Shown here: positions 1-64,000 of the stretch, in pieces
How positions within the stretch are numbered: the first letter of the stretch is position 1
Layout: each line of letters begins with the position of its first letter
NCBI GenBank assembly: GCA_902618205.1
Contig: CACMZL010000002.1
Span: 124,001 to 188,000, forward strand
Length of the DNA stretch: 64,000 nucleotides
Direction: 5' to 3'
Origin: an uncultured Pelagibacteraceae bacterium
GTDB taxonomy: Bacteria > Pseudomonadota > Alphaproteobacteria > Pelagibacterales > Pelagibacteraceae
Program-made: the position numbers and the translations under genes
The notes under the pieces: generated by a model
Database searches by the model: none
What the model saw: only the letters and a program-made list of their open reading frames with translations
Told to the model about the DNA's origin: nothing

Positions 1-342
1 ACATTTTATGCGATTTCTTTTTTAAAAAATATTAGAAATCAACATGATACTGAAAAAGCAAATGAAATTTATTTTGAAATTTTAGATAATGAACTTAAAA
101 AAAATGAAATGCCAAATGAAATATATGAAAATGCAAAAAAAAAATTTCTTGAGAGATATCAAAACATTAATTGGAATGAGTACCATGAGTCATTACCTTT
201 TAATACTAGTGCTTTATCTTTATATGAATGGTCACCAATAGCTGAAGAGTTAAAATCTTTGGACAAAAAAATAGTTTTAAATTCTATGATTCTTAAATGG
301 GATAATGTTAAAAAGGAATTTATTGAATTAATAAATTTTTAA
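1..342 (+). CDS. Hypothetical protein, 5' end cut by the window
   Basis: The reading frame is open from base 1, so the ORF-track start at 109 is an internal Met and the true start lies upstream of the window. The 113 visible residues are mostly charged and helical-looking, rich in Lys, Glu and Asn, with no signal peptide, membrane segment, cysteine motif or nucleotide-binding motif. I do not recognise the family. The stop codon overlaps the stop region of the convergent acs gene by four bases. It is a real gene rather than a shadow: the frame extends to the window edge and the opposite frames are broken. Confidence 0.7.
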
Positions 343-2360
343 GTATTTTTTCTATTTTCAACTAAACTTTTTACAACACTTGGATCTGCCAAGGTAGTTG
401 TATCACCTAATTGATCATGTTCATTTGCAGCAATTTTTCTAAGTATTCTTCTCATGATCTTACCTGACCTAGTTTTTGGAAGACCAGGAGAAAATTGAAT
501 TAGATCCGGAGTAGCTATTGGACCAATTTGTTTTCTAACCCACAGCTTTAAATCTCTCTCTAAATCTAAAGTTGATTTTTCTCCCACATTTAAAGTAACG
601 TAACAATACAAACCATTACCTTTAATATCATGTGGATATCCAACCACAGCAGCCTCAGCAACTTTTGGATGAGCAACGAATGCACTTTCTATTTCGGCAG
701 TTCCAAGATTATGTCCCGATACTATTATCACATCATCAACTCTTCCTGTAATCCAGTAATATCCATCTTTATCTCTTCTGCATCCATCTCCTGTAAAATA
801 TTTTCCGTCAAATTGAGAAAAATAAGTATCAATAAATCTTTGATGATCACCGTAAACTGTCCGCATCTGACCGGGCCAAGATTGTGCAATACATAATCGA
901 CCTTCAGCTTCTCCTTTTAAAACTTTTCCATCTTTACTAACTATTACTGGTTTAATTCCATAAAATGGTTTTGTTGCTGAACCTGGTTTTAAATTTATAG
1001 CACCTGTTTGAGGACTGATTAATATTCCACCCGTTTCCGTTTGCCACCAAGTATCAACAATTGGGCAGTTCGAATCTCCAACAGTTTTATAATACCACTC
1101 CCATGCTTCTGGATTGATTGGTTCGCCCACGGTTCCTAATAATTTCAGTGATTTTCTTGATGTTTTTTTAACAGGCTTATCACCTTCTCTCATTAAAGCT
1201 CTTATTGCTGTTGGTGCTGTATAAAAAATATTCACTTTATATTTATCAACGATCTGCCACCATCTTGAACTATCAGGATAAGTTGGAATTCCCTCAAACA
1301 TTATTGTTGTTGCTCCATTTGATAATGGTCCATAAATAATATAGCTATGACCAGTTACCCAACCAATGTCAGCTGTACACCAATAAATATCTTTAGGTTT
1401 ATAATTGAATATATACTGATGAGTCATTGATGCGTAAACCATATACCCTCCTGTTGTATGCATCACCCCTTTCGGTTTTCCTGTTGATCCCGAAGTATAT
1501 AAAATAAATAAAGGATCTTCTGCATTCATTTCTTCGGGTTCACATTTATTTGAAACTTTTTTTGTTAACTCGTGGTACCAAACATCTCTCCGTTCATCCC
1601 AATTTATTCTATTGCCTGTTCTTTTTACAACAACACATTTTTTTACGTTTGGGCAATTTACTAAAGCTTCATCAGCTATTGATTTTAACGGGATTATTTT
1701 TCCACCTCTTACACCTTCATCAGCTGTAATTAGATAATCAGACTCGCAATCGTTTATTCTTCCAGAAATACTATCTGGAGAAAATCCTCCAAAGATTATT
1801 GAATGCACCGCTCCTATTCTTGCACAAGCCAACATTGTATATGCAAGTTCTGGTATCATAGTTAAATAGATTGTTACTCTATCACCTTTTTTAACCCCTA
1901 ATTCTTTAAGACCATTTGCAGCTTTAGAAACTTCTTTGTGTAATTCTTTGTAAGAAATTTTCTTTTGAACTTTTGGATCATCTCCAACCCATATAATCGC
2001 AGTTTTATCTTTATTCTTCTTTAAGTGTCTATCAATACAATTTGCCGATGCATTAAGAGTACCGTCGTAAAACCATTTTATCTTAACATCTGATTTACTA
2101 TATTTAACATCTTTAATTTTTGTATACGGTTTTATCCAATTAATTCTCTTTCCTTCTTTTTTCCAGAAGCCATCATTATCATTTATTGAAGATTTATATT
2201 TTTTTTCGTACTGAGATTTATTTACTAGGGCTTTGCTAATCCAGTCTTTCTTTGTTCTATATATAAGTTCTTTTTCTTGCTTTGGAGCTAAAGACTTTGC
2301 CTTAGTTTTTCTTTTAGTGATTATTTTTTTTTTTCTTTTTTTAACTTTTTTTTTTGGCAT
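339..2360 (-). CDS. acs: Acetyl-CoA synthetase with lysine-rich N-terminal extension
   Basis: AMP-forming acetate-CoA ligase, which activates free acetate to acetyl-CoA through acetyl-AMP in the cytoplasm. The 673-residue protein has the full two-domain adenylate-forming fold. The P-loop-like motif [12 protein letters not shown] is visible in the large domain, as are the WWQTETGG and YFTGDG motifs. The C-terminal motif [11 protein letters not shown] carries the conserved lysine (about residue 634) that is the known acetylation site in this family. The first 25 or so residues ([18 protein letters not shown]) form an unusual basic extension not typical of bacterial Acs. The gene is last in a minus-strand run tsaD - EVE protein - acs, 14 bases after the EVE stop. 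An internal start after the basic tail is possible but no better start is obvious. Confidence 0.95.
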
Positions 2361-2374
2361 CGATTATAAATTTT

Positions 2375-2788
2375 TCAGATACTACTCATCTTCAAAATAA
2401 TTTTCCAGCATTTAGTGTCGATTGGCATTACAGACAGTCTGCTTTGTTTTATTAGCGCAATATCTTTTAAATCTTTATTTTTTTTAATATTTTCAAGAGA
2501 AACTGGTGTTTTTAGTTTGCTTTTATACTTAACTTTTACTGCTACAAATCGCTTCTCTTTATCTGTTGGGTCGATAAATGCTGTTTTAATTACTTCAACA
2601 ATTCCAACGATTTCTTTACCAATATTTGAATGGTAAAAAAAACAAAGATCACCCTTCTTCATTTTTTTCAAATTATTTGCTGCTTGATAATTTCTTACAC
2701 CATCCCAGTCAGCACCTTTTGGACCAACCTTAAATTGTTGATCTATCGACCAAACATTAGGCTCCGATTTGAGCAACCAATAATTCAT
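2375..2788 (-). CDS. EVE-domain protein (thymocyte nuclear protein 1 family)
   Basis: Small cytoplasmic protein of 137 residues made of a single EVE domain, a PUA-like fold thought to recognise modified bases in RNA or DNA. The start MNYWLLKSEPNVWSID and the segment WDGVRNYQAANNLKKMKKGD are hallmarks of the family, and the length is the usual one. Its start codon overlaps the tsaD stop by one base, so the two are translationally coupled. Pairing with tsaD, a tRNA-modification gene, is consistent with a role around modified nucleotides, but that is inference. The substrate is unknown. Confidence 0.9.
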   Translation of the reverse strand: MNYWLLKSEPNVWSIDQQFKVGPKGADWDGVRNYQAANNLKKMKKGDLCFFYHSNIGKEIVGIVEVIKTAFIDPTDKEKRFVAVKVKYKSKLKTPVSLENIKKNKDLKDIALIKQSRLSVMPIDTKCWKIILKMSSI

Positions 2789-3858
2789 TACAAAACTACA
2801 CCAGCTCCTTTTAAAAATTTAGCACTAGCATCTAGGGCTAATCTTGGACTGGCTTCTAAATCCATATTATCAAATTTCTTTATTTTATATTTTTCTAGAC
2901 CCACCAATGCAATCATTGCTGCGTTGTCTCCACATAGTTTAATATCTGGGAAAATTGCTTTAAAGCCATTCTCATTGCTTACTTCGATTAGTTTTTTTCG
3001 TATACCTTTGTTTGCTGCAACTCCTCCCGCAACTATAAAAGATTTTTCTTTAAATGAGTTTTTTAAAAATTCCTTAAAAGCAATTCTAGATTTAATATAC
3101 AATATTTCTTCGATAGTTTTTTGAAAAGACGCTGCTAAATCATATTTTTCTTGTTCTGAATTTATATATTTTGTTATTCTTAGTATCGCAGTTTTAAGTC
3201 CTGCAAAAGATAAATTGCATCCACCTTTATTAATTATTGGTTTGGGTAATTTATATTTATTTGGATCACCCTTTTCTGCAAATTTTTCTAACTTTGGACC
3301 GCCTGGAAATTCTATTCCTAAAAGTTTTGCAGTTTTGTCAAATGCTTCTCCTAACGCATCATCAATTGTAGTTCCTAATCTTTTGTAACTACCTAATCCA
3401 TTCACACTTAAAAATTGACTGTGTCCGCCTGAAATCAATAGAAGTAAATAAGGATAATTAATATTAGTTTGAAGTTTTGGACTTAAAGCATGACCCTCTA
3501 GATGATTAACACCAATAAATGGAACCTTTAAAGATGATGCGAGTGATTTTGCAAAATTTAAACCAACACTAAGACAAATTATTAAACCAGGTCCAGATGT
3601 TGCGGAAACAGCAGATACTTTATCAAGAGTTATACCGCTTTCATCTAAAGCTTTTTTTGCAATTAAATTAATTTTTTCAACATGTGACCTTGCAGCTAAT
3701 TCTGGAACAACTCCCCCAAATTCTTTATGAATGTCAAATTGACTTGAAACTATATTTGATAAAATTTTTGGTGTACCACTTTCGTTATCTTGAATAATTG
3801 AAACCGCTGTTTCATCACAACTTGTCTCAATTCCTAATATTATTGGGCTTTTATTCAT
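2788..3858 (-). CDS. tsaD: tRNA N6-adenosine threonylcarbamoyltransferase
   Basis: Catalytic subunit that transfers the threonylcarbamoyl group to A37 of ANN-decoding tRNAs (t6A), working with TsaB and TsaE. The 356-residue protein has the ASKHA-type N-terminus ILGIETSCDETAVS, the metal-binding motif NHLEGH with histidines near 119 and 123, the LLISGGHSQ motif and a C-terminal GDNAAMIA motif. Length and motifs match a complete, active enzyme. It heads the minus-strand operon with the EVE gene and acs. A 58-base AT-rich gap separates it from the divergent hemC and should hold both promoters. Confidence 0.97.
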   Translation of the reverse strand: MNKSPIILGIETSCDETAVSIIQDNESGTPKILSNIVSSQFDIHKEFGGVVPELAARSHVEKINLIAKKALDESGITLDKVSAVSATSGPGLIICLSVGLNFAKSLASSLKVPFIGVNHLEGHALSPKLQTNINYPYLLLLISGGHSQFLSVNGLGSYKRLGTTIDDALGEAFDKTAKLLGIEFPGGPKLEKFAEKGDPNKYKLPKPIINKGGCNLSFAGLKTAILRITKYINSEQEKYDLAASFQKTIEEILYIKSRIAFKEFLKNSFKEKSFIVAGGVAANKGIRKKLIEVSNENGFKAIFPDIKLCGDNAAMIALVGLEKYKIKKFDNMDLEASPRLALDASAKFLKGAGVVL

Positions 3859-3916
3859 AAATTATTTTTTATAATTAATACAATTAATCTATAAGAATGT
3901 AATAAAAATAACTTTT

Positions 3917-4828
3917 ATGAAAAGAGCTAATCTTTTAATTGGGACACGTGGAAGTAAGTTAGCAATGATTTACGCAGAAAATGTGAAAAAAGAACTAAAA
4001 AAGTATTTTTCTAAAGAGATTGAATTAAAAAAAATAGTAACAACCGGAGATCAAAAGCAAGATGAGAGATTATCTGAAATAGGAGGTAAAGGATTATTTT
4101 TAAAACAAATTGAAAAAGATTTATTGAATAAAAATATAGATATAGCAGTACATGCCTTCAAAGATATGCCTACTGAAGAAACTGAAAATCTTTTAACTAA
4201 TAATTTTTTAAAAAGAAATTCTCCTAATGAAATTTTAATAAGTAAAAATAATATAAAATTTGAAGATTTAGAGCCAAACTCAATTATTGGCACATCATCA
4301 TATAGACGAGAATATCAACTTAAGAAAAAAAGACCCAACTTAAATTATAAACTTATAAGAGGAAATGTTGATACTAGAGTTCAAAAGTTAGAAAAAGGCG
4401 AATATGATGCAATAATTCTCTCAAAAGCAGGAGTAGATGCTTTAAATTTACAACATAAAATTTCACAGGAATTCAGTGTTGATGAACTTATACCTTGTGC
4501 GGGCCAAGGAATTATAGCAATTCAATGCAGAGAAGATGATAATGAAATTAAAAAATTACTTGAAAACATTAATGATCAAGAAACAAGAATTGTCGCAAAA
4601 GCAGAAAGAGAGGTCTTAAAAGTTCTTGAAGGAGATTGTGACACTGCAGTCGGTGTATTTGCAAAATCAAATGGTAAAAAAGTAGACCTATTGACCGAAT
4701 TGTTTTCTGTCGATGGAAAAAATAGATATTCCATAAAAAAAAGCCTTCAAAAAGATAATATTGAGTCTACTAGTAGAATGGTGGGAGAAGAGCTTAAATT
4801 AAAATCAAAAGGTTCTTATAAAAATTAA
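3917..4828 (+). CDS. hemC: Porphobilinogen deaminase (hydroxymethylbilane synthase)
   Basis: Polymerises four porphobilinogen molecules to hydroxymethylbilane in heme synthesis. The 303 residues show the IGTRGSKLA N-terminus, the catalytic-Asp region HAFKDMPT near residue 80, the arginine-rich substrate region GTSSYRRE and RGNVDTR, and the cofactor-attachment region LEGDCDTAVG with Cys241 in the expected place for the dipyrromethane cofactor. hemD follows one base later, so the two consecutive heme enzymes are probably co-expressed. The gene starts a plus-strand run through folD. Confidence 0.96.
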   Translation: MKRANLLIGTRGSKLAMIYAENVKKELKKYFSKEIELKKIVTTGDQKQDERLSEIGGKGLFLKQIEKDLLNKNIDIAVHAFKDMPTEETENLLTNNFLKRNSPNEILISKNNIKFEDLEPNSIIGTSSYRREYQLKKKRPNLNYKLIRGNVDTRVQKLEKGEYDAIILSKAGVDALNLQHKISQEFSVDELIPCAGQGIIAIQCREDDNEIKKLLENINDQETRIVAKAEREVLKVLEGDCDTAVGVFAKSNGKKVDLLTELFSVDGKNRYSIKKSLQKDNIESTSRMVGEELKLKSKGSYKN

Positions 4829-4829
4829 A

Positions 4830-5528
4830 ATGCATATTTTATTAACCAGACCATTAGATGATAGCAAAGAATTAATTTTAAAATTTACTTCTATGAAACA
4901 TAAAGTTTCTCATTTACCTTTATTACAAATAAAAAAAATAGAAACACAAGAAATAGATTTTAGACAATTCAAAGGCGTCATTTTCACGAGCGCTAATTCT
5001 TTAAAAAATCTAAATATTTCAAAAATAGATAAAAAAATAATTTGTTTTTGTGTTGGTCTTGCAACAGAAAGAAAGGCAAAAGAATTAGGCTTCCAAAATA
5101 TTTTCTGCGCCGAGGGTAACGTAAATAATCTTAAAGAATTAATTTTACAAAACTTTGACCCAAAGATTGGACCAATGGCCTACATTAGTGGAGAAATTGT
5201 TTCTTATAATCTTGATCAAGAATTAATTTCAGAAAACTATGTTATCAAGAGAATTACAAATTATACTGCAATACCCAATGAAAATTTAAGTGAAGATTTT
5301 TTAAAAGATATTAAATCTTCTGTGCCAGAAATTGTTTACATATATTCTGAAAATAGTGCGAAGACATTTTTTACATTAATAAAAAAATATAATTTAGATA
5401 ATATTTGGATGGAAACTAACCTAATGTGTATGGGCGAAAAAGCATCATCAGCATTGAATGACATAAAATGGAAAAAAATTTTTCTTTTTAACCCTGGTGA
5501 AGAGGAGTTTTTGCTATATAAAATTTAA
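4830..5528 (+). CDS. hemD: Uroporphyrinogen-III synthase
   Basis: Cyclises hydroxymethylbilane with ring-D inversion to uroporphyrinogen III. The 232-residue protein starts MHILLTRPLDDSKEL and contains FTSANSLKN and VYIYSENSAKTF. These are the weak but recognisable landmarks of the two alternating alpha/beta domains of this poorly conserved family. Position directly after hemC supports the call more strongly than the sequence alone. The length is slightly below the usual 240-270. Confidence 0.88.
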   Translation: MHILLTRPLDDSKELILKFTSMKHKVSHLPLLQIKKIETQEIDFRQFKGVIFTSANSLKNLNISKIDKKIICFCVGLATERKAKELGFQNIFCAEGNVNNLKELILQNFDPKIGPMAYISGEIVSYNLDQELISENYVIKRITNYTAIPNENLSEDFLKDIKSSVPEIVYIYSENSAKTFFTLIKKYNLDNIWMETNLMCMGEKASSALNDIKWKKIFLFNPGEEEFLLYKI

Positions 5529-5530
5529 AA

Positions 5531-6616
5531 ATGGACGTTTTAAATAAACTAAATGAGTTATTTTTATCTGTTTGGAAGCAGGGAATTCTTGGGGTAGATT
5601 TCTTTCAGATAATAGTAGGTCTTGGAATATTTGTATTATTTTTAATATTTAGAGGCCTAATCAGCAAACTTGTAATAAAAAAATTGGAACTAATTTCAAA
5701 AAGAACAACCAATAAATTAGATGATTCTTTTGTAAAATCTATGGAAGGTCCTGCCAGGTTTCTTCCAATTGTTCTTGGTGTCTTTTTTGCCAGTTACTAT
5801 ATGTCATTTGATAATGAGACTAGAGGTTTCATAGATAACGTTAACAGAACTCTAATAACAATTTTAATATTTTGGATAATACATCAGATAATTGAGCCTA
5901 TATCATATATTTTAAGTGGATTAGATAAAGTCCTGACAAAAGAATTAATAGGCTGGATTATAAAGTCTCTTAAAATTTTAATTTTTATTTTAGGCGCAGC
6001 GGCTGTTCTTGAGTTATGGGGAATTAAAATTGGACCAATAATTGCAGGTTTAGGTTTATTTGGAGTAGCAGTAGCATTAGGCGCTCAGGATTTATTTAAA
6101 AATTTAATCTCAGGAATTTTAGTTTTAGTTGAAAAAAGATTTAGAATTGGTGATTGGATTAAAGTTGAGGGAGTTATTGAAGGGGTTGTTGAGAACATTG
6201 GCTTCAGATCAACTGTTATAAGAAAATTTGACAAATCACTGGCAATTATTCCTAATTTTCAATTTGCAGAAAATGCAGTGATTAATAACACAAGAAAGAC
6301 TAACTGGGCTATTAGTTGGATAATAACTCTTCAATATGACACCACTATTGATCAATTAAAAACAATAAGAGACGAAATTGAAGATCATATAAATAAAGGT
6401 GACGATTATGACCAATCTGTAGGAGTCGCCGTAAGAATAGATAAGTTTTCAGATAGCTCGATTGATATGTATGTTAGATGTTTTACAAAAACAAATAGTT
6501 GGAATAATTATTTACAAGTAAAAGAAAATTTGGCACTTGAAATAAAAAAAATTGTTGAAGGTAAGGGAGCTGCTTTTGCATTTCCAAGTCAGTCTATTTA
6601 TGTTGAAAAAAAATGA
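5531..6616 (+). CDS. MscS-family mechanosensitive ion channel
   Basis: Small-conductance mechanosensitive channel family, an inner-membrane safety valve for hypo-osmotic shock. The 361 residues contain about four or five hydrophobic helices in the first half. The pore-lining helix GLGLFGVAVALGAQDLFKNLISG shows the Gly/Ala packing pattern of MscS TM3, and is followed by the beta-domain start VEKRFRIGDWIKVEGVIEGVV. The cytoplasmic alpha/beta domain fills the C-terminus. It is two bases after hemD and overlaps the next gene by four bases. It is longer than E. coli MscS (286 aa) because of an extra N-terminal membrane portion. Confidence 0.93.
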   Translation: MDVLNKLNELFLSVWKQGILGVDFFQIIVGLGIFVLFLIFRGLISKLVIKKLELISKRTTNKLDDSFVKSMEGPARFLPIVLGVFFASYYMSFDNETRGFIDNVNRTLITILIFWIIHQIIEPISYILSGLDKVLTKELIGWIIKSLKILIFILGAAAVLELWGIKIGPIIAGLGLFGVAVALGAQDLFKNLISGILVLVEKRFRIGDWIKVEGVIEGVVENIGFRSTVIRKFDKSLAIIPNFQFAENAVINNTRKTNWAISWIITLQYDTTIDQLKTIRDEIEDHINKGDDYDQSVGVAVRIDKFSDSSIDMYVRCFTKTNSWNNYLQVKENLALEIKKIVEGKGAAFAFPSQSIYVEKK

Positions 6617-6903
6617 TTGCTATATTTTATTTAGCTCTTCAAATTTTAAAACTTTATTCGTATGTTGTAATTGCCAATGTCGTTATAAGTTGGTTGGTCG
6701 CTTTTAATGTACTAAATACAAACAATCGGTTTGTATATTTAATATTAGATTTCACTTATAAAATGACAGAACCGATTTTAATGAGAATAAGAAGATTTTT
6801 ACCTAACCTTGGTGCTTTTGATATTTCTCCTATCGTACTTCTTTTGTTGATATGGTTCATAGAAATGTGTATGAAACTCTACATTGCACCAATAATATTT
6901 TAA
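6613..6903 (+). CDS. YggT-family integral membrane protein
   Basis: A 96-residue protein with two hydrophobic stretches. Between them is the family motif region TEPILMRIRRFLPNLGAFDISPIVLLL, typical of YggT/Ycf19 proteins. In plastids and bacteria these have been linked to membrane complex assembly and osmotic tolerance; the exact function is unsettled. The ATG overlaps the MscS stop codon (ATGA), indicating translational coupling to the channel and fitting an osmotic theme, though that is inference. folD follows three bases later. Confidence 0.88.
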   Translation: MIAIFYLALQILKLYSYVVIANVVISWLVAFNVLNTNNRFVYLILDFTYKMTEPILMRIRRFLPNLGAFDISPIVLLLLIWFIEMCMKLYIAPIIF

Positions 6904-6906
6904 TAA

Positions 6907-7752
6907 ATGATTTTAATTGATGGAAAAAAAGCTGCTGCTGATTTAAGAGAAGAGCTCAAGAAAGAAGTCTTATCTTTAAAAGATAAGCATAATAAAGTAC
7001 CAGGTTTAACAGTCATATTGATTGGTGATTTAGCACCTAGTCAAATTTATGTTAGAAATAAAGAGAAGTCTGCCAATGAAGTGGGCCTTAAATCAGAGGT
7101 GATTAGATACCCTGACAGTGTTGAAGAAAGTGAAGTTTTAAAAAAAATCGATGAACTTAATAATGACGTTTCCGTTTCAGGAATTTTAGTTCAACTCCCG
7201 CTTCCTAAACATATTGATAAACAAAAAGTTATAGAGGCAATTATGCCAGAGAAAGATGTAGATGGATTTCATCCCATGAATGTTGGTAATCTGTCTTCAG
7301 GTTATGAAAGTTCTATTCCATGCACTCCTTTAGGTTGTTATTTATTAATAAAAAAAATTGAACCAAACCTTAATGGAAAAAAGGCTGTAATTGTTGGAAG
7401 ATCAAATTTAAATGGTAAGCCCATGACACAGTTGTTGTTGAAAGAAAATTGCACAGTTACAATTACTCATTCAAAAACAAATGATCTTAAAGGTGAATGT
7501 TTAAAAGGAGACATTATAGTTGCTGCTGTTGGGATCCCTGAGCTTGTAAAAGGTGATTGGGTTAAAAAAGATGCAATTGTGATTGACGTTGGTATTAATA
7601 AAACAGATAACGGCCTAGTTGGTGATGTTGCATTTGATGAGGTATCAAAAGTTGCAAAAGCTTTAACTCCAGTTCCAGGTGGAGTTGGACCTATGACCAT
7701 TGCTTGTTTGCTTAAAAATACAATCGAATGTTTTAAAAGAGCGAATAAATAA
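6907..7752 (+). CDS. folD: Methylenetetrahydrofolate dehydrogenase / cyclohydrolase
   Basis: Bifunctional enzyme that interconverts 5,10-methylene-, 5,10-methenyl- and 10-formyl-tetrahydrofolate with NADP+. The 281-residue sequence has the catalytic Tyr-Lys region SQIYVRNKEKSA, the signature ILVQLPLPKHID, the PEKDVDGFHPMN block and the Rossmann motif VIVGRSNLNGKP. It ends with the PGGVGPMT signature. It is complete and canonical. It closes the hemC-folD plus-strand run and converges on the ABC permease gene with only six bases between stops; I see no terminator hairpin there. Confidence 0.98.
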   Translation: MILIDGKKAAADLREELKKEVLSLKDKHNKVPGLTVILIGDLAPSQIYVRNKEKSANEVGLKSEVIRYPDSVEESEVLKKIDELNNDVSVSGILVQLPLPKHIDKQKVIEAIMPEKDVDGFHPMNVGNLSSGYESSIPCTPLGCYLLIKKIEPNLNGKKAVIVGRSNLNGKPMTQLLLKENCTVTITHSKTNDLKGECLKGDIIVAAVGIPELVKGDWVKKDAIVIDVGINKTDNGLVGDVAFDEVSKVAKALTPVPGGVGPMTIACLLKNTIECFKRANK

Positions 7753-7758
7753 AATTTA

Positions 7759-10296
7759 CTATTGATTTCTTATTAATGGATAAACTTTAGGACTTAAGTA
7801 TTTAAGATTAGTTAGCATAATTAAAATCAAGGTCACAATTCCTATAGAGGCACCAAGGTAAATTAAAACTTTAAAATCAAATTGCCAAACTAGTTCAAAA
7901 ATATTCTCCATAATAAATTTTGATCCTATTACTGCAAAAAAAATTGCAATTAATATTACCGACATAAAAATAATTATAAATTCTATCAAAGACGAAAAAA
8001 TAATTTCTTTTTTTGAAAAACCTAAAATTTTAAATACAAGATTTTGGTACTCTTTTACTTTTCCTTGGACCATTATCGCACTTGAGATAACAATCAATCC
8101 AATTACAATTGTTACACCAGAAATTAGCGTTACAGCTATGAAGACTTTATTTAAAACCGATGTTACTTTGTTTAAGTAATCAGCAATTTTTATCATAGAC
8201 AAACTCGGTAATACTTCTAACATTTTGGTTTCATCAAAATTATTTGGATTTTTAAATTTAGCAGTTGCTAAATATTCATGAGGAATTTTTTTTGCAAATT
8301 GTGGATTAAATAACATGGCAAAATTAATACTTAGATCACGATAATCAACTTCTCTAAAATTAACTATTTCTCCATCAATTTCTCGACCATAAATGTTTAA
8401 AGTAAAAATATCCCCCAACTTAATATTAAAATCTTTAGCCACTTTTGCATCAAGTGATATCTGAAGTTGGTAAGGTTTAGATACATCCCACCATTCTCCC
8501 TTTAAAATTGGGTTATCTTTAGGTATATTTTTAACCCAAGAAGATCTTCTTTCACTTCCAATTACCCAATAACTATCATTATCTGGTTTAATATAGCTAT
8601 TTGGATTCACACCATTAATTTTTACTATTCCGGAAGAAACCATAGGTACTATTTCAATGTTTGCATCAGGGTTCATTTTGTAAACACTTTGTTCAAATTT
8701 TTTCTTTTCACCTTTTTGAATTCCTACAAAAAAATAATCAGGTGCAATATCTGGAATAGATCTTGCAATTTCTCTTTTAAAATTCGTTCCAACTAAAGCT
8801 AAAGTTAATAATAAAGTTACACCTAAGCCTAAAGACATAATCGTTATAGGAGTGATACTTTTTGTTTGAGTTATATTTTTTATCGATACTTTTAAAGAGA
8901 TATTTGAAATAAAATTAAACTTTTTCAGTAAATAAATTATAATTTTCGAAAGTAAAAAAAATACAATTAGACATACAAAAAAAGCCAGAAAATAACCTAA
9001 GCTATAAGAAGGCCTTTCAGATCCTAGTGTAAACAATAAAACTAAAAATGATAATAAGATAAAACTCAAAATAACTGACTTTTTTGAATAATAAAATTGT
9101 AGGTTTTGGAATACATTTCTAAATAGATTTGATGCTTTAACTTGATCAATTGAACTTATTGTTGGTATTGAAAAAATTATAAGAACTAACAAACCTACAA
9201 TAAATATTTTTATAAAATTAATTAAAGAGAATTTTGGATAAACATTTAATCCCAAACCATCAGATAAATATTTATCTGCAATTGGTACAATTAAAAAACT
9301 TGAGCCATAAGAAATTACAGTAATAATAAATAATAATATTAATAATTGAAGATAATAAAGTATTTTTATATTCCCTGAATAAAATCCTACAGCTTTTCTT
9401 ACAGCTATAGACATATTATTCTGGTTTATAAATGACAACAATGTATTAGCTATACCTATTCCAGCAATTAACATTGCACTAATTGAAACTAAAGAGAGAA
9501 ATTGGGAAAAATTATTAATTATCCTTTTTAAGCCACTAGCAGAATTTTCTGGAAATCTAAGCTTTACTTTTTGGTCATCTTTAAAAATATCTTTGATCTT
9601 ACTTTCTATTTTTTCTGGATCATCACTTGGTTTAAACTTTACTTTATATTCATAATTTAAAAAACTACCTATTCCATTTAGTTTTAGTATCTCCAAAGTT
9701 TGTTTTCCTGCTAATGCCCAATCTCCAAAAGCTACAAACCCACTTACATCAGGTACAGATTTTATAATTCCAACAACTATGAAACTTTGATCTTGTACCT
9801 TAACTTTGTCATTTATTTTTATCTTTAAAGTTTTTGATAAACTTTCATTAATCAAAATTGTCTTGGGTTCCTTTTGTATTCTTTCATAAGCATCTTCTGG
9901 CTCATAAACAACTTCACCGTAAAGTGGATATTTTTCATCAACTGTTTTAATCCTTGTAAATAATGATTTATTTTTTTCTCTGCCTGTCGTAGAAAGCATT
10001 GTACTGAACTCTATCATTTGTGAGACAGTTGAAAATTCCTTTACTTTATTGACTAAATTAAGATCCCCCTGATTACGGTTATAATCGATTTCGAGATCTC
10101 CACCCAAAAGAACTTTTGCATTATCATTAAGCTCTTTTTTTAAACTATCTTCGATTGTAAAGATGGCACTTAAAATAAAAAGACTGATAAACAGCGTTAC
10201 AATAATGCTTGAAATTTTTTTATAATTTCTGCTTAAATCCTTTAAAGCATACTTGAATATTAAACTTAACTCCGAAGAATTATTTAATTTTTCCAT
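7759..10296 (-). CDS. FtsX-domain ABC transporter permease (YbbP-like)
   Basis: Large inner-membrane permease of 845 residues. It has an N-terminal membrane helix, a long periplasmic (MacB-PCD-like) domain, a block of membrane helices near 260-480 and a second periplasmic domain. The C-terminal FtsX block has three helices (from VTLISGVTIVIGLIVISSA onward). This matches the E. coli YbbP type, thought to move lipidic or hydrophobic molecules across the envelope. It overlaps the upstream ATPase gene by 17 bases and forms an exporter with it. The substrate is not evident from sequence. Confidence 0.9.
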   Translation of the reverse strand: MEKLNNSSELSLIFKYALKDLSRNYKKISSIIVTLFISLFILSAIFTIEDSLKKELNDNAKVLLGGDLEIDYNRNQGDLNLVNKVKEFSTVSQMIEFSTMLSTTGREKNKSLFTRIKTVDEKYPLYGEVVYEPEDAYERIQKEPKTILINESLSKTLKIKINDKVKVQDQSFIVVGIIKSVPDVSGFVAFGDWALAGKQTLEILKLNGIGSFLNYEYKVKFKPSDDPEKIESKIKDIFKDDQKVKLRFPENSASGLKRIINNFSQFLSLVSISAMLIAGIGIANTLLSFINQNNMSIAVRKAVGFYSGNIKILYYLQLLILLFIITVISYGSSFLIVPIADKYLSDGLGLNVYPKFSLINFIKIFIVGLLVLIIFSIPTISSIDQVKASNLFRNVFQNLQFYYSKKSVILSFILLSFLVLLFTLGSERPSYSLGYFLAFFVCLIVFFLLSKIIIYLLKKFNFISNISLKVSIKNITQTKSITPITIMSLGLGVTLLLTLALVGTNFKREIARSIPDIAPDYFFVGIQKGEKKKFEQSVYKMNPDANIEIVPMVSSGIVKINGVNPNSYIKPDNDSYWVIGSERRSSWVKNIPKDNPILKGEWWDVSKPYQLQISLDAKVAKDFNIKLGDIFTLNIYGREIDGEIVNFREVDYRDLSINFAMLFNPQFAKKIPHEYLATAKFKNPNNFDETKMLEVLPSLSMIKIADYLNKVTSVLNKVFIAVTLISGVTIVIGLIVISSAIMVQGKVKEYQNLVFKILGFSKKEIIFSSLIEFIIIFMSVILIAIFFAVIGSKFIMENIFELVWQFDFKVLIYLGASIGIVTLILIMLTNLKYLSPKVYPLIRNQ

Positions 10297-10945
10297 CTTT
10301 GATTTTAATTTTTCGTTTTGCTTTGTCTGCTAATTTTGGATCATGTGTGACAATTATTAAAGAAGACCCTTCTTCTTTGACGTATTTAAATAAAATTTCA
10401 GAGATCATTATTGAGTTTTCGGTATCTAGATTACCAGTTGGTTCATCAGCTAGAATCAAATCTGGTTTCATTGCAATAGCTCTTGCAATCGCCACACGTT
10501 GTTGCTCTCCGCCAGATAATTGACTTGGAAGATTATTGAATCTATGTTTTAGACCAAATCGATCTAATAAACTTTTTGCTTCTTTTTCGGGATTTTTAAA
10601 TTCATTAAGTTCAAGTGTTAAAGCTACATTTTCAACAGCTGTATAATTTGGAATTAAATAGAAAGATTGAAATATAATTCCTATATCTTGCCTTCTAATT
10701 TCAGATACTTCGTCTTCATTAAGATTTGTTATTTCCCTGTCTTGAAATATAATTTTCCCTGAGGTTGGACGTTCTAGTCCACCAATAAGCATAATCAAGC
10801 TTGTTTTTCCTGACCCACTTTCTCCAACCACAGATACAGTTTCTTTTTTTTTTATAGTTAAATCAATATTTTTTAAAACATTGATATTGTCCTTCCCAGT
10901 TTGGTATTTGAGATTTATTTTTTTTAATTTAAGAAGTGTGTTCAT
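10280..10945 (-). CDS. ABC transporter ATP-binding protein (YbbA/LolD-like)
   Basis: ATPase partner of the FtsX-type permease. It has Walker A GESGSGKTS, the signature LSGGEQQRVAIARA, Walker B LILADEPTGNLD and the switch histidine in IVTHD, all as in YbbA/LolD/MacB ATPases. I chose ATG at 10945 (MNTLLKLKKINLKY, 221 aa) over the ORF-track start at 10993 because the first 16 residues of the longer form do not resemble the family. With this start, its ATG and the ATG of the divergent esterase lie in one CATG tetranucleotide. The ATPase-permease pair divergent from a TesA-type esterase is the known ybbA-ybbP / tesA synteny. Confidence 0.93.
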   Translation of the reverse strand: MNTLLKLKKINLKYQTGKDNINVLKNIDLTIKKKETVSVVGESGSGKTSLIMLIGGLERPTSGKIIFQDREITNLNEDEVSEIRRQDIGIIFQSFYLIPNYTAVENVALTLELNEFKNPEKEAKSLLDRFGLKHRFNNLPSQLSGGEQQRVAIARAIAMKPDLILADEPTGNLDTENSIMISEILFKYVKEEGSSLIIVTHDPKLADKAKRKIKIKDGKIK

Positions 10946-11552
10946 GAATAAAAGTTTATTTATAAAAATATTGTTATTCTTTCTAGTGCACATAAATGCA
11001 AGTGCAATAGAAAAGGTTATATTATTCGGCGATAGTTTAATGGCGGGTTATGGTCTACCTAAAGAGCAACACTTATCTTTGGTTTTAGAAAGTAATCTCG
11101 TTAGGAGTGGTTTAAATATTAAGGTAATAAATGGAAGTGTGTCAGGTAGTACTTCTTCTGGTGGATTGAATAGAGCAGAATGGAGTTTATCAGAACCCGG
11201 TATTGATCTAATCATCCTTGGTCTTGGGGCAAATGATATGCTTAGAGGAATTCAACCAGATGAAACTGAGAGAAATTTAGAAGAAATAATTAAAATCGCT
11301 AACAGTAAAAAAATAAAAATTATAATAGCTGGGATGGTTGCGCCAACAACTCATGGAACTAAGTATAAAAAAAATTTTGATGCTATTTATCCTAAATTGT
11401 CAAAAAAATATAATTTACCCTTAATTCCATTTTTGCTAGAGGGTGTTGCTCTTGATCCAAATCTAAATCAACAGGATGGCATACATCCTAACAAAGCTGG
11501 AACAATAGTTATAAGTAATACAATTCAAGATATTATTTCAAAAAATTATTAA
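10944..11552 (+). CDS. SGNH-type esterase / lysophospholipase (TesA-like)
   Basis: Exported GDSL hydrolase of about 202 residues, similar to E. coli TesA (thioesterase I, protease I, lysophospholipase L1). The start at 10944 gives a clean signal peptide (MNKSLFIKILLFFLVHINASA) followed directly by block I, ILFGDSLMAGYG, with the nucleophilic Ser. The Gly block (NGSVSGSTSSGG), the Asn block (LGLGANDMLRG) and the C-terminal DGIHPN with catalytic Asp and His are all present. The ORF-track start at 10881 would precede the signal peptide with antisense sequence of the ATPase gene and is rejected. It probably acts in the periplasm on acyl esters or thioesters. Confidence 0.92.
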   Translation: MNKSLFIKILLFFLVHINASAIEKVILFGDSLMAGYGLPKEQHLSLVLESNLVRSGLNIKVINGSVSGSTSSGGLNRAEWSLSEPGIDLIILGLGANDMLRGIQPDETERNLEEIIKIANSKKIKIIIAGMVAPTTHGTKYKKNFDAIYPKLSKKYNLPLIPFLLEGVALDPNLNQQDGIHPNKAGTIVISNTIQDIISKNY

Positions 11553-11558
11553 TCGGAT

Positions 11559-12560
11559 ATGAAAAAAAAATATCATCATTTAGCAAATGGCACATTTCGT
11601 AATCCTGAAGGATCAAAGGTGATTGATATGAATTTCAATTGGTCGTTTAAGGTCTTTAACCAAGAAAAAAAAAAATTAGATATGACTTTTCCTGAAAGTA
11701 ATATCATTAAAAAAGAAAAAGTTTTATTGGATTTAAATAATTTCCAAAAAGAAGATTATGTAGCGTGGATAGGTCATGCAACATTTTTATTAAAATTAGG
11801 GGGAATAACAATAATAACAGATCCAGTTTTTTCAAAAAATGCAGGACCTTTATTTTTTGGGCCAAAGAGATTTACCGAACCAGCATTAAAACTTAATGAG
11901 ATACCAAGAACAGATATTTTTCTACTAACTCACAATCACTACGATCATCAAGATATGAAAACAATAATGAGATTTCCTTATAAAGAATCTAAAGTTCTGT
12001 TACCTTTAGGACTAAAAAAATATTTTAAAATTAATAGATTTAAAGATGTAAATGAAATGGATTGGTATGATCAAATAAGAATAAATCAGAATTTAAAAAT
12101 TACTCTTCTGCCATCAGTCCACTGGTCAAAAAGGAGTTTAACGGATACTAACAAAACTTTATGGGGCAGCTATTTGATTGAATACAAAGGAAAAAAAATA
12201 TTATTTTCATGTGATACTGGTGTTGGAAAAATATATAAAGAATTGGGAGATAAGTATGGTCCAATTGATTTAACATTTATTAACATTGGCGCATATAATT
12301 TTTATCCTATGGCTTCAATTAAAGATTCTTCTGCTTACCACACTAACCCTGAAGAAGCCCTTGGACTTGCTAAAGATTTAAAAAGTAAAAAAGTAATTGG
12401 AATGCATTGGGGAACTTTTGTCTTATCACTTGAACCAATATTAGAGCCCCCTTTAAGGTTTAAGCAAAATGCAGAAAAATTTGGATTTAAAAAAGATGAT
12501 GCAATTATTTTTAAAATTGGTGAATTTAAATTATTTAAAGAGCTTTTTGATACTAACTAG
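11559..12560 (+). CDS. Metallo-beta-lactamase-fold hydrolase (NAPE-PLD / RomA-like)
   Basis: A 333-residue MBL-fold enzyme with the zinc motif LLTHNHYDHQD (HxHxDH), a second metal His in PSVHWSKRS, the bridging Asp in FSCDTGVG and a final His in IGMHWGTF. The N-terminal pattern HLANGTFRNPEG and the overall order match the family that includes NAPE-hydrolysing phospholipase D and bacterial RomA/YcbX-region lactonase-like proteins. A phospholipid phosphodiesterase role is plausible next to a lysophospholipase-like gene, but the substrate cannot be read from the sequence. There is no signal peptide. It converges with the sugar dehydrogenase, with an eight-base overlap. Confidence 0.88.
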   Translation: MKKKYHHLANGTFRNPEGSKVIDMNFNWSFKVFNQEKKKLDMTFPESNIIKKEKVLLDLNNFQKEDYVAWIGHATFLLKLGGITIITDPVFSKNAGPLFFGPKRFTEPALKLNEIPRTDIFLLTHNHYDHQDMKTIMRFPYKESKVLLPLGLKKYFKINRFKDVNEMDWYDQIRINQNLKITLLPSVHWSKRSLTDTNKTLWGSYLIEYKGKKILFSCDTGVGKIYKELGDKYGPIDLTFINIGAYNFYPMASIKDSSAYHTNPEEALGLAKDLKSKKVIGMHWGTFVLSLEPILEPPLRFKQNAEKFGFKKDDAIIFKIGEFKLFKELFDTN

Positions 12561-13617
12561 AATTTTCCATCAACCACAATCCATCTTGATTTAAAAAATA
12601 TAGTTTACCATTTATAGGATGAATTTGTATGTCTCTGATTCTTCCAATTTTATCTTTAAATATTATTTCCTCTTTTACGTTTGATAAATCATTAAACTCT
12701 AATTTTCTTAAAGACTTATCTTTAAGAGAAGTAATTAATGCATGACCATTCCAATCTTTAAATTCATTACCTTTATAAATCGTGATTGCACTTGTGGCTA
12801 TTGATGGAACCCAATATTGAATGGCTTTTGTAAAGCCAGGTTTCCATTTTGGCCCTATTGGTATACCTGAATAATTTGTGCCACCCCATCCAAGAATTTT
12901 CCAACCATAATTTTCACCTTTCTTTGCTTCACCAAACCAATCGCCTCCTTTTGCACCATGATTACTCATATAAATTTTTCCATCAAAAGGTGATAAAGCT
13001 AAACCTTGAGGATTTCTTACACCAATTTGATATATTTCAGGTAGCCAGTCTGATTTCCCCTCAAAACGAGGATTGTCTTTTGGAATGCCACCATCTAGAT
13101 AAATTCTAATTATACTTCCTGGATGTTTATTTCCATCTTGAGCAATCATTCCCCCGCCTCTTTCACCTGCAGAAGCAAATAAATAGTTGTCTTTAATTGC
13201 AAGTCTTGAACCAAAATGATAAGGCGAGTCAATTGGTGGATTGGCTTGAAAAATATTTTTAAAATTTAATTTGTTTTTATTAAATTTTGCACGTGCAATT
13301 GAAGTACTAGTCTTCCAATTATTTCTATTTTCTGTGTATGAGATGTAAATGTAATCTTCATGATACAGAATATCCAATAGTCCTCCCTGTCCATATTCTA
13401 CAAAATTTAAGTTATGATCAATTTCATTTATCTCTCTTGTAGAAATGTTTACAAATTTAATTTTTCCACCTTTCTCGGTAACAATCATTTCATTTTCATT
13501 AACGAACGACGAACCCCAAGGTGCTTCTAATTCAATAATTTTATTAAAATTAAAATTTTTACTAAATGAATTAGTTGATAATAGTACTAATGATAAAAGA
13601 AATAATAATTTCTTCAC
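12553..13617 (-). CDS. PQQ-dependent aldose sugar dehydrogenase family (YliI-like)
   Basis: Secreted beta-propeller protein of the glucose/sorbosone dehydrogenase family, about 354 residues. The ORF-track ATG at 13653 puts twelve unlikely residues in front. A GTG at 13617 instead starts exactly at the signal peptide VKKLLFLLSLVLLSTNSFS and lies one base beyond the upstream SDR stop, so I use it. Family landmarks are EAPWGSSFV, the GQGGLLDI blade, the YQIGVRNPQGLALSP motif (Arg and Asn around the PQQ site), NHGAKGGDWFGE and GENYGW. It probably oxidises periplasmic aldoses with PQQ. Whether this organism makes PQQ cannot be judged here. Confidence 0.87.
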   Translation of the reverse strand: MKKLLFLLSLVLLSTNSFSKNFNFNKIIELEAPWGSSFVNENEMIVTEKGGKIKFVNISTREINEIDHNLNFVEYGQGGLLDILYHEDYIYISYTENRNNWKTSTSIARAKFNKNKLNFKNIFQANPPIDSPYHFGSRLAIKDNYLFASAGERGGGMIAQDGNKHPGSIIRIYLDGGIPKDNPRFEGKSDWLPEIYQIGVRNPQGLALSPFDGKIYMSNHGAKGGDWFGEAKKGENYGWKILGWGGTNYSGIPIGPKWKPGFTKAIQYWVPSIATSAITIYKGNEFKDWNGHALITSLKDKSLRKLEFNDLSNVKEEIIFKDKIGRIRDIQIHPINGKLYFLNQDGLWLMENSS

Positions 13618-13618
13618 T

Positions 13619-14329
13619 CTATGAAAGTTTTGATCTACCACCATCGACAGCAATAATTTGTCCTGTAACCCAAGAACTGTCTTCAGTTATTAGAAATTTT
13701 GCAAGCGAAGCTGAGTCTTTACCTTCTCCAAGTCTTTTTAATGGATGGGCTTTTGCTATACCATCAGCTAAAACTTTATTTTTAAGCATTGGCTCTGCAA
13801 TTTTTGAATTAGTTAAACTTGGAGCAATGCAATTTACTCTTATATTAGGAGCAAATTCTGCTGCTAAAGAAACAGTTAGTCCTTCAACAGCTGCTTTAGT
13901 TGAGGCTATAATTGCATGATTTGTAAAACCCCTTTGAGCAGCAACAGTTGAAAACAAAACAATCGATCCTTTATTTTTTTTTAAACTTTCTTGATAACCT
14001 TTAATTAAATCTACTGCGGAATATAAATTTAGTTTCATACATTTTGTAAAATCTTGTTCTGAAACCATTCTCAAAGGTTTTAAATCAATTGAACCAACAC
14101 AATAAGCTACACCTTTGATATCATTTATTTCGGACTTAATTTTTTCAACAAATCCATTTTCTAAAACATCAGAGACTGTATATTTACAATTTAGTTTTTC
14201 AGATAAAGATTTTATTCTTTCTTCATCCCTACCAACTAAATGTACTTCTTTACCGGCTGCATGTAACTGTTCGGCTAAATTAGATCCGATAGATCCTGTC
14301 GCACCTACTACTAAATATTTTTCTGACAT
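13619..14329 (-). CDS. SDR-family protein lacking the canonical catalytic Tyr
   Basis: A 236-residue Rossmann protein with the NAD(P) motif VGATGSIGSNLA, the VLFSTVAAQ strand carrying Ser127 and Lys145 in IASTKAAVEG. In classical SDR enzymes a catalytic Tyr sits four residues before this Lys (YxxxK). Here that position is Ile141, with His138 nearby in the string FTNHAIIASTK. I recall similar NHxxIAxxK sequences in SDR proteins that accompany photolyase genes, so this may be a real subfamily. The gene diverges from the photolyase gene with 27 bases between starts, which suggests shared regulation. Enzymatic activity is uncertain. Confidence 0.9.
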   Translation of the reverse strand: MSEKYLVVGATGSIGSNLAEQLHAAGKEVHLVGRDEERIKSLSEKLNCKYTVSDVLENGFVEKIKSEINDIKGVAYCVGSIDLKPLRMVSEQDFTKCMKLNLYSAVDLIKGYQESLKKNKGSIVLFSTVAAQRGFTNHAIIASTKAAVEGLTVSLAAEFAPNIRVNCIAPSLTNSKIAEPMLKNKVLADGIAKAHPLKRLGEGKDSASLAKFLITEDSSWVTGQIIAVDGGRSKLS

Positions 14330-14356
14330 AAATTTTTAAAGAGTTATATATAGTTA

Positions 14357-15847
14357 ATGAAATTATTTTTTCTACTTGGAAATCAGCTTTTCTCAGAAAA
14401 ATATCTTGAAAAGTACAGAAAAGATCACATTTTCTTTATGGCTGAAGATTATCAGCTCTGTACATACGAAAAGCATCATAAACAAAAGATATTATTGTTC
14501 TTATCTTGCATGCGATCTCATGCAGATAGACTAAAAAAAAATAGATTTAAATTAGAATATTCATCAATCGAGGATAAATCTTTCAAGCTGGATTACACAG
14601 AAAAATTAAAAAAAATAATTAAAGCAAAAAAAATTAAAGAAATTTCAAGTTTCGAAATTGAGGATAAGTTTTTTGAAAATAAAATTACCAATTTTTTAAA
14701 AAAGGAAAAAATTAAATGGAATATTATTCAAACACCAATGTTTTTAAATTCTAGAGAAAAATTTAAAAACTATTTATCGAAATCAAAAAAACCTTTTATG
14801 GCAGTTTTTTATAAAGAGACTAGAAGAGATTTGGATATACTCATGAAAAAAGATGGTAATCCAGAAGGAGGCAAATGGAGTTTTGACGAAGAAAATCGAA
14901 ATAAACTCCCAAAAAATATATCTATACCCAAATTTCCTAAAATAACTGAGACTGTTCATACGAAAAAACTAAAAATTTTAATTGATAAAAATTTTAAAAG
15001 TCACCCAGGTAATACGAAAGACTTTTGGTTTGCTACGGAATATGATGATGTAATTAAATTATTAAATTTTTTTATTAAAGAGAAATCAAATTTATTTGGG
15101 GATTATGAAGATGCAGTTGATCAGAAAGACAATATATTATTTCATAGTGCTTTAAGTCCTTACATCAATTTAGGTCTTATCACTCCAGAATTTATCATTA
15201 AAAAAGTTTTAGATTTTCACAACAAAAATAAAATAAGATTAAATTCCTTAGAAGGTTATATTCGTCAAGTAATCGGGTGGAGAGAATTTATGAGGGGAAT
15301 ATATCAAAGCTATTCAAAAGAAATGGAAACTAGAAATTTTTTTAAACAAAATAGAAAAATGAAAAACTCATGGTACGAAGGCACAACAGGATTACCACCT
15401 CTAGATTATGCTATTAAAAATGCAGTGAATTATGGTTGGTTACATCATATTGAAAGGTTAATGATCTTATCAAACATAATGAATTTATGTGAAGTTAAGC
15501 CAACGTATGTTTACAAATGGTTTATGGAAATGTTTGTGGATTCCTCTGACTGGGTAATGGTCCCGAATGTTTATGGAATGGGGCTTTTCAGTGATGGGGG
15601 AATATTTGCAACAAAACCATATATTTGCGGCTCCGCTTATTTCATGAAAATGATGGATTTTAAAAAAGGAGAATGGTGCAATACCATGGATGGTCTTTAT
15701 TGGAGATTCATAAATAGAAATAGAGCCTTCTTTTTAAAAAATCCCAGACTTTCTATGATGGTTAGAATTTTCGATAAAATGAAACCTGATAGAAAAAAAT
15801 TAATTTTAGCTGAGGCAGAAAAATTTATTAAACAAAATACTGCATAG
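14357..15847 (+). CDS. Photolyase/cryptochrome of the FeS-BCP (PhrB-like) class, cluster cysteines largely absent
   Basis: A 496-residue flavoprotein of the class called FeS-BCP, CryPro or prokaryotic (6-4) photolyase. It starts LFFLLGNQLF, has MAEDYQLCTY and KQKILLFLSCMRSHA in the antenna domain, and VIGWREFMRGIY, WLHHIERLMIL, DSSDWVMVPNVYGMG and DGLYWRFI in the FAD domain. As I recall it, the Agrobacterium PhrB cluster is held by Cys350, 438, 441 and 454. The matching positions here appear to be GTTGLPP (no Cys), MMDFKKGEW (no CxxC) and EWCNTMDG (one Cys, 441 here). It therefore probably lacks the 4Fe-4S cluster. The DUF2256 gene overlaps its stop codon by one base. Confidence 0.9.
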   Translation: MKLFFLLGNQLFSEKYLEKYRKDHIFFMAEDYQLCTYEKHHKQKILLFLSCMRSHADRLKKNRFKLEYSSIEDKSFKLDYTEKLKKIIKAKKIKEISSFEIEDKFFENKITNFLKKEKIKWNIIQTPMFLNSREKFKNYLSKSKKPFMAVFYKETRRDLDILMKKDGNPEGGKWSFDEENRNKLPKNISIPKFPKITETVHTKKLKILIDKNFKSHPGNTKDFWFATEYDDVIKLLNFFIKEKSNLFGDYEDAVDQKDNILFHSALSPYINLGLITPEFIIKKVLDFHNKNKIRLNSLEGYIRQVIGWREFMRGIYQSYSKEMETRNFFKQNRKMKNSWYEGTTGLPPLDYAIKNAVNYGWLHHIERLMILSNIMNLCEVKPTYVYKWFMEMFVDSSDWVMVPNVYGMGLFSDGGIFATKPYICGSAYFMKMMDFKKGEWCNTMDGLYWRFINRNRAFFLKNPRLSMMVRIFDKMKPDRKKLILAEAEKFIKQNTA

Positions 15848-15975
15848 TGAGAAAAGAAAATTTACCCACAAAAATTTGCCCTGTATGTAAGAGACCTTTT
15901 ACTTGGAGAAAAAAATGGAAATTAAACTGGGATAAAGTGAAATATTGTTCTAAGAAATGTTCAAAGAACAACTAA
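15847..15975 (+). CDS. DUF2256 zinc-ribbon-like micro-protein (not in ORF track)
   Basis: A 42-residue protein starting with GTG at 15847, whose first base is the last base of the photolyase TAG stop; it ends at TAA 15973-15975. The sequence has the DUF2256 pattern: ICPVCKRPFTWRKKW, then W, then VKYCSKKCSK. The CxxC and CxxxC pairs look like a small zinc ribbon. From memory, DUF2256 genes often sit beside photolyase or cryptochrome genes, which fits the one-base overlap here. Function is unknown. It was missed by the track because of length. Confidence 0.9.
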   Translation: MRKENLPTKICPVCKRPFTWRKKWKLNWDKVKYCSKKCSKNN

Positions 15976-16045
15976 GAATTTAATTTTAATAATTATTTAA
16001 TCTTTCTGAAATAATTTTGTATCTTATTTAAATTATAAATTTTTC

Positions 16046-17434
16046 ATGCAAAGAAATTTAGTACTAATTCTATTATTAATACTTTTCAACAGTTCACAAT
16101 CTCTAGCAAAAACATTTAATGTCAAAAATTCAAAAGATTCTGGTCCTGAAAGTCTAAGGCATGCACTTTTAAAGGCATCTAAAAGTAAAGAATCATCAAA
16201 AATATTAATTACAACTGAAGATGAAATAATTATTAATTCAACTTTAGAATATACAGGACTACAACCCCTAGATATAGTAGGGTCAGGACAGTCTATTAAA
16301 ACTACCCAAAATCAAACACTCCTCTTTATTTCAAATGGTGCTGACCTTACAATATCTAATTTAAATTTTTATGGAGTAGGTGGATTTAGTATTAAAAAAG
16401 GAGGATGGGGCAAAGGTATATTTGTAGATGTTAGAGACGACCAAAAAGGTTTAGTAAATGTAATTTTAAATAACGTTTCTGTTAACGATGTTGCCAGTCA
16501 TGGAATTCATATTTCTGACTGCAGTCTAGCCGATGACTGTGGTGGTGGACAAGGCGGTGGGGGAGAAGGTTCAGATGCTTCCATTAAAGTTGTAGTTGAT
16601 AATTTAACAATTAGTAATGTAGGAAATGGAAGATTTGATGCGGATGGATTTAGGATTGATGAAAGAGGCATTGGTGATATCGATTTCAAAGCAAGTAACT
16701 CTCTGTTTACTCTTGTTGGTGCGGATGGAGTTGAGTTAGATGAAGGTAATGCTGGAAATGTTAATGCTACAGTAAATAATTCATCTTTTGTTTTAAATGG
16801 AGCATATTGTGATCCAAAACTTTTAAAACCATTTATGCCCAAACAAGATGAAGGTGAATTTGATGATAATGTGAGAAAAGAAGACAGTATACCTGGAAAG
16901 ATTAAGGGTACCCCAGATGATAGATGTTTTGAGAGAGAAGTTGATTTGTATGACTCTGGTTTTGTTAAAGAATTTGAATTTGGCATAGATTTAGATGATG
17001 GTTTTGATATTGATGAAGCTGGTCCCGGAAATTTAGTTGTTACCATTAATAACTCATTTATAAATGGAAATTTAGACGAAGGTTTAGATTTTGATGAAGC
17101 AAATAATGGTGATATATTTTTAACTATCAACAACACTATTTCTATAAATAACACAGACGATGGTTTTAAAAATTCTGAAGAAGATGATGGTTCAGTTATA
17201 GCAAGTATTGATGGTGTAATTGCTGTAAAAAATGGTGGTAAAGGAATTGTGCTTGAAGAGGAAGGTGTAGGTGATGTGAGAGCGTTTATTGAAAGTACAA
17301 TTACAAACACCAATGATGATAGTGATAAAACTGGATTAGAGGCAGTGCAAGAAGATGTTGGATCTGGTATTATAAAAATTGTTAATTCTCAGTTGTTTGA
17401 TGGTATTGATGCTGAAGGTGTCCAGCTAAAATAG
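16046..17434 (+). CDS. Secreted acidic beta-helix repeat protein
   Basis: A 462-residue exported protein with a signal peptide (MQRNLVLILLLILFNSSQSLA). The rest looks like a right-handed parallel beta-helix. Short beta strands rich in Val/Ile and Asn-Asn-Ser ladders repeat about every 27 residues, and at least seven units follow the pattern DG-F/V/L-x-I/L-DE-x-G-x-G-N/D. Examples are DGFRIDERGIGDI, DGVELDEGNAGNV, DGFDIDEAGPGNL and EGLDFDEANNGDI. A 60-residue loop with two Cys interrupts the series near residues 255-315. The many Asp residues suggest calcium binding. I cannot assign a function: polysaccharide lyase-like, surface or adhesin roles are all open. The antisense ORF at 16507-17313 is a shadow. 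Confidence 0.85.
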   Translation: MQRNLVLILLLILFNSSQSLAKTFNVKNSKDSGPESLRHALLKASKSKESSKILITTEDEIIINSTLEYTGLQPLDIVGSGQSIKTTQNQTLLFISNGADLTISNLNFYGVGGFSIKKGGWGKGIFVDVRDDQKGLVNVILNNVSVNDVASHGIHISDCSLADDCGGGQGGGGEGSDASIKVVVDNLTISNVGNGRFDADGFRIDERGIGDIDFKASNSLFTLVGADGVELDEGNAGNVNATVNNSSFVLNGAYCDPKLLKPFMPKQDEGEFDDNVRKEDSIPGKIKGTPDDRCFEREVDLYDSGFVKEFEFGIDLDDGFDIDEAGPGNLVVTINNSFINGNLDEGLDFDEANNGDIFLTINNTISINNTDDGFKNSEEDDGSVIASIDGVIAVKNGGKGIVLEEEGVGDVRAFIESTITNTNDDSDKTGLEAVQEDVGSGIIKIVNSQLFDGIDAEGVQLK

Positions 17435-17435
17435 A

Positions 17436-17666
17436 TTAACAACAAGAACAACTTGTCTTTTTCTCTGATTTTTTTTCTTCAATTACTTCTTCCCTAGCTG
17501 CTGATTGTTCAAGAATTTTTGCTGCTTCAGCTTCTTTCTCTTTTAATATTTTATTTTCAATGTATGCGTAAAGAGAGTTGAAACCTAATTTTGAAGCTTT
17601 CTTATCTTCGTAATTCCTTCTGCCTTTAAGATTTTCAATAATTTCAAGAACTTGCGGGTTATTCAT
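17436..17666 (-). CDS. Small CSCC-tailed hypothetical protein
   Basis: A 76-residue protein with no recognised family. The N-terminal half (MNNPQVLEIIENLKGRR) and the middle (ENKILKEKEAEAAKILEQ) look helical and charged. The last residues are KKTSCSCC, three cysteines in the final four positions, suggestive of metal binding or thiol chemistry. It lies between the beta-helix gene (convergent, stops one base apart) and the cryptochrome-like gene on the same strand. It is AT-rich like its neighbours. The start is the only Met and no strong SD is visible. Confidence 0.65.
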   Translation of the reverse strand: MNNPQVLEIIENLKGRRNYEDKKASKLGFNSLYAYIENKILKEKEAEAAKILEQSAAREEVIEEKKSEKKTSCSCC

Positions 17667-17707
17667 ATTATTGTTATCTCATAATTTTGATAATTTACAA
17701 TAGTTCT

Positions 17708-18850
17708 TTAAAAAAATTCTTTAATTATAGTTGGTATATACTTTTTGAAATTAAAAAAACCTTTATTGCAATATTTCCAAGAACTCCGGTCTAAATTACG
17801 ATAAAGAAATTTTATATTATTTATTCCTTGAGAAGTTAAAAAATCTAAGTTTTCTCCAACACAAGGATATAAAAAATAACTATTCTCAATTGTTTTAAGC
17901 TTACCAATATCAATAACTCCACAATCCAAAGATTTTTCATCCAACCTTCTTTTTTGATCTTGAATTAAATTAGTCTTAAATTTCACTGTTTTTTCACTAA
18001 GTTTAATATTTCTACTGTCGTTATTATTATTAACTAAATAAATCTTTTTAAATTTATGGTCTTTGAAATCAGTCAACTCAAAAGAAAGATTATTATCAAA
18101 AATAATTAAATTTTGCTCATCCAAACTTACTGGATTACTAAAATCTTTTAAGACAGCCTTGTATATTTTCTTGCTAACTTTAGGTGGCGCATTCTCATTT
18201 AAATTAATGTTATTATATCTGTTATTAGTAAATTTTTTTATATTCCATTCACTTGCCAAATAATGCTTACCTTGTGTTTGTATCCCAGCAACCCATCTCC
18301 ATCCTAATGTATTAGATGCTGCATCTCCATCATAGAGATGCTTCATAAAAAATTCAGCTCCTAATTGCCAAGGTAAATTTAAAGTAAAAATCCAGATACT
18401 GGCAAACCACATTCTTGTATGATTATGAAGGTAATTAAATTCTTTTAATTCTTTAACCCATTCATTAAAACATTCTATATTTGTATTTCCATCAATGGCA
18501 TTTAAATAATCTTTACTATCTTTGTATTTTTCTCTTATAATTTTTAGTTCTATTATATAATCTGTCCATACATTAGGTCTTAATTCTAACCATCCTTTCC
18601 AATAAGTACGCCACAAAACCTCCTGAATAAATTTTTCATTTTTAGAAAATGAAAATTTCTTTAAGGCTTTATCTATAACTTCTAACTCATTTAATATTCC
18701 ATGAGATATATATGGAGAAATACAAGATATATTTGATCTTTTATCTGGACCAAAATCAAAATTTCTCAATCTTGAATATTCAGAAAGATTATTTTCAACA
18801 AAATTATCTAGTTTATTAGTGGCTTGCGCCCGACTTGGTTCAAAATTCAT
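17708..18850 (-). CDS. Cryptochrome/photolyase-like FAD-binding protein without N-terminal antenna domain
   Basis: A 380-residue protein that begins where the FAD domain of a photolyase normally begins (FEPSRAQATNKLDNFVENNL). It contains SNISCISPYISHG, the motif FIQEVLWRTYWKGWLELRP near residue 74, YLHNHTRMWFAS near 140, and DAASNTLGWRWVAGIQTQGK near 177, the FAD-cradling helices. The usual 170-residue N-terminal alpha/beta domain is missing. Residues 245-380 are instead an alternating strand-helix segment (LIIFDNN, KIYLVNN, GVIDIGKL, SYFLYPCVG, IKFLYRN) that may be an antenna-like Rossmann domain moved to the C-terminus. It could be a light sensor or a repair enzyme. argG lies six bases upstream on the same strand. 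Confidence 0.88.
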   Translation of the reverse strand: MNFEPSRAQATNKLDNFVENNLSEYSRLRNFDFGPDKRSNISCISPYISHGILNELEVIDKALKKFSFSKNEKFIQEVLWRTYWKGWLELRPNVWTDYIIELKIIREKYKDSKDYLNAIDGNTNIECFNEWVKELKEFNYLHNHTRMWFASIWIFTLNLPWQLGAEFFMKHLYDGDAASNTLGWRWVAGIQTQGKHYLASEWNIKKFTNNRYNNINLNENAPPKVSKKIYKAVLKDFSNPVSLDEQNLIIFDNNLSFELTDFKDHKFKKIYLVNNNNDSRNIKLSEKTVKFKTNLIQDQKRRLDEKSLDCGVIDIGKLKTIENSYFLYPCVGENLDFLTSQGINNIKFLYRNLDRSSWKYCNKGFFNFKKYIPTIIKEFF

Positions 18851-18856
18851 GATATT

Positions 18857-20041
18857 TTATTTTAATTTTTTCTTGTGAAAATTAATAAATCTTTCAACAT
18901 TTGATTTATTAAAAGTTTTATTTTCCTCAAATGAAACTTTTTTCATAGAATAAGCTGAACTTTTAGTTATTCTCGAATGAATAATAACATTCCCTTTATA
19001 TAACCTCAATTTAACTGATCCATTAACTTTAGTTCTCTTAAGATCTACAATTCTTTGTATTTTAAATCTCTCTTTAGAAAACCAATATCCATTGTAAATA
19101 AGTTCCGCATACCTAGGCATAACTTTCTCTTTCTTATGCATTGTATCTTTGTCAAGTGTAACAGACTCTATGGCCCTATGAGCATGCATTAATAAAGTTC
19201 CGCCTGGTGTTTCGTATACACCTCTTGATTTAATACCGATAAATCTATTTTCTACTAGATCAACTCTTCCAACAGCATTTTTTCCAGCTATGTCGTTTAA
19301 TTTTCCAAGCAATTTAGATGGAGATAATTTTTTCCCATTCACTGCAATCGGGTCTCCACCTTTAAAGTCTATTTTTACAATTGAAGATTTATTAGGTGCT
19401 TTTTCTGGAGATACCGTTCTTTGAAAGATAAAGTCAGGTGCAGAGTTTTTTGGATTTTCTAAAAACTTTCCTTCTGTTGATGTATGAAAAATATTATCGT
19501 CTACTGAAAAAGGTGGCGCTCCTTTCTTGTCTTTAGGTATTTCAATTTTATTTTTTTTTGCATAATTAATTAGATCTGATCTAGATTTCAGCTTCCAAAT
19601 TCTCCAAGGCGCAATAATTTTTATTTTAGGACCAAAATAATGATAACCTAATTCAAACCTTACTTGATCATTTCCTTTTCCTGTTGATCCATGAGACACA
19701 GCATAGGCTTTAAATTTTTTAGCAATTCTAATTTGATCTTTGGCTATTAAAGGTCTAGCAATTGAGGTCCCAAGCAAATAAACACCCTCATATATTGCAT
19801 GGCCCCTAATCATTGGATAAACATAATCTTTTACAAAAATATCTTTTAGATCTTGAATAATAATATTTTTTACACCAAGTTTTTTTGCGTTTCTGAAAAT
19901 TTTATTTCTATCTATTTCTTGACCAATGTCTGCAGTATAACAAATTACTTCTGCATCATAATTTTCCTGTAACCATTTTAATATGATTGATGTGTCCAGA
20001 CCGCCAGAATAGGCAAGAACTATCTTTTTCTTAGATTTCAT
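18857..20041 (-). CDS. argG: Argininosuccinate synthase
   Basis: ATP-dependent ligation of citrulline and aspartate in arginine synthesis. The 394-residue protein opens with the PP-loop motif VLAYSGGLDTSIILKW. It has the SHGSTGKGNDQVRFE block for citrulline/aspartate binding, KAPNKSSIVKIDF in the second domain, and a helical C-terminus. Length and motifs are those of a complete enzyme. It is preceded by the IalB-like gene three bases upstream and followed by the cryptochrome-like gene, so several unrelated functions share one minus-strand run, as is common in streamlined genomes. Confidence 0.97.
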   Translation of the reverse strand: MKSKKKIVLAYSGGLDTSIILKWLQENYDAEVICYTADIGQEIDRNKIFRNAKKLGVKNIIIQDLKDIFVKDYVYPMIRGHAIYEGVYLLGTSIARPLIAKDQIRIAKKFKAYAVSHGSTGKGNDQVRFELGYHYFGPKIKIIAPWRIWKLKSRSDLINYAKKNKIEIPKDKKGAPPFSVDDNIFHTSTEGKFLENPKNSAPDFIFQRTVSPEKAPNKSSIVKIDFKGGDPIAVNGKKLSPSKLLGKLNDIAGKNAVGRVDLVENRFIGIKSRGVYETPGGTLLMHAHRAIESVTLDKDTMHKKEKVMPRYAELIYNGYWFSKERFKIQRIVDLKRTKVNGSVKLRLYKGNVIIHSRITKSSAYSMKKVSFEENKTFNKSNVERFINFHKKKLK

Positions 20042-20044
20042 TAT

Positions 20045-20545
20045 TTAACTGCAGCTTTTTTTAGCTGCGTTGTATGCTTTAGTGAAGCCCATCAAGGAAT
20101 AGTGATCAATTGTTTGAGAACCAGATTTATTATATCCAGTAACCATTAATCTAGAGGCCTTTTTCATTCTTTTAACAACTTTTTTTTCAATTTTATTGCT
20201 TGAAATCCATGCAAAATTATCTTGAGCTATATCAAATTTATATTTTGATTTACCAGAGCTAGCTGTAATTGAATTTTGACTGTTGTATTCATAGCCTGAC
20301 GTTGTGCTTACTTCGTCTTTAATTTTATCAGATGGTCTGAAAGTCACAAATAATCTTGCATCTCTATCATTTTTTTTTGGAGATTGAAGAACAGGTTTAG
20401 ATTGAGCAAAACATACTTTACTATCCCCATTAGTAACAACAATTGCATCCCAGTCTTTAAATGTTCCTATTTTATTTAATTCTTCTGAATAAGAAGTTGA
20501 TCCTAATAAGAGAATAAAAAAAATTATCTTAAAAATTATGGACAT
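20045..20545 (-). CDS. IalB-family periplasmic protein
   Basis: A 166-residue exported protein with a signal peptide (MSIIFKIIFFILLLGSTSYS) and the invasion-associated locus B fold pattern: FKDWDAIVV near the mature N-terminus, KVCFAQSKP, ARLFVTFRPSDKIKDEVS and a C-terminal YSLMGFTKAYNAAKKSC. The two Cys (in KVCFA and KKSC) could form a disulphide. The family is widespread in free-living alphaproteobacteria, so the name from Bartonella invasion should not be taken as function. It overlaps the aldo/keto reductase stop by ten bases. Confidence 0.85.
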   Translation of the reverse strand: MSIIFKIIFFILLLGSTSYSEELNKIGTFKDWDAIVVTNGDSKVCFAQSKPVLQSPKKNDRDARLFVTFRPSDKIKDEVSTTSGYEYNSQNSITASSGKSKYKFDIAQDNFAWISSNKIEKKVVKRMKKASRLMVTGYNKSGSQTIDHYSLMGFTKAYNAAKKSCS

Positions 20546-21570
20546 GGATTTGGATATTTTTTTTGAATTTCATTAATTTCATTAATTATTTCTTTATCAA
20601 GATTCACTTTTACACTTTCTATGTTTGTTTTCAACTGCTCCATTGTTGTTGCACCAATAATAACGCTAGACATAAAATCCTGTATCTCACAAAATTTTAT
20701 ACACATTTGACTCATATCAATGTTGTATTTTTCACTAATTTTAAAATATTCTTCAACAGCTTCATTAGTATTTGGTTTTCGATATCTTGTCCAAAAATCC
20801 CAATCTCTTTCCATCCGAGATCCTTTTGGAAATTGCTTATTTCTATATTTGCCACTTAAAAAACCACTGGCTAAAGGAGAATAAGATAAGCAGCCAATAT
20901 TTTCTCTTATAGACACTTCAGCTAATCCAACTTCATATGACCTATTTAATAAACTATAGGGATTTTGTATGGACATCATTCTAGGCAAACTCCTTTCCTT
21001 TGAAAGTTTGAGATAATTCATAACACCCCAAGGAGTTTCATTAGATAAACCTACATGTCTTATTTTACCTTGCTCAATATACTTTTGTAATTCAACCAAC
21101 ACGTCTTCGAATTTATTCCATTCATTTTCTTTATGCACGTAACCCAGTCTTCCAAAATTGTTTACATTTCTTTCTGGCCAGTGAAGCTGATATAAATCTA
21201 TATAATCAGTTTTAAGTCTTTTAAGGCTGTTATGAAGTGCAGTTTCGAGATTCTTCCCTACAAAACTATTTTCACCATTTCTAATATAATCTCTCGCAGG
21301 ACCACAAACTTTAGTTGCAAGTATCACATCTTTTCTTTTTTTTGTTTTTTCAAACCAATTTCCAATGATCGTTTCTGTATGACCAAAAGTTTCAGCTTTA
21401 GGAGGTACCGCATAAAGTTCTGCTGTATCCCAAAAATTAACCCCATTTTCTAGTGAGAAATCCATTTGTTCGAAGGCCTCCTCTTGGCTATTTTGTTCAC
21501 CCCAAGTCATAGTGCCGAGACAAATTGTGCTAATATCTATATCAGTTGTTCCTAATTTTTTATAATTCAT
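20536..21570 (-). CDS. Aldo/keto reductase (Tas-like)
   Basis: A 344-residue NADPH-dependent reductase with a TIM-barrel fold. The catalytic tetrad is visible as Asp and Tyr in FWDTAELYAVPPKAET, Lys in VILATKVCGP and His in LYQLHWPERN. The AELYAVPP and LHWPER wording matches the Tas subgroup of AKR proteins. The late IIGATTMEQLKTNIESV segment binds NADPH. The substrate is not predictable from sequence. It heads the minus-strand run with the IalB-like gene and argG, and diverges from the Bax-inhibitor gene. Confidence 0.92.
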   Translation of the reverse strand: MNYKKLGTTDIDISTICLGTMTWGEQNSQEEAFEQMDFSLENGVNFWDTAELYAVPPKAETFGHTETIIGNWFEKTKKRKDVILATKVCGPARDYIRNGENSFVGKNLETALHNSLKRLKTDYIDLYQLHWPERNVNNFGRLGYVHKENEWNKFEDVLVELQKYIEQGKIRHVGLSNETPWGVMNYLKLSKERSLPRMMSIQNPYSLLNRSYEVGLAEVSIRENIGCLSYSPLASGFLSGKYRNKQFPKGSRMERDWDFWTRYRKPNTNEAVEEYFKISEKYNIDMSQMCIKFCEIQDFMSSVIIGATTMEQLKTNIESVKVNLDKEIINEINEIQKKYPNPCP

Positions 21571-21642
21571 TAAATATTAAGTATTTGTTACCTATATTTT
21601 GACTGCTTGAAAAATTTAAAATTTATTACTATATATTTAATT

Positions 21643-22401
21643 ATGGAATTCAATAGAGACAATATCCTAAATAGATCAACGACTGCAAAAAAAGCTGTTG
21701 TGATGGATGAAGGCCTTAGAGCCTACATGCTTAAAGTTTACAACTACATGGCAACTGGAGTTTTGTTAACAGGAATAATAGCATTGCTATCTTTTAAAAT
21801 GTCAGTAGTTACAGATGCAAATGGATCAATAGTTGCTTTAACTGAGTTCGGAAATGCAATTTATCTATCAGGATTGAAATGGGTGGTTATGTTAGCTCCT
21901 CTCGGAATTGTTTTTTATATGAGTTTTGGGATAAATAAAATGAGTTCTTCAAAAGCTCAAACGACTTTTTGGATTTTTGCAGCCTTGATGGGTTTATCAC
22001 TATCATCAATTTTATTAGTTTACACAGGACTTAGTGTGACGAGAGTATTTTTCATATCTTCAGCTACATTCGGAGCTATGAGTATATATGGTTACACGAC
22101 TAAAAGAGACCTCACAAAATTTGGATCATTCTTAATGATGGGTTTGATCGGTATTATAATCGCATCTTTAGTAAATATTTTCTTAAAATCATCAATGATG
22201 TACTTTGCTATTTCAATCATTGGAGTTCTTATATTTGTTGGATTAACTGCATATGATACACAAAAAATTAAAAATATGTACGCAGCATCAGATTCTGGTG
22301 AAGTAATTGGCAAGAAAGCTGTTATGGGAGCTTTAACATTATACTTAGATTTTATAAATTTATTTATAATGCTTTTAAGATTGTTTGGTCAAAGAAGATA
22401 A
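21643..22401 (+). CDS. Bax inhibitor-1 / YccA-family membrane protein
   Basis: A seven-helix inner-membrane protein of 252 residues from the ATG at 21643 (MEFNRDNILNRSTTAKKA). The ORF-track start at 21607 is an upstream TTG adding twelve unsupported residues. Family signatures are the AYMLKVYNYMATGVLLTGIIALL first helix, the last segment GLTAYDTQKIKNMY with its conserved Asp, and GALTLYLDFINLFIMLLRLFG at the end. Homologues act as pH-sensitive calcium leak channels, or bind the FtsH protease in E. coli. It stands alone and converges with the DUF2794 gene. Confidence 0.94.
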   Translation: MEFNRDNILNRSTTAKKAVVMDEGLRAYMLKVYNYMATGVLLTGIIALLSFKMSVVTDANGSIVALTEFGNAIYLSGLKWVVMLAPLGIVFYMSFGINKMSSSKAQTTFWIFAALMGLSLSSILLVYTGLSVTRVFFISSATFGAMSIYGYTTKRDLTKFGSFLMMGLIGIIIASLVNIFLKSSMMYFAISIIGVLIFVGLTAYDTQKIKNMYAASDSGEVIGKKAVMGALTLYLDFINLFIMLLRLFGQRR

Positions 22402-22408
22402 TCAAAAA

Positions 22409-22744
22409 CTATAGTTTTTTCCAATTTGTTTTTTTTAGAAGTATTTCCAAATCATAAGCATTATTTAAAATCTTACCATTTCTATCAGTTATTAAATATT
22501 TCAAATTTTTATTAGAAGGTTTAAAATTTTTACTAATGTTGTAGATAGCTTTTTCTGCTGCATTTTTAAAAATACTAAAACTTACTCTTTTACTTGATAT
22601 TGAGAGGCCATAGTCTTTCCAAGATCCTTCAGATACCATTTTAGCATATAGGTCTAATATAATTTTTAGTTCTTTTTTCTCAAAAAAATACCTTTGGTTT
22701 TGTTCTTTATTTGAATTATTAATTACTAATTTTAAATTACTCAT
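22409..22744 (-). CDS. DUF2794 protein
   Basis: A 111-residue cytoplasmic protein with the DUF2794 pattern: RYFFEKKELKIILDLYAKMVSEGSWKDYGLSI followed by VSFSIFKNAAEKAIYNISK and a C-terminal YLITDRNGKILN. The family is largely restricted to alphaproteobacteria and has no assigned function. The gene overlaps the yciB stop by eight bases and is therefore co-translated with a membrane protein linked to cell division and envelope maintenance. Confidence 0.85.
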   Translation of the reverse strand: MSNLKLVINNSNKEQNQRYFFEKKELKIILDLYAKMVSEGSWKDYGLSISSKRVSFSIFKNAAEKAIYNISKNFKPSNKNLKYLITDRNGKILNNAYDLEILLKKTNWKKL

Positions 22745-23288
22745 TTAATTTGTGTTTATTAATCAACCCAACCTGTGAAGCAGTAAAAATGAATGTAATT
22801 GGTAACATTCCCCAAACTTTAAAGTTAACCCAAAATTCTTCTGTTTGAGTTCTCCAAACAATTTCATTTAATATAGCTAAAAAAATAAAAAAATAAGTCC
22901 ATCTATTATTCAAAATTTTCCAACCTTCATCAGACATTGGTAGTGTTTTTCCTAGTATTAATTTTAAAACTGGTTCATTGGTGAAGTATTTTCCAAAGAA
23001 TAAAGCTAACGCAAATAAAATATTTATAATAGTGGGTTTCATATAAATAAAAATCGGATTATCAAAATAAATTGTTAAACCTCCAAATAGAGTAATTAAA
23101 ATTCCTCCTAACAAAGGAACCATTGGAACTTTTTTTTCCAGTACCCAAACCAAAAGAACAGAAATTATTGTTGCGACAATTAGAGGTGGTATTGCAACTT
23201 TTAAATTTTTATCACTATTATAATAAAAGAAGAAAAAAATAGCTAAAGGCCCAACGTCTGTAATGAATTTTAGAAGTGATTTATTCAC
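22737..23288 (-). CDS. yciB: YciB/IspZ-family inner-membrane spanning protein (septation protein A)
   Basis: A 183-residue protein with five or six hydrophobic helices. Family motifs are DVGPLAIFFFFYYNSDKNL at the N-terminus, the GGLTIYFDNPIFIYMKPTIINILFA loop and the WKILNNRWTYFFIFLAILNEIVWR segment. In Shigella and E. coli the homologue affects septation and envelope integrity and contacts elongasome and divisome proteins. It is complete. It shares an overlap with the DUF2794 gene, and the divergent hspQ gene starts 78 bases away. Confidence 0.93.
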   Translation of the reverse strand: MNKSLLKFITDVGPLAIFFFFYYNSDKNLKVAIPPLIVATIISVLLVWVLEKKVPMVPLLGGILITLFGGLTIYFDNPIFIYMKPTIINILFALALFFGKYFTNEPVLKLILGKTLPMSDEGWKILNNRWTYFFIFLAILNEIVWRTQTEEFWVNFKVWGMLPITFIFTASQVGLINKHKLNE

Positions 23289-23366
23289 TGCTACATATTA
23301 ACAGATTAATAAAACATTTATATTTTTTTTATTGATTTTTTTCATCAAATATCCATATTTAATATC

Positions 23367-23687
23367 GTGAGTACTCAAAAAGCCAAATTTTCAATTGGAG
23401 ATGTTGTAAAACATAGACACTTCGATTTTAGAGGTGTAATTTACGATGTTGACTTTGAATTTAATAACTCAGAAGAATGGTATCAATCAATTCCAAAAAA
23501 CGTGAGACCTAGAAAAGATCAGCCATTTTATCATTTACTAGCGGAGAATGATGAAATTACTTACGAAGCTTATGTGTCCGAGCAAAATCTATTATTTGAT
23601 GATTCTGAAGAGCCCATAAAACATCCTCTAATTAATGAAATTTTTTCAGGTAAGCGTGGATCAAGCTACTTCAAGCCTTCAAATTAA
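23367..23687 (+). CDS. hspQ: Heat shock protein HspQ (hemimethylated-DNA-binding YccV family)
   Basis: A 106-residue protein starting at a GTG (MSTQKAKFSIGDVVKHR). The FSIGDVVKHRHFDFRGVIYDVDFEF opening, EWYQSIPKNVRPRKDQPFYHL and the HPLINEIFSGKRG-like tail are diagnostic for HspQ/YccV. E. coli HspQ enhances Lon-dependent proteolysis and binds hemimethylated DNA. No ATG fits better because the conserved segment begins immediately after the GTG. It is followed by a 166-base non-coding gap holding the hairpin described below. Confidence 0.93.
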   Translation: MSTQKAKFSIGDVVKHRHFDFRGVIYDVDFEFNNSEEWYQSIPKNVRPRKDQPFYHLLAENDEITYEAYVSEQNLLFDDSEEPIKHPLINEIFSGKRGSSYFKPSN

Positions 23688-23755
23688 CTAATAGCCAATA
23701 TTTAAACACAATTGTCCCAAACCTCTGTCATATCTGTTTATTATAAATTTTTTTA

Positions 23756-23809
23756 TTCTGATCAAGAGTACTGTTTTTCCTCTGTCTCCCTCTGTATTCT
23801 TGGTCAGAA
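23756..23809 (+). ncRNA. Candidate hairpin RNA with CU-rich loop between hspQ and ccmC
   Basis: TTCTGATCAAGA (23756-23767) pairs with TCTTGGTCAGAA (23798-23809) to give 12 base pairs with one G-U. The 30-base loop is pyrimidine-rich and contains CCTCTGT twice; a third CCTCTGT lies upstream at 23722. A TATAAA box at 23742-23747 would start a transcript near 23754, exactly at the stem. There is no U-tract after it, so it is not an obvious terminator. It may be a small RNA, or a leader of the ccm operon. The opposite strand would carry a purine-rich loop. Confidence 0.4.
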
Positions 23810-23853
23810 ACTTTGAACAATTTTAATCTTAAATTTATGTGTTATAAAAAATT

Positions 23854-24561
23854 ATGATTAATTATTTCAATCCAAATAATACTTTAAAGATAATTAATAA
23901 AATACAAAAGTTTGTATTTGCGCTATTTGTAATCGTATTGTTACTTGGATTAGTTGAAGCTTTAGTTCTTTCTCCTGAGGATTATAAGCAGAGTGACTCA
24001 GTTAGAATTATGTATGTTCATGTTCCATCGGCTTGGATATCACTTGGGATATTTTCAGTTATTTCCATTCTTTCTTTTGGAGTTTTTGTTTTTAAAAATA
24101 AAAATTTCTCTTTAATAACAAAAAGTTTAGCACCTTCTGGTTTTGTTTTTAGCATAATAGCTTTAGTTACAGGATCAATTTGGGGAAAACCAACCTGGGG
24201 AACTTGGTGGGCTTGGGATGCAAGAATAACTTCAATGCTCTTACTTTCAATTTTTTATTTATTGTTCATTACTTCTTGGAAGATTACGACAGACACTAGT
24301 AAAGCAGAAAAAATTAGCTCAATAATAGCAATTATTGGTCTTATAAATATTCCAGTTATAAAATTTTCAGTAGAATGGTGGAATACTTTACACCAACCTG
24401 CGTCAGTAAAAATTTTGGAAGAAACAACAATTCATTCTTCAATGTTGACACCATTAGCTATAATGACTGCGGCATTTGCTCTATTTTCACTTTTGATATT
24501 TTTAATGAAATATAATACAGAACTGTTAAAGATTAAAAATAAAGGCCTTAATAGATTATGA
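23854..24561 (+). CDS. ccmC: Cytochrome c maturation protein CcmC (heme handling/export)
   Basis: A 235-residue inner-membrane protein with six predicted helices and the tryptophan-rich periplasmic motif KPTWGTWWAWDARITSMLL, which presents heme to CcmE. Heme-ligand histidines are expected in VMYVHVPSAW-like (here MYVHVPSAWISLG) and in WNTLHQPASV. It is the first gene of the ccm operon here. ccmA and ccmB are not in the window and must lie elsewhere if System I is complete. Confidence 0.96.
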   Translation: MINYFNPNNTLKIINKIQKFVFALFVIVLLLGLVEALVLSPEDYKQSDSVRIMYVHVPSAWISLGIFSVISILSFGVFVFKNKNFSLITKSLAPSGFVFSIIALVTGSIWGKPTWGTWWAWDARITSMLLLSIFYLLFITSWKITTDTSKAEKISSIIAIIGLINIPVIKFSVEWWNTLHQPASVKILEETTIHSSMLTPLAIMTAAFALFSLLIFLMKYNTELLKIKNKGLNRL

Positions 24562-24791
24562 TTAGTGAACTACTAAATATGAATGGATACGGTGTATACG
24601 TTTGGTCATCATTTATATTTACTCTATTTTCTTTTAGCTTCTTGTACGCGGTAATAAAATTAAATTTAATTAAAGAGAAAAAGAAATTTGAGGAAAATTA
24701 TAAATCACTAGATGAAAAGAAACTTGCATCAGTAGCTAAGCAAAAAACGTACAGAGAGATATTAGCAAACACTTCCACATCTAAAGTTTAA
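24558..24791 (+). CDS. ccmD: CcmD-like small membrane protein
   Basis: A 77-residue protein whose ATG overlaps the ccmC stop (ATGA). It has the CcmD pattern [23 protein letters not shown], one membrane helix, followed by a charged tail ([17 protein letters not shown]). CcmD normally holds CcmC and CcmE together and helps release holo-CcmE. It is longer than the usual 45-60 residues because of the tail. An internal Met just before GYGVYVW could be the true start. The call rests on position plus the short helix motif. Confidence 0.85.
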
Positions 24792-24802
24792 CTAAAATTC
24801 AC

Positions 24803-25225
24803 ATGTACGGAAAAAAAGTTAAATTTAGAGCTCTTTTTATTTTTTTAATTTTAATTTCATTAGTTCTTACAATTTTTTTGGTGGTTAAATCTCTTGAGGA
24901 AAACGTGGTATATTTTAAGTCTCCAACAGACATTAAAAACCTTAATGAAATAAAAAATGCTCAAAAAATAAGAGTTGGTGGAATGGTGAAAAAAAATTCT
25001 ATTAAAATAAACGATAAAGAAATTTTTTTTGTAATTACGGATTTCAAAAATGAATTATTAGTTAACTTTAATGGATCGGTACCTAATTTGTTTGAAGAGG
25101 GTAAGGGTGTAGTTGCTGAAGGTTTCTTAAAGGATAAAAGCTTTCTAAATGCTGACAAGATTTTAGCAAAACATGATGAAAATTATATGCCTCCTGAAGT
25201 CAGCGAAGCTATGAAAAATAATTAA
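24803..25225 (+). CDS. ccmE: Periplasmic heme chaperone CcmE
   Basis: A 140-residue, membrane-anchored OB-fold protein. An N-terminal helix ([21 protein letters not shown]) is followed by the beta-barrel with [12 protein letters not shown]. The heme-binding motif [13 protein letters not shown] has the His that binds heme covalently and the downstream Tyr. It receives heme from CcmC and passes it to CcmF/CcmH. It is complete and canonical and sits between ccmD and ccmF. Confidence 0.97.
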
Positions 25226-25230
25226 TTTGT

Positions 25231-27111
25231 ATGTCTAATTATTTAGGAAATTATTCTTTATATATAGCTTTAATTGCATCTGTTTATTTAATTTTTAAGT
25301 CATACTTGGATGCAAATTCAGAAAATAAATATTTAGATAAAAACTTTATTTTAATTACTTCAATACAAACTTTAATGATTACAGTAAGTTTTTTTAGTCT
25401 AGTTGCAGCTTTTGTAATTTCAGATTTTAGTAATGAAACTGTTTTTAACAATTCTCATACTTTAAAACCCTTATTTTATAAAGTTTCAGGTACTTGGGGA
25501 AATCATGAGGGAAGTTTATTATTGTGGTTATTAGTTCTTTCAATTTTTCTATTTATTTTTTTATTAAATTCAAGATCACAAGATACTAAATACAAACTTC
25601 TAACGATACTATTTCAACAAATTATTATTTCAGGTTTTCTAGTTTTTATTTTATTAACTTCCAACCCATTCAAAACGCTATATCCAATTCCTAGCGAGGG
25701 ATTAGGTTTGAACCCTATTTTACAAGACCCTGCTTTAGCTATTCATCCTCCAATTTTATATTTAGGTTACGTCGGAACATCTATTATCTTTTCAGCTTCA
25801 CTTGCCTCAATGATTAGCGGCAATATTGGAAATAAGTGGGCAAGGCATATTAAAAAATGGGTTTTGGTATCTTGGGTATTTTTAACAATTGGTATTTTGC
25901 TTGGATCTATATGGGCATATTATGAGCTGGGCTGGGGAGGTTTTTGGTTTTGGGATCCTGTAGAAAATGTTTCATTGATGCCATGGTTTTGCTTAACAGC
26001 ACTCCTGCATACAGTAATTGTATTACAGAAAAGAAATTCATTTAAAGAGTGGACTATTATTTTGTCAATTACAACTTTTTCACTGAGTATGAGTGGTACT
26101 TTTCTTGTTAGGTCTGGAATTTTAAATTCAATTCATACTTTTGCAAACGATCCATCAAGAGGGTTATTTATATTAAGTTTTCTCTTTATCCTAATATTGA
26201 TGTCTATATTAATTTTCTTTTTTAATCAGAATAAAATATCAAACACAGCAAAAGAGAATTTTATTTTAAGTAAAGAGACCGCAATATTAGTGAATAACTG
26301 GTTTATGATGTTTTTTTTATCTGTTGTTCTTGTTGGTACAATTTATCCAATTTTTCTTGAAGTTTTAAATGGTTCAAAAATTTCTGTTGGTCCACCTTTT
26401 TATCATAATCTTTTAATACCTTTCTTAATTCCTTTTTTAATCTTCATGAGCTTTGGCCCAAGTTTGAAATGGATTAAAGATAAATTAAAAAAGTTTAACT
26501 ATAATATTTTAATTATTTTTTTAGTTTCATTGCTTATTTCATATGTCATTTTAACAAAAACAGAAAATTCATTTTTGTTATCTATTCCTCTGATAGTTTT
26601 GAGCATCTATCTCTTATTAGTAACAATTAAGGATTTTTTTGTTAGTAGGTCCTCGATTAGCCAAAAAATTTCACATTTTGGTTTTAGTTTATTAATCACA
26701 AGTATCTTATTGAATGGCCTTTTTTCTAATGAATTCAATTCAAATATGAAAGTAGGAGATGAAAGAATATTTAACGAAAAAGTTGTAAAATTAAAAGAAG
26801 TTAATGTTAAAGATGTGGACAATTATAAATCTCTTAAAGCTAGTTTTGAAGTTACAAATAAAAATTCCTCTTTTGCTTTATACCCAGAAGTTAGGATTTA
26901 CCAGCAGCCTTTAACTATTACGAGTGAAGCAGATATTAAGACAACATTATTTTCAGATAATTTTTTAGTATTTAATATTTTAAAAGACGATGGCTATTAT
27001 AACGTAAGATATCAATATAAACCCTTAATGATTTGGATATGGATCTCAACTATATTTATTAGTTTTGGTGGTTTATTAAGTGTTATTAGAAAAAATGAGC
27101 AAAAATATTAA
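25231..27111 (+). CDS. ccmF: Cytochrome c-type biogenesis protein CcmF (heme lyase subunit)
   Basis: A 626-residue polytopic membrane protein. Landmarks are GTWGNHEGSLLLWLLVLS near residue 87, the periplasmic LQDPALAIHPPILYLGYVG with a heme-ligand His, and the Trp-rich motif YELGWGGFWFWDPVENVSLMPW. GTFLVRSGILNSIHTFANDP carries a further conserved His. With CcmH it ligates heme to apocytochrome c. The 3' end overlaps ccmG by 17 bases. Length is close to the typical 640-660. Confidence 0.97.
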   Translation: MSNYLGNYSLYIALIASVYLIFKSYLDANSENKYLDKNFILITSIQTLMITVSFFSLVAAFVISDFSNETVFNNSHTLKPLFYKVSGTWGNHEGSLLLWLLVLSIFLFIFLLNSRSQDTKYKLLTILFQQIIISGFLVFILLTSNPFKTLYPIPSEGLGLNPILQDPALAIHPPILYLGYVGTSIIFSASLASMISGNIGNKWARHIKKWVLVSWVFLTIGILLGSIWAYYELGWGGFWFWDPVENVSLMPWFCLTALLHTVIVLQKRNSFKEWTIILSITTFSLSMSGTFLVRSGILNSIHTFANDPSRGLFILSFLFILILMSILIFFFNQNKISNTAKENFILSKETAILVNNWFMMFFLSVVLVGTIYPIFLEVLNGSKISVGPPFYHNLLIPFLIPFLIFMSFGPSLKWIKDKLKKFNYNILIIFLVSLLISYVILTKTENSFLLSIPLIVLSIYLLLVTIKDFFVSRSSISQKISHFGFSLLITSILLNGLFSNEFNSNMKVGDERIFNEKVVKLKEVNVKDVDNYKSLKASFEVTNKNSSFALYPEVRIYQQPLTITSEADIKTTLFSDNFLVFNILKDDGYYNVRYQYKPLMIWIWISTIFISFGGLLSVIRKNEQKY

Positions 27112-27625
27112 ATTTTTAGGATTACTACTAACATTAATAATAATTTTTATAATCTTGCTCAAGGGATTGAACGTATCGAAAGATTACTCTAACGAGAAAT
27201 TAAAAAGTAAAATAGATTTTTCACTTAATGCAAAAAAACTATTTTCTGATGAAATAATTAATATTTCAGACTTATTTGATAAAAATAGTCCTTCTGTAGT
27301 AAATATTTGGGCATCTTGGTGTGCACCATGTAGAGAAGAGCATCAGTTTTTAATGAAATTAAAAGATATGAAAATAAATATAATTGGAATCAATTATAAA
27401 GACAGTCCAAAAAATGCGAAAAATTTTTTAAGCTCACTTGGAAATCCTTATTCAGAAGTTATTACCGATAATGATGGAACAAAATCAATAGAATTCGGAG
27501 CTATTGGTGTTCCTGAAACTTTTATTATAAGTGGTAAAACAAATGAGATAATAAAAAAGTATATTGGTCCATTGACAAGCGAAAATTTAATAGAAATAAA
27601 AAATTTATTAGAAAAAAATGCTTAA
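27095..27625 (+). CDS. ccmG: Thiol:disulfide interchange protein CcmG/DsbE
   Basis: A membrane-anchored thioredoxin-fold reductant for the apocytochrome CxxCH cysteines, 176 residues from the ATG at 27095 (MSKNIKFLGLLL). The ORF-track start at 27080 adds five residues inside ccmF and is less likely. It has a signal anchor, the active site NIWASWCAPCREEH (WCxPC), and the cis-Pro loop GAIGVPETFII, which is specific for DsbE. It overlaps ccmF and ccmH, so all are translationally coupled. Confidence 0.96.
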   Translation: MSKNIKFLGLLLTLIIIFIILLKGLNVSKDYSNEKLKSKIDFSLNAKKLFSDEIINISDLFDKNSPSVVNIWASWCAPCREEHQFLMKLKDMKINIIGINYKDSPKNAKNFLSSLGNPYSEVITDNDGTKSIEFGAIGVPETFIISGKTNEIIKKYIGPLTSENLIEIKNLLEKNA

Positions 27626-27977
27626 AATTTTAAAATTAATATTGCTGCTATATTTTAGTTTTAATTTTTCCTATGCTAATGAAATAAATACCAAAGTAGA
27701 TCAAATTACAAAAAACTTAAGGTGTTTGATATGCCAAGGTCAATCTGTTTACGACTCTCAGTCCGATTTTGCTGTTAGTATGAAGCTTGTTGTAAAAAAT
27801 AAGATTGATGAAGGTAAAGAAGAAGAAGAAATATATGATTATTTAAAAAATAAATATGGAGAGTGGATTGTATATGAACCAGAATTAAACCAAAATACAT
27901 TTTTACTCTGGTCAATACCTTTGATTTTGTTCGCTTTTGGCGGCCTTTTAATTATTAGAAAAGTATCTATAAAGTAA
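27618..27977 (+). CDS. ccmH: Cytochrome c maturation protein CcmH
   Basis: A 119-residue protein with a signal peptide (MLKILKLILLLYFSFNFSYA), the redox motif KNLRCLICQGQSVYDSQSDFA (LRCxxC) and a single C-terminal membrane helix (FLLWSIPLILFAFGGLLIIR). It forms the lyase with CcmF and keeps apocytochrome thiols reduced. The TPR partner CcmI, often fused or adjacent, is absent from this window: the next gene is an unrelated outer-membrane protein. Confidence 0.95.
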   Translation: MLKILKLILLLYFSFNFSYANEINTKVDQITKNLRCLICQGQSVYDSQSDFAVSMKLVVKNKIDEGKEEEEIYDYLKNKYGEWIVYEPELNQNTFLLWSIPLILFAFGGLLIIRKVSIK

Positions 27978-27991
27978 CCAGGATTTTTAAT

Positions 27992-28477
27992 ATGAAGATT
28001 TTAATTAAAACTTTGATAATTTCATTTCTTACTGTCTCATTTTCTAACGCAGAAAATAAATGGAGTTTTTACACTGGCATGTTCGATTTCAGCGATGATG
28101 GTAAGAGAGCAAATCTATTTGGTGCCGAATATATAAATTTTAATGCTAGCAAAGATATTTTCTTAGGAAATGTTCAGCCTGTGACAGGTGCAATGATAAC
28201 AGCTGATGATGCATTATATATTTATACAGGTTATCAATTAAATCAAAAATCTAATTCAACTACTTTCTCTCCTAGTTTTGCAATTGGATATTATGACGAA
28301 GGAGATGGCAAGGACTTAGGTCACGAAATTGAATTTAAGACACAAATACAGATATTATTTGATATCTCATCTAATTCTGAATTAGGTATTTCTTATAATC
28401 ATATTTCTAATGCGAGTCTTGGAGATAAAAATCCTGGGGCAAATAGTTATATGTTTAATTTTACAAAAAAATTTTAA
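27992..28477 (+). CDS. PagL-like lipid A 3-O-deacylase family outer-membrane protein
   Basis: A 161-residue protein with a signal peptide (MKILIKTLIISFLTVSFSNA) and an eight-strand beta-barrel pattern ending in an aromatic Phe. The C-terminal motif YNHISNASLGDKNPGANSYMFNF matches the PagL/acyloxyacyl hydrolase family, with candidate His137 and Ser139. From memory the acidic residue of the Pseudomonas PagL triad is Glu140, which aligns with Asn151 here, so activity is uncertain. It would act on lipid A in the outer membrane. It lies 14 bases after ccmH and nine before the oxidase gene. Confidence 0.82.
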   Translation: MKILIKTLIISFLTVSFSNAENKWSFYTGMFDFSDDGKRANLFGAEYINFNASKDIFLGNVQPVTGAMITADDALYIYTGYQLNQKSNSTTFSPSFAIGYYDEGDGKDLGHEIEFKTQIQILFDISSNSELGISYNHISNASLGDKNPGANSYMFNFTKKF

Positions 28478-28485
28478 CTTAAGAT

Positions 28486-29640
28486 ATGAGATTAAAAGAT
28501 TGTCATAACTTTTATGACTTTAGGAAATTGGCAAAACAAAAGCTTCCATCTCCAATATTTCATTATATTGATGGGGCTGCGGATGATGAAATAACTTATG
28601 CAAGAAATAGTAGTGCATTTAATGATGTTGACTTAGTTCCAAATGTCTTAAGAGGTGTTGAAAATGTGGATTTGTCGACAACTATTTTTGGAAAAAAATT
28701 AGATTTGCCTTTTTATTGTTCTCCAACAGCTTTGCAAAGGTTATTCCATTACGAAGGAGAAAGAGCGGTTGGAAAAGCTGCAAAGAAGTTTAATACGATG
28801 TTTGGTGTTTCGGCATTGGCTACAGTTAGTGTTGAGGAAATTTCATCTTTAATAGACACACCAAAAATGTTTCAATTTTATTTCCATAAAGACAGAGGAT
28901 TAAATGACTCTTGTTTAGAACGAGCAAAAGCAGCAAAATTTGATGTGATGGCTTTAACTGTTGATACGATAACTGGAGGAAATCGTGAAAGAGATTTAAG
29001 AACTGGATTTACATCACCTCCAAAATTAACACTTTCGAGTTTGTTTAGTTTTGCCACAAAACCAATGTGGGGAATAAATTATTTAACCAAAGGAAAATTT
29101 GAACTACCACATCTTCAAGATTTCGTTAAAGAAGGAACTGACACAAATACTTCAATTGGTAATTATTTTTCTACTATGTTGGATCAATCTATGAACTGGG
29201 ACGACGCTGAAAAATTGTGCTCTCAGTGGGGTGGCCATTTTGCGCTTAAGGGAGTTATGAGTGTTGAAGATGCTAAAAGAGCAGTTGATATCGGATGCAC
29301 TGGTATAATGGTATCAAATCATGGAGGAAGACAACTTGATGGATCTAGATCACCTTTCGATCAATTAGCTGAAATTGTTGATGCAGTTGGTGATAAGTTA
29401 GATGTTATTTGTGAAGGTGGATTTCAAAGAGGAACTCATATGTTAAAAGCTTTATCTATGGGTGCAAAAGCTTGTGCTGGTGGAAGATTATATCTTTATG
29501 CTTTAGCTGCAGCAGGTCAAGAAGGTGTTGAGAGAGCACTTAACTTATATAAAACCGAATTAGTAAGAGACATGAAATTAATGGGCTGCACAAAGATTAG
29601 TGATCTTAATCGAAATAATTTAAGATTCCGAAATGCATGA
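28486..29640 (+). CDS. FMN-dependent 2-hydroxy-acid oxidase/dehydrogenase, copy 1 (LldD-like)
   Basis: A 384-residue TIM-barrel flavoenzyme of the L-lactate dehydrogenase / glycolate oxidase family. Active-site elements are present: Tyr in HYIDGAADDEITY, Tyr in MFQFYFHKDR, the FMN Lys in FALKGVMSVEDA, and the His/Arg pair in VSNHGGRQLDGSR. The substrate could be L-lactate, glycolate or another 2-hydroxy acid; the sequence does not decide it. Its stop overlaps the start of a close paralogue (ATGA). The gene lies in a hydroxy-acid metabolism cluster. Confidence 0.93.
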   Translation: MRLKDCHNFYDFRKLAKQKLPSPIFHYIDGAADDEITYARNSSAFNDVDLVPNVLRGVENVDLSTTIFGKKLDLPFYCSPTALQRLFHYEGERAVGKAAKKFNTMFGVSALATVSVEEISSLIDTPKMFQFYFHKDRGLNDSCLERAKAAKFDVMALTVDTITGGNRERDLRTGFTSPPKLTLSSLFSFATKPMWGINYLTKGKFELPHLQDFVKEGTDTNTSIGNYFSTMLDQSMNWDDAEKLCSQWGGHFALKGVMSVEDAKRAVDIGCTGIMVSNHGGRQLDGSRSPFDQLAEIVDAVGDKLDVICEGGFQRGTHMLKALSMGAKACAGGRLYLYALAAAGQEGVERALNLYKTELVRDMKLMGCTKISDLNRNNLRFRNA

Positions 29641-30788
29641 GCTTAAAGAATTGTTATAATTTTGAAGATTTTAGAAAGCTAGCCAAAAAAAAACTTCCAG
29701 CTCCAATTTTTCATTACATTGATGGTGGTGCAGATGATGAAACCACTTTAAAAAGAAATACAAATTCATTTGATGATTGTGACTTAATCCCTAATATTCT
29801 TAGAAGCGTAGGAGAACCAGATTTATCAACCACAGTTTTTGGTAGAAAAATAGATATGCCAATTTTTTTATCACCTACTGCTATGCAAAGTTTATATCAT
29901 CCTGATGGAGATAAAGCTTCAGCTAGAGCTGCAGAAAAATTTGGTACTATGTATAGCATGTCGACAATGGCTTCATTTTCGATTGAAGAAATTGCTAACA
30001 TATCAAGTGGACCAAAATTATTTCAACTTTATATCCATAAAGATAAATCATTTACTGATGATTTGATTGATAGGTGTAAAAGAGCAAACTTTGACGGTTT
30101 ATGCTTAACTGTTGATACTTTGGTTGCAGGAAATAGAGAAAGAGATCACAGAACTGGTTTTACAACTCCTCCTAAATTCACATTAGAAAGTATAATGAAT
30201 TTCGCAATAAAACCAGGATGGTTATTCAGATATTTTACGAATAAGAAATTTGAACTTGCAAATATTAAACACAAAACTGACAAGGGAACTAACATTACAA
30301 AATCCGTAATAGATTATGTTAATGAACAGTATGATCCACAAATGAATTGGGAAGATGCAGAATACTGTATAAAAAAGTGGGACGGACCTTTTGCCTTGAA
30401 GGGTGTAATGTCTGTAGAAGATGCAAAGAGAGCAGTTGATATTGGTTGTACAGCAATAATAATATCTAATCATGGAGGAAGACAACTTGATGGATCTAGA
30501 ACTCCATTTGATCAACTAAAAGCTATTTCAGATGCTGTGGGTGATAAGGTTGAGATAATTTTAGATGGAGGTGTTAGACGGGGAACTCATGTTCTAAAGG
30601 CTTTAGCTGCAGGCGCAACTGCTTGTAGTTTTGGTAAAGCTTTTTTATTCAGCTTAGGAGCGGGTGGACAGCAAGGAGTAGAGAGGCTGCTTCAAAATAT
30701 GCACGATGAAATTAGAAGAAATATGATCCTAATGGGCTGCAAAAGTGTAAAAGAGTTAGATAGATCAAAGATAATTTACCGAAATTAA
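29637..30788 (+). CDS. FMN-dependent 2-hydroxy-acid oxidase/dehydrogenase, copy 2 (LldD-like)
   Basis: A 383-residue paralogue of the preceding gene, co-linear along its whole length. The catalytic residues are the same: HYIDGGADDETTL, LFQLYIHKDK, FALKGVMSVEDA, ISNHGGRQLDGSR. It differs in the FMN-phosphate/C-terminal region (LDGGVRRGTHVLKAL versus CEGGFQRGTHMLKAL) and in the loop around residues 180-230, the part that usually sets substrate or electron-acceptor choice. The ATG overlaps the stop of copy 1, so the two are made together and may form a hetero-oligomer or handle different acids. An 89-base gap follows. Confidence 0.93.
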   Translation: MSLKNCYNFEDFRKLAKKKLPAPIFHYIDGGADDETTLKRNTNSFDDCDLIPNILRSVGEPDLSTTVFGRKIDMPIFLSPTAMQSLYHPDGDKASARAAEKFGTMYSMSTMASFSIEEIANISSGPKLFQLYIHKDKSFTDDLIDRCKRANFDGLCLTVDTLVAGNRERDHRTGFTTPPKFTLESIMNFAIKPGWLFRYFTNKKFELANIKHKTDKGTNITKSVIDYVNEQYDPQMNWEDAEYCIKKWDGPFALKGVMSVEDAKRAVDIGCTAIIISNHGGRQLDGSRTPFDQLKAISDAVGDKVEIILDGGVRRGTHVLKALAAGATACSFGKAFLFSLGAGGQQGVERLLQNMHDEIRRNMILMGCKSVKELDRSKIIYRN

Positions 30789-30877
30789 ATATTTTTTATA
30801 AACAATTTTTATTATTATTTTCACTTTAAATAAATAGACATGAAGTTGCTTTTCAGTTAGTTTGTCGACGAAAAATT

Positions 30878-32047
30878 ATGATTGAACTATCAAAAGCTTT
30901 AGACCGTTTAGGAACTGAAAGTGCATTTTCTGTTTTAGCAGAAGCAAAAAAACTAGAAGCACAAGGTAAACCTATGATCCATTTAGGTCTAGGTCAGCCT
31001 GATTTCAAAACTCCGAAACATGTAGTTGAAGCTGCAAAAAAAGCACTAGATGATGGACATCACGGTTATGTATTATCAAATGGTATTCCAGAATGTCGTG
31101 AAGCTGTAGCTAGATGGGTAAAGAGACTTTACAGTACAGATATTGATCCAAATAGAGTTTTAATAATGCCAGGTGGCAAACCAACAATGTATTATGCAAT
31201 CACTTGTTTTGGTGAACCGGGTGCTGAAATAATTCATCCAACGCCAGCCTTTCCTATTTATGAATCAATGATTAACTACTCTGGAGCAAAAGCTGTTCCT
31301 TATGACTTAACTGAGGATAAAGATTTAAAATTTGATCCAGATAAGCTTTTATCTTTAATAACTGATAAAACTAGACTTTTAATTTTAATAAACCCTAATA
31401 ACCCAACTGGAAGTTTTGTTGAAAAACCTGCAATAGATTATTTAGCAAAAGAATTAGAAAAACATCCTCACGTAACAATTTTAAGTGATGAAATTTATAG
31501 TAGACAAGTTTTTGACTATAAAGAAATGCCAACTTTTTTTAATTACCCAAACTTAAGAGATAGATTAATTGTTCTTGAGGGTTGGAGTAAAGCATATTCT
31601 ATGACGGGATGGAGACTTGGATGGAGTTTTTGGCCAGAACATTTAGTTGAGCATGTAAACAAACTTTTGATTAATAGTGTATCATGTGTAAATGCTGCAG
31701 CTCAATATGCAGGTATTGCTGCATTAGATGGTCCTGAAGACTCAATTAAAGATATGTTGGATAAATTTACATTAAGAAGAAATTTAATTCATAAAGGATT
31801 AAATGATTTACCAGGAGTTGAGTGTAGTTTGCCGGGAGGAGCTTTTTATGCATTTCCGAATATAAAAGGGACTGGCATGAATGGATCTGAGTTTTGCAAA
31901 AAAGCTATGCATGAAGCAGGTGTTGCAATTGTTCCTGGTACTGCATTCGGTAAAACTTGTAATGATTACGTTAGATTTAGTTTTGCCGCATCTAGAGATA
32001 ATATAATGCAAGCCTTAGAAAATATAGGCAAGATGCTTTCTAAATAA
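30878..32047 (+). CDS. PLP-dependent aminotransferase, class I/II (AspC-like fold)
   Basis: A 389-residue fold-type I aminotransferase. It has HLGLGQPDFKTPKHV at the N-terminus, the NPNNPTGSFV motif (Asn to PLP), the LSDEIYS Asp, the PLP-binding Lys in LEGWSKAYSMTGWRLGW and the substrate Arg in DYVRFSFAASRDN. The substrate pair is unknown. Given the neighbours, a glyoxylate- or pyruvate-linked transamination is plausible but not proved. The non-coding gap before it holds a near-palindrome TTTGTCGACGAAA at 30861-30873. Confidence 0.93.
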   Translation: MIELSKALDRLGTESAFSVLAEAKKLEAQGKPMIHLGLGQPDFKTPKHVVEAAKKALDDGHHGYVLSNGIPECREAVARWVKRLYSTDIDPNRVLIMPGGKPTMYYAITCFGEPGAEIIHPTPAFPIYESMINYSGAKAVPYDLTEDKDLKFDPDKLLSLITDKTRLLILINPNNPTGSFVEKPAIDYLAKELEKHPHVTILSDEIYSRQVFDYKEMPTFFNYPNLRDRLIVLEGWSKAYSMTGWRLGWSFWPEHLVEHVNKLLINSVSCVNAAAQYAGIAALDGPEDSIKDMLDKFTLRRNLIHKGLNDLPGVECSLPGGAFYAFPNIKGTGMNGSEFCKKAMHEAGVAIVPGTAFGKTCNDYVRFSFAASRDNIMQALENIGKMLSK

Positions 32048-32084
32048 AATGTATTTTTAATTAATATTTTTGTATTATTAAATA

Positions 32085-33458
32085 ATGAACGAAACTGTCC
32101 AAGCAGAATTAAAAAAGATATTTAACGGGAGATTTTCCACATCCGAGTCTACTCGTGCAAATTATGCAAGAGGTGAAGATACTTATAATCCAATATTATC
32201 GAAGGCAGTTGTATTTCCAGAAACTAATGAAGAAGTTTCAAAAATTCTAAAAATTTGTAACGAGCACAAAATTCCTGTCGTCCCGTTTGGAACCGGCACC
32301 TCTCTTGAAGGTCATGTTGTTGGAAATCAAAATGGTATTACAATTTCTCTAGAAAAAATGAATAAAGTTTTAAGCGTAAACGCTGAGGATTTTGACTGCA
32401 GAGTACAAGCAAATGTAACAAGAAAGCAATTAAATGAATACTTAAGAGAGGATGGTGTATTTTTTCCAATAGACCCTGGTGCAGATGCTGCACTAGGTGG
32501 AATGGCATCTACTTCAGCTTCAGGAACTATGGCAGTTAAATATGGAACAATGAGAACAGTTATTTCTGGTTTAACAGTTGTTTTACCTAATGGAGATATA
32601 ATTAAAACTGGTGCAAGAACTAAAAAAACTTCTGCGGGATATAACTTAACTAATTTGTTTATTGGATCTGAGGGAACATTGGGAATTATTACAGAAGTCC
32701 AATTAAGATTATCACCAATACCTGAGAGCATAATGAGTGCAGTCTGCTATTTTCCAGATTTAGACTCAGCAGTAAAGACTGCGCAAGAAGTTATTCAGTA
32801 TGGTGTTCCAATTGCAAGAATTGAAATGTTAAACAAAGATCAAATGGAAATTAGCATTAAATATTCAAAGTTAGAAAATATCAAAGCATCGCCAACTTTA
32901 TTCTTCGAATTCCATGGTAGTGAGCTTACCAATAACGAGTCTATAAAAATTGTAGAAGAATTATCAAAAAATAATGGTGGAAGTGATTTTCAATGGGCAT
33001 CTTCTCCCGAAGAACAAAAAATACTATGGAAAGCAAGGCATGATGTTTATTATTCAGTAAAAGCTTTAGGTCATGATATGAAAGTGTATTCTACAGATGT
33101 TTGCGTACCAATTTCCAAGTTAGTTGAGTGCATTTCATGGGCGGAAAAAGAAGTAAAAAAATTAGGTCTAACTGCACCAATGGTTGGTCATGTTGGAGAT
33201 GGAAATTTTCACTCCATAATATTGTATGATCCTGATGATGAAGAAAAACAAAAAAAAATTAGACAGTATAGCGATGATCTAATTAACAAAGCTTTAGAGT
33301 TAGAGGGAACAATTACAGGAGAACATGGAATTGGTCTTCAAAAAAAACATTACTTATTAAGAGAGCACCCAGACAATTTGCCAGTGATGAAAGCTATTAA
33401 AAGAAGTATTGATGTAAACAATATCATGAATCCTGGTAAAGTTTTTGATCTAAATTAA
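32085..33458 (+). CDS. FAD-linked 2-hydroxy-acid dehydrogenase (GlcD / D-lactate dehydrogenase family)
   Basis: A 457-residue vanillyl-alcohol-oxidase-fold flavoprotein. The FAD-binding segment VPFGTGTSLEGHV is followed by DPGADAALGGMASTSASGTMAVKYG and NLFIGSEGTLGIITEVQLRLSP. The C-terminal cap motif PMVGHVGDGNFHSIILYDP and the ending GEHGIGLQKKHYL belong to the D-lactate/glycolate dehydrogenase group. It oxidises a D-2-hydroxy acid and passes electrons to the respiratory chain. No glcE or glcF subunits are adjacent, so a stand-alone D-lactate dehydrogenase (Dld1 type) is more likely than glycolate oxidase. Confidence 0.93.
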   Translation: MNETVQAELKKIFNGRFSTSESTRANYARGEDTYNPILSKAVVFPETNEEVSKILKICNEHKIPVVPFGTGTSLEGHVVGNQNGITISLEKMNKVLSVNAEDFDCRVQANVTRKQLNEYLREDGVFFPIDPGADAALGGMASTSASGTMAVKYGTMRTVISGLTVVLPNGDIIKTGARTKKTSAGYNLTNLFIGSEGTLGIITEVQLRLSPIPESIMSAVCYFPDLDSAVKTAQEVIQYGVPIARIEMLNKDQMEISIKYSKLENIKASPTLFFEFHGSELTNNESIKIVEELSKNNGGSDFQWASSPEEQKILWKARHDVYYSVKALGHDMKVYSTDVCVPISKLVECISWAEKEVKKLGLTAPMVGHVGDGNFHSIILYDPDDEEKQKKIRQYSDDLINKALELEGTITGEHGIGLQKKHYLLREHPDNLPVMKAIKRSIDVNNIMNPGKVFDLN

Positions 33459-33469
33459 TCCAAAACAAA

Positions 33470-34423
33470 ATGAAAAAAATTTTAATCACGAGAAGGCTTT
33501 TAAGATCTTGTGAGGATAAAGCTAAAGAATTATTTGATGCTAATTTTAATTTAAATGATGAACTCTACTCTCAAAAAAAGCTAATAGAGATGAGTGCAGG
33601 CTGTGATGGTATTTTATCAGCTCTAACAGATAAGTTAGATACAGAAACAATTAGTCAATTACCTGATAGTGTTAAAATTATATCAAATTTTGCTGTAGGT
33701 TTTGGAAATATAGATTTAGAAGCCGCAAAGAAAAGAGGGATCGCAGTTACGAACACTCCGGATGTTTTAACCGATGCAACAGCTGAAATAGGAATGCTGC
33801 TAATATTAGGTGCTTGTAGACGAGCTGCTGAAGGTATCGAAAGTGCTAGAGATGGTGGATGGAAGTGGTCTGCAGATTACTTAATTGGAAAGCAATTAAC
33901 AGGTGCCAGATTAGGAATACTTGGTATGGGAAGAATTGGACAAAAAATCGCTAAGGTTGCTAAATCTTTAGGAATGATCATTCATTATCATAATAGATCT
34001 AAGTTAAGTGAAGAAAAAGAAAACGGAGCTACTTACCATGATAATTTAAAAGACTTACTTTCAGTATCAGATGTATTGTCTGTTTGCTGTCCAGCCTCAA
34101 AAGAAACAGTTGATATGATCAACAAAGATACAATTGAATATTTACCTAAAGGAGCAATTGTTACAAACGTTGCAAGAGGAGATATAATTGAAGATGAAGC
34201 TTTAATAGATGCCTTAGAAAGAAGAAAAGTTTATGCAGTTGGGTTAGATGTTTACAAGAATGAGCCAAATTTAAATCCTGGATATCTTAAACATAAAAGC
34301 GCTTTTATTCTTCCCCACTTAGGTAGCGCAACTAAAGAAACTAGAACTGCAATGGCTAATTTAGCAATAGATAATATCGATGAGTTTTTTAAAACAGGCA
34401 GGTGCAAAAACAAAGTTAATTAA
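33470..34423 (+). CDS. D-2-hydroxy-acid dehydrogenase (glyoxylate/hydroxypyruvate reductase type)
   Basis: A 317-residue NAD(P)-dependent enzyme with a Rossmann motif GMGRIGQKIAKVA. The conserved catalytic set is Arg in TNVARGDIIED, the downstream Glu in YKNEPNLNPG and His in LPHLGSATKET. The opening KKILITRRLLRS and the NFAVGFGNID motif fit glyoxylate or glycerate-type members. It could reduce glyoxylate or hydroxypyruvate made by the neighbouring oxidases. It is complete, and sits 11 bases downstream of the FAD enzyme. Confidence 0.93.
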   Translation: MKKILITRRLLRSCEDKAKELFDANFNLNDELYSQKKLIEMSAGCDGILSALTDKLDTETISQLPDSVKIISNFAVGFGNIDLEAAKKRGIAVTNTPDVLTDATAEIGMLLILGACRRAAEGIESARDGGWKWSADYLIGKQLTGARLGILGMGRIGQKIAKVAKSLGMIIHYHNRSKLSEEKENGATYHDNLKDLLSVSDVLSVCCPASKETVDMINKDTIEYLPKGAIVTNVARGDIIEDEALIDALERRKVYAVGLDVYKNEPNLNPGYLKHKSAFILPHLGSATKETRTAMANLAIDNIDEFFKTGRCKNKVN

Positions 34424-34517
34424 CAATCTCAAGTTGTAATTTGCTATTTAAAATTATTCTAACTTTCTAGACATATTTTTTATTTCAATTTAAGATTTGT
34501 TTATAAAAAAAATATTT

Positions 34518-34525
34518 AGAGAGGA
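34518..34525 (+). promoter_or_regulatory. Strong Shine-Dalgarno AGAGAGGA before the alcohol dehydrogenase
   Basis: AGAGAGGA lies six bases before the ATG at 34531. Most genes in the window have weak or no SD, so this marks a gene expected to be well translated and fixes the start. Confidence 0.75.
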
Positions 34526-34530
34526 AAATA

Positions 34531-35592
34531 ATGAAAGCACAGGTTTTACATAAGTATGACCCAGAAATGAAAGCAGATGTTTGGGTCACAGGTGAAGAGT
34601 TACCAAATCCTAAAATTGAGAAAGCAAGCGATGTCATTGTTAAAATTGGAGCTGCAGGTGTTTGTAGAACTGATTTGCATATTATTGAAGGAGTTTGGAA
34701 GCACATCACAGATCAAAATAACGATCTATTGCCTATGGTTATGGGACATGAGAACGCTGGATGGATAGAGGAAGTTGGTAAAGATGTTACAGGATTTAAA
34801 AAAGGTGATGCAGTTATTTTACACCCTAAAGTTTCTGGCACAGGAGGAACATGCTTGGATTGTAGAAGAGGAAACGATATGCATGCTGAAGATCCAATTT
34901 TTGCAGGTTTGAATGTTAAACACGGAGGGTATTCAGAATTACTTCAAACTAGTGTTAGAAATTTAATAAAAATTCCAAAAGTTTTAGGTCCAATAGATGT
35001 TGCACCATTTTCGGACGCAGGCTTAACTGCTTACAGAGTTGTTAAAAAAGCTACAAGACACCTTTTGCCAGGAGAAAATTGTGTAATCATAGGTGCTGGT
35101 GGATTAGGACATATAGCAATTCAATGTATGAAAGCAATGTGTGCTGCAAATATTATTGTTGTTGAAAAAGCAAAAGCACCTTTAGATCATGCAATGGAGC
35201 TCGGAGCTGACCACGGTGTTTTAATTGATGGTAATGAAATTGAAAAAGTAAAAGAACTTACAAAAGGTAAAGGAGCAGAGGCTGTTATTGATTTTGTTGG
35301 TGAAAAGGGTTCTACGCCAATGGGAATTAAGATGACAAAAGCAACTGGGACTTTTTACATTGTAGGTTACGGAGAAGAGATAAGAGTTTTGGCAATCGAT
35401 ATGATTGATCAAGAAAAAAGTATAGTTGGAAGCTTAGTAGGTACATGGGCTGAATTATATGAATTAATGGAACTAGCAGATAAAGGTTTAGTAAAACTTT
35501 CAATGAAAGAATACAAACTTGAAGAAGCTAATAAAGCACTACATGATTTAAATGATGGTAAGATTAAAGGTCGTGCAGTGTTAGTTCCATAA
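34531..35592 (+). CDS. Zinc-type NAD(P)-dependent alcohol dehydrogenase (MDR family)
   Basis: A 353-residue medium-chain dehydrogenase. It has catalytic-zinc elements in AGVCRTDLHIIEG (Cys) and MGHENAGWIEEVG (His-Glu) and the Rossmann motif VIIGAGGLGHIAIQ. The structural-zinc loop is altered: GTCLDCRRGNDMHAEDPIF keeps only two of the usual four Cys. ADHs without structural zinc are known, so it may still be active. It stands with the following ABC importer and may oxidise an imported polyol or alcohol. A strong SD precedes it, and the 107-base gap upstream marks a likely operon start. Confidence 0.9.
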   Translation: MKAQVLHKYDPEMKADVWVTGEELPNPKIEKASDVIVKIGAAGVCRTDLHIIEGVWKHITDQNNDLLPMVMGHENAGWIEEVGKDVTGFKKGDAVILHPKVSGTGGTCLDCRRGNDMHAEDPIFAGLNVKHGGYSELLQTSVRNLIKIPKVLGPIDVAPFSDAGLTAYRVVKKATRHLLPGENCVIIGAGGLGHIAIQCMKAMCAANIIVVEKAKAPLDHAMELGADHGVLIDGNEIEKVKELTKGKGAEAVIDFVGEKGSTPMGIKMTKATGTFYIVGYGEEIRVLAIDMIDQEKSIVGSLVGTWAELYELMELADKGLVKLSMKEYKLEEANKALHDLNDGKIKGRAVLVP

Positions 35593-35602
35593 TTAACAAC
35601 AA

Positions 35603-35610
35603 AGAGAGGA
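35603..35610 (+). promoter_or_regulatory. Strong Shine-Dalgarno AGAGAGGA before the ABC binding-protein gene
   Basis: AGAGAGGA lies six bases upstream of the ATG at 35617, identical to the SD of the preceding dehydrogenase gene. It supports the start choice and high translation of the binding protein. Confidence 0.75.
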
Positions 35611-35616
35611 AAAAAG

Positions 35617-37152
35617 ATGAAGACAATAAAAACTTGCGTAACCGCTCTAATATCAGCTTTGTTGGTATTTAGTCCTGTTGCGTATGCTGATAAGTGGAGT
35701 GATCAGTTTCCACATATCAAAGCAACTGGGGATATTCCTGGTGATTGTTCTTACGAGTCTATGTCTAAGAAAAACTATAAAGGCAAGACGCTTAAGATTA
35801 ATACACATGCTGTACCAGTCATGGGAGAGCCAACAGCTCTACATGCTGAGCAGTTCGCTAAACTTACTGGAGCAAAAGTTGATGTTACTCATACACCAGC
35901 AGGTGACTTATATGCGAAAGCAATGGTACCATTTCAAGCTGGACAAGCTCCATATGACATCGTTTTTGGATTTTCAAACTTCATTAACGATTGGAGAAGA
36001 TACTTAGAGCCAGTTCCAAAGAAATACGTTGAGATGAAACAAATGAAAGACGTTACTCCGTCTCACATCGGTGTAGCATCTTGGGATGGTGTTATGTATC
36101 AGTTTCCGGTTGATGGAGACAGACATTATCTAAAATATAGAAAAGATGTAATTGATAATCCTGAGTACCAAAAACAATATAAGGAAGCTACTGGTAAAGA
36201 ACTAAGAGTTCCTCAAACTTGGAAAGAGTATGGAGAAATGGCAGCTTACTTTAATAATTGGGACTGGGATGGAGATGGCGAGAAAGAATACGGATCTGCT
36301 GAAGTAATGAAAAAAGACGATCTAATGTATGCTGCTTTCTATTCAAGATCTGCTGCTTACTCTAAAAATCCAAAAACACCAGGTGGTTTTTTCTTTGATT
36401 TAGAAACTATGAAACCACTAATTAACAATCCAGGTTTTGTTGAAGCATTAACAGATTGGGTTGAGGCAACTAAATATGTTCCTCCAGGAGGAATAAATTT
36501 TGGTTTAGGTGATGAAATTGGATCATTTGGTGGAGGACAAACTTTGTTTAGTTTTTCATGGGATGATGCATTTGTTGCTGCTATGCAACCAGATAGTCCA
36601 ATAAACAATAAAGTTGGTGCTGCACAGTTACCAGGAGCAATGAAAGTTTGGAATAGAAAAACTAACTCTTGGGATGAAGGCTTTAACCAAGCTCCTTTCT
36701 TCGTATGGGGATGGGCAGTTGGAGTAGCTAAGAAAAGTAAAGAGAAAGAAATGGCTTTCGATTACCTATGTTTCTTCGCTAACGAAGCTAACCACCAAGC
36801 AGATATTGGAATTGGTAGATTTGGTGTAAACCCATTTAGAAATGATGACTTTAAAGTTGATGTATGGACACAAATTGGTTGGGATAAAGATATTGCTCAA
36901 TCATATGTTGATACTCTTGCACAAATGGAACAAAGTAAAAATAGAGTATTTCCATTAAGAGTTCCTGGAACTTTTGAGTTTAATGCTGCATTGGCTACTG
37001 CTGCTGCAAAAGCATTAGCTGGTCAATTATCTCCACAAGCTGCTTTAGACGAAGCTGCTAAACAGTGGGAAGATATACTTAACAGAGTAGGAAAAGATAA
37101 CGTAAGAAAAGCCTATGCTGTTGGTGTAGCAATGGAAGATAATAAGCAATAA
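35617..37152 (+). CDS. ABC transporter periplasmic solute-binding protein (family 1, carbohydrate/polyol)
   Basis: A 511-residue exported binding protein with a signal peptide (MKTIKTCVTALISALLVFSPVAYA). It has a family-1 extracellular solute-binding fold: LTGAKVDVTHTPAGDLY in the first lobe, APYDIVFGFSN, QTWKEYGEMAAYFN and the C-terminal FPLRVPGTFEFNAAL. A WDWDGDGEKEYG segment resembles a calcium loop. It captures a sugar or polyol for the two permeases and two ATPases that follow. Gene order and the unequal ATPases recall the rhizobial glycerol importer GlpSTPQV, but the ligand is not proved. The gene shows more C-ending codons than its neighbours, typical of high expression. Confidence 0.9.
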   Translation: MKTIKTCVTALISALLVFSPVAYADKWSDQFPHIKATGDIPGDCSYESMSKKNYKGKTLKINTHAVPVMGEPTALHAEQFAKLTGAKVDVTHTPAGDLYAKAMVPFQAGQAPYDIVFGFSNFINDWRRYLEPVPKKYVEMKQMKDVTPSHIGVASWDGVMYQFPVDGDRHYLKYRKDVIDNPEYQKQYKEATGKELRVPQTWKEYGEMAAYFNNWDWDGDGEKEYGSAEVMKKDDLMYAAFYSRSAAYSKNPKTPGGFFFDLETMKPLINNPGFVEALTDWVEATKYVPPGGINFGLGDEIGSFGGGQTLFSFSWDDAFVAAMQPDSPINNKVGAAQLPGAMKVWNRKTNSWDEGFNQAPFFVWGWAVGVAKKSKEKEMAFDYLCFFANEANHQADIGIGRFGVNPFRNDDFKVDVWTQIGWDKDIAQSYVDTLAQMEQSKNRVFPLRVPGTFEFNAALATAAAKALAGQLSPQAALDEAAKQWEDILNRVGKDNVRKAYAVGVAMEDNKQ

Positions 37153-37164
37153 TTTTATAAAACT

Positions 37165-37192
37165 TGTGGCCGTTTTTTAACGGCCACATTTT
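37165..37192 (+). terminator. Rho-independent-like hairpin after the ABC binding-protein gene
   Basis: TGTGGCCGTT and AACGGCCACA form a perfect 10-bp stem with a TTTT loop, followed by TTTT. It sits 12 bases after the binding-protein stop and before the permease genes. It probably ends most transcripts or protects the 3' end so that the binding protein is made in excess of the membrane parts. Confidence 0.85.
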
Positions 37193-37212
37193 AAAATAAT
37201 CCAAAAAAAATT

Positions 37213-38079
37213 ATGAATTTTAAACACAAGTTTGTTTTTTTATTCCCAGGATTGTTTGTACTTATTGGAATTTTAATTTTTCCAATTATTTTTACTATTA
37301 GATTAAGTCTTTCTGGATGGAATAGTTATACACCAGAAATGAACTTCATAGGTATCACGAATTATATAAGGTTATTTACTGATGACCCGAGGTTTTGGGA
37401 GTCTTTTTTTAGGCTAAGTTTTTTATCGGTAACCACAGTTATTCTTCAATATGTTATCGGATTTGCACTAGCGATGATGGTTTGGAGAGAAATAAAATTT
37501 AAAAGATTTTTTAGAGTAATTTTTCTCGTACCAATGATGACAACTCCAGTAATAATGACAGTTATTTGGAGAACATTTTTTCATGAGTCACTAGGTCCTG
37601 TAAATGATTTGTTAGGTGGATTTGGAGTAAAACCAATTTTGTGGTTGAGTGATCCAGTTATTGCAAAGTTTACTGTTATAATTGTTGAGGTTTGGCAATG
37701 GACACCATTTATGTTTTTACTATTACTCGCTGGACTTTTGTCACTTCCAAAAGAACCCTTTTTGGCAGCCGCTATAGATGGAGCAAGTCCATTTAGAAAA
37801 TTTGTTTATGTAACTTTTCCTTTGATGGCTCCAATATCAATTGGAGCAATAATTATAAGACTTATCGAGGCTTCAAAAATAATGGATACAGTATTTGTTT
37901 TGACTTCAGGAGGACCAGGTACTGCAACTGAGACCTCAAGTTTTTATATTTATATTAAAGGATTAAGAGAATTTCAGATGGGTTATGCAGCAACCTTATC
38001 TTTCACTTATCTTGTAATAATGATTATCAGTTTAACGATAATAGCTAAAGTTTTAACCAAACTAATGATCAAAGAATAA
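37213..38079 (+). CDS. ABC transporter permease 1 (MalF/UgpA-like)
   Basis: A 288-residue inner-membrane permease with six predicted helices and the EAA-loop motif AAAIDGASPFRKFVYVTFPLMAP that docks to the ATPase. The opening FLFPGLFVLIGILIFPIIFTIRLS is typical of carbohydrate-type (CUT1) permeases. It forms the channel with the next gene, three bases downstream. The 60-base gap after the binding-protein gene is mostly the terminator hairpin. Confidence 0.93.
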   Translation: MNFKHKFVFLFPGLFVLIGILIFPIIFTIRLSLSGWNSYTPEMNFIGITNYIRLFTDDPRFWESFFRLSFLSVTTVILQYVIGFALAMMVWREIKFKRFFRVIFLVPMMTTPVIMTVIWRTFFHESLGPVNDLLGGFGVKPILWLSDPVIAKFTVIIVEVWQWTPFMFLLLLAGLLSLPKEPFLAAAIDGASPFRKFVYVTFPLMAPISIGAIIIRLIEASKIMDTVFVLTSGGPGTATETSSFYIYIKGLREFQMGYAATLSFTYLVIMIISLTIIAKVLTKLMIKE

Positions 38080-38081
38080 AT

Positions 38082-38930
38082 ATGAGCAAACTTTACACTT
38101 TTCTTAAATATTTCTTTATTACATTTTGGACTGTATTTGTTGTTGCACCATTTCTGTGGGCTGTATCAACATCTTTTAAAGACTTCCAATCTGTAAATAG
38201 TAAAGTAACTTATATTCCTTGGTTAGATTTCGAACCAACATTGGAGGGTTGGAGAGTTTTAATTAAGTCTCCTGCGAAAGGTGGAGTAGATATTGTTGAG
38301 CCCTATTTTAATAGTATTTTTGTAACTTGTACTGCTAGTTTAATAAGTATTGTTCTTGGAACACTTGCTGCTTATGCACTATCAAGATTTACTTTTAAAG
38401 CTGGATTTGTAAGAAACAACGATATTACTTTTTTCTTCATTTCACAAAGAATCATGCCTCCAATTGTATTATCAATTCCTTTCTTTATTTTTCTAAGCAC
38501 AATAGGATTGCTTGATAGTTTATTAGGTCTAGTGGTCGTATATATCGTTTTATTAATGCCAATTGCTGTTTGGATTATGGTAGATTTTTTTAATAGAGTT
38601 CCAAAAGAATTAGATGAGACTGCATTAATTGATGGGTGTAATCCTTATCAAGCTTTCTATAAAGTTGTTTTACCAAATTCAATACCTGGTTTAATTGTTG
38701 CAGGAATGTTTTGTATTATTTTTGGATGGATAGATTTCTTTTTTGCATTTATTTTAACATTTACTGAAGTACAATTGTTACCTGTAAAAGTTGTTGCACT
38801 TAATTCATCAATAACACCATGGTGGAGCCTTTCGGCATCTGCTTTGGTTTCAGTTGCACCATTAATAATCGTTGCATTTATAGTTGAGAGATATCTATCA
38901 AAAGGAAATTTATCAGGAGCATTAAAATAA
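38082..38930 (+). CDS. ABC transporter permease 2 (MalG/UgpE-like)
   Basis: A 282-residue CUT1-type permease. An N-terminal helix is followed by the periplasmic loop with WRVLIKSPAKGG, then five more helices. The EAA loop is ELDETALIDGCNPYQAFYKVVLPNSIPG. It pairs with the upstream permease. Its TAA stop shares its last base with the ATG of the first ATPase gene (38930), indicating coupled translation. Confidence 0.93.
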   Translation: MSKLYTFLKYFFITFWTVFVVAPFLWAVSTSFKDFQSVNSKVTYIPWLDFEPTLEGWRVLIKSPAKGGVDIVEPYFNSIFVTCTASLISIVLGTLAAYALSRFTFKAGFVRNNDITFFFISQRIMPPIVLSIPFFIFLSTIGLLDSLLGLVVVYIVLLMPIAVWIMVDFFNRVPKELDETALIDGCNPYQAFYKVVLPNSIPGLIVAGMFCIIFGWIDFFFAFILTFTEVQLLPVKVVALNSSITPWWSLSASALVSVAPLIIVAFIVERYLSKGNLSGALK

Positions 38931-40009
38931 TGAATTTAATTGGAGAGAAAATTTCTTATAAACCTGATGAGCAATTTCATTTAAACGATGTCTCTTTTAA
39001 TTTTAAAAAAGGTAATTTGTATACCATTTTAGGCAGAACTTTATCTGGCAAAACGACTCTTTTAAAAACAATTGCAGGATTATTAAATCCAGATCAAGGC
39101 TCAATTTCTTTTGAGGAAAAAGACTTTATTAAAATACCAGTTTGGGAAAGAAATGTTGCTATGGTCTATCAGCAATTTATTAATTACCCTCACCTAAATG
39201 TTTATGAAAACATAACTTTTCCATTAGAACAGAGAAAATTAAGTCCTGAGCAAATAAAAAAAGATGTAGATGAAGCTCTAAAAACTGTTGGATTAGTTGG
39301 ATTTGAAAATAGAAAAATTCAGGAATTATCTGGTGGACAGCAACAAAGAGTTGCACTTGCAAGATCACTTGCAAAAAAAGCAAAAATTTTGTTGCTAGAC
39401 GAACCGTTAGTTAATTTAGATTATAAACTTAGAGAGCAGTTAAGAGAAGAATTTAAAAGAATTTTTTCAGAAGGACTATCCCAAGATACAATTTTAATTT
39501 ATTCAACAACAGACCCCCAAGAAGTAATGGAACTAAATGGAGAAGTAATTGTTTTAGATGAAGGGAAGGTATTACAAAAAGGGCCTGCTAAAGAGATTTT
39601 TGAAAATCCATCTAATTTAAAAGTTGCAGAAATATCAAATGATCCACCAATGAATGTTTTGAAGGGTTCAAAAAATTTAAAAAATGTGAACTTTGAGAAT
39701 ATTTCTTTAGAAATTCCAAATCATTTTAAAAATTTAGAAGATAAAGATTATAATTTTGGAATTAGAGCTTCAGAAATAAAACTTGATGAAAATGGTGAAG
39801 AATTCGAGATAGAATTAGCAGAGATTAGTGGTTCAGAAACATTGCTTCACTTAAAAAGAGGAAATTCAAAAATAATTGCTTTAATCGAGGAAGTAATGAA
39901 TTTTAAAATTCATGAGAAAGTAAAAATAAATTTTAATGCAAATAAGTTTTATGCTTTTGGAGAAGATGAAAAATTAGTTTCGTCGCCATATGGAGGAACA
40001 AATGGCTAA
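38930..40009 (+). CDS. ABC transporter ATP-binding protein 1 (canonical signature)
   Basis: A 359-residue CUT1-type ATPase. It has Walker A LGRTLSGKTTLLK, Q-loop MVYQQFINYP, the signature ELSGGQQQRVALARS, Walker B ILLLDEPLVNLD and a C-terminal regulatory (TOBE-like) domain from about residue 235. The switch-region sequence is YSTTDPQEV, without the usual His (normally TVTHDQ), so the catalytic His is replaced here by Thr. It presumably forms a heterodimer with ATPase 2, each partner supplying what the other lacks. GlpS of the rhizobial glycerol importer is the closest type I can recall. Confidence 0.92.
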   Translation: MNLIGEKISYKPDEQFHLNDVSFNFKKGNLYTILGRTLSGKTTLLKTIAGLLNPDQGSISFEEKDFIKIPVWERNVAMVYQQFINYPHLNVYENITFPLEQRKLSPEQIKKDVDEALKTVGLVGFENRKIQELSGGQQQRVALARSLAKKAKILLLDEPLVNLDYKLREQLREEFKRIFSEGLSQDTILIYSTTDPQEVMELNGEVIVLDEGKVLQKGPAKEIFENPSNLKVAEISNDPPMNVLKGSKNLKNVNFENISLEIPNHFKNLEDKDYNFGIRASEIKLDENGEEFEIELAEISGSETLLHLKRGNSKIIALIEEVMNFKIHEKVKINFNANKFYAFGEDEKLVSSPYGGTNG

Positions 40010-41075
40010 AATTGATTTATCAAATATCTCTCATACTTATAATCCTCTAGATCCAAAACCAACATATGCTCTTAATCCGTTTTCAATGACTTGGGAAAAT
40101 GGCAAGCGGTATGCAATTTTGGGACCTTCTGGGTGTGGAAAAACCACAATGTTAAACATTGTTTCTGGACTAGTGAGGCCATCCAAAGGTGAAATATTAT
40201 TCGATGAAACACCTGTGACCGATTTAAAAACAGAAGATAGAAATATTGCCCAAGTTTTCCAATTTCCAGTAATTTACAATACAATGACTGTTTATGATAA
40301 TTTAGCTTTCCCGCTAAGATGCAGGGAATTTACAAAAGAAAAAATTGAAGAAAGAGTAAAAGCAGTTTCAGATACTTTAAACTTATCTTCATTTTTAAAC
40401 TCACCAGCAAGAAAATTAACGGCTGATCAAAAACAACTTATCTCTTTAGGTAGAGGGTTGGTTAGGGAAGACGTTGCAGCTGTTTTAATGGACGAACCTC
40501 TTACAGTTATAGACCCAGATTTAAAATTTAGACTTCGAAGAAACTTAAAAGAAATCAATGAACAATATAAAACAACATTGGTTTATGTAACTCATGATCA
40601 AAACGAAGCTATGACTTTTGCAGAAAATATAATTGTTATGGATCAAGGTGAAATCGTGCAAGTTGGATTGCCAAAAGATTTATTTGAAAAACCTAAAACA
40701 ACTTTTGTTGGTTATTTTATTGGCTCTCCTGCGATGAATATCTTTCAATCAACTGTATCCTCTGATCATGAAGTAAAAATTAATGATACCACTATTAAGA
40801 CAAATTCAAATTTAGGAAATTTAAAAGATAAAAATGTTAAACTGGGTATTAGATCCGAGTTCATAGAATTGGCTGAAAGAGAAAAAAGTAATACAGTTAA
40901 AATTAAACTCACAAGAGTTGAGGACTTTGGTAATTTTAAGCTCCTTACAGGAAAAATGGGTGATTTAGTGATTAAGTCAAAGGTAGAAAGAGAAAAACCT
41001 ATTCCAGATGGAGAATTAAATTTATATTTTCCACCAGAGAAATGTTGCGTTTATTCTGATGAAAAATTAGTTTAA
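40002..41075 (+). CDS. ABC transporter ATP-binding protein 2 (degenerate signature)
   Basis: A 357-residue ATPase from the ATG at 40002 (MAKIDLSNISHTY), preceded by the SD GGAGGA. The ORF-track start at 39990 would place that SD inside the coding region. Walker A LGPSGCGKTTMLN, Q-loop QVFQFPVIYN, Walker B VLMDEPLTVID and switch His VTHDQNEAMTF are intact. The ABC signature reads KLTADQKQLISLGRG instead of LSGGQ. It complements ATPase 1, which has the signature but no switch His. A TOBE-like domain follows. The gene overlaps ATPase 1 by eight bases. Confidence 0.93.
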   Translation: MAKIDLSNISHTYNPLDPKPTYALNPFSMTWENGKRYAILGPSGCGKTTMLNIVSGLVRPSKGEILFDETPVTDLKTEDRNIAQVFQFPVIYNTMTVYDNLAFPLRCREFTKEKIEERVKAVSDTLNLSSFLNSPARKLTADQKQLISLGRGLVREDVAAVLMDEPLTVIDPDLKFRLRRNLKEINEQYKTTLVYVTHDQNEAMTFAENIIVMDQGEIVQVGLPKDLFEKPKTTFVGYFIGSPAMNIFQSTVSSDHEVKINDTTIKTNSNLGNLKDKNVKLGIRSEFIELAEREKSNTVKIKLTRVEDFGNFKLLTGKMGDLVIKSKVEREKPIPDGELNLYFPPEKCCVYSDEKLV

Positions 41076-41082
41076 TGGATAA

Positions 41083-42381
41083 ATGAAACTCCTAAATTTA
41101 TCAGCACAACAACTTTTAAAAAAACTTAAAAACAAACAATTAACTTCTGTTGAACTTTGTAAAGCATATATAAATCAAAAAAAAAAATATGATAAGAATA
41201 TTCAAGCTTGGGAATATTTTAATGAAAAAAAACTCCTAAGTGATGCGAAAAAATCTGACAATCAGAGAAAAAAATTGAAATCTTTAGGGGCTTTGCATGG
41301 TCTACCAGTAGCACTTAAAGATATTATTTCAACATCTGAAATGCCAACAAAATATGGGGCAAGAATAAAATTAAAAAAAAAGACTAATTTAGATGCCAAA
41401 ATTGTTGAGCTCTTAAAAAAGGCTGGAGCAATAATTATGGGTAAAACTGTAACTTGTGAATTAGCTTTCTTATCTCCATCAAAAACTAAAAACCCACATG
41501 ATTATTCAAGAACACCAGGAGGTTCATCTAGTGGTTCTGCAGCTGCCATTGCATCTGATATGGCGCCATTATCAATTGGAACTCAAACTGGCGGATCCGT
41601 GATTAGGCCAGCCTCTTATTGTGGAGTTGTTGGTTATAAACCTACCTATGGATTAATTTCTAGAAATGGTATTTTACAAACATCATATAATTTAGATCAA
41701 GTCGGAGTATTTGGAAAAACAATTAGTGATGTAGAACTTTTATCAAAAGTTTTGTTTGCTAGAGACGATGCAGATGCAATAACAACAAGTGTTAATTTTC
41801 TTAATAAAAAAATTAAAATAAAAAAATCAAAATTTGTTTTTTATAAAACCAAACGTTGGAGAAATGTTGATAGTATTTCTAAAAAATCATTTAACAAATT
41901 TATTTTAAATAATAAAAAAATGATAAAAGTTGAGACTGCTCCCAAATATTTTGAAGAAATGATTGATTGTCATACAATTATATATGAGACAGAGATGGCT
42001 CAAAATTTCCATAATTATTACAAAACTTCAAAAGGAAAACTTTCTATAGAAATTAAGAAAGCAATTATTAATGGACTAAAACATTCGGCTAAAGATTATG
42101 CTTTAGCTTTAGATGCGATGAGAACATATTCAAAAAACTTAGATAATATATTTGAAAGGTTTGATGCAATTATAACGCCAAGTAGTTGTGGAATTGCTGA
42201 CAAAGGATTTAAGACAACTGGGAGTCCAGAATTTAATAAGATTTGGTCTCTTGCACATGTGCCCTGCATTTCACTGCCAATTTTGAAAGGTGAAAAAAAT
42301 TTGCCTTTAGGAGTGCAAATTATAGGCAAACAATTTGAAGATCTAAGCATGTTAAAACATGCCAAAATATTCAATAATTAA
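41083..42381 (+). CDS. Amidase-signature hydrolase
   Basis: A 432-residue serine amidase of the GatA/AtzE family. The catalytic Lys lies in PVALKDIISTSE. The Gly/Ser-rich core RTPGGSSSGSAAAIASDM plus IGTQTGGSVIRPAS holds the cis-Ser and the nucleophilic Ser, so the Ser-Ser-Lys triad is complete. GatB and GatC are not adjacent and the sequence is shorter than typical GatA (about 485), so a small-molecule amide substrate is likelier than tRNA. It lies seven bases after ATPase 2, possibly acting on a compound taken up by that transporter. Confidence 0.88.
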   Translation: MKLLNLSAQQLLKKLKNKQLTSVELCKAYINQKKKYDKNIQAWEYFNEKKLLSDAKKSDNQRKKLKSLGALHGLPVALKDIISTSEMPTKYGARIKLKKKTNLDAKIVELLKKAGAIIMGKTVTCELAFLSPSKTKNPHDYSRTPGGSSSGSAAAIASDMAPLSIGTQTGGSVIRPASYCGVVGYKPTYGLISRNGILQTSYNLDQVGVFGKTISDVELLSKVLFARDDADAITTSVNFLNKKIKIKKSKFVFYKTKRWRNVDSISKKSFNKFILNNKKMIKVETAPKYFEEMIDCHTIIYETEMAQNFHNYYKTSKGKLSIEIKKAIINGLKHSAKDYALALDAMRTYSKNLDNIFERFDAIITPSSCGIADKGFKTTGSPEFNKIWSLAHVPCISLPILKGEKNLPLGVQIIGKQFEDLSMLKHAKIFNN

Positions 42382-42398
42382 AGATAATTCATAAACAT

Positions 42399-42417
42399 TT
42401 ACAATCATAGATTGTAA
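42399..42417. promoter_or_regulatory. Inverted repeat TTACAATC-ATA-GATTGTAA upstream of the TRAP operon
   Basis: A perfect 8-bp inverted repeat with a 3-base centre lies 18 bases after the amidase stop and about 90 bases before the TRAP binding-protein start. It may be an operator for a dimeric regulator (GntR-like sites have this size), or a weak terminator without a T-run. No regulator gene is adjacent. Confidence 0.4.
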
Positions 42418-42495
42418 TTAAGTGAAAAATCCTCGCTTTTTTAAAATGACTCTAAGAAACATATATGCTTTAAATGCATCAGTTAATTAACTTAA

Positions 42496-42503
42496 AGAGG
42501 AGA
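42496..42503 (+). promoter_or_regulatory. Strong Shine-Dalgarno AGAGGAGA before the TRAP binding-protein gene
   Basis: AGAGGAGA lies four bases before the ATG at 42508. It is among the best SD sequences in the window and fits an abundantly made periplasmic protein. Confidence 0.75.
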
Positions 42504-42507
42504 AATA

Positions 42508-43638
42508 ATGATTAAAGAAAAAAAACTATTGAAGGGTAAAACTCCTTCAAGACGTAAATTCTTTAAGGCTGCTGCTGCGACTGGTGTTGCTGCTGTAGCT
42601 GCATCATCTTTAGCTGCTCCAGCCGTTGCCAAAGAAAGAATTGAAGCTTCTATGGTAGCTACATGGGGAAGAGATTTCCCAGGTTTAGGAACTGGTGCGC
42701 AAAGATTTGCTCAAAGAATTACAGACATGAGTGATGGAAGAATTCAAGTCACTTACTATGCAGCAAACGAAAGGGTTAAAGCGTTTGACTCATTTGATGA
42801 AGTTGCTTCAGGTAACTCGCAAATGTATCACGCTGCTGACTACTACTGGGTTAAAAAAGATCCAGCTTGGGGTTACTTTACAGCTGTACCTTTCGGTTTC
42901 ACTTACACTGAAATGAACGCATGGATTAGATTTGCTGGTGGTCAACAATTATGGGATGAACTATCAGACAAATTTGGTCTAAAAAACTTTATGTGTGGAA
43001 GCACAGGAGTTCAAATGGGTGGATGGTTTAACAAGAAAATTAGAAGCCCTAATGACTTCAAAGGTCTTAAAATGCGTATGCCTGGATTAGGTGGACAAGT
43101 TATCGGTAAACTTGGAGGATCTCCAGTTTCACTTCCTGGTGGACAAATTTACGAAAACCTTGTTTCTGGTGCAATTGATGCAACAGAGTGGGTAGGTCCA
43201 TGGAATGATGAAGCTATGAAATTCCAAGAAGCTGCTAAATACTACTACTATCCTGGAATGCACGAGCCAGGATCTATGTTAGCATGTGGTTCTAACAAAT
43301 CTTGGTTTACAAGCTTATCAAAATCAGATCAGCTATTAATTGAAGCTGCAGCTGCGATGGAAAATGACGTTATGATGTCAGAGTACAACGCTAAAAATGG
43401 TGCAGCGCTTGCAAGATTAATAAACGATCATGGTGTTAAACTAGAGAAGTTTAGCGACAAAGTTTATGATGGTTTTGCTAAAGCTGCTAATGAAGTATTT
43501 GAGGAAACAAGAGCAAGCAGTGGTCTCGCTGAGAGAATCCACTCTAGTTTCTTACAGGCTAGAAAAGACATTGGTTCTTGGACCAACTTGTCTGACTCGC
43601 CTTACATTTCTCAAAGAAACAGAGCATTAGGAATGTAA
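42508..43638 (+). CDS. TRAP transporter solute-binding protein (TakP-like, 2-oxo acid type) with Tat signal
   Basis: A 376-residue periplasmic binding protein with a twin-arginine signal (SRRKFFKAAAATGVAAVAASSLAAPAVA). The mature part MVATWGRDFPGLGTGAQRFAQRI, YWVKKDPAWGYFTAVPFGFTY, LKMRMPGLGGQVIGKLGG and DATEWVGPWNDEAMKFQ closely follows the pattern I recall for Rhodobacter TakP, which binds 2-oxo acids such as pyruvate. The Arg in KMRMPG and the Trp in TEWVGPW are typical ligand contacts. The group may also bind other small carboxylates. Export by Tat suggests folding before transport. Permease genes follow after a terminator-like hairpin. Confidence 0.93.
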   Translation: MIKEKKLLKGKTPSRRKFFKAAAATGVAAVAASSLAAPAVAKERIEASMVATWGRDFPGLGTGAQRFAQRITDMSDGRIQVTYYAANERVKAFDSFDEVASGNSQMYHAADYYWVKKDPAWGYFTAVPFGFTYTEMNAWIRFAGGQQLWDELSDKFGLKNFMCGSTGVQMGGWFNKKIRSPNDFKGLKMRMPGLGGQVIGKLGGSPVSLPGGQIYENLVSGAIDATEWVGPWNDEAMKFQEAAKYYYYPGMHEPGSMLACGSNKSWFTSLSKSDQLLIEAAAAMENDVMMSEYNAKNGAALARLINDHGVKLEKFSDKVYDGFAKAANEVFEETRASSGLAERIHSSFLQARKDIGSWTNLSDSPYISQRNRALGM

Positions 43639-43658
43639 TCTAACTAAATTTAGTTATT

Positions 43659-43688
43659 AAAGGGCCCTTAATTGGGCCCTTTTTTTTT
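43659..43688 (+). terminator. Rho-independent terminator after the TRAP binding-protein gene
   Basis: AAAGGGCCC and GGGCCCTTT form a 9-bp stem with a TTAATT loop, continuing into a run of T residues. It is a textbook intrinsic terminator 20 bases after the stop codon, placed inside the transporter operon. It should lower permease expression relative to the binding protein. Confidence 0.93.
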
Positions 43689-43726
43689 AAACAAAATCGA
43701 GTATTACTTAGGTATTTTAAAATACT

Positions 43727-44716
43727 ATGGTGACAAAAAATTCAAATCTTTCTTTATATCTTAGAATAATCAGTTATTCAGTTTTAGCTTTTACTTTAGC
43801 ATTTCTTATTAATAATGTTTTAACAGTTTGGAGTGATTGGCCAGGAATAAAAAAAATTTTTTCACATCATGAGATGTTTGGATACAAGAAAAAAGCTCTA
43901 GAGGGATCTGATTTAAATTATGGTTATATGCAAATTGGATTGTATTTGATTTGTATTGCTGCAGTCGTTTTTTACGTTTTTAAAACATATAGCCAAACTT
44001 TGGAGCAAGATTCAAAAATTTTATCAAGATTTTCAGCATATCTTGTTAGATCATCATTTTGGGCAGTATTTTTAGTTGGCGTAGCTGACTTTGTTATATC
44101 TTTTATGGTTGTTGAAAGATTATGGGAAGCAATCTTCAGTCCTGAAGTAAAAGCATTGATGGTTAAAGCCCCTGTAAGAATTACTTATATTCACTTTCCA
44201 ATAATATTAATTTCTTTCGTGATTGGATATTTTACAAAATCAGTTGGTTTTATTTGGCTAGCAGTATTGGTTGTAGTAAGTGAATTCGTAATTGTATTAT
44301 CAAGATTTATATTTTCATACGAACAAGCATTTCAAGGCGATCTAGTTAGATTTTGGTATGCTGCACTTTATTTATTTGCTAGTGCATACGCATTAATTCA
44401 TGAAGGGCACGTAAGAGTTGATGTACTCTATTCTTCTTTTAGTGAAAAAAAGAAGGCATGGACAAATATGGTTGGATCGGCAGTTCTAGGAGTACCACTT
44501 ACATTAATAGTTATATTTTTAGGTCTAAACGGAAAAGCCAGCATTATAAATGGTCCTGTTGTAGCTTTTGAAGTTACGCAACAAGGATCTAATGGTCTCT
44601 ATCTTCTATATTTGATGGCTGTTTATCTAGCTGTTTTTGCTGTTACGATGTTAATTCAATTTACTAGCTATTTTATGGAAAGTAGTCACAAAATTTTAAA
44701 AGGTGTCAAAAATTAA
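43727..44716 (+). CDS. TRAP transporter small permease subunit (DctQ family, extended)
   Basis: A 329-residue inner-membrane protein, about twice the usual size of DctQ. The true DctQ domain is in the C-terminal half (FWYAALYLFASAYALIHEGHVRVDVLYSSFS). The N-terminal 180 residues contribute extra helices, including the first at SYSVLAFTLAFLINNVLTV and others near residues 65-80 and 105-125. The large subunit starts three bases downstream. Some TakP-type operons carry such enlarged DctQ proteins. The role of the added helices is unknown. Confidence 0.9.
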   Translation: MVTKNSNLSLYLRIISYSVLAFTLAFLINNVLTVWSDWPGIKKIFSHHEMFGYKKKALEGSDLNYGYMQIGLYLICIAAVVFYVFKTYSQTLEQDSKILSRFSAYLVRSSFWAVFLVGVADFVISFMVVERLWEAIFSPEVKALMVKAPVRITYIHFPIILISFVIGYFTKSVGFIWLAVLVVVSEFVIVLSRFIFSYEQAFQGDLVRFWYAALYLFASAYALIHEGHVRVDVLYSSFSEKKKAWTNMVGSAVLGVPLTLIVIFLGLNGKASIINGPVVAFEVTQQGSNGLYLLYLMAVYLAVFAVTMLIQFTSYFMESSHKILKGVKN

Positions 44717-44719
44717 ATT

Positions 44720-47383
44720 ATGGAAACATTCTTTTTAGCTGTTCTAGTTGTGATAATGATTGTTGCTCTTGCATCGGGTTACCCTGTTGCTTTTGCACTA
44801 CCTGGTTCAGCTATAATTGCAATTGGTTTAGCTGCATTTTTTGGCTACATATTCGAGGGAGACTCCAGTGCCTTTTTTGCTGTAGATGGACCCATAGAAT
44901 GGCTTGTTGCTGGTATTACAAATTTTAGGAGTAATTACTGGGATGTAGAAACAGATACTTTGATCGCAATTCCTTTATTTATTTTCATGGGAATTATGCT
45001 TCAAAAATCAAAAATTGCCGAAGACTTATTAATAACAATGGGCCAATTATTTGGACCAATTCCTGGTGGTTTAGGAATTTCAGTTATATTTGTTGGAGCT
45101 CTATTAGCAGCAACGACTGGTATCGTTGGAGCAACTGTAATTGCGATGGGACTAATTTCGTTACCAACAATGTTAAATAACAAGTATGACAGACAACTTG
45201 CTAGTGGAATAGTTTGTTCATCAGGAACATTAGGTCAAATTATTCCTCCATCAATTGTTTTAATTATTATTGCTGACCAGTTGGCAAGTGCATCTGATGT
45301 TGCAAACAACCTAAGACAAAATGATTATAAAGCCTTAACTGGTGAATTTAATATGCCAGGTGAATTTAGAGTAGGTTCATCAAGTGCAGGTGATATGTTT
45401 TTAGGAGCACTTTTACCAGGTCTTGTTTTAGTTGCTCTTTATATGATCTATGTATTTATTTTTGCTAGAATAAAGAAAGGTGTTGCACCGCCAGTTCCAT
45501 TTAAAGGAAATTTTGATTTAAAATTTTGGTTAAGAGTAGTTGTAATCATCATACCACCACTTGCATTAATATTCGCTGTATTAGGTTCAATTTTAATGGG
45601 TATTGCTACTGTAAACCAAGCAGGTTCAATTGGAGCAATTGGTGCCACTTTGATGGCTGGTTATAGATTATATGAAGGAAAGAAAAGTGCGTTCTATCCT
45701 TTAATTTTAATTATTGGATCTCTAATTCCAATTACATTCTTTGCATCAAATTATGAATTAAATGTAAAAAATTTGGAGGAAAGAGATTTAAGTGCAATCT
45801 TTATAACCGCTTTCTTTGTGGTCATACTTGTATACGGAATAGGTTGGAGTTTTTGGAGAACTTTTAAAACAGAAAATGTTTTAAAAGAAGTTGTAACAGA
45901 AACTTGTGTAACCACTTCAATGGTATTTATTATCCTTTTAGGAGCAGCAATGCTTACTTCAGGATTTAGAGCTTTTGGGGGAGAAGAATTAGTAAGAGAC
46001 TTTTTACAAGATTTACCGGGTGGTTTTTGGACACAATTTGTTGTTGTGATGATTGTAATTTTCTTGCTAGGATTTTTCCTAGACTTTATAGAAATCGCAG
46101 TTGTTGTTGTTCCAATAATTGCACCAATATTACTAGCTGAAACAGGGGCCAACGTCACAGCCGTTTGGTTGGGAGTTATGATTGGTGTTAACTTACAGAC
46201 TTCCTTCTTAACGCCGCCATTTGGTTTTGCACTCTTTTATTTAAAAGGTGTAGCTCCAAAAATTGTTAAAACACTTGATATTTGGAAAGGTGTTGTGCCT
46301 TTTATAATTCTTCAGCTTATAGGATTGGGAATAGTCGGTGCATATCCTAGCTTAGTAAATTATCTACCAAATAGAGTATATTTAACTTCGAATGTTGCTC
46401 CTCCACCAATGAATCCTAAATTACAGTACTGTTTACAAGAGTACAAATTTGCAAGATTTGATTCAAATGGTGAGACAATTAAAAATGCAATATTAAAATT
46501 CCAATCTGAGGCACCAACTAATCTGCCAGATGATAAAATGGAAATTTTAGAAGATCATTTTGATAGTGCATTAGGAACTTTTGCTCTAGTTGATAAATTA
46601 AAAAAAGTTGAGGTCGAATACAACGCATATGCTGTTGATTATAGGGATCTGCATTTCACTGTTAGAAAGAAGCAAAAGAAAATACTTAAATTAAATAAAA
46701 AAATAGAAAAATATAAAGCAGAGATTAGAAATTTAGATGATGACGAATTAGATGAGAAAAATAAAATAGAATTAAGAATTGAGGATGTAAAACTTGAAAT
46801 TGAGGAAATTCAAAACTCAATCCCAGAAACTTGGCAAGCTAAGAATTCAGAATTCGACAAAATAAATAAAGCTAAAAATACAACAACAAAAAGATATAGA
46901 AAGAATGTAGATGAAGCCTATGATCTACTTGATCAGTTCGCAATGTTCATAAACGATGGAGCAAAACTTCAAGAAGTATCAAAAGATATTAAACAGTTAG
47001 ATTATTTTATAGCTATGGAAAGCAATACAAAAGTATATGAAAGATCAGTTACAATTATGGATGGATTGTTTGATAAGTTGAGTGAGATCTCTGGAATGGA
47101 TGAATTTTTAAATAGTGTAGATGATTTATTATCAATGGTTGACTCAGACGAACTTGATCCAATGGCGATTAGAACAAAATCAAAAGAAGTTGTTGAGTTA
47201 TTCAATAGAGAAGTTAGCTGGAGGGCAAATGCTAAAGAAAACTTAATGCCAAAACTTGAGGAATATAATAATGCAATCAAAGAAACAATTGGACTAAGGT
47301 TGCAGTCTAAACTAACCAAAGAGCAAGCTATCTATGTATCTAAATGTAATTCAATACATAGAGATATTTCACTAAATTTTTAA
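44720..47383 (+). CDS. TRAP transporter large permease (DctM family) with long coiled-coil C-terminal tail
   Basis: An 887-residue protein. Residues 1 to about 550 are the DctM membrane domain: GYPVAFALPGSAIIAIGLA, IPLFIFMGIMLQKS, ATTGIVGATVIAMGLISLPTML, the SSGTLGQIIPPSIVLII gate motif, and later FLTPPFGFALFYLKGVAP. A hydrophilic insert of about 40 residues (near 190-230) is usual for the FcbT3/TakP type. From about residue 560 to 887 comes a charged, largely helical tail (RKKQKKILKLNKKIEKYKAE and similar) that looks like coiled coil and has no counterpart in ordinary DctM proteins. It converges with the next gene with a four-base overlap. Confidence 0.93.
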   Translation: METFFLAVLVVIMIVALASGYPVAFALPGSAIIAIGLAAFFGYIFEGDSSAFFAVDGPIEWLVAGITNFRSNYWDVETDTLIAIPLFIFMGIMLQKSKIAEDLLITMGQLFGPIPGGLGISVIFVGALLAATTGIVGATVIAMGLISLPTMLNNKYDRQLASGIVCSSGTLGQIIPPSIVLIIIADQLASASDVANNLRQNDYKALTGEFNMPGEFRVGSSSAGDMFLGALLPGLVLVALYMIYVFIFARIKKGVAPPVPFKGNFDLKFWLRVVVIIIPPLALIFAVLGSILMGIATVNQAGSIGAIGATLMAGYRLYEGKKSAFYPLILIIGSLIPITFFASNYELNVKNLEERDLSAIFITAFFVVILVYGIGWSFWRTFKTENVLKEVVTETCVTTSMVFIILLGAAMLTSGFRAFGGEELVRDFLQDLPGGFWTQFVVVMIVIFLLGFFLDFIEIAVVVVPIIAPILLAETGANVTAVWLGVMIGVNLQTSFLTPPFGFALFYLKGVAPKIVKTLDIWKGVVPFIILQLIGLGIVGAYPSLVNYLPNRVYLTSNVAPPPMNPKLQYCLQEYKFARFDSNGETIKNAILKFQSEAPTNLPDDKMEILEDHFDSALGTFALVDKLKKVEVEYNAYAVDYRDLHFTVRKKQKKILKLNKKIEKYKAEIRNLDDDELDEKNKIELRIEDVKLEIEEIQNSIPETWQAKNSEFDKINKAKNTTTKRYRKNVDEAYDLLDQFAMFINDGAKLQEVSKDIKQLDYFIAMESNTKVYERSVTIMDGLFDKLSEISGMDEFLNSVDDLLSMVDSDELDPMAIRTKSKEVVELFNREVSWRANAKENLMPKLEEYNNAIKETIGLRLQSKLTKEQAIYVSKCNSIHRDISLNF

Positions 47384-48399
47384 GCCGTTAATTTATCAAT
47401 TAATTCTGATCTTGTATAAAGACCCAAGTCTTCTGCTTTGGACTTTAATTTTTCATTAATCTCTTTTAATTTTGGAACATTTAAATCAAGCTTATTTGCA
47501 ATTTCTATAATTGAACCAATTATTGGATCTATTTCTAATGGTTTACCAGCATTTAAATCTTGAGCGGTCGAAGGTCTATGTCCTATAATTGAGACTCCAC
47601 CCTTAATTCGATCCTCAATTGATATATTGAACTTAACTCCGATTTTTTCCCCAACTTGTTGGCACTCCTGCATTAAAACTTTTATTAAATTGTAAGTTTC
47701 AGGATCATTACCCATTTCATCCATAGTTTTATTTGTTAGAGCACTTACTGGGTTGAATGAACAGTTCCCCCACAATTTCACCCAAATTTCGTCTCTTAAA
47801 TTTTTCTTCTGAGGAGCTTTTAAACCACCTTCTATGAATAAACTTGATATCATTTTTAGTCTTTCTGATCTGGTTCCATCTGGTTCACCTAAAGAAAATC
47901 GTTCACCATTACCATTATGTTTAATAATACCTGGCTCTAATATCTGACAGGCTGGATAAACTACACAACCAATTGCTCTTTCAGGTCCAAGAGTTTGCCA
48001 TATCTTTCCACCTGGATCCACACTTTCAACTATTTGATTGTCTAATTTGGTACCCGTATTAGCTTTATGAAAGTACCACCAAGGCAATCCATTAATGGCG
48101 CATATAATTGAAGTTTTTTTACCCATAATTGGTTTTAAGCTTTCTGAAATTTTACTAATAGCATTAGCTTTTACAGAAATAATTATGAAATCTTGTTCAT
48201 CCAAATCTTTAGGATTGTCAGTTACATCAAATTTAAAATTAACTTTATTATCACCTCTAATAAAAGTTAATCCATTTTGCTCTATTGCTTTCTTATGTTC
48301 TCCTCTAGCAATTAAAGAGACTTGAGCATTTGTTTTTTTTAGACTCGTAGCAATAAATCCACCAATAGACCCCGCTCCAAATATACAAATTTTAGTCAT
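47380..48399 (-). CDS. Ketopantoate-reductase family protein (PanE/ApbA)
   Basis: A 339-residue NADPH-dependent 2-dehydropantoate 2-reductase-like enzyme. It has the Rossmann motif IFGAGSIGGFIATSL, the catalytic-Lys region ISVKANAIS, the NGLPWWYFHK segment and the helical C-terminal domain with LWGNCSFNPVSALTNKTM (Asn/Ser for substrate). PanE paralogues acting on other 2-oxo acids are common, and this one is linked to a CoA ligase and a gamma-glutamyltransferase rather than to pan genes, so a different physiological substrate is possible. It shares one base with the upstream ligase. Confidence 0.88.
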   Translation of the reverse strand: MTKICIFGAGSIGGFIATSLKKTNAQVSLIARGEHKKAIEQNGLTFIRGDNKVNFKFDVTDNPKDLDEQDFIIISVKANAISKISESLKPIMGKKTSIICAINGLPWWYFHKANTGTKLDNQIVESVDPGGKIWQTLGPERAIGCVVYPACQILEPGIIKHNGNGERFSLGEPDGTRSERLKMISSLFIEGGLKAPQKKNLRDEIWVKLWGNCSFNPVSALTNKTMDEMGNDPETYNLIKVLMQECQQVGEKIGVKFNISIEDRIKGGVSIIGHRPSTAQDLNAGKPLEIDPIIGSIIEIANKLDLNVPKLKEINEKLKSKAEDLGLYTRSELIDKLTA

Positions 48400-49907
48400 C
48401 AGTTCACTAATCCAAACTTTTTAGCTAAAGTATTTCTTTGTAGTTTACCTGTTGCACCTTTAGGAATTTCATTTACAAAAAATATTTTCTTTGGAATTTT
48501 AAATTTTGCAAGTTTTTCATTTGCATAAATTTTTATATCATCTTCAGTACACTTCATGCCTTCTTTTATGATTATTGCGGTAGCTATATCTTCTCCAAGC
48601 ATTTTATCCTCATATCCAAAGCAAACGGCTTGCTCAATATTTGGATGATCCATAAGAATATTATCGACTTCTAAAGGTGAAATCTTTTCGCCACCTTTAT
48701 TTATTATTTCCTTTAATCTTCCAGAGATTTTTAGATAACCATCTTTATCAAAATATCCCTGATCGCCTGTTCTAAACCAACCATTTGAAAAGCTATTTTT
48801 ATTTGCATCTGGATTATTTTCATATCCGGAAGTAACATTTTCACCCCTAATGCAAACTTCTCCCTCTTCTCCTTGATTTAAAATCTTGTTATTAGTATCC
48901 ATAATACAAACTTCTGGCCCAGCAGGAATTCCGACAAATCCAGGTTTTTGGGACTTAGGCGGTAATGGATTTGAGGTCATCTGATGAGTAGCTTCCGTCA
49001 TCCCATATGCTTCTATCACTGGACAATTAAATACTTTATTTAGTTTTTCAAATACAGCCGGAGGTAGAGATGCTGATGATGATCTCAAAAATCTAAGATT
49101 TAATTGTTTAGCAGTTTCTAGATTTTTATCTGCTCTCATCAATATTGCTTGATGCATTGTTGGTACTCCAGAATACCAAGTTATTTTCTCTCTTTTTGCA
49201 TTATCTAAAAATTTTAATGCATTAAATCCACTACTTGCACATACAGATGCCCCTACCTTCATAGATGCTGCAAGAACCGCAATTAAGCCATGTATATGAA
49301 ATAATGGCATAATATTTAGACAATGATCTTTATCAGTTAAATTAAGACTTTTGGAGATATTATCTGCCGAAGAAAAAATATTTTTATTTGTTAATGGAAC
49401 AATCTTAGGTCTTGATGTAGTGCCCGAAGTATGCAGCACAAGAGCTTCATGATCTTCGCCTGGCAAAACATAATTACTGCTTTTTTCAAAAAGATTGAAA
49501 TCTCCGCTTAAATTATTTCCGTCTGATTTTATTTCGCAAACAGGAATTTTTAATTTATTTGCGACTTCTACTACTGGATTTTTAGAATTTTTCTCTACAA
49601 TCACTATCTTTGGCTTTAAATCCTCTAGGTAAAATTCGAATTCTTCAGATTTATAGTTAGGGTTTAAGGGTGCAGCAGACATGTAGCTTGAAATCGCCAA
49701 AAAACTAGTTGCCATGTAAGGACCGTTTGGCAAAACTATTGCTGCACGATCTTTATTATTAATACCATTACCTGATAATTGTTTTGAAATTCTTTCTATT
49801 AATGATTTTAAATCTACAAATTTTAGTGGAGAACTACTTTCAGATGTTATTGAAATTCGATTATCATTTTGTGTTTCTATAATATTCCTAACAATTTTAG
49901 AGTTCAT
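48399..49907 (-). CDS. AMP-dependent acyl-CoA synthetase (oxalyl-CoA-synthetase-like)
   Basis: A 502-residue adenylate-forming ligase. The ATP-binding motif is VLHTSGTTSRPKIVPLT; the SGTTSRPK wording is the form I associate with the Pcs60/AAE3 oxalate-CoA ligase group. YGMTEATHQM, WFRTGDQGYFDKDGYLKISGRLKEIIN and the C-terminal catalytic Lys in PKGATGKLQRN follow. The substrate may be oxalate or another short carboxylic acid. The run GGT - ligase - PanE-like on the minus strand suggests a small catabolic operon, but no oxalyl-CoA decarboxylase is visible in this window. Confidence 0.88.
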   Translation of the reverse strand: MNSKIVRNIIETQNDNRISITSESSSPLKFVDLKSLIERISKQLSGNGINNKDRAAIVLPNGPYMATSFLAISSYMSAAPLNPNYKSEEFEFYLEDLKPKIVIVEKNSKNPVVEVANKLKIPVCEIKSDGNNLSGDFNLFEKSSNYVLPGEDHEALVLHTSGTTSRPKIVPLTNKNIFSSADNISKSLNLTDKDHCLNIMPLFHIHGLIAVLAASMKVGASVCASSGFNALKFLDNAKREKITWYSGVPTMHQAILMRADKNLETAKQLNLRFLRSSSASLPPAVFEKLNKVFNCPVIEAYGMTEATHQMTSNPLPPKSQKPGFVGIPAGPEVCIMDTNNKILNQGEEGEVCIRGENVTSGYENNPDANKNSFSNGWFRTGDQGYFDKDGYLKISGRLKEIINKGGEKISPLEVDNILMDHPNIEQAVCFGYEDKMLGEDIATAIIIKEGMKCTEDDIKIYANEKLAKFKIPKKIFFVNEIPKGATGKLQRNTLAKKFGLVN

Positions 49908-49912
49908 TTAAA

Positions 49913-51496
49913 TTAATAACCTTTTGCGTATCCATCTTTTCTTGGATCTGAACCGCCAACTAAATTTCCTTTTTCTCTGTCTATTTGAATTGCTTGTCCA
50001 CCTCCATGAGTACCATCTATATACTCAACATTATGACCGACTTCTTTTAAATTATTAAAAATTTTTTCATCAATACTTTTCTCTAATTTATAAATGTTAT
50101 TGAAATGGAAAGCTCTAGGAAATGAAATGGCTTGTTGAGGAGTTAAGTTATAATCAATAATGCTATTTAAAACATGAACTTGTCCAACAGGTTGATATTG
50201 TCCTCCCATTACTCCATAAGATAATTCACATTCTCCTTTGTTGTTCATAACTATTCCAGGAATTATGGTATGTAGTGGTCTTTTTAATCCTTGAATACAA
50301 TTAGGATGACCTTCTTCAACTCTAAAATTAGTTCCTCTATTGTGAAGAACCACTCCAGATTTATCACCTGTTATTCCAGATCCAAAAGCATAGCAAACAG
50401 AATTTATTATTGAAACTACATTTAAATCTCTGTCTACTACACTTAAATAAACTGTTTCAGGATGGTTTGGAATATTTAGATCTCCTACATCTGCGCAGCC
50501 ATTAATAGATATATTTTTTGAGATATTATCTATGTTTTGTTCACTTAATATTTTTTTTAAATCTAAATCTACAAATTCTGGATCACCAATATTTTCCTCT
50601 TTAAGTTTATAAGCCTGCTTTGTAACTTCTGCTTCAAGATGGAACCTTTCAAATGAATTCACATCATATTTTTCAATACCTAACTTTTCTAATAATTTCA
50701 TCATTACTAAAACTGTTATTCCAGGGCCACTCGGAGGACATTGATGAATGATAATATCTCTATATCTATCTGATAAAGTGTCTGATTTAATAGTTTTTTG
50801 CTTATGGAAATCTTCAATTGTATGCAAGCCTCCAAACTCTTTTAAGGTTTTAACTAAATCTTCAGCAATTGATCCTTCATAAAATTCTTTAACTCCATTT
50901 TTTGAAATTTTTTCAAGAGTATCTCCAAGTGCAGGATTTTTATTTACCTCGTTAAATTGATAACTCTTACCATTATTTAGCATATGTTTCCTAGAATATG
51001 GGTTATCGTTTAATTTATTAAATACGTTGCTCCAGGCGTTAGCAACAACTTTAGTCACTTTAAAACCATTCTTTGCAATATCTATACCTTTGTGAAACAA
51101 CTCCTCAAAATCGAGTTTTCCAAAATCATTATGAATTGAATTCCAAGCATCTAATGCACCAGGAATAGTTACTGCGTGAGGACTTGTTAAACCGATTTTA
51201 TCTATATTCTTTTCCTTGAAATAATCAAAATTTGCTTTTGCTGGAGCAATACCTGATCCATTATATGAAACAGGGTCTTTGCCATTCATTTTTATTATTG
51301 CAAAACAATCTCCACCTATACTTGTGGCATTAGGCTCTGCAACAGAGAGAACAACAGAAGCTGCAATAGCTGCATCCACTGCATTTCCACCTTTTTGCAA
51401 TATTCTAAGAGCTTCTTCTGTAGCTATTGGATGTGATGTTGCGGCCATACCATTTGAAGAAATGGCATCTTTATCTTTTGTTGAATGATTATTCAT
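49913..51496 (-). CDS. Gamma-glutamyltransferase family protein
   Basis: A 527-residue Ntn-hydrolase precursor. The nucleophilic Thr that starts the small subunit after self-cleavage is Thr348 in HPETVYLSVVDRD. The large subunit has GNAVDAAIAASVVLSVAEPNATSIGG and SPHAVTIPGALDAW, and the small one has NRGTNFRVEEGHPN, PLHTIIPG and YGVMGGQYQPVGQ. No signal peptide is evident, unlike classical periplasmic GGT, so it resembles the cytoplasmic YwrD type. It may hydrolyse gamma-glutamyl or related amide compounds. It diverges from the MFS gene with 30 bases between starts. Confidence 0.92.
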   Translation of the reverse strand: MNNHSTKDKDAISSNGMAATSHPIATEEALRILQKGGNAVDAAIAASVVLSVAEPNATSIGGDCFAIIKMNGKDPVSYNGSGIAPAKANFDYFKEKNIDKIGLTSPHAVTIPGALDAWNSIHNDFGKLDFEELFHKGIDIAKNGFKVTKVVANAWSNVFNKLNDNPYSRKHMLNNGKSYQFNEVNKNPALGDTLEKISKNGVKEFYEGSIAEDLVKTLKEFGGLHTIEDFHKQKTIKSDTLSDRYRDIIIHQCPPSGPGITVLVMMKLLEKLGIEKYDVNSFERFHLEAEVTKQAYKLKEENIGDPEFVDLDLKKILSEQNIDNISKNISINGCADVGDLNIPNHPETVYLSVVDRDLNVVSIINSVCYAFGSGITGDKSGVVLHNRGTNFRVEEGHPNCIQGLKRPLHTIIPGIVMNNKGECELSYGVMGGQYQPVGQVHVLNSIIDYNLTPQQAISFPRAFHFNNIYKLEKSIDEKIFNNLKEVGHNVEYIDGTHGGGQAIQIDREKGNLVGGSDPRKDGYAKGY

Positions 51497-51526
51497 AATA
51501 GAACTGTAATTTCATAAAAAATATAA

Positions 51527-52735
51527 ATGATCAATAAAATAAATAAAAGTATTCTAATTTTTTCTGTATTTGCCTTTGGCTTTTTTATATCAAATTTACT
51601 AAGATCAATTACCGCAACATTAACACCCGCTCTTTCAACTGAATTCAATTTAAGTGCTGCAAATCTTGGACTTTTAGCTGGAGGATATTTTCTAGGGTTT
51701 TCGCTCATGCAAATTCCTACTGGTATGTTATTAGATAGATTTGGCCCAAAAAAAGTTATCGGATATTTATTAATCATTGCTCTTATTGGAACTATTTCAT
51801 TTGCTTTTGCTAAAAGTTTTGCAGGTTTATTAATTTCTAGAATTTTCATTGGTGTAGGTGTTGCTGCTTGTTTAATGGGTCCTTTAACTGGTTACAGAGT
51901 ATGGTTTGAAGAAAAATATCAACAACGTGCAAATTCATGGATGTTGATGGTTGCAAATTTTGGATTTGTTGCATCAACTCTACCAGTTCAAATTTTATTA
52001 CCAATAATTGGTTGGCGATCTATTTTTTTAATTATAGCCTCTTTAATTTTGATAAGCATAATATTAATATCAATTTTAATACCTTCGTGGGAAACTAAGA
52101 GGGATGAAGACCAAAATAATAATCTTCAAAATCTTTCCCACATATGGAAAAATAAATTCTTTATTAGCTTAGTACCGCTTGCATTTTTTAATTATGGAGG
52201 TGTTCAAGCAATACAAACATTGTGGGCTGGCCCATGGATGCTAAATGTGACAGGTTATGATGCAATACAAAGTGCGACAGGTTTATTTTGGATAAATGTA
52301 ACTATGCTTTTTTCCTTTTTAATATGGGGATATTTTTTGCCAAAACTATCTTCCAAGGGAATTGACAGTATGAGAATTGTAAAATTTACACTTCCTATAA
52401 GTTATATAATTTTATTTTTAATAGTCATAATGGGAGACAAAGCTGGTGCAACCATGTTCACTCTTTATATTTTATCATCAATAGTAATTTCTTTAACCCA
52501 ACCAGCAATAGCATTAAATTTTCCTACTAAACTAGCAGGAAAATCTTTAACTTCATTCAATGTATTTTTATTTTCTGGTACTTTTTTTGTACAATGGATA
52601 ATTGGTTTAATAATAGATTTTTCCAGAAATTTAGGTGCTACTATTGACATGAGCTATCAAATTTCTTTTTCAATTTTTTTATTTTTATGCATTTTAAGTT
52701 ACTTATTTTTTTTAATATTAAATAAAAATGAATAA
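51527..52735 (+). CDS. Major facilitator superfamily transporter
   Basis: A 402-residue membrane protein with 12 predicted helices in two halves. The MFS motif between helices 2 and 3 is visible as GMLLDRFGPKKVIGY, and RIFIGVGVAACLMGPLTGYRVWF carries the conserved Arg of helix 4. The substrate is not predictable. It overlaps the EamA gene by eight bases and, sharing an intergenic region with the GGT operon, may import or export a compound handled there. Confidence 0.93.
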   Translation: MINKINKSILIFSVFAFGFFISNLLRSITATLTPALSTEFNLSAANLGLLAGGYFLGFSLMQIPTGMLLDRFGPKKVIGYLLIIALIGTISFAFAKSFAGLLISRIFIGVGVAACLMGPLTGYRVWFEEKYQQRANSWMLMVANFGFVASTLPVQILLPIIGWRSIFLIIASLILISIILISILIPSWETKRDEDQNNNLQNLSHIWKNKFFISLVPLAFFNYGGVQAIQTLWAGPWMLNVTGYDAIQSATGLFWINVTMLFSFLIWGYFLPKLSSKGIDSMRIVKFTLPISYIILFLIVIMGDKAGATMFTLYILSSIVISLTQPAIALNFPTKLAGKSLTSFNVFLFSGTFFVQWIIGLIIDFSRNLGATIDMSYQISFSIFLFLCILSYLFFLILNKNE

Positions 52736-53630
52736 AAATTTTATCGGATATTTTCTATTATTATTTCAACCACTTTTTATGGCTAGTAATTTAATTGTAG
52801 CAAGAGGTGGTGTTGATGATGTTCCTCCCATATCTTTATCTTTTTGGAGATGGTTTATTTTTTTTATTATTTTATTCGTCCTAAATTATAAGTATTTAGT
52901 TGATAATTTTCAGACTATTAAAAAAGAGAGTAAAAGAAGTTTTTTTCTAGGTTTGATGGGATGTGGTGTTTGTGGAATATTTCCATATATGGCTGGTTCA
53001 TCTACAACCATTGTTAATATGGGAATCCTTTATACTTCTTCACCAATATTTATAATTTTAATCTCATATTTTCTTTTTAAAGATAAGATAAATATTTTCC
53101 AATTTATTGGCTTACTTTTTTGTCTAGTTGGAGTGTTTGCTGTAATTTTAAAGGGCGATATCAATTTACTTCTTGAATTAAAATTTGCTTCTGGAGATTT
53201 TTGGATGTTAGGAGCAGCATTAGGCTGGGCAATTTATACAGTTATGCTCTTTCAATGGAATTCAGAACTTAAATTTTTTCCAAGACTAACAATTATATCT
53301 TTCTTTGGTTTTTTATCTATTTTGCCTTTTTATTTTATAGAGCATTTTTATTTTGAAAAAACTTTATTCAATGAAGAATTTTATTATTGGATTTTGTTTG
53401 CAGCAATTTCTCCAGGTATAATCGCTTTCTCACTATACACATTAACTATTAAATATTTAGGACCATCAACAACTGGTTTCACGCTATACCTCTATACAAT
53501 TTATGGAGCTTTTTATGGAATAATATTTTTTTCAGAGATTTTGGAAAATTATCATTTAATAGGTACCATATTTGTGTTTTTTGGTATTTATTTGGTAAGA
53601 AGAAAAAGTAAAAATGAAATTAAAGCCTAA
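52728..53630 (+). CDS. EamA/DMT-family transporter
   Basis: A 300-residue drug/metabolite-transporter-fold protein with ten hydrophobic helices in two EamA repeats. The first repeat starts FQPLFMASNLIVARGGVDDVPPISLSFWRW; the second contains GDFWMLGAALGWAIYTVML and ISPGIIAFSLYTLTIKYLGPST. The typical last-helix ending is FFGIYLVRRKSK. The substrate is unknown. It overlaps the MFS gene upstream and the hydrolase gene downstream, so three genes form one translation-coupled unit. Confidence 0.93.
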   Translation: MNKNFIGYFLLLFQPLFMASNLIVARGGVDDVPPISLSFWRWFIFFIILFVLNYKYLVDNFQTIKKESKRSFFLGLMGCGVCGIFPYMAGSSTTIVNMGILYTSSPIFIILISYFLFKDKINIFQFIGLLFCLVGVFAVILKGDINLLLELKFASGDFWMLGAALGWAIYTVMLFQWNSELKFFPRLTIISFFGFLSILPFYFIEHFYFEKTLFNEEFYYWILFAAISPGIIAFSLYTLTIKYLGPSTTGFTLYLYTIYGAFYGIIFFSEILENYHLIGTIFVFFGIYLVRRKSKNEIKA

Positions 53631-54426
53631 AATGTTATTTGCAAAAATTCTGTTTTATATTTTTATTATTTACTTTGGAGTTTCTCTAATAGTTTATTTT
53701 TATCAAAGAAAATTATTATACCATCCTGGAGAAAATAATTATTTAGATGAGGGACCTCTATCTCATAAAATCGAAAAAGTAACTATTCAATCTGATAATG
53801 ATCTAGTTGGATGGTATTACAAAAAAAATAATAACTCTAAAACTTTGCTTTTTTTTCACGGAAATGCTGGAAAATTAGATAATAGAATTTATAAACTAAA
53901 TGAGTTTGCAGATTTAGATTTAAACTATTTAATTTTTGCATATAGAGGCTTTAGTGGAAACAAAGGCAAACCAACAGAAATTGGACTTTACAAAGATGCA
54001 ATTAAAGCCAAGGAATGGCTTAATCAAAACAATATAGAAGATAAAGATATTGTTCTCTATGGAGAGTCTCTTGGCACTGCTGTAGCAATAGAGACCGCAA
54101 GTAACAATTTATTTGCAGGTATAATATTAGAGTCTCCATTCACATCCATGGAGATTTTGGCACAAAAATATTACCCATATCTTCCTGCAAAAATTATTTT
54201 AAAAGATAAATACAAATCCATTGAAAAAATTAACAAAATAAAGTTTCCCATGCATGTGATGCACGGGAAAAAGGATAATATTGTGCCATTTTATATGGGC
54301 GAAGAAATATTTAATAAATATGATGGTGTTAAGTCAAATTACTTTAATGACAACGACGATCATATGATGGAATTTAATAAAGGTTTAATTCAATCAATTG
54401 ACAATTTTATAAAAAGTTTAAATTAA
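53614..54426 (+). CDS. Membrane-anchored alpha/beta hydrolase (BEM46/ABHD-like)
   Basis: A 270-residue serine hydrolase. An N-terminal helix (LFYIFIIYFGVSLIVYFY) anchors it and is followed by FYQRKLLYHPG-like sequence (YQRKLLYHPGE), typical of the BEM46 group. The nucleophile elbow is LYGESLGTA, the acid is in HGKKDNIVPF and the catalytic His in DDHMMEF; FHGNAG forms the oxyanion region. The start could also be Met7 at 53632, just after the EamA stop. The substrate is unknown. Confidence 0.9.
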   Translation: MKLKPKMLFAKILFYIFIIYFGVSLIVYFYQRKLLYHPGENNYLDEGPLSHKIEKVTIQSDNDLVGWYYKKNNNSKTLLFFHGNAGKLDNRIYKLNEFADLDLNYLIFAYRGFSGNKGKPTEIGLYKDAIKAKEWLNQNNIEDKDIVLYGESLGTAVAIETASNNLFAGIILESPFTSMEILAQKYYPYLPAKIILKDKYKSIEKINKIKFPMHVMHGKKDNIVPFYMGEEIFNKYDGVKSNYFNDNDDHMMEFNKGLIQSIDNFIKSLN

Positions 54427-54474
54427 GACATAATTTAAACAAATCCACATCACTTTTAAATTCTAATTTTAAAT

Positions 54475-55038
54475 ATGTTTAAACTTCTTTTATTACTTTT
54501 TTTATTAATATTGCCGACAAAACTTAGTTCAGAAATAAATAATGAGTACTATGATAACAATTATTTCCATATTGGAAAAATGAATTCTTACAATAGTGAG
54601 TTCACTCTATATTTTAAAACACGGAAGAAAGCTATTTTAGCAAAGGGAGAATTTTCTAATTATATCAATGATTTTCCACAGGACTTATACTTATATGATA
54701 AAAATTTAAATAAAGATTACCCTCTGATTTCATATGACTGGTTTCCAAAAAAAGTTAAAAAAATATCAAAAAAATATAATTACCCACTTTTCCCAGAGGA
54801 TTTTGCTTACTATTTATTAAATGACAACAACACTTTAATTTTGATAAGTGCAAAAAAAAATTTTTATGAAAATTTAAAATATGACATAAAAAATAATAAG
54901 CTAGAAATTGCTAATACCTCTGGCAAATTAAATTTTATAATCTCTTCTTATGCTGAAAACTGTGGTTATAAATCTCTAAAAAATAATTTTGAGTGCAACA
55001 TTTATAAACCTTTAATTTCTAAAAATTTGCTTAATTAA
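54475..55038 (+). CDS. Exported hypothetical protein
   Basis: A 187-residue protein with a clear signal peptide (MFKLLLLLFLLILPTKLSS). The mature part is rich in Asn, Lys and Tyr, looks beta-rich (FTLYFKTRKKAILAKGEF, LYLYDKNLNKDYPLISYDWFP) and has two Cys near the C-terminus (AENCGYKS, NFECNIYK) that could form a disulphide. I do not recognise a family. It is flanked by a 48-base gap upstream and converges with ftsY, overlapping it by eight bases. It is probably periplasmic. Confidence 0.75.
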   Translation: MFKLLLLLFLLILPTKLSSEINNEYYDNNYFHIGKMNSYNSEFTLYFKTRKKAILAKGEFSNYINDFPQDLYLYDKNLNKDYPLISYDWFPKKVKKISKKYNYPLFPEDFAYYLLNDNNTLILISAKKNFYENLKYDIKNNKLEIANTSGKLNFIISSYAENCGYKSLKNNFECNIYKPLISKNLLN

Positions 55039-55948
55039 CTTGGGTAAATGCACTTGCAAACTTCTCAGCTTCAAATATTTGTAAGTCATCCTCTTTTTCT
55101 CCAAGCCCGAGACCAACAATAGGTACTTTATATTTCTTTGAAATCGCAATTAATATTCCACCTTTTGCAGTTCCGTCAAGTTTTGTCATTATGATGCCTG
55201 TGATTGGAAGTAATTTATTAAATTCTTCGAGTTGATTAATTATATTTTGTCCCGATGTTGCATCTAAAACTAAGATAACCTCGTGAGGTGCTGTTTCATC
55301 ACTTTTTTTAATTACATTCCCTATTTTTTTTAATTCATCCATTAAATTCTTTTTATTTTGTAATCTTCCTGCCGTGTCTACTATTACTTGATTTATGTTT
55401 TGACTTTGAGCTATTTCCATTGCTTTAAAAGCAACTGAAGCTGGATCTGAACCAGGATCTGATTTTACAATTTTAGCATCAACCCTGTTAGCCCATTCTT
55501 CTAATTGATCAATAGCAGCTGCTCTAAATGTATCGCATGCTGAAAATAGAACTTTATTATTATTTTGTATAAATATTTTTCCTAATTTTCCAATAGTAGT
55601 TGTCTTACCAACTCCATTAACACCTGAAACTAATATTATATTTGTCTTTTCTTTTTTTAAGAAAAAATCTTTCTTTTCTAGGGGTTTCATTAGTTCTAAA
55701 ATATAATTATTAAGTATTTCAAAAACTTCCTTTACTGGATCATTTTTTGGATCAATCTTTTTTTGAGCAATTATAGATTTTATCTCTGATGCTGCATCTA
55801 TGCCCACGTCTGAGCCGATCAAGAATTCTTCTATTTTATCAAGAGTTGTATCGTCAATTTCTTTCTTAACTATTATTTCTTTAAGACCTGATGCTATATT
55901 ACTTGCACTTCTTTTAAATCCGATTTTAAATTTTTCAAAAATACCCAT
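55031..55948 (-). CDS. ftsY: Signal recognition particle receptor FtsY
   Basis: A 305-residue SRP-type GTPase that docks Ffh-ribosome complexes at the membrane. The NG domain is complete: helical N domain, G1 VSGVNGVGKTTTIGKL, the SACDTFRAAAIDQLEEW box, VDTAGRLQNKKNLMDEL and the IMTKLDGTAKGG motif. The acidic A domain of E. coli FtsY is essentially absent; the protein starts almost directly with the amphipathic helix (MGIFEKFKIGFKRSAS). Its ATG overlaps the dapF stop by one base, and it is divergent from ffh, its partner gene. Confidence 0.97.
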   Translation of the reverse strand: MGIFEKFKIGFKRSASNIASGLKEIIVKKEIDDTTLDKIEEFLIGSDVGIDAASEIKSIIAQKKIDPKNDPVKEVFEILNNYILELMKPLEKKDFFLKKEKTNIILVSGVNGVGKTTTIGKLGKIFIQNNNKVLFSACDTFRAAAIDQLEEWANRVDAKIVKSDPGSDPASVAFKAMEIAQSQNINQVIVDTAGRLQNKKNLMDELKKIGNVIKKSDETAPHEVILVLDATSGQNIINQLEEFNKLLPITGIIMTKLDGTAKGGILIAISKKYKVPIVGLGLGEKEDDLQIFEAEKFASAFTQVN

Positions 55949-56772
55949 TATATTTTGATATTAATTTTTTCAATTTCAGATACAGGACCTCTCATTTTTA
56001 TATTTAATTCATTATCAATTTGAATATTTAAAATTCCTGTTGAAAATTCTATTTTTGAATTACTATTTTGTAGTTGATTTAAATTAGCTGCGACTGCTGT
56101 TGCACATGCTGCAGTCCCGCAAGCTTTTGTTAAACCAGCGCCCCTCTCCCAAACTTTAATTTTGTAATGTTGTTCACTAATTTTTTGAGCTATTGTGACA
56201 TTACATTTTTCAGGGAAAACTTCATGATTTTCTATTAATGGTCCATACTTTTTTAAATTTATTTTTTCTATATCCTCGCAAAAATATATGACATGAGGGT
56301 TTCCAACATTCACTGCAATACCACCATTCATTTTATTTCCGTCAATATCAATCATACCAAGTGATAGATTTTTAGTATCAAGATCTTTACTTAAAGGAAT
56401 TTTGTTCCACTCTAAATTTGGAGTTCCAATTATTGTTTCAACATCTTTATTATTAAGGACCTTAGATTTTAATATTTTTGAGGATACCAAAATTTCAATT
56501 TCTTTTTTATTTTTTTCAATACTTAGTAAATAAGCAACGCATCTAGTTCCATTTCCACATGCATCTGAGCGGCTTCCATCCGAGTTAAAAAAAGCAACAT
56601 CAGCATCAGCTTTTTGACTTTTTTTTATGTAGATCAACTGATCGCACCCTATGAAATCTCTGTCACAAATTTTTAAGATTTGGTCATTTGATAAGTTTAA
56701 ATTATTTATTCTCTGATCAATAATAACAAAGTCGTTACCTAATCCATCCATTTTAAATGCTTCAAATTCCAT
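55948..56772 (-). CDS. dapF: Diaminopimelate epimerase
   Basis: Cofactor-free racemisation of LL- to meso-diaminopimelate for lysine and peptidoglycan. The 274-residue protein has both catalytic Cys motifs, SDACGNGTRCVAY and LTKACGTAACATA, together with KMDGLGNDFVIID at the N-terminus and GNPHVIYF. It is complete. It is co-transcribed with ftsY and is divergent from the structured RNA region and ffh. Confidence 0.97.
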   Translation of the reverse strand: MEFEAFKMDGLGNDFVIIDQRINNLNLSNDQILKICDRDFIGCDQLIYIKKSQKADADVAFFNSDGSRSDACGNGTRCVAYLLSIEKNKKEIEILVSSKILKSKVLNNKDVETIIGTPNLEWNKIPLSKDLDTKNLSLGMIDIDGNKMNGGIAVNVGNPHVIYFCEDIEKINLKKYGPLIENHEVFPEKCNVTIAQKISEQHYKIKVWERGAGLTKACGTAACATAVAANLNQLQNSNSKIEFSTGILNIQIDNELNIKMRGPVSEIEKINIKI

Positions 56773-56795
56773 ATAAATAATACTTAACTTATTTA

Positions 56796-56821
56796 TTGAC
56801 TTTTTGAACCTCTAATATAGT
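56796..56821 (+). promoter_or_regulatory. Candidate promoter for the structured RNA / ffh
   Basis: TTGACT at 56796-56801 and TATAGT at 56816-56821 resemble -35 and -10 boxes, although the 14-base spacer is short. Transcription would begin near 56828, just before the folded region. Confidence 0.4.
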
Positions 56822-56827
56822 TTACGC

Positions 56828-56931
56828 GAACTTCCGCAAAATACAGCAATTTGCGGTGTCTTTGGAAACAAAGAGATCGACACCAGTCAGCGAGGGTTCG
56901 CCCACTGGTGCGATACTTGCTGTGCGAAATT
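56828..56931 (+). ncRNA. Candidate structured RNA directly upstream of ffh
   Basis: About 100 bases, markedly richer in G+C than the surroundings and able to fold fully. Stem 42-49/917-924 (ACAGCAA with TTGCTGT, last digits of the 56,xxx coordinates) closes a domain. Inside are GGTGTC/GACACC (56855-56860 with 56879-56884), capped by TTTG-GAAA-CAAA, and AGT/ACT with GGG-TTCG-CCC (56885-56906). A competing hairpin CCGCAAA/TTTGCGG (56834-56840 with 56850-56856) would disrupt the closing stem. The ffh ATG follows within eight bases. It does not contain the usual SRP RNA motif, so it may be a leader or switch of ffh, or a separate small RNA. Confidence 0.6.
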
Positions 56932-58290
56932 ATGTTTGAAAATTTAACTAATAAATTTGAAGAAATTTTTTCTTCATTAAAAAAAGCTCCTTCTCTTGAT
57001 GAAAAGCAAGTTGATGAGGGTTTAAAAGGTATAAGGTTGGCCTTATTAGAAGCCGATGTTTCTTTAGACGTAGTTAAGGAGTTTATTAGTAGAGTTAAGC
57101 CTAAAGCGCTAGGTCAAGAAATTATACGATCAACTTCTCCCGGGGATATGGTTGTAAAAATCGTTTATGACGAAATAGTATCTTTTTTAGGTGATAAGAA
57201 TTCTGAAATCTCCCTTAATGCTGTCCCTCCAGTTCCAATCATGTTAGTTGGGTTGCAAGGTTCAGGAAAAACTACAACAACCTCAAAATTAGCGAAATTT
57301 TTAGAGAAAAATAATAAGAAAAAAGTTATGATGGCTAGTTTGGATGTTTACAGACCTGCCGCGCAAGAGCAATTGAGACTTTTGGGTGAACAAAATAATA
57401 TTGAAACTTTGCCAATTATAGAAGGCCAGCTTCCTGCTGATATTTGTAGAAGAGCTTTAAGTGCTGCAAATTTAAATGGTTGTGAAGTAGTTTTATTTGA
57501 TACCGCTGGAAGAACACAAATAGATTTTCAAATGATGAATGAAATCAAACAAATTGAAACTATTATTAATCCTGCAGAAACTATACTAGTAGCAGATTCT
57601 CTAACAGGTCAAGTTGCTGCTAATGTAGCAAAGGAATTTAAAAATACAGTAAATTTGAGCGGCATTATACTTACAAGAGCAGATGGAGATGGAAGAGGTG
57701 GAGCTGCATTGAGTATGAAATATGTTGCTGAGGTCCCTATAAAGTTTCTTGGTGTTGGAGAAAAAATTGAGAATTTTGAAGTTTTCCATCCTGATCGAAT
57801 TGCAAATAGAATTTTGGGAATGGGAGATATCGTTTCCTTAGTTGAAAAAGCTTCAGAAGATTTAGATCAAGAAAATTTAAAGAAAACAGAAGAGAAACTT
57901 AAAAAAGGTCAATTCTCGATGGAAGATTATCTTTCTCAATTACGTCAAATGAAAAAGATGGGTGGAATAGAAGGCATAATGTCATTTCTCCCTGGAGTTT
58001 CAAAAATTAAATCACAAATGGACCAATCAGGAATAGATGAAAAAATTATAACTCAAAATGAAGCTGTTATTTTATCAATGACAAAGCAAGAAAGAGAAAA
58101 TCCTAAAATTATAAATGGATCAAGAAAAAAAAGAATTGCTAATGGCTCAGGTACAGACATTGCCACTATCAATAAGTTGTTAAAACAATTTAAGATGATG
58201 TCAGAAATGATGAAAAAAATGTCTAAAGGAAACATGAAAGGAATGGCGGATAAAGGGATCCCGCCTGAACTATTTAATCAATTAAAATAA
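56932..58290 (+). CDS. ffh: Signal recognition particle protein Ffh (SRP54)
   Basis: A 452-residue GTPase that binds SRP RNA and signal sequences. The start is ATG 56932 (MFENLTNKFEEIFSSLKK); the ORF-track start at 56851 would translate the structured RNA and is rejected. Motifs include LVGLQGSGKTTTTSKLA, MASLDVYRPAAQEQL, LFDTAGRTQ and ILTRADGDGRGG in the NG domain. The Met-rich M domain follows (LRQMKKMGGIEGIMSFLPG and MMSEMMKKMSKGNMKGM). No SD precedes the start, which lies right at the edge of the RNA fold. It is first in the run with rpsP, trmD and rplS. Confidence 0.97.
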   Translation: MFENLTNKFEEIFSSLKKAPSLDEKQVDEGLKGIRLALLEADVSLDVVKEFISRVKPKALGQEIIRSTSPGDMVVKIVYDEIVSFLGDKNSEISLNAVPPVPIMLVGLQGSGKTTTTSKLAKFLEKNNKKKVMMASLDVYRPAAQEQLRLLGEQNNIETLPIIEGQLPADICRRALSAANLNGCEVVLFDTAGRTQIDFQMMNEIKQIETIINPAETILVADSLTGQVAANVAKEFKNTVNLSGIILTRADGDGRGGAALSMKYVAEVPIKFLGVGEKIENFEVFHPDRIANRILGMGDIVSLVEKASEDLDQENLKKTEEKLKKGQFSMEDYLSQLRQMKKMGGIEGIMSFLPGVSKIKSQMDQSGIDEKIITQNEAVILSMTKQERENPKIINGSRKKRIANGSGTDIATINKLLKQFKMMSEMMKKMSKGNMKGMADKGIPPELFNQLK

Positions 58291-58298
58291 AGGAGATA
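58291..58298 (+). promoter_or_regulatory. Shine-Dalgarno AGGAGATA before rpsP
   Basis: AGGAGATA lies six bases before the rpsP ATG at 58305, right after the ffh stop. It is a strong SD for a ribosomal protein gene and supports the start. Confidence 0.7.
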
Positions 58299-58304
58299 TA
58301 AGTA

Positions 58305-58751
58305 ATGTTAAAAATGAGACTATCAATGGGAGGTACTAAAAAAAGGCCAGTATATAAAATTGTTGTGGCTGATAGTAGGTTTCCAAGAGACGGAAGGTTT
58401 ATAGAAAAATTAGGTTTTTATAATCCGTTATTACCGAAGGATAAAAAGGAAAGAATTGGCTTAGATTCTGAGCGAATTAAATATTGGTTAGGTCAAGGAG
58501 CTCAGCCAACAACAAGAGTTGCAAGGTTATTGGGAGAAAACGATATAATGCCAATGCCTGAAAAAGGAAACAATCCTCAAAAAGCAATTCCTAAAAAAGA
58601 TAGAAAAAAAGCTGACGAAGGTGGAGAAGCGAAACCAGAAGGGGATGCATCTAAACCAGCAGAAGCACCTAAGGAAGAAGCTAAGCCAGCAGAAGCACCT
58701 AAGGAAGAAGCTAAGCCAGCAGAAGCACCTAAGGAAGAAGAAAAAAAATAA
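58305..58751 (+). CDS. rpsP: Ribosomal protein bS16 with repetitive Pro-Ala-Glu-Lys tail
   Basis: Small-subunit protein S16. The core (residues 1 to about 85) is normal: [37 protein letters not shown] and [17 protein letters not shown]. Beyond it comes a tail of about 60 residues ending in three copies of [10 protein letters not shown]. At the DNA level these are three 30-base units (58651-58740), the last two identical. S16 is usually 80-90 residues, so the tail is an addition that must project from the ribosome. Its TAA stop shares a base with the trmD ATG. Confidence 0.97.
58651..58740 (+). repeat. Three tandem 30-bp repeats in the rpsP 3' end
   Basis: The unit CTAAGCCAGCAGAAGCACCT plus AAGGAAGAAG occurs three times in register; the first copy differs by one base (CTAAA). 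The repeats are in frame and encode [10 protein letters not shown]. Near-identity at the DNA level points to recent slippage or recombination, so copy number may vary between strains. Confidence 0.95.
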
Positions 58752-59446
58752 TGTTAGAAGCTCGTATATTCACACTCTATCCAGATTTTTTTCCAGGTTA
58801 TTTAGGTCAAGGTATTTTTGGTAAAGCACTATCAGAGAATAAATGGAAAATAGATACTGTGGATATAAGAGAGTATGCATTTGATAAACATAAAACTGTT
58901 GATGACACTCCCTATGGAGGAGGTGAAGGTATGTTAATGAAAGCAGATGTATTAGCAAAATCAATAGATAAGAATGTTAAAGATGGCGAAAAGATTATTT
59001 ATCTAAGTCCGAAGGGTAAGTTGTTCAATCATCAATTAGCAAAACAACTATCTCAAGAAAAAACAATAAATATAATTTGTGGACACTTTGAGGGAGTTGA
59101 TGAAAGATTATTAAAAACAAGAAATATTGAGGAAGTAAGTATAGGAGACTTTGTTTTGTCTGGAGGTGAAGGAGCTTCATTTGTAATTCTTGATGCAATT
59201 TTAAGATTTATTCCTGGTATTCTTGGCAATACAAATTCAGCTAAAGATGAAAGTTTTGAAAACGGACTTTTAGAGTATCCTCAATTTACAAAACCTCAAA
59301 TATGGGAGGAAAAAAGTGTTCCAGATGTGCTATTATCAGGCGATCACGCCAAAATTAAAGACTGGCGTTTATCTCAATCTGAGGCTATAACACGCGACCG
59401 AAGACCAGATTTGTGGCAATTATATAAAAAGACTAAAGAGAATTAA
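58751..59446 (+). CDS. trmD: tRNA (guanine-N1)-methyltransferase TrmD
   Basis: SAM-dependent methylation of G37 in tRNAs reading CNN and GGN-type codons. The 231-residue SPOUT protein has [40 protein letters not shown], the knot region [12 protein letters not shown] and [11 protein letters not shown], and a C-terminal domain with [13 protein letters not shown]. It is complete. The order rpsP - trmD - rplS is the ancient bacterial arrangement (rimM, usually between rpsP and trmD, is missing here). Confidence 0.97.
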
Positions 59447-59447
59447 A

Positions 59448-60029
59448 ATGAAGACAATTGAAGAAATTAATCAATCTAAAGTAAAAAAAATTATTTCTGA
59501 GAGAAAGCATCCAGAATTTTTCCCAGGCGATATTGTTAAAGTAGGAGTTAGAATAACTGAAGGAAAAAGAGATCGTATTCAATATTTTGAAGGTGTGTGT
59601 ATTGCGAAAAAAAATAGAGATATCAATTCTTCTTTTACTGTAAGAAAAATTTCTTTTGGTGAGGGTGTGGAAAGAACATTTGCTTTATATAGTCCGATTG
59701 TAGATACAATTAAAGTTGTAAGGTCAGGAAAAGTTAGAAGAGCCAAGTTATATTATTTGAGAGATAGAACAGGTAAATCTGCAAGAATTGCAGAAAAAAT
59801 TAAAAAGAAAATAGGTATAGATGTCGAAACTAAGATTCACGAAGTAACAGAAGAAAATGTTATGCCTGATACAGAACAAAAAATAGCAGATAGCCAACAA
59901 GATTCCAATAAAGATGCTCCAAAAGTAGAAGCAAAAAATCCAGAAGAAAAAAAAGAAACTAAAAAAGAAACCCCATCAGTAGAAAAAAAAACTGATGAAA
60001 AAAAAGAAAATCCTGAAGTAAAAAAATAA
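59448..60029 (+). CDS. rplS: Ribosomal protein bL19 with Lys/Glu-rich C-terminal tail
   Basis: Large-subunit protein L19 at the subunit interface. The core, with [29 protein letters not shown] and [31 protein letters not shown], takes the first 125 residues or so. The remaining 65 or so are a charged low-complexity tail ([23 protein letters not shown]). Typical L19 is 115-130 residues. The tail parallels the one on S16 encoded 0.7 kb upstream, although the sequence is different. It is separated by nine bases from leuC. Confidence 0.96.
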
Positions 60030-60038
60030 TTTTTTACA

Positions 60039-61442
60039 ATGCCTCAAACTATATACGATAAAATATGGAATGATCATCTTGTTCATCAACAAGAGGATGG
60101 GACCTCACTTTTATTTGTTGATAGACATTTAATTCATGAAGTTACTAGTCCACAAGCATTTGAAGGTTTAAGAAATTCTAATAGAAAAGTTAGACAACCT
60201 TCTTTAACTTTAGCAGTAGCAGATCACAATGTTCCAACAACGGATAGATCAGTGCCTATTACTGACGAAGATTCAAAAATACAAATTGAGACACTAGAAA
60301 AAAACTGTGCAGAATTTGGAATAAATCTTTTTGGAATGAACGATAAAAGACAAGGAATAGTTCATATTATTGGTCCAGAACAGGGATTTACACAACCAGG
60401 AACGATTATCGTTTGTGGTGATAGTCACACTGCTACTCATGGAGCATTTGGTGCATTAGCATTTGGAATTGGAACTTCAGAAGTAGAGCATGTATTGGCA
60501 ACGCAGACTTTAGTTCAAAAAAAATCAAAAAATTTTAGAATAAACGTTAATGGTTCTCTTCCTGTTGGAGTAACATCAAAGGATGTAATATTACAAATAA
60601 TTGGAAAAATTGGTACAGCTGGCGGCACTGGTTATGTAATTGAATATGCTGGAAACTTAATTTCTAATTTAAGTGTCGAACAAAGAATGACGATTTGCAA
60701 TATGACAATTGAAGGTGGAGCAAGGGCTGGATTAATAGAGCCAGATGAAAAAGTTTTTAATTATTTAAAAGGTAAACCAATGTCTCCAAAGAATTCAAAT
60801 TGGGACAAAGCATTAGAATATTGGAGTAAATTAAAGTCTGATGGTGATGCAGTATTTGACAAAGAAATCAGTCTTGAGGGCAAAGATATTAAACCAATGG
60901 TAACTTGGGGAACTTCGCCTCAGGATGTAGTAGATATTGATGGAATTGTTCCTGATCCTGAAAATGAGCAAAACGAAGACAGAAAAAATTCTATTAATAG
61001 ATCATTAAAATATATGGGTTTAAAGCCAAAAACTAAAATAAAAGATATTAGAATAGATAAAGTTTTTATTGGAAGTTGCACAAATGGAAGAATTGAAGAT
61101 TTAAGAGAAGCTGCGAAAATCTTAAAAGATAAAAAAATTGCTTCTCATGTAAATGCAATGATAGTTCCTGGTTCAGGATTAGTAAAACAACAAGCAGAAC
61201 AAGAAGGTTTAGATGTAATATTTAAAAATTCTGGATTTGAATGGCGTGAGCCAGGTTGTTCAATGTGTTTAGCTATGAATGCAGATAAGTTAAAGCCAGA
61301 AGAAAGATGTGCATCAACATCAAATAGAAATTTCGAAGGAAGACAAGGACGAGGTGGAAGAACTCATTTAGTTAGTCCAGCTATGGCTGCTGCAGCTGCT
61401 ATATCTGGAAATTTAGATGATGTTAGAAAATACAATAGTTAA
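60039..61442 (+). CDS. leuC: 3-isopropylmalate dehydratase large subunit
   Basis: Iron-sulphur aconitase-family enzyme of leucine synthesis, 467 residues. Visible are [52 protein letters not shown] (first cluster Cys region), [12 protein letters not shown] (Cys) and [11 protein letters not shown] (CxxC) with NRNFEGRQG near the end, giving the three cluster Cys. It works with LeuD, encoded directly after it. leuC, leuD and leuB form a compact unit on the same strand as the ribosomal genes. Confidence 0.98.
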
Positions 61443-62048
61443 ATGAACAAATTCTCAACATTAAAAAGTATTCCTGCATATTTACCAATTGTAAATATCG
61501 ATACAGATATGATTATTCCAAAGCAATTTTTAAAAACAATAAAAAGAACAGGACTTGGAAAAAATTTATTTTATGAAATGAGATATGACGAAAAAGGTAA
61601 AGTAGTAGATGACTTTATCTTAAATAAATCCCCATATGATAATTCTAAGATTTTAATTGCAGGGAATAATTTTGGATGTGGATCATCTAGAGAACATGCG
61701 CCATGGGCACTTTTAGACTTTGGTATAACTTGCGTTATAAGTACTAGTTACGCAGATATATTTTATAATAATTGTTTTAAAAATGGAATATTGCCTATTA
61801 AAGTTAATGATGAACAGATAAAAGAACTTTCTGAATATTCTAAGAGACAAGAAGAAATTGCAATAAATTTACCAGATCAAAAAATAATTTTTGGGAATAA
61901 AGAAATCAAATTTGAATTAGATGAATTTAAAAAAAAATGTTTAATTGAGGGACTAGATGATATTGCACTGTCTTTGGAAAAGTCTAATAATATAATTTCA
62001 TTTGAAGAAAAATTAAAATCCACAAAGCCTTGGATATTTAATGATTAA
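61443..62048 (+). CDS. leuD: 3-isopropylmalate dehydratase small subunit
   Basis: A 201-residue swivelling domain that completes the LeuC active site. Signatures are [21 protein letters not shown] and [21 protein letters not shown], with the substrate-binding Ser-Ser-Arg. Its ATG directly abuts the leuC TAA, and its 3' end overlaps leuB by eight bases, so the three products are co-translated. Confidence 0.98.
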
Positions 62049-63150
62049 AGTCAAAAAAAGAAAATTCTTATTATTACCAGGTGATGGCATTGGTCCCGAG
62101 GTTATTGGTGAAGTTAAAAAAATTATAACTTGGTTTAATGTAAATAAATCTCTTGATTTTGATATGGAAGAGGCTTTAGTTGGAGGAGCATCTTACGACA
62201 AGCATGGAACACCGATTACAGATGAAGTATTTTATAAATCATTAGAATGTGAAGCAGTCATTTTAGGAGCTGTGGGTGGACCAAAATATGATAATTTAGA
62301 TTTTTCCAAAAGACCTGAGAGAGCTCTTCTGAAGCTAAGAAAAGAATTAAAATTATTTGCAAATTTGAGGCCTGCAATTTGTTTTAAACAATTAGTTGAG
62401 GCATCTACGCTAAAACCTGAAATCGTATCAGGTCTAGACATCATGATTGTTAGAGAATTGACAGGTGGTATTTATTTTGGTGAGCCGAGAGGTATCAAGC
62501 CAATTGATAAAGGTGAACGTAAAGGAATAAACACTCATACTTATACTTCATCAGAAATTAAAAGAGTTGCTAGAGTTGCATTTGATCTAGCAAAGAAGAG
62601 AAACAATAAAGTTACTTCCTGTGAAAAATCGAATGTTATGGAAGCAGGTCAATTATGGAAAGAGGAAGTTCAAAATCTTCACGATAAAGAATTTAAAGAT
62701 GTTGAGTTAAATCATATGCTTGCAGATAATTGTGCAATGCAACTTTTGAGAAATCCAAAGCAATTTGATGTAATTGTGACAGATAATTTGTTTGGTGATA
62801 TGTTGTCAGATGAAGCATCTATGTTGACAGGATCTTTAGGTTTACTACCTTCAGCTTCTTTGGGTGCAAAAAATAAAGATGGTGAAATGAGAGCAATGTA
62901 TGAGCCTGTTCATGGATCTGCTCCAGATATTGCTGGAAAAGGAATTGCAAATCCAATTGCAACCATCTTGAGTTTTGCAATGGCCCTGAGGTACTCTCTT
63001 GATTTAGATAAAGAGGCTGATGACTTAGAAAAAGCAGTGCAAAATGTACTAGATGATGGGTTAAGAACTAAAGATATTATGTCAAAAGGAACAAAAGAAA
63101 TTTCAACTTCTGGTATGGGAGATGCGATTATTGCATATTTGCAAAAATAA
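62041..63150 (+). CDS. leuB: 3-isopropylmalate dehydrogenase
   Basis: NAD-dependent oxidative decarboxylation of 3-isopropylmalate. The 369-residue protein has [15 protein letters not shown] at the N-terminus, the substrate-binding Arg cluster in [36 protein letters not shown] with the catalytic Tyr region, the metal Asp residues in [15 protein letters not shown] and [14 protein letters not shown]. It is complete and canonical. A short 32-base gap separates it from the acyl-CoA dehydrogenase gene. No leucine attenuator is visible before leuC. Confidence 0.98.
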
Positions 63151-63182
63151 AAAAATTAACTTAATTTGATACTATTAAATTT

Positions 63183-64000
63183 ATGACTGTTTATTCCGCA
63201 CCTGTGAAAGATATGATGTTCTTATTTGAACATCTAAAAGATAATAAAAATTATAACGAAATTGAAAAATATAAAGAAGTTACTTCTGATCTAGTAAAAG
63301 ATATCTTAGAGGAAGCTGCAAAAATTAATGAAGAAATGCTTCTTCCTTTAGCAAAAGCTGGAGACGAAAATCCTTGTGTCTATGAAAATGGAGTAGTTAG
63401 AACCCCTCCAGGTTATAAAGAGGCATATTCAAAATTTATAGAAGATGGATGGGTATCTTTAACTTGTGATCCAAAATATGGTGGTCAAGGAATGCCAAAA
63501 ACTGTAAGTGCTTTTTTTGATGAAATGCTTTCATCATCAAGTTTATCTTTTAAATTATATAGTGAATTAAGTATAGGTGCATATAATTGTATTTTGAGTC
63601 ATGCAACTGAAGAAATCAAAAACACATATCTTCCTAAAATTGTTGAGGGTAAATGGAGTGGGACAATGTGTTTAACAGAGCCTCAATGTGGAACAGATTT
63701 AGGATTAATAAAAACAAAGGCAATTAAAAATGAAAATGGTACTTATAATATAAGTGGACAAAAAATCTTTATTACTTCTGGTGACCATGATTTAACTGAA
63801 AATATTATACACCTTGTTTTAGCAAGAACGCAGGACGCACCAAAAGGAACGAAGGGGATAAGTTTATTTTTAGTACCAAAATATGAAATTAATGATGATG
63901 GATCAATTGGTCCAAGAAACGGCGTCAATACTGTTTCAATTGAATCAAAAATGGGTATTAAAGGTTCACCGGCATGTGTATTAAGTTTTGATGATGCCAA
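63183..64000 (+). CDS. Acyl-CoA dehydrogenase, DmdC/FadE type, 3' end cut by the window
   Basis: Frame open from ATG 63183 to the window edge (272 codons), absent from the ORF track because no stop is included. The start MTVYSAPVKDMMFLFEHL is typical of the 590-residue group that contains 3-methylmercaptopropionyl-CoA dehydrogenase (DmdC) of dimethylsulfoniopropionate breakdown. FAD/acyl-CoA motifs follow: TCDPKYGGQGMPKT, CLTEPQCGTDLGLIKT and IKGSPACVLSFDDA. The catalytic Glu lies beyond the window. DmdC is attractive in a SAR11 setting, but fatty-acyl-CoA dehydrogenases share the same layout. The antisense ORF at 63743 is a shadow. Confidence 0.9.
   Translation, partial: MTVYSAPVKDMMFLFEHLKDNKNYNEIEKYKEVTSDLVKDILEEAAKINEEMLLPLAKAGDENPCVYENGVVRTPPGYKEAYSKFIEDGWVSLTCDPKYGGQGMPKTVSAFFDEMLSSSSLSFKLYSELSIGAYNCILSHATEEIKNTYLPKIVEGKWSGTMCLTEPQCGTDLGLIKTKAIKNENGTYNISGQKIFITSGDHDLTENIIHLVLARTQDAPKGTKGISLFLVPKYEINDDGSIGPRNGVNTVSIESKMGIKGSPACVLSFDDA

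Follow-up and report, generated by a model that had tools for sequence, protein, structure and literature searches.

The locus described here raises the question of why the large permease of a TRAP transporter should run on for some 330 residues beyond its membrane domain, and of what such an addition might contribute to the import of a solute. The window, a stretch of DNA of 64,000 nucleotides, belongs to a SAR11-type genome (near-identical loci carry the name uncultured Pelagibacteraceae) and holds three tightly packed open reading frames in the order DctP, DctQ and DctM, all on the plus strand, as are all features of the window given below. The first encodes a solute-binding protein of 376 amino acids (42508..43638) with a twin-arginine-type signal (the TAT_signal match is weak) and a TakP-like 2-oxoacid/cation site, and its match to PF03480 (2.4e-50) makes it a DctP-type and not a TAXI protein. 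The second is an enlarged DctQ of 329 amino acids (43727..44716), in which the small permease family is recognized only at residues 187-309 (PF04290, 1.8e-9, over the cut-off). The third is a DctM of 887 amino acids (44720-47383), a member of the large permease family (PF06808, 1.4e-62) that also matches TIGR00786 (1.3e-74), slightly below the cut-off of that model (251 versus 268 bits). The P-Q-M gene order is common to nearly all complete homologous loci. The locus is best read as a complete P-Q-M operon for a DctP-type TRAP importer of a distinct TakPQM-like branch. Immediately upstream of the operon, on the same strand, come two neighbouring genes for ABC ATPases and one for an amidase (38930-42381).

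The earlier note had placed the end of the DctM domain near residue 555 of a frame that continues to 887, and the Pfam family indeed spans only the first 550 residues or so. The frame thus comprises a membrane core (residues 1-553, 44720..46378) and a C-terminal helical domain, putatively periplasmic (residues 557-887 plus the stop codon, 46388..47383), hereafter the tail. The suspicion that a sequencing error had fused the frame can be set aside, since the genus sample contains 12 SAR11 genomes with full-length orthologues in unbroken frames of 884-888 amino acids at 75-100% identity, and two further genomes in which the tail was met at a contig end. Conservation of the tail, which had been proposed as a check, extends beyond these orthologues to further relatives. 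A search with the tail alone recovered it in 31 of 385 alphaproteobacterial genomes within open frames of 838-960 amino acids, that is, joined to DctM, and a profile search of 399 genomes of the phylum gave strong matches in seven genomes (E of 2e-95 or better), all in frames of 885-903 amino acids, together with three weak ones that look like chance coiled-coil matches. Named carriers include Roseibium, Thalassobaculum, Loktanella, SAR116 and Granulosicoccus; some gamma- and deltaproteobacterial MAGs also carry the tail, the delta-type assignment depending on binning. No free-standing tail, separate from DctM, was found in the samples searched, and in the plasmid collection the matches listed comprised only tail-less relatives, with no place spanning 80% of the query.

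Identity among tails is low across genera (about 20-30%), and the dN/dS of the tail (about 0.06-0.16 in SAR11 pairs with unsaturated dS) exceeds that of the membrane core (0.015-0.06) by a factor of about 2-5. These two patterns could speak for a fusion artefact or a decaying appendage drifting without function, but such an origin is exceedingly improbable, given that the same frame with near-constant length recurs at 95 loci from many families, that dN/dS ratios of 0.06-0.16 are retained and that the termini are invariant. Consistent with these substitution patterns, the tail is a constrained part of the protein, although less so than the core.

Both ends of the tail are strongly conserved. 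It begins with an entry motif, PPPMNPKLQYC (46400..46432), the last residue of which is the invariant Cys571; the family form of this start is PPPxNPxLQxC, and PPP, NP and C571 are invariant in 45 of 45 aligned proteins. It closes with the motif GLRxQxRL..QA..VAxCxxxHRDISLxF (47291..47380), which contains the invariant Cys876 and which in the family takes the form GLRxQxRL...C...HRDISLxF at the very C-terminus. The region had been described as helical and highly charged, and both properties were recovered: the 335 residues from position 553 include 62 D/E and 52 K/R, and AF2 predicts an all-alpha structure. The DctM part of a full-length AF2 prediction was poor (pTM 0.44), the family alignment probably offering too little variation over that part, and the tail (residues 553-887) was therefore modelled alone, with a mean pLDDT of 90.9 and a pTM of 0.82. 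Its longest helix, of 68 residues (604-671, 46529..46732), was delineated by AF2 and shows a hydrophobic period of 3.45-3.5, which is of the coiled-coil type. The description of the tail as a coiled coil consequently applies to this one helix; overall the model is a multi-helix domain and not a simple coiled coil.

Comparisons of the tail with known domains and structures gave no relative. In Pfam there were only weak, scattered coiled-coil matches and no curated family that covers it; a Foldseek search of the PDB with the tail model yielded nothing significant (best E 0.087, TMq 0.25); and sequence matches in the PDB (haemagglutinin HA2, SNARE and designed helices, E of 7e-4 or worse) were generic coiled-coil noise. 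One locus (L099) has a tail about 85 residues shorter in the middle, with both ends and both cysteines kept, and a tandem pair of DctP genes lies downstream of this shortened-tail M (L099:3139-5538).

The 68-residue heptad-periodic helix, and the combination of low identity with near-constant length that is typical of coiled coils, would suit a periplasmic stalk for oligomerisation or envelope spacing, the long helix pairing transporters or reaching peptidoglycan or partners in the outer membrane; the docking of the binding protein would then not involve the tail directly. We consider this unlikely. The invariant parts are the ends and not the middle, and the L099 tail, lacking some 85 middle residues, indicates that full reach is inessential there; further evidence on both sides is provided by the co-variation analysis below.

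The earlier note had the tail tethering the transporter, sensing load or binding a cytosolic partner, and its highly charged helices could be accommodated in the cytosol, where the N- and C-termini of DctQ also reside in solved TRAPs (PMC9971032). The topology of the large subunit argues otherwise. SiaM is NOut/COut (PMC9971032), and a study of FnSiaQM likewise infers that the C-terminus is in the periplasm (PMC11801797). The alignment of the DctM core with the solved SiaT/SiaM and isethionate DctMQ structures reaches as far as the C-terminal helix of these: residues 440-552 align with 505-612 of 7qe5 (616 residues) and residues 443-546 with 531-629 of 9pym (635 residues). Since the last helices align near the ends of the solved permeases, helices added midway through M should not alter the sense of the last helix. 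Furthermore, the loop preceding that helix is positive (family averages of 3.2 K+R and 0.3 D+E), as expected of the cytosolic side, which would place a tail that follows the helix in the periplasm.

The cysteines point in the same direction. Across the whole of DctM, only C571 and C876 are columns of 100% cysteine (45 aligned proteins), and each of the 95 tails, counted over the positions that align with the window DctM, contains this pair of terminal cysteines and no third. Cysteines paired in this way are suited to an oxidising compartment, which supports a periplasmic tail; DsbB is encoded in the genome, and a C571-C876 disulfide would close the domain. Judged by homologous structures and charge, the tail most likely lies in the periplasm, joined to the elevator domain. 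With a C-out permease, positive charge in the loop ahead of the final helix and a cysteine pair in every tail, a cytosolic location is very unlikely; tethering or load sensing on that side is left unsupported, and any partner should be sought in the periplasm instead.

The companion DctQ had also been reported as enlarged, and the comparison with relatives upholds this: it measures 329 amino acids in the window, whereas in all 26 tail-less relatives where a Q was detectable it is short (153-260 amino acids). At tail-bearing loci Q is 316-381 amino acids long in 91 of 95. The other four are no counter-examples to the pairing: one is without Q on the available piece, two have a Q cut by the contig end (L081 and L145), and one is split (L116). 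In this last case, from one SAR11 genome (L116:5013-5997), DctQ is divided into frames of 226 and 93 amino acids by a frameshift or an assembly error. The Q extension (residues 1-172, 43727..44242) contains about four hydrophobic segments, as indicated by hydropathy and the family alignment, which would add some four transmembrane helices and, by their number, retain the N-in orientation. No Pfam family matched these first 170 residues or so, and a duplicated DctQ was rejected as their source (hhalign against the DctQ core, probability 0.2%).

In a tree of M cores built by a quick search, with tail columns excluded and outgroups on long branches, the tail group forms one side of a branch (SH-aLRT 100) and involves a single change of state. 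On this tree, the tail and the Q extension arose once. Their association was further examined in a mirror-tree test of 57 loci; the figures obtained are indirect, coming as they do from sequences that share ancestry, and are no proof of contact. After the contributions of P and of the M and Q cores had been removed, the tail co-varies with the Q extension (partial r 0.36, p about 0.001), a result robust to ranks, squares and a control for fast-evolving M-core segments, which themselves showed no co-variation with the Q extension (0.09). The Q extension in turn co-varies with P (partial r 0.34), and the co-variation of tail with P is weak (partial r 0.08-0.10, p 0.04-0.1). Co-occurrence and co-variation together indicate that the tail and the Q extension are one two-part accessory module.

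The weak tail-P signal leaves direct contact between tail and binding protein unsupported by sequence, and a link between them, if there is any, may be routed through the Q extension. It also keeps two other functions as real rivals. One is the stalk discussed above, to which the weak signal lends some credit and against which stand the strict pairing and co-variation of the tail with the Q extension, since these point to a partner within the complex. The other, also rather unlikely, is that the tail and the four extra Q helices form a structural brace that stabilizes or assembles QM and leaves the handling of P unchanged. Such a brace would explain why tail and Q extension occur and vary together, and would agree with the weak tail-P signal and with selection on the tail being weaker than on the core; however, the Q extension co-varies with P as well, and a soluble domain of 330 residues is large for this purpose.

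What the binding protein carries can be approached through its structural relatives. The solved structures nearest to DctP, those of ketoacid-binding TRAP proteins, are 4pet, 5cm6, 7ug8 and TakP 2hzk, with E of 1e-64 to 1e-70. In TakP, pyruvate is held by Arg177 and Tyr100 and the cation by Glu214, Trp215, Glu240 and Gln156, and the protein is a helix-swapped dimer (PMC1839085). All six contacts are kept in the window DctP, in which Tyr100, Gln156, Arg177, Glu214, Trp215 and Glu240 correspond to Y113, Q169, R190, E227, W228 and E253, and the six positions are near-invariant across the family. The conservation of the full set implies that the load is probably a 2-oxoacid, or a small carboxylate of a similar kind, which the protein would bind together with a cation. 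The alignment with TakP extends to its residue 352, within the swapped dimer helix (326-365), and the binding protein may be a dimer as well. Gene neighbours do not settle the substrate: outside SAR11 no shared enzyme was found beside the operon, only a parC-like neighbourhood. A gene named from sequence as a parC-like topoisomerase is found near the P-Q-M operon in about 22 non-SAR11 loci (L069-L099, L109-L179), and one named in the same way as an Ate/Bpt-like arginyltransferase in 17 loci; these recurring neighbours suggest an old core-genome position of the operon.

Overall, we favour a reading, with a probability of roughly one half, in which the tail and the Q extension together dock and orient the binding protein on the membrane complex of a TakPQM-like TRAP. 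The periplasmic, disulfide-closed helical tail would be carried by the final helix of the mobile elevator domain and would be joined by some four additional membrane helices of Q to make one module, and above the elevator this module would position the binding protein, which is probably a dimer. A fact that speaks against docking is that relatives without the tail manage with TakP-like binding proteins of a similar kind. We propose more tentatively, as something possible but somewhat doubtful, that the arm and the enlarged DctQ hold a dimeric binding protein and couple its opening to the elevator stroke, which would constitute a second solution to the docking problem, evolved independently of the TAXI claw.

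The core of the system is an ordinary DctP-type TRAP, and its novelty resides in the tail and the Q extension, for neither of which was a description found in the literature searched (mostly open-access papers). The analysis gives a name to an unannotated DctM domain and ties it to an equally unannotated extension of DctQ, in a subfamily spread across Alphaproteobacteria, SAR11 included. It thereby provides a naturally occurring system in which to study how an elevator recognizes and opens its binding protein.

Compared with known systems, the locus shares the P-Q-M operon and the Pfam families of DctP-type TRAPs (TC 2.A.56; SiaPQM, DctPQM, isethionate DctPQM). However, M in those transporters has about 430-600 amino acids, whereas the window M has 887 and a soluble C-terminal helical domain, and the window Q, at about 330 amino acids, has about four extra transmembrane helices, neither addition having a Pfam family. 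The locus also resembles TakPQM of Rhodobacter sphaeroides (TakP 2hzk/2hzl), whose binding protein is homologous over 350 residues (E 6e-64) with the six contacts in common; M and Q of the window carry the two additions. In the tail-less sister group, P genes of the TakP type are accompanied by short Q and M.

The closest working parallel comes from VcGluQM, a TAXI-TRAP whose transport domain bears a periplasmic claw. On the basis of models this claw is proposed to stabilize docking of the binding protein, and the authors who described it point out that no such extension was on record for DctP-type systems (PMC11574862). The DUF3394 claw resembles the window tail, as read here, in being a soluble, periplasmic C-terminal domain of M, but it is mainly beta and lies between extra transmembrane helices, whereas the tail is predicted to be all-alpha and directly follows the last core helix. 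Claw-bearing TAXI-TRAPs moreover combine a TAXI-type binding protein with a fused QM, in contrast to the DctP-type protein and separate Q and M genes of the window. DUF3394 (PF11874) had no match in the window DctM and did not figure in the family lists of 45 tails, and the search recovered it as a positive control in a DctM of the same genome (L006, E 6.5e-44). This second TRAP permease (C2 8019-9377 region) has 773 amino acids, the DUF3394 claw and an adjoining putative TAXI-like binding-protein gene, so that two unrelated C-terminal add-ons on TRAP permeases occur in one genome. Descent of the tail from the claw was rejected on its all-alpha fold, its lack of a DUF3394 match and its position directly after the last core helix. 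The best reading is that the two are analogous and not homologous, and that the module would serve a DctP-type TRAP in the role proposed for the unrelated claw in TAXI-TRAPs.
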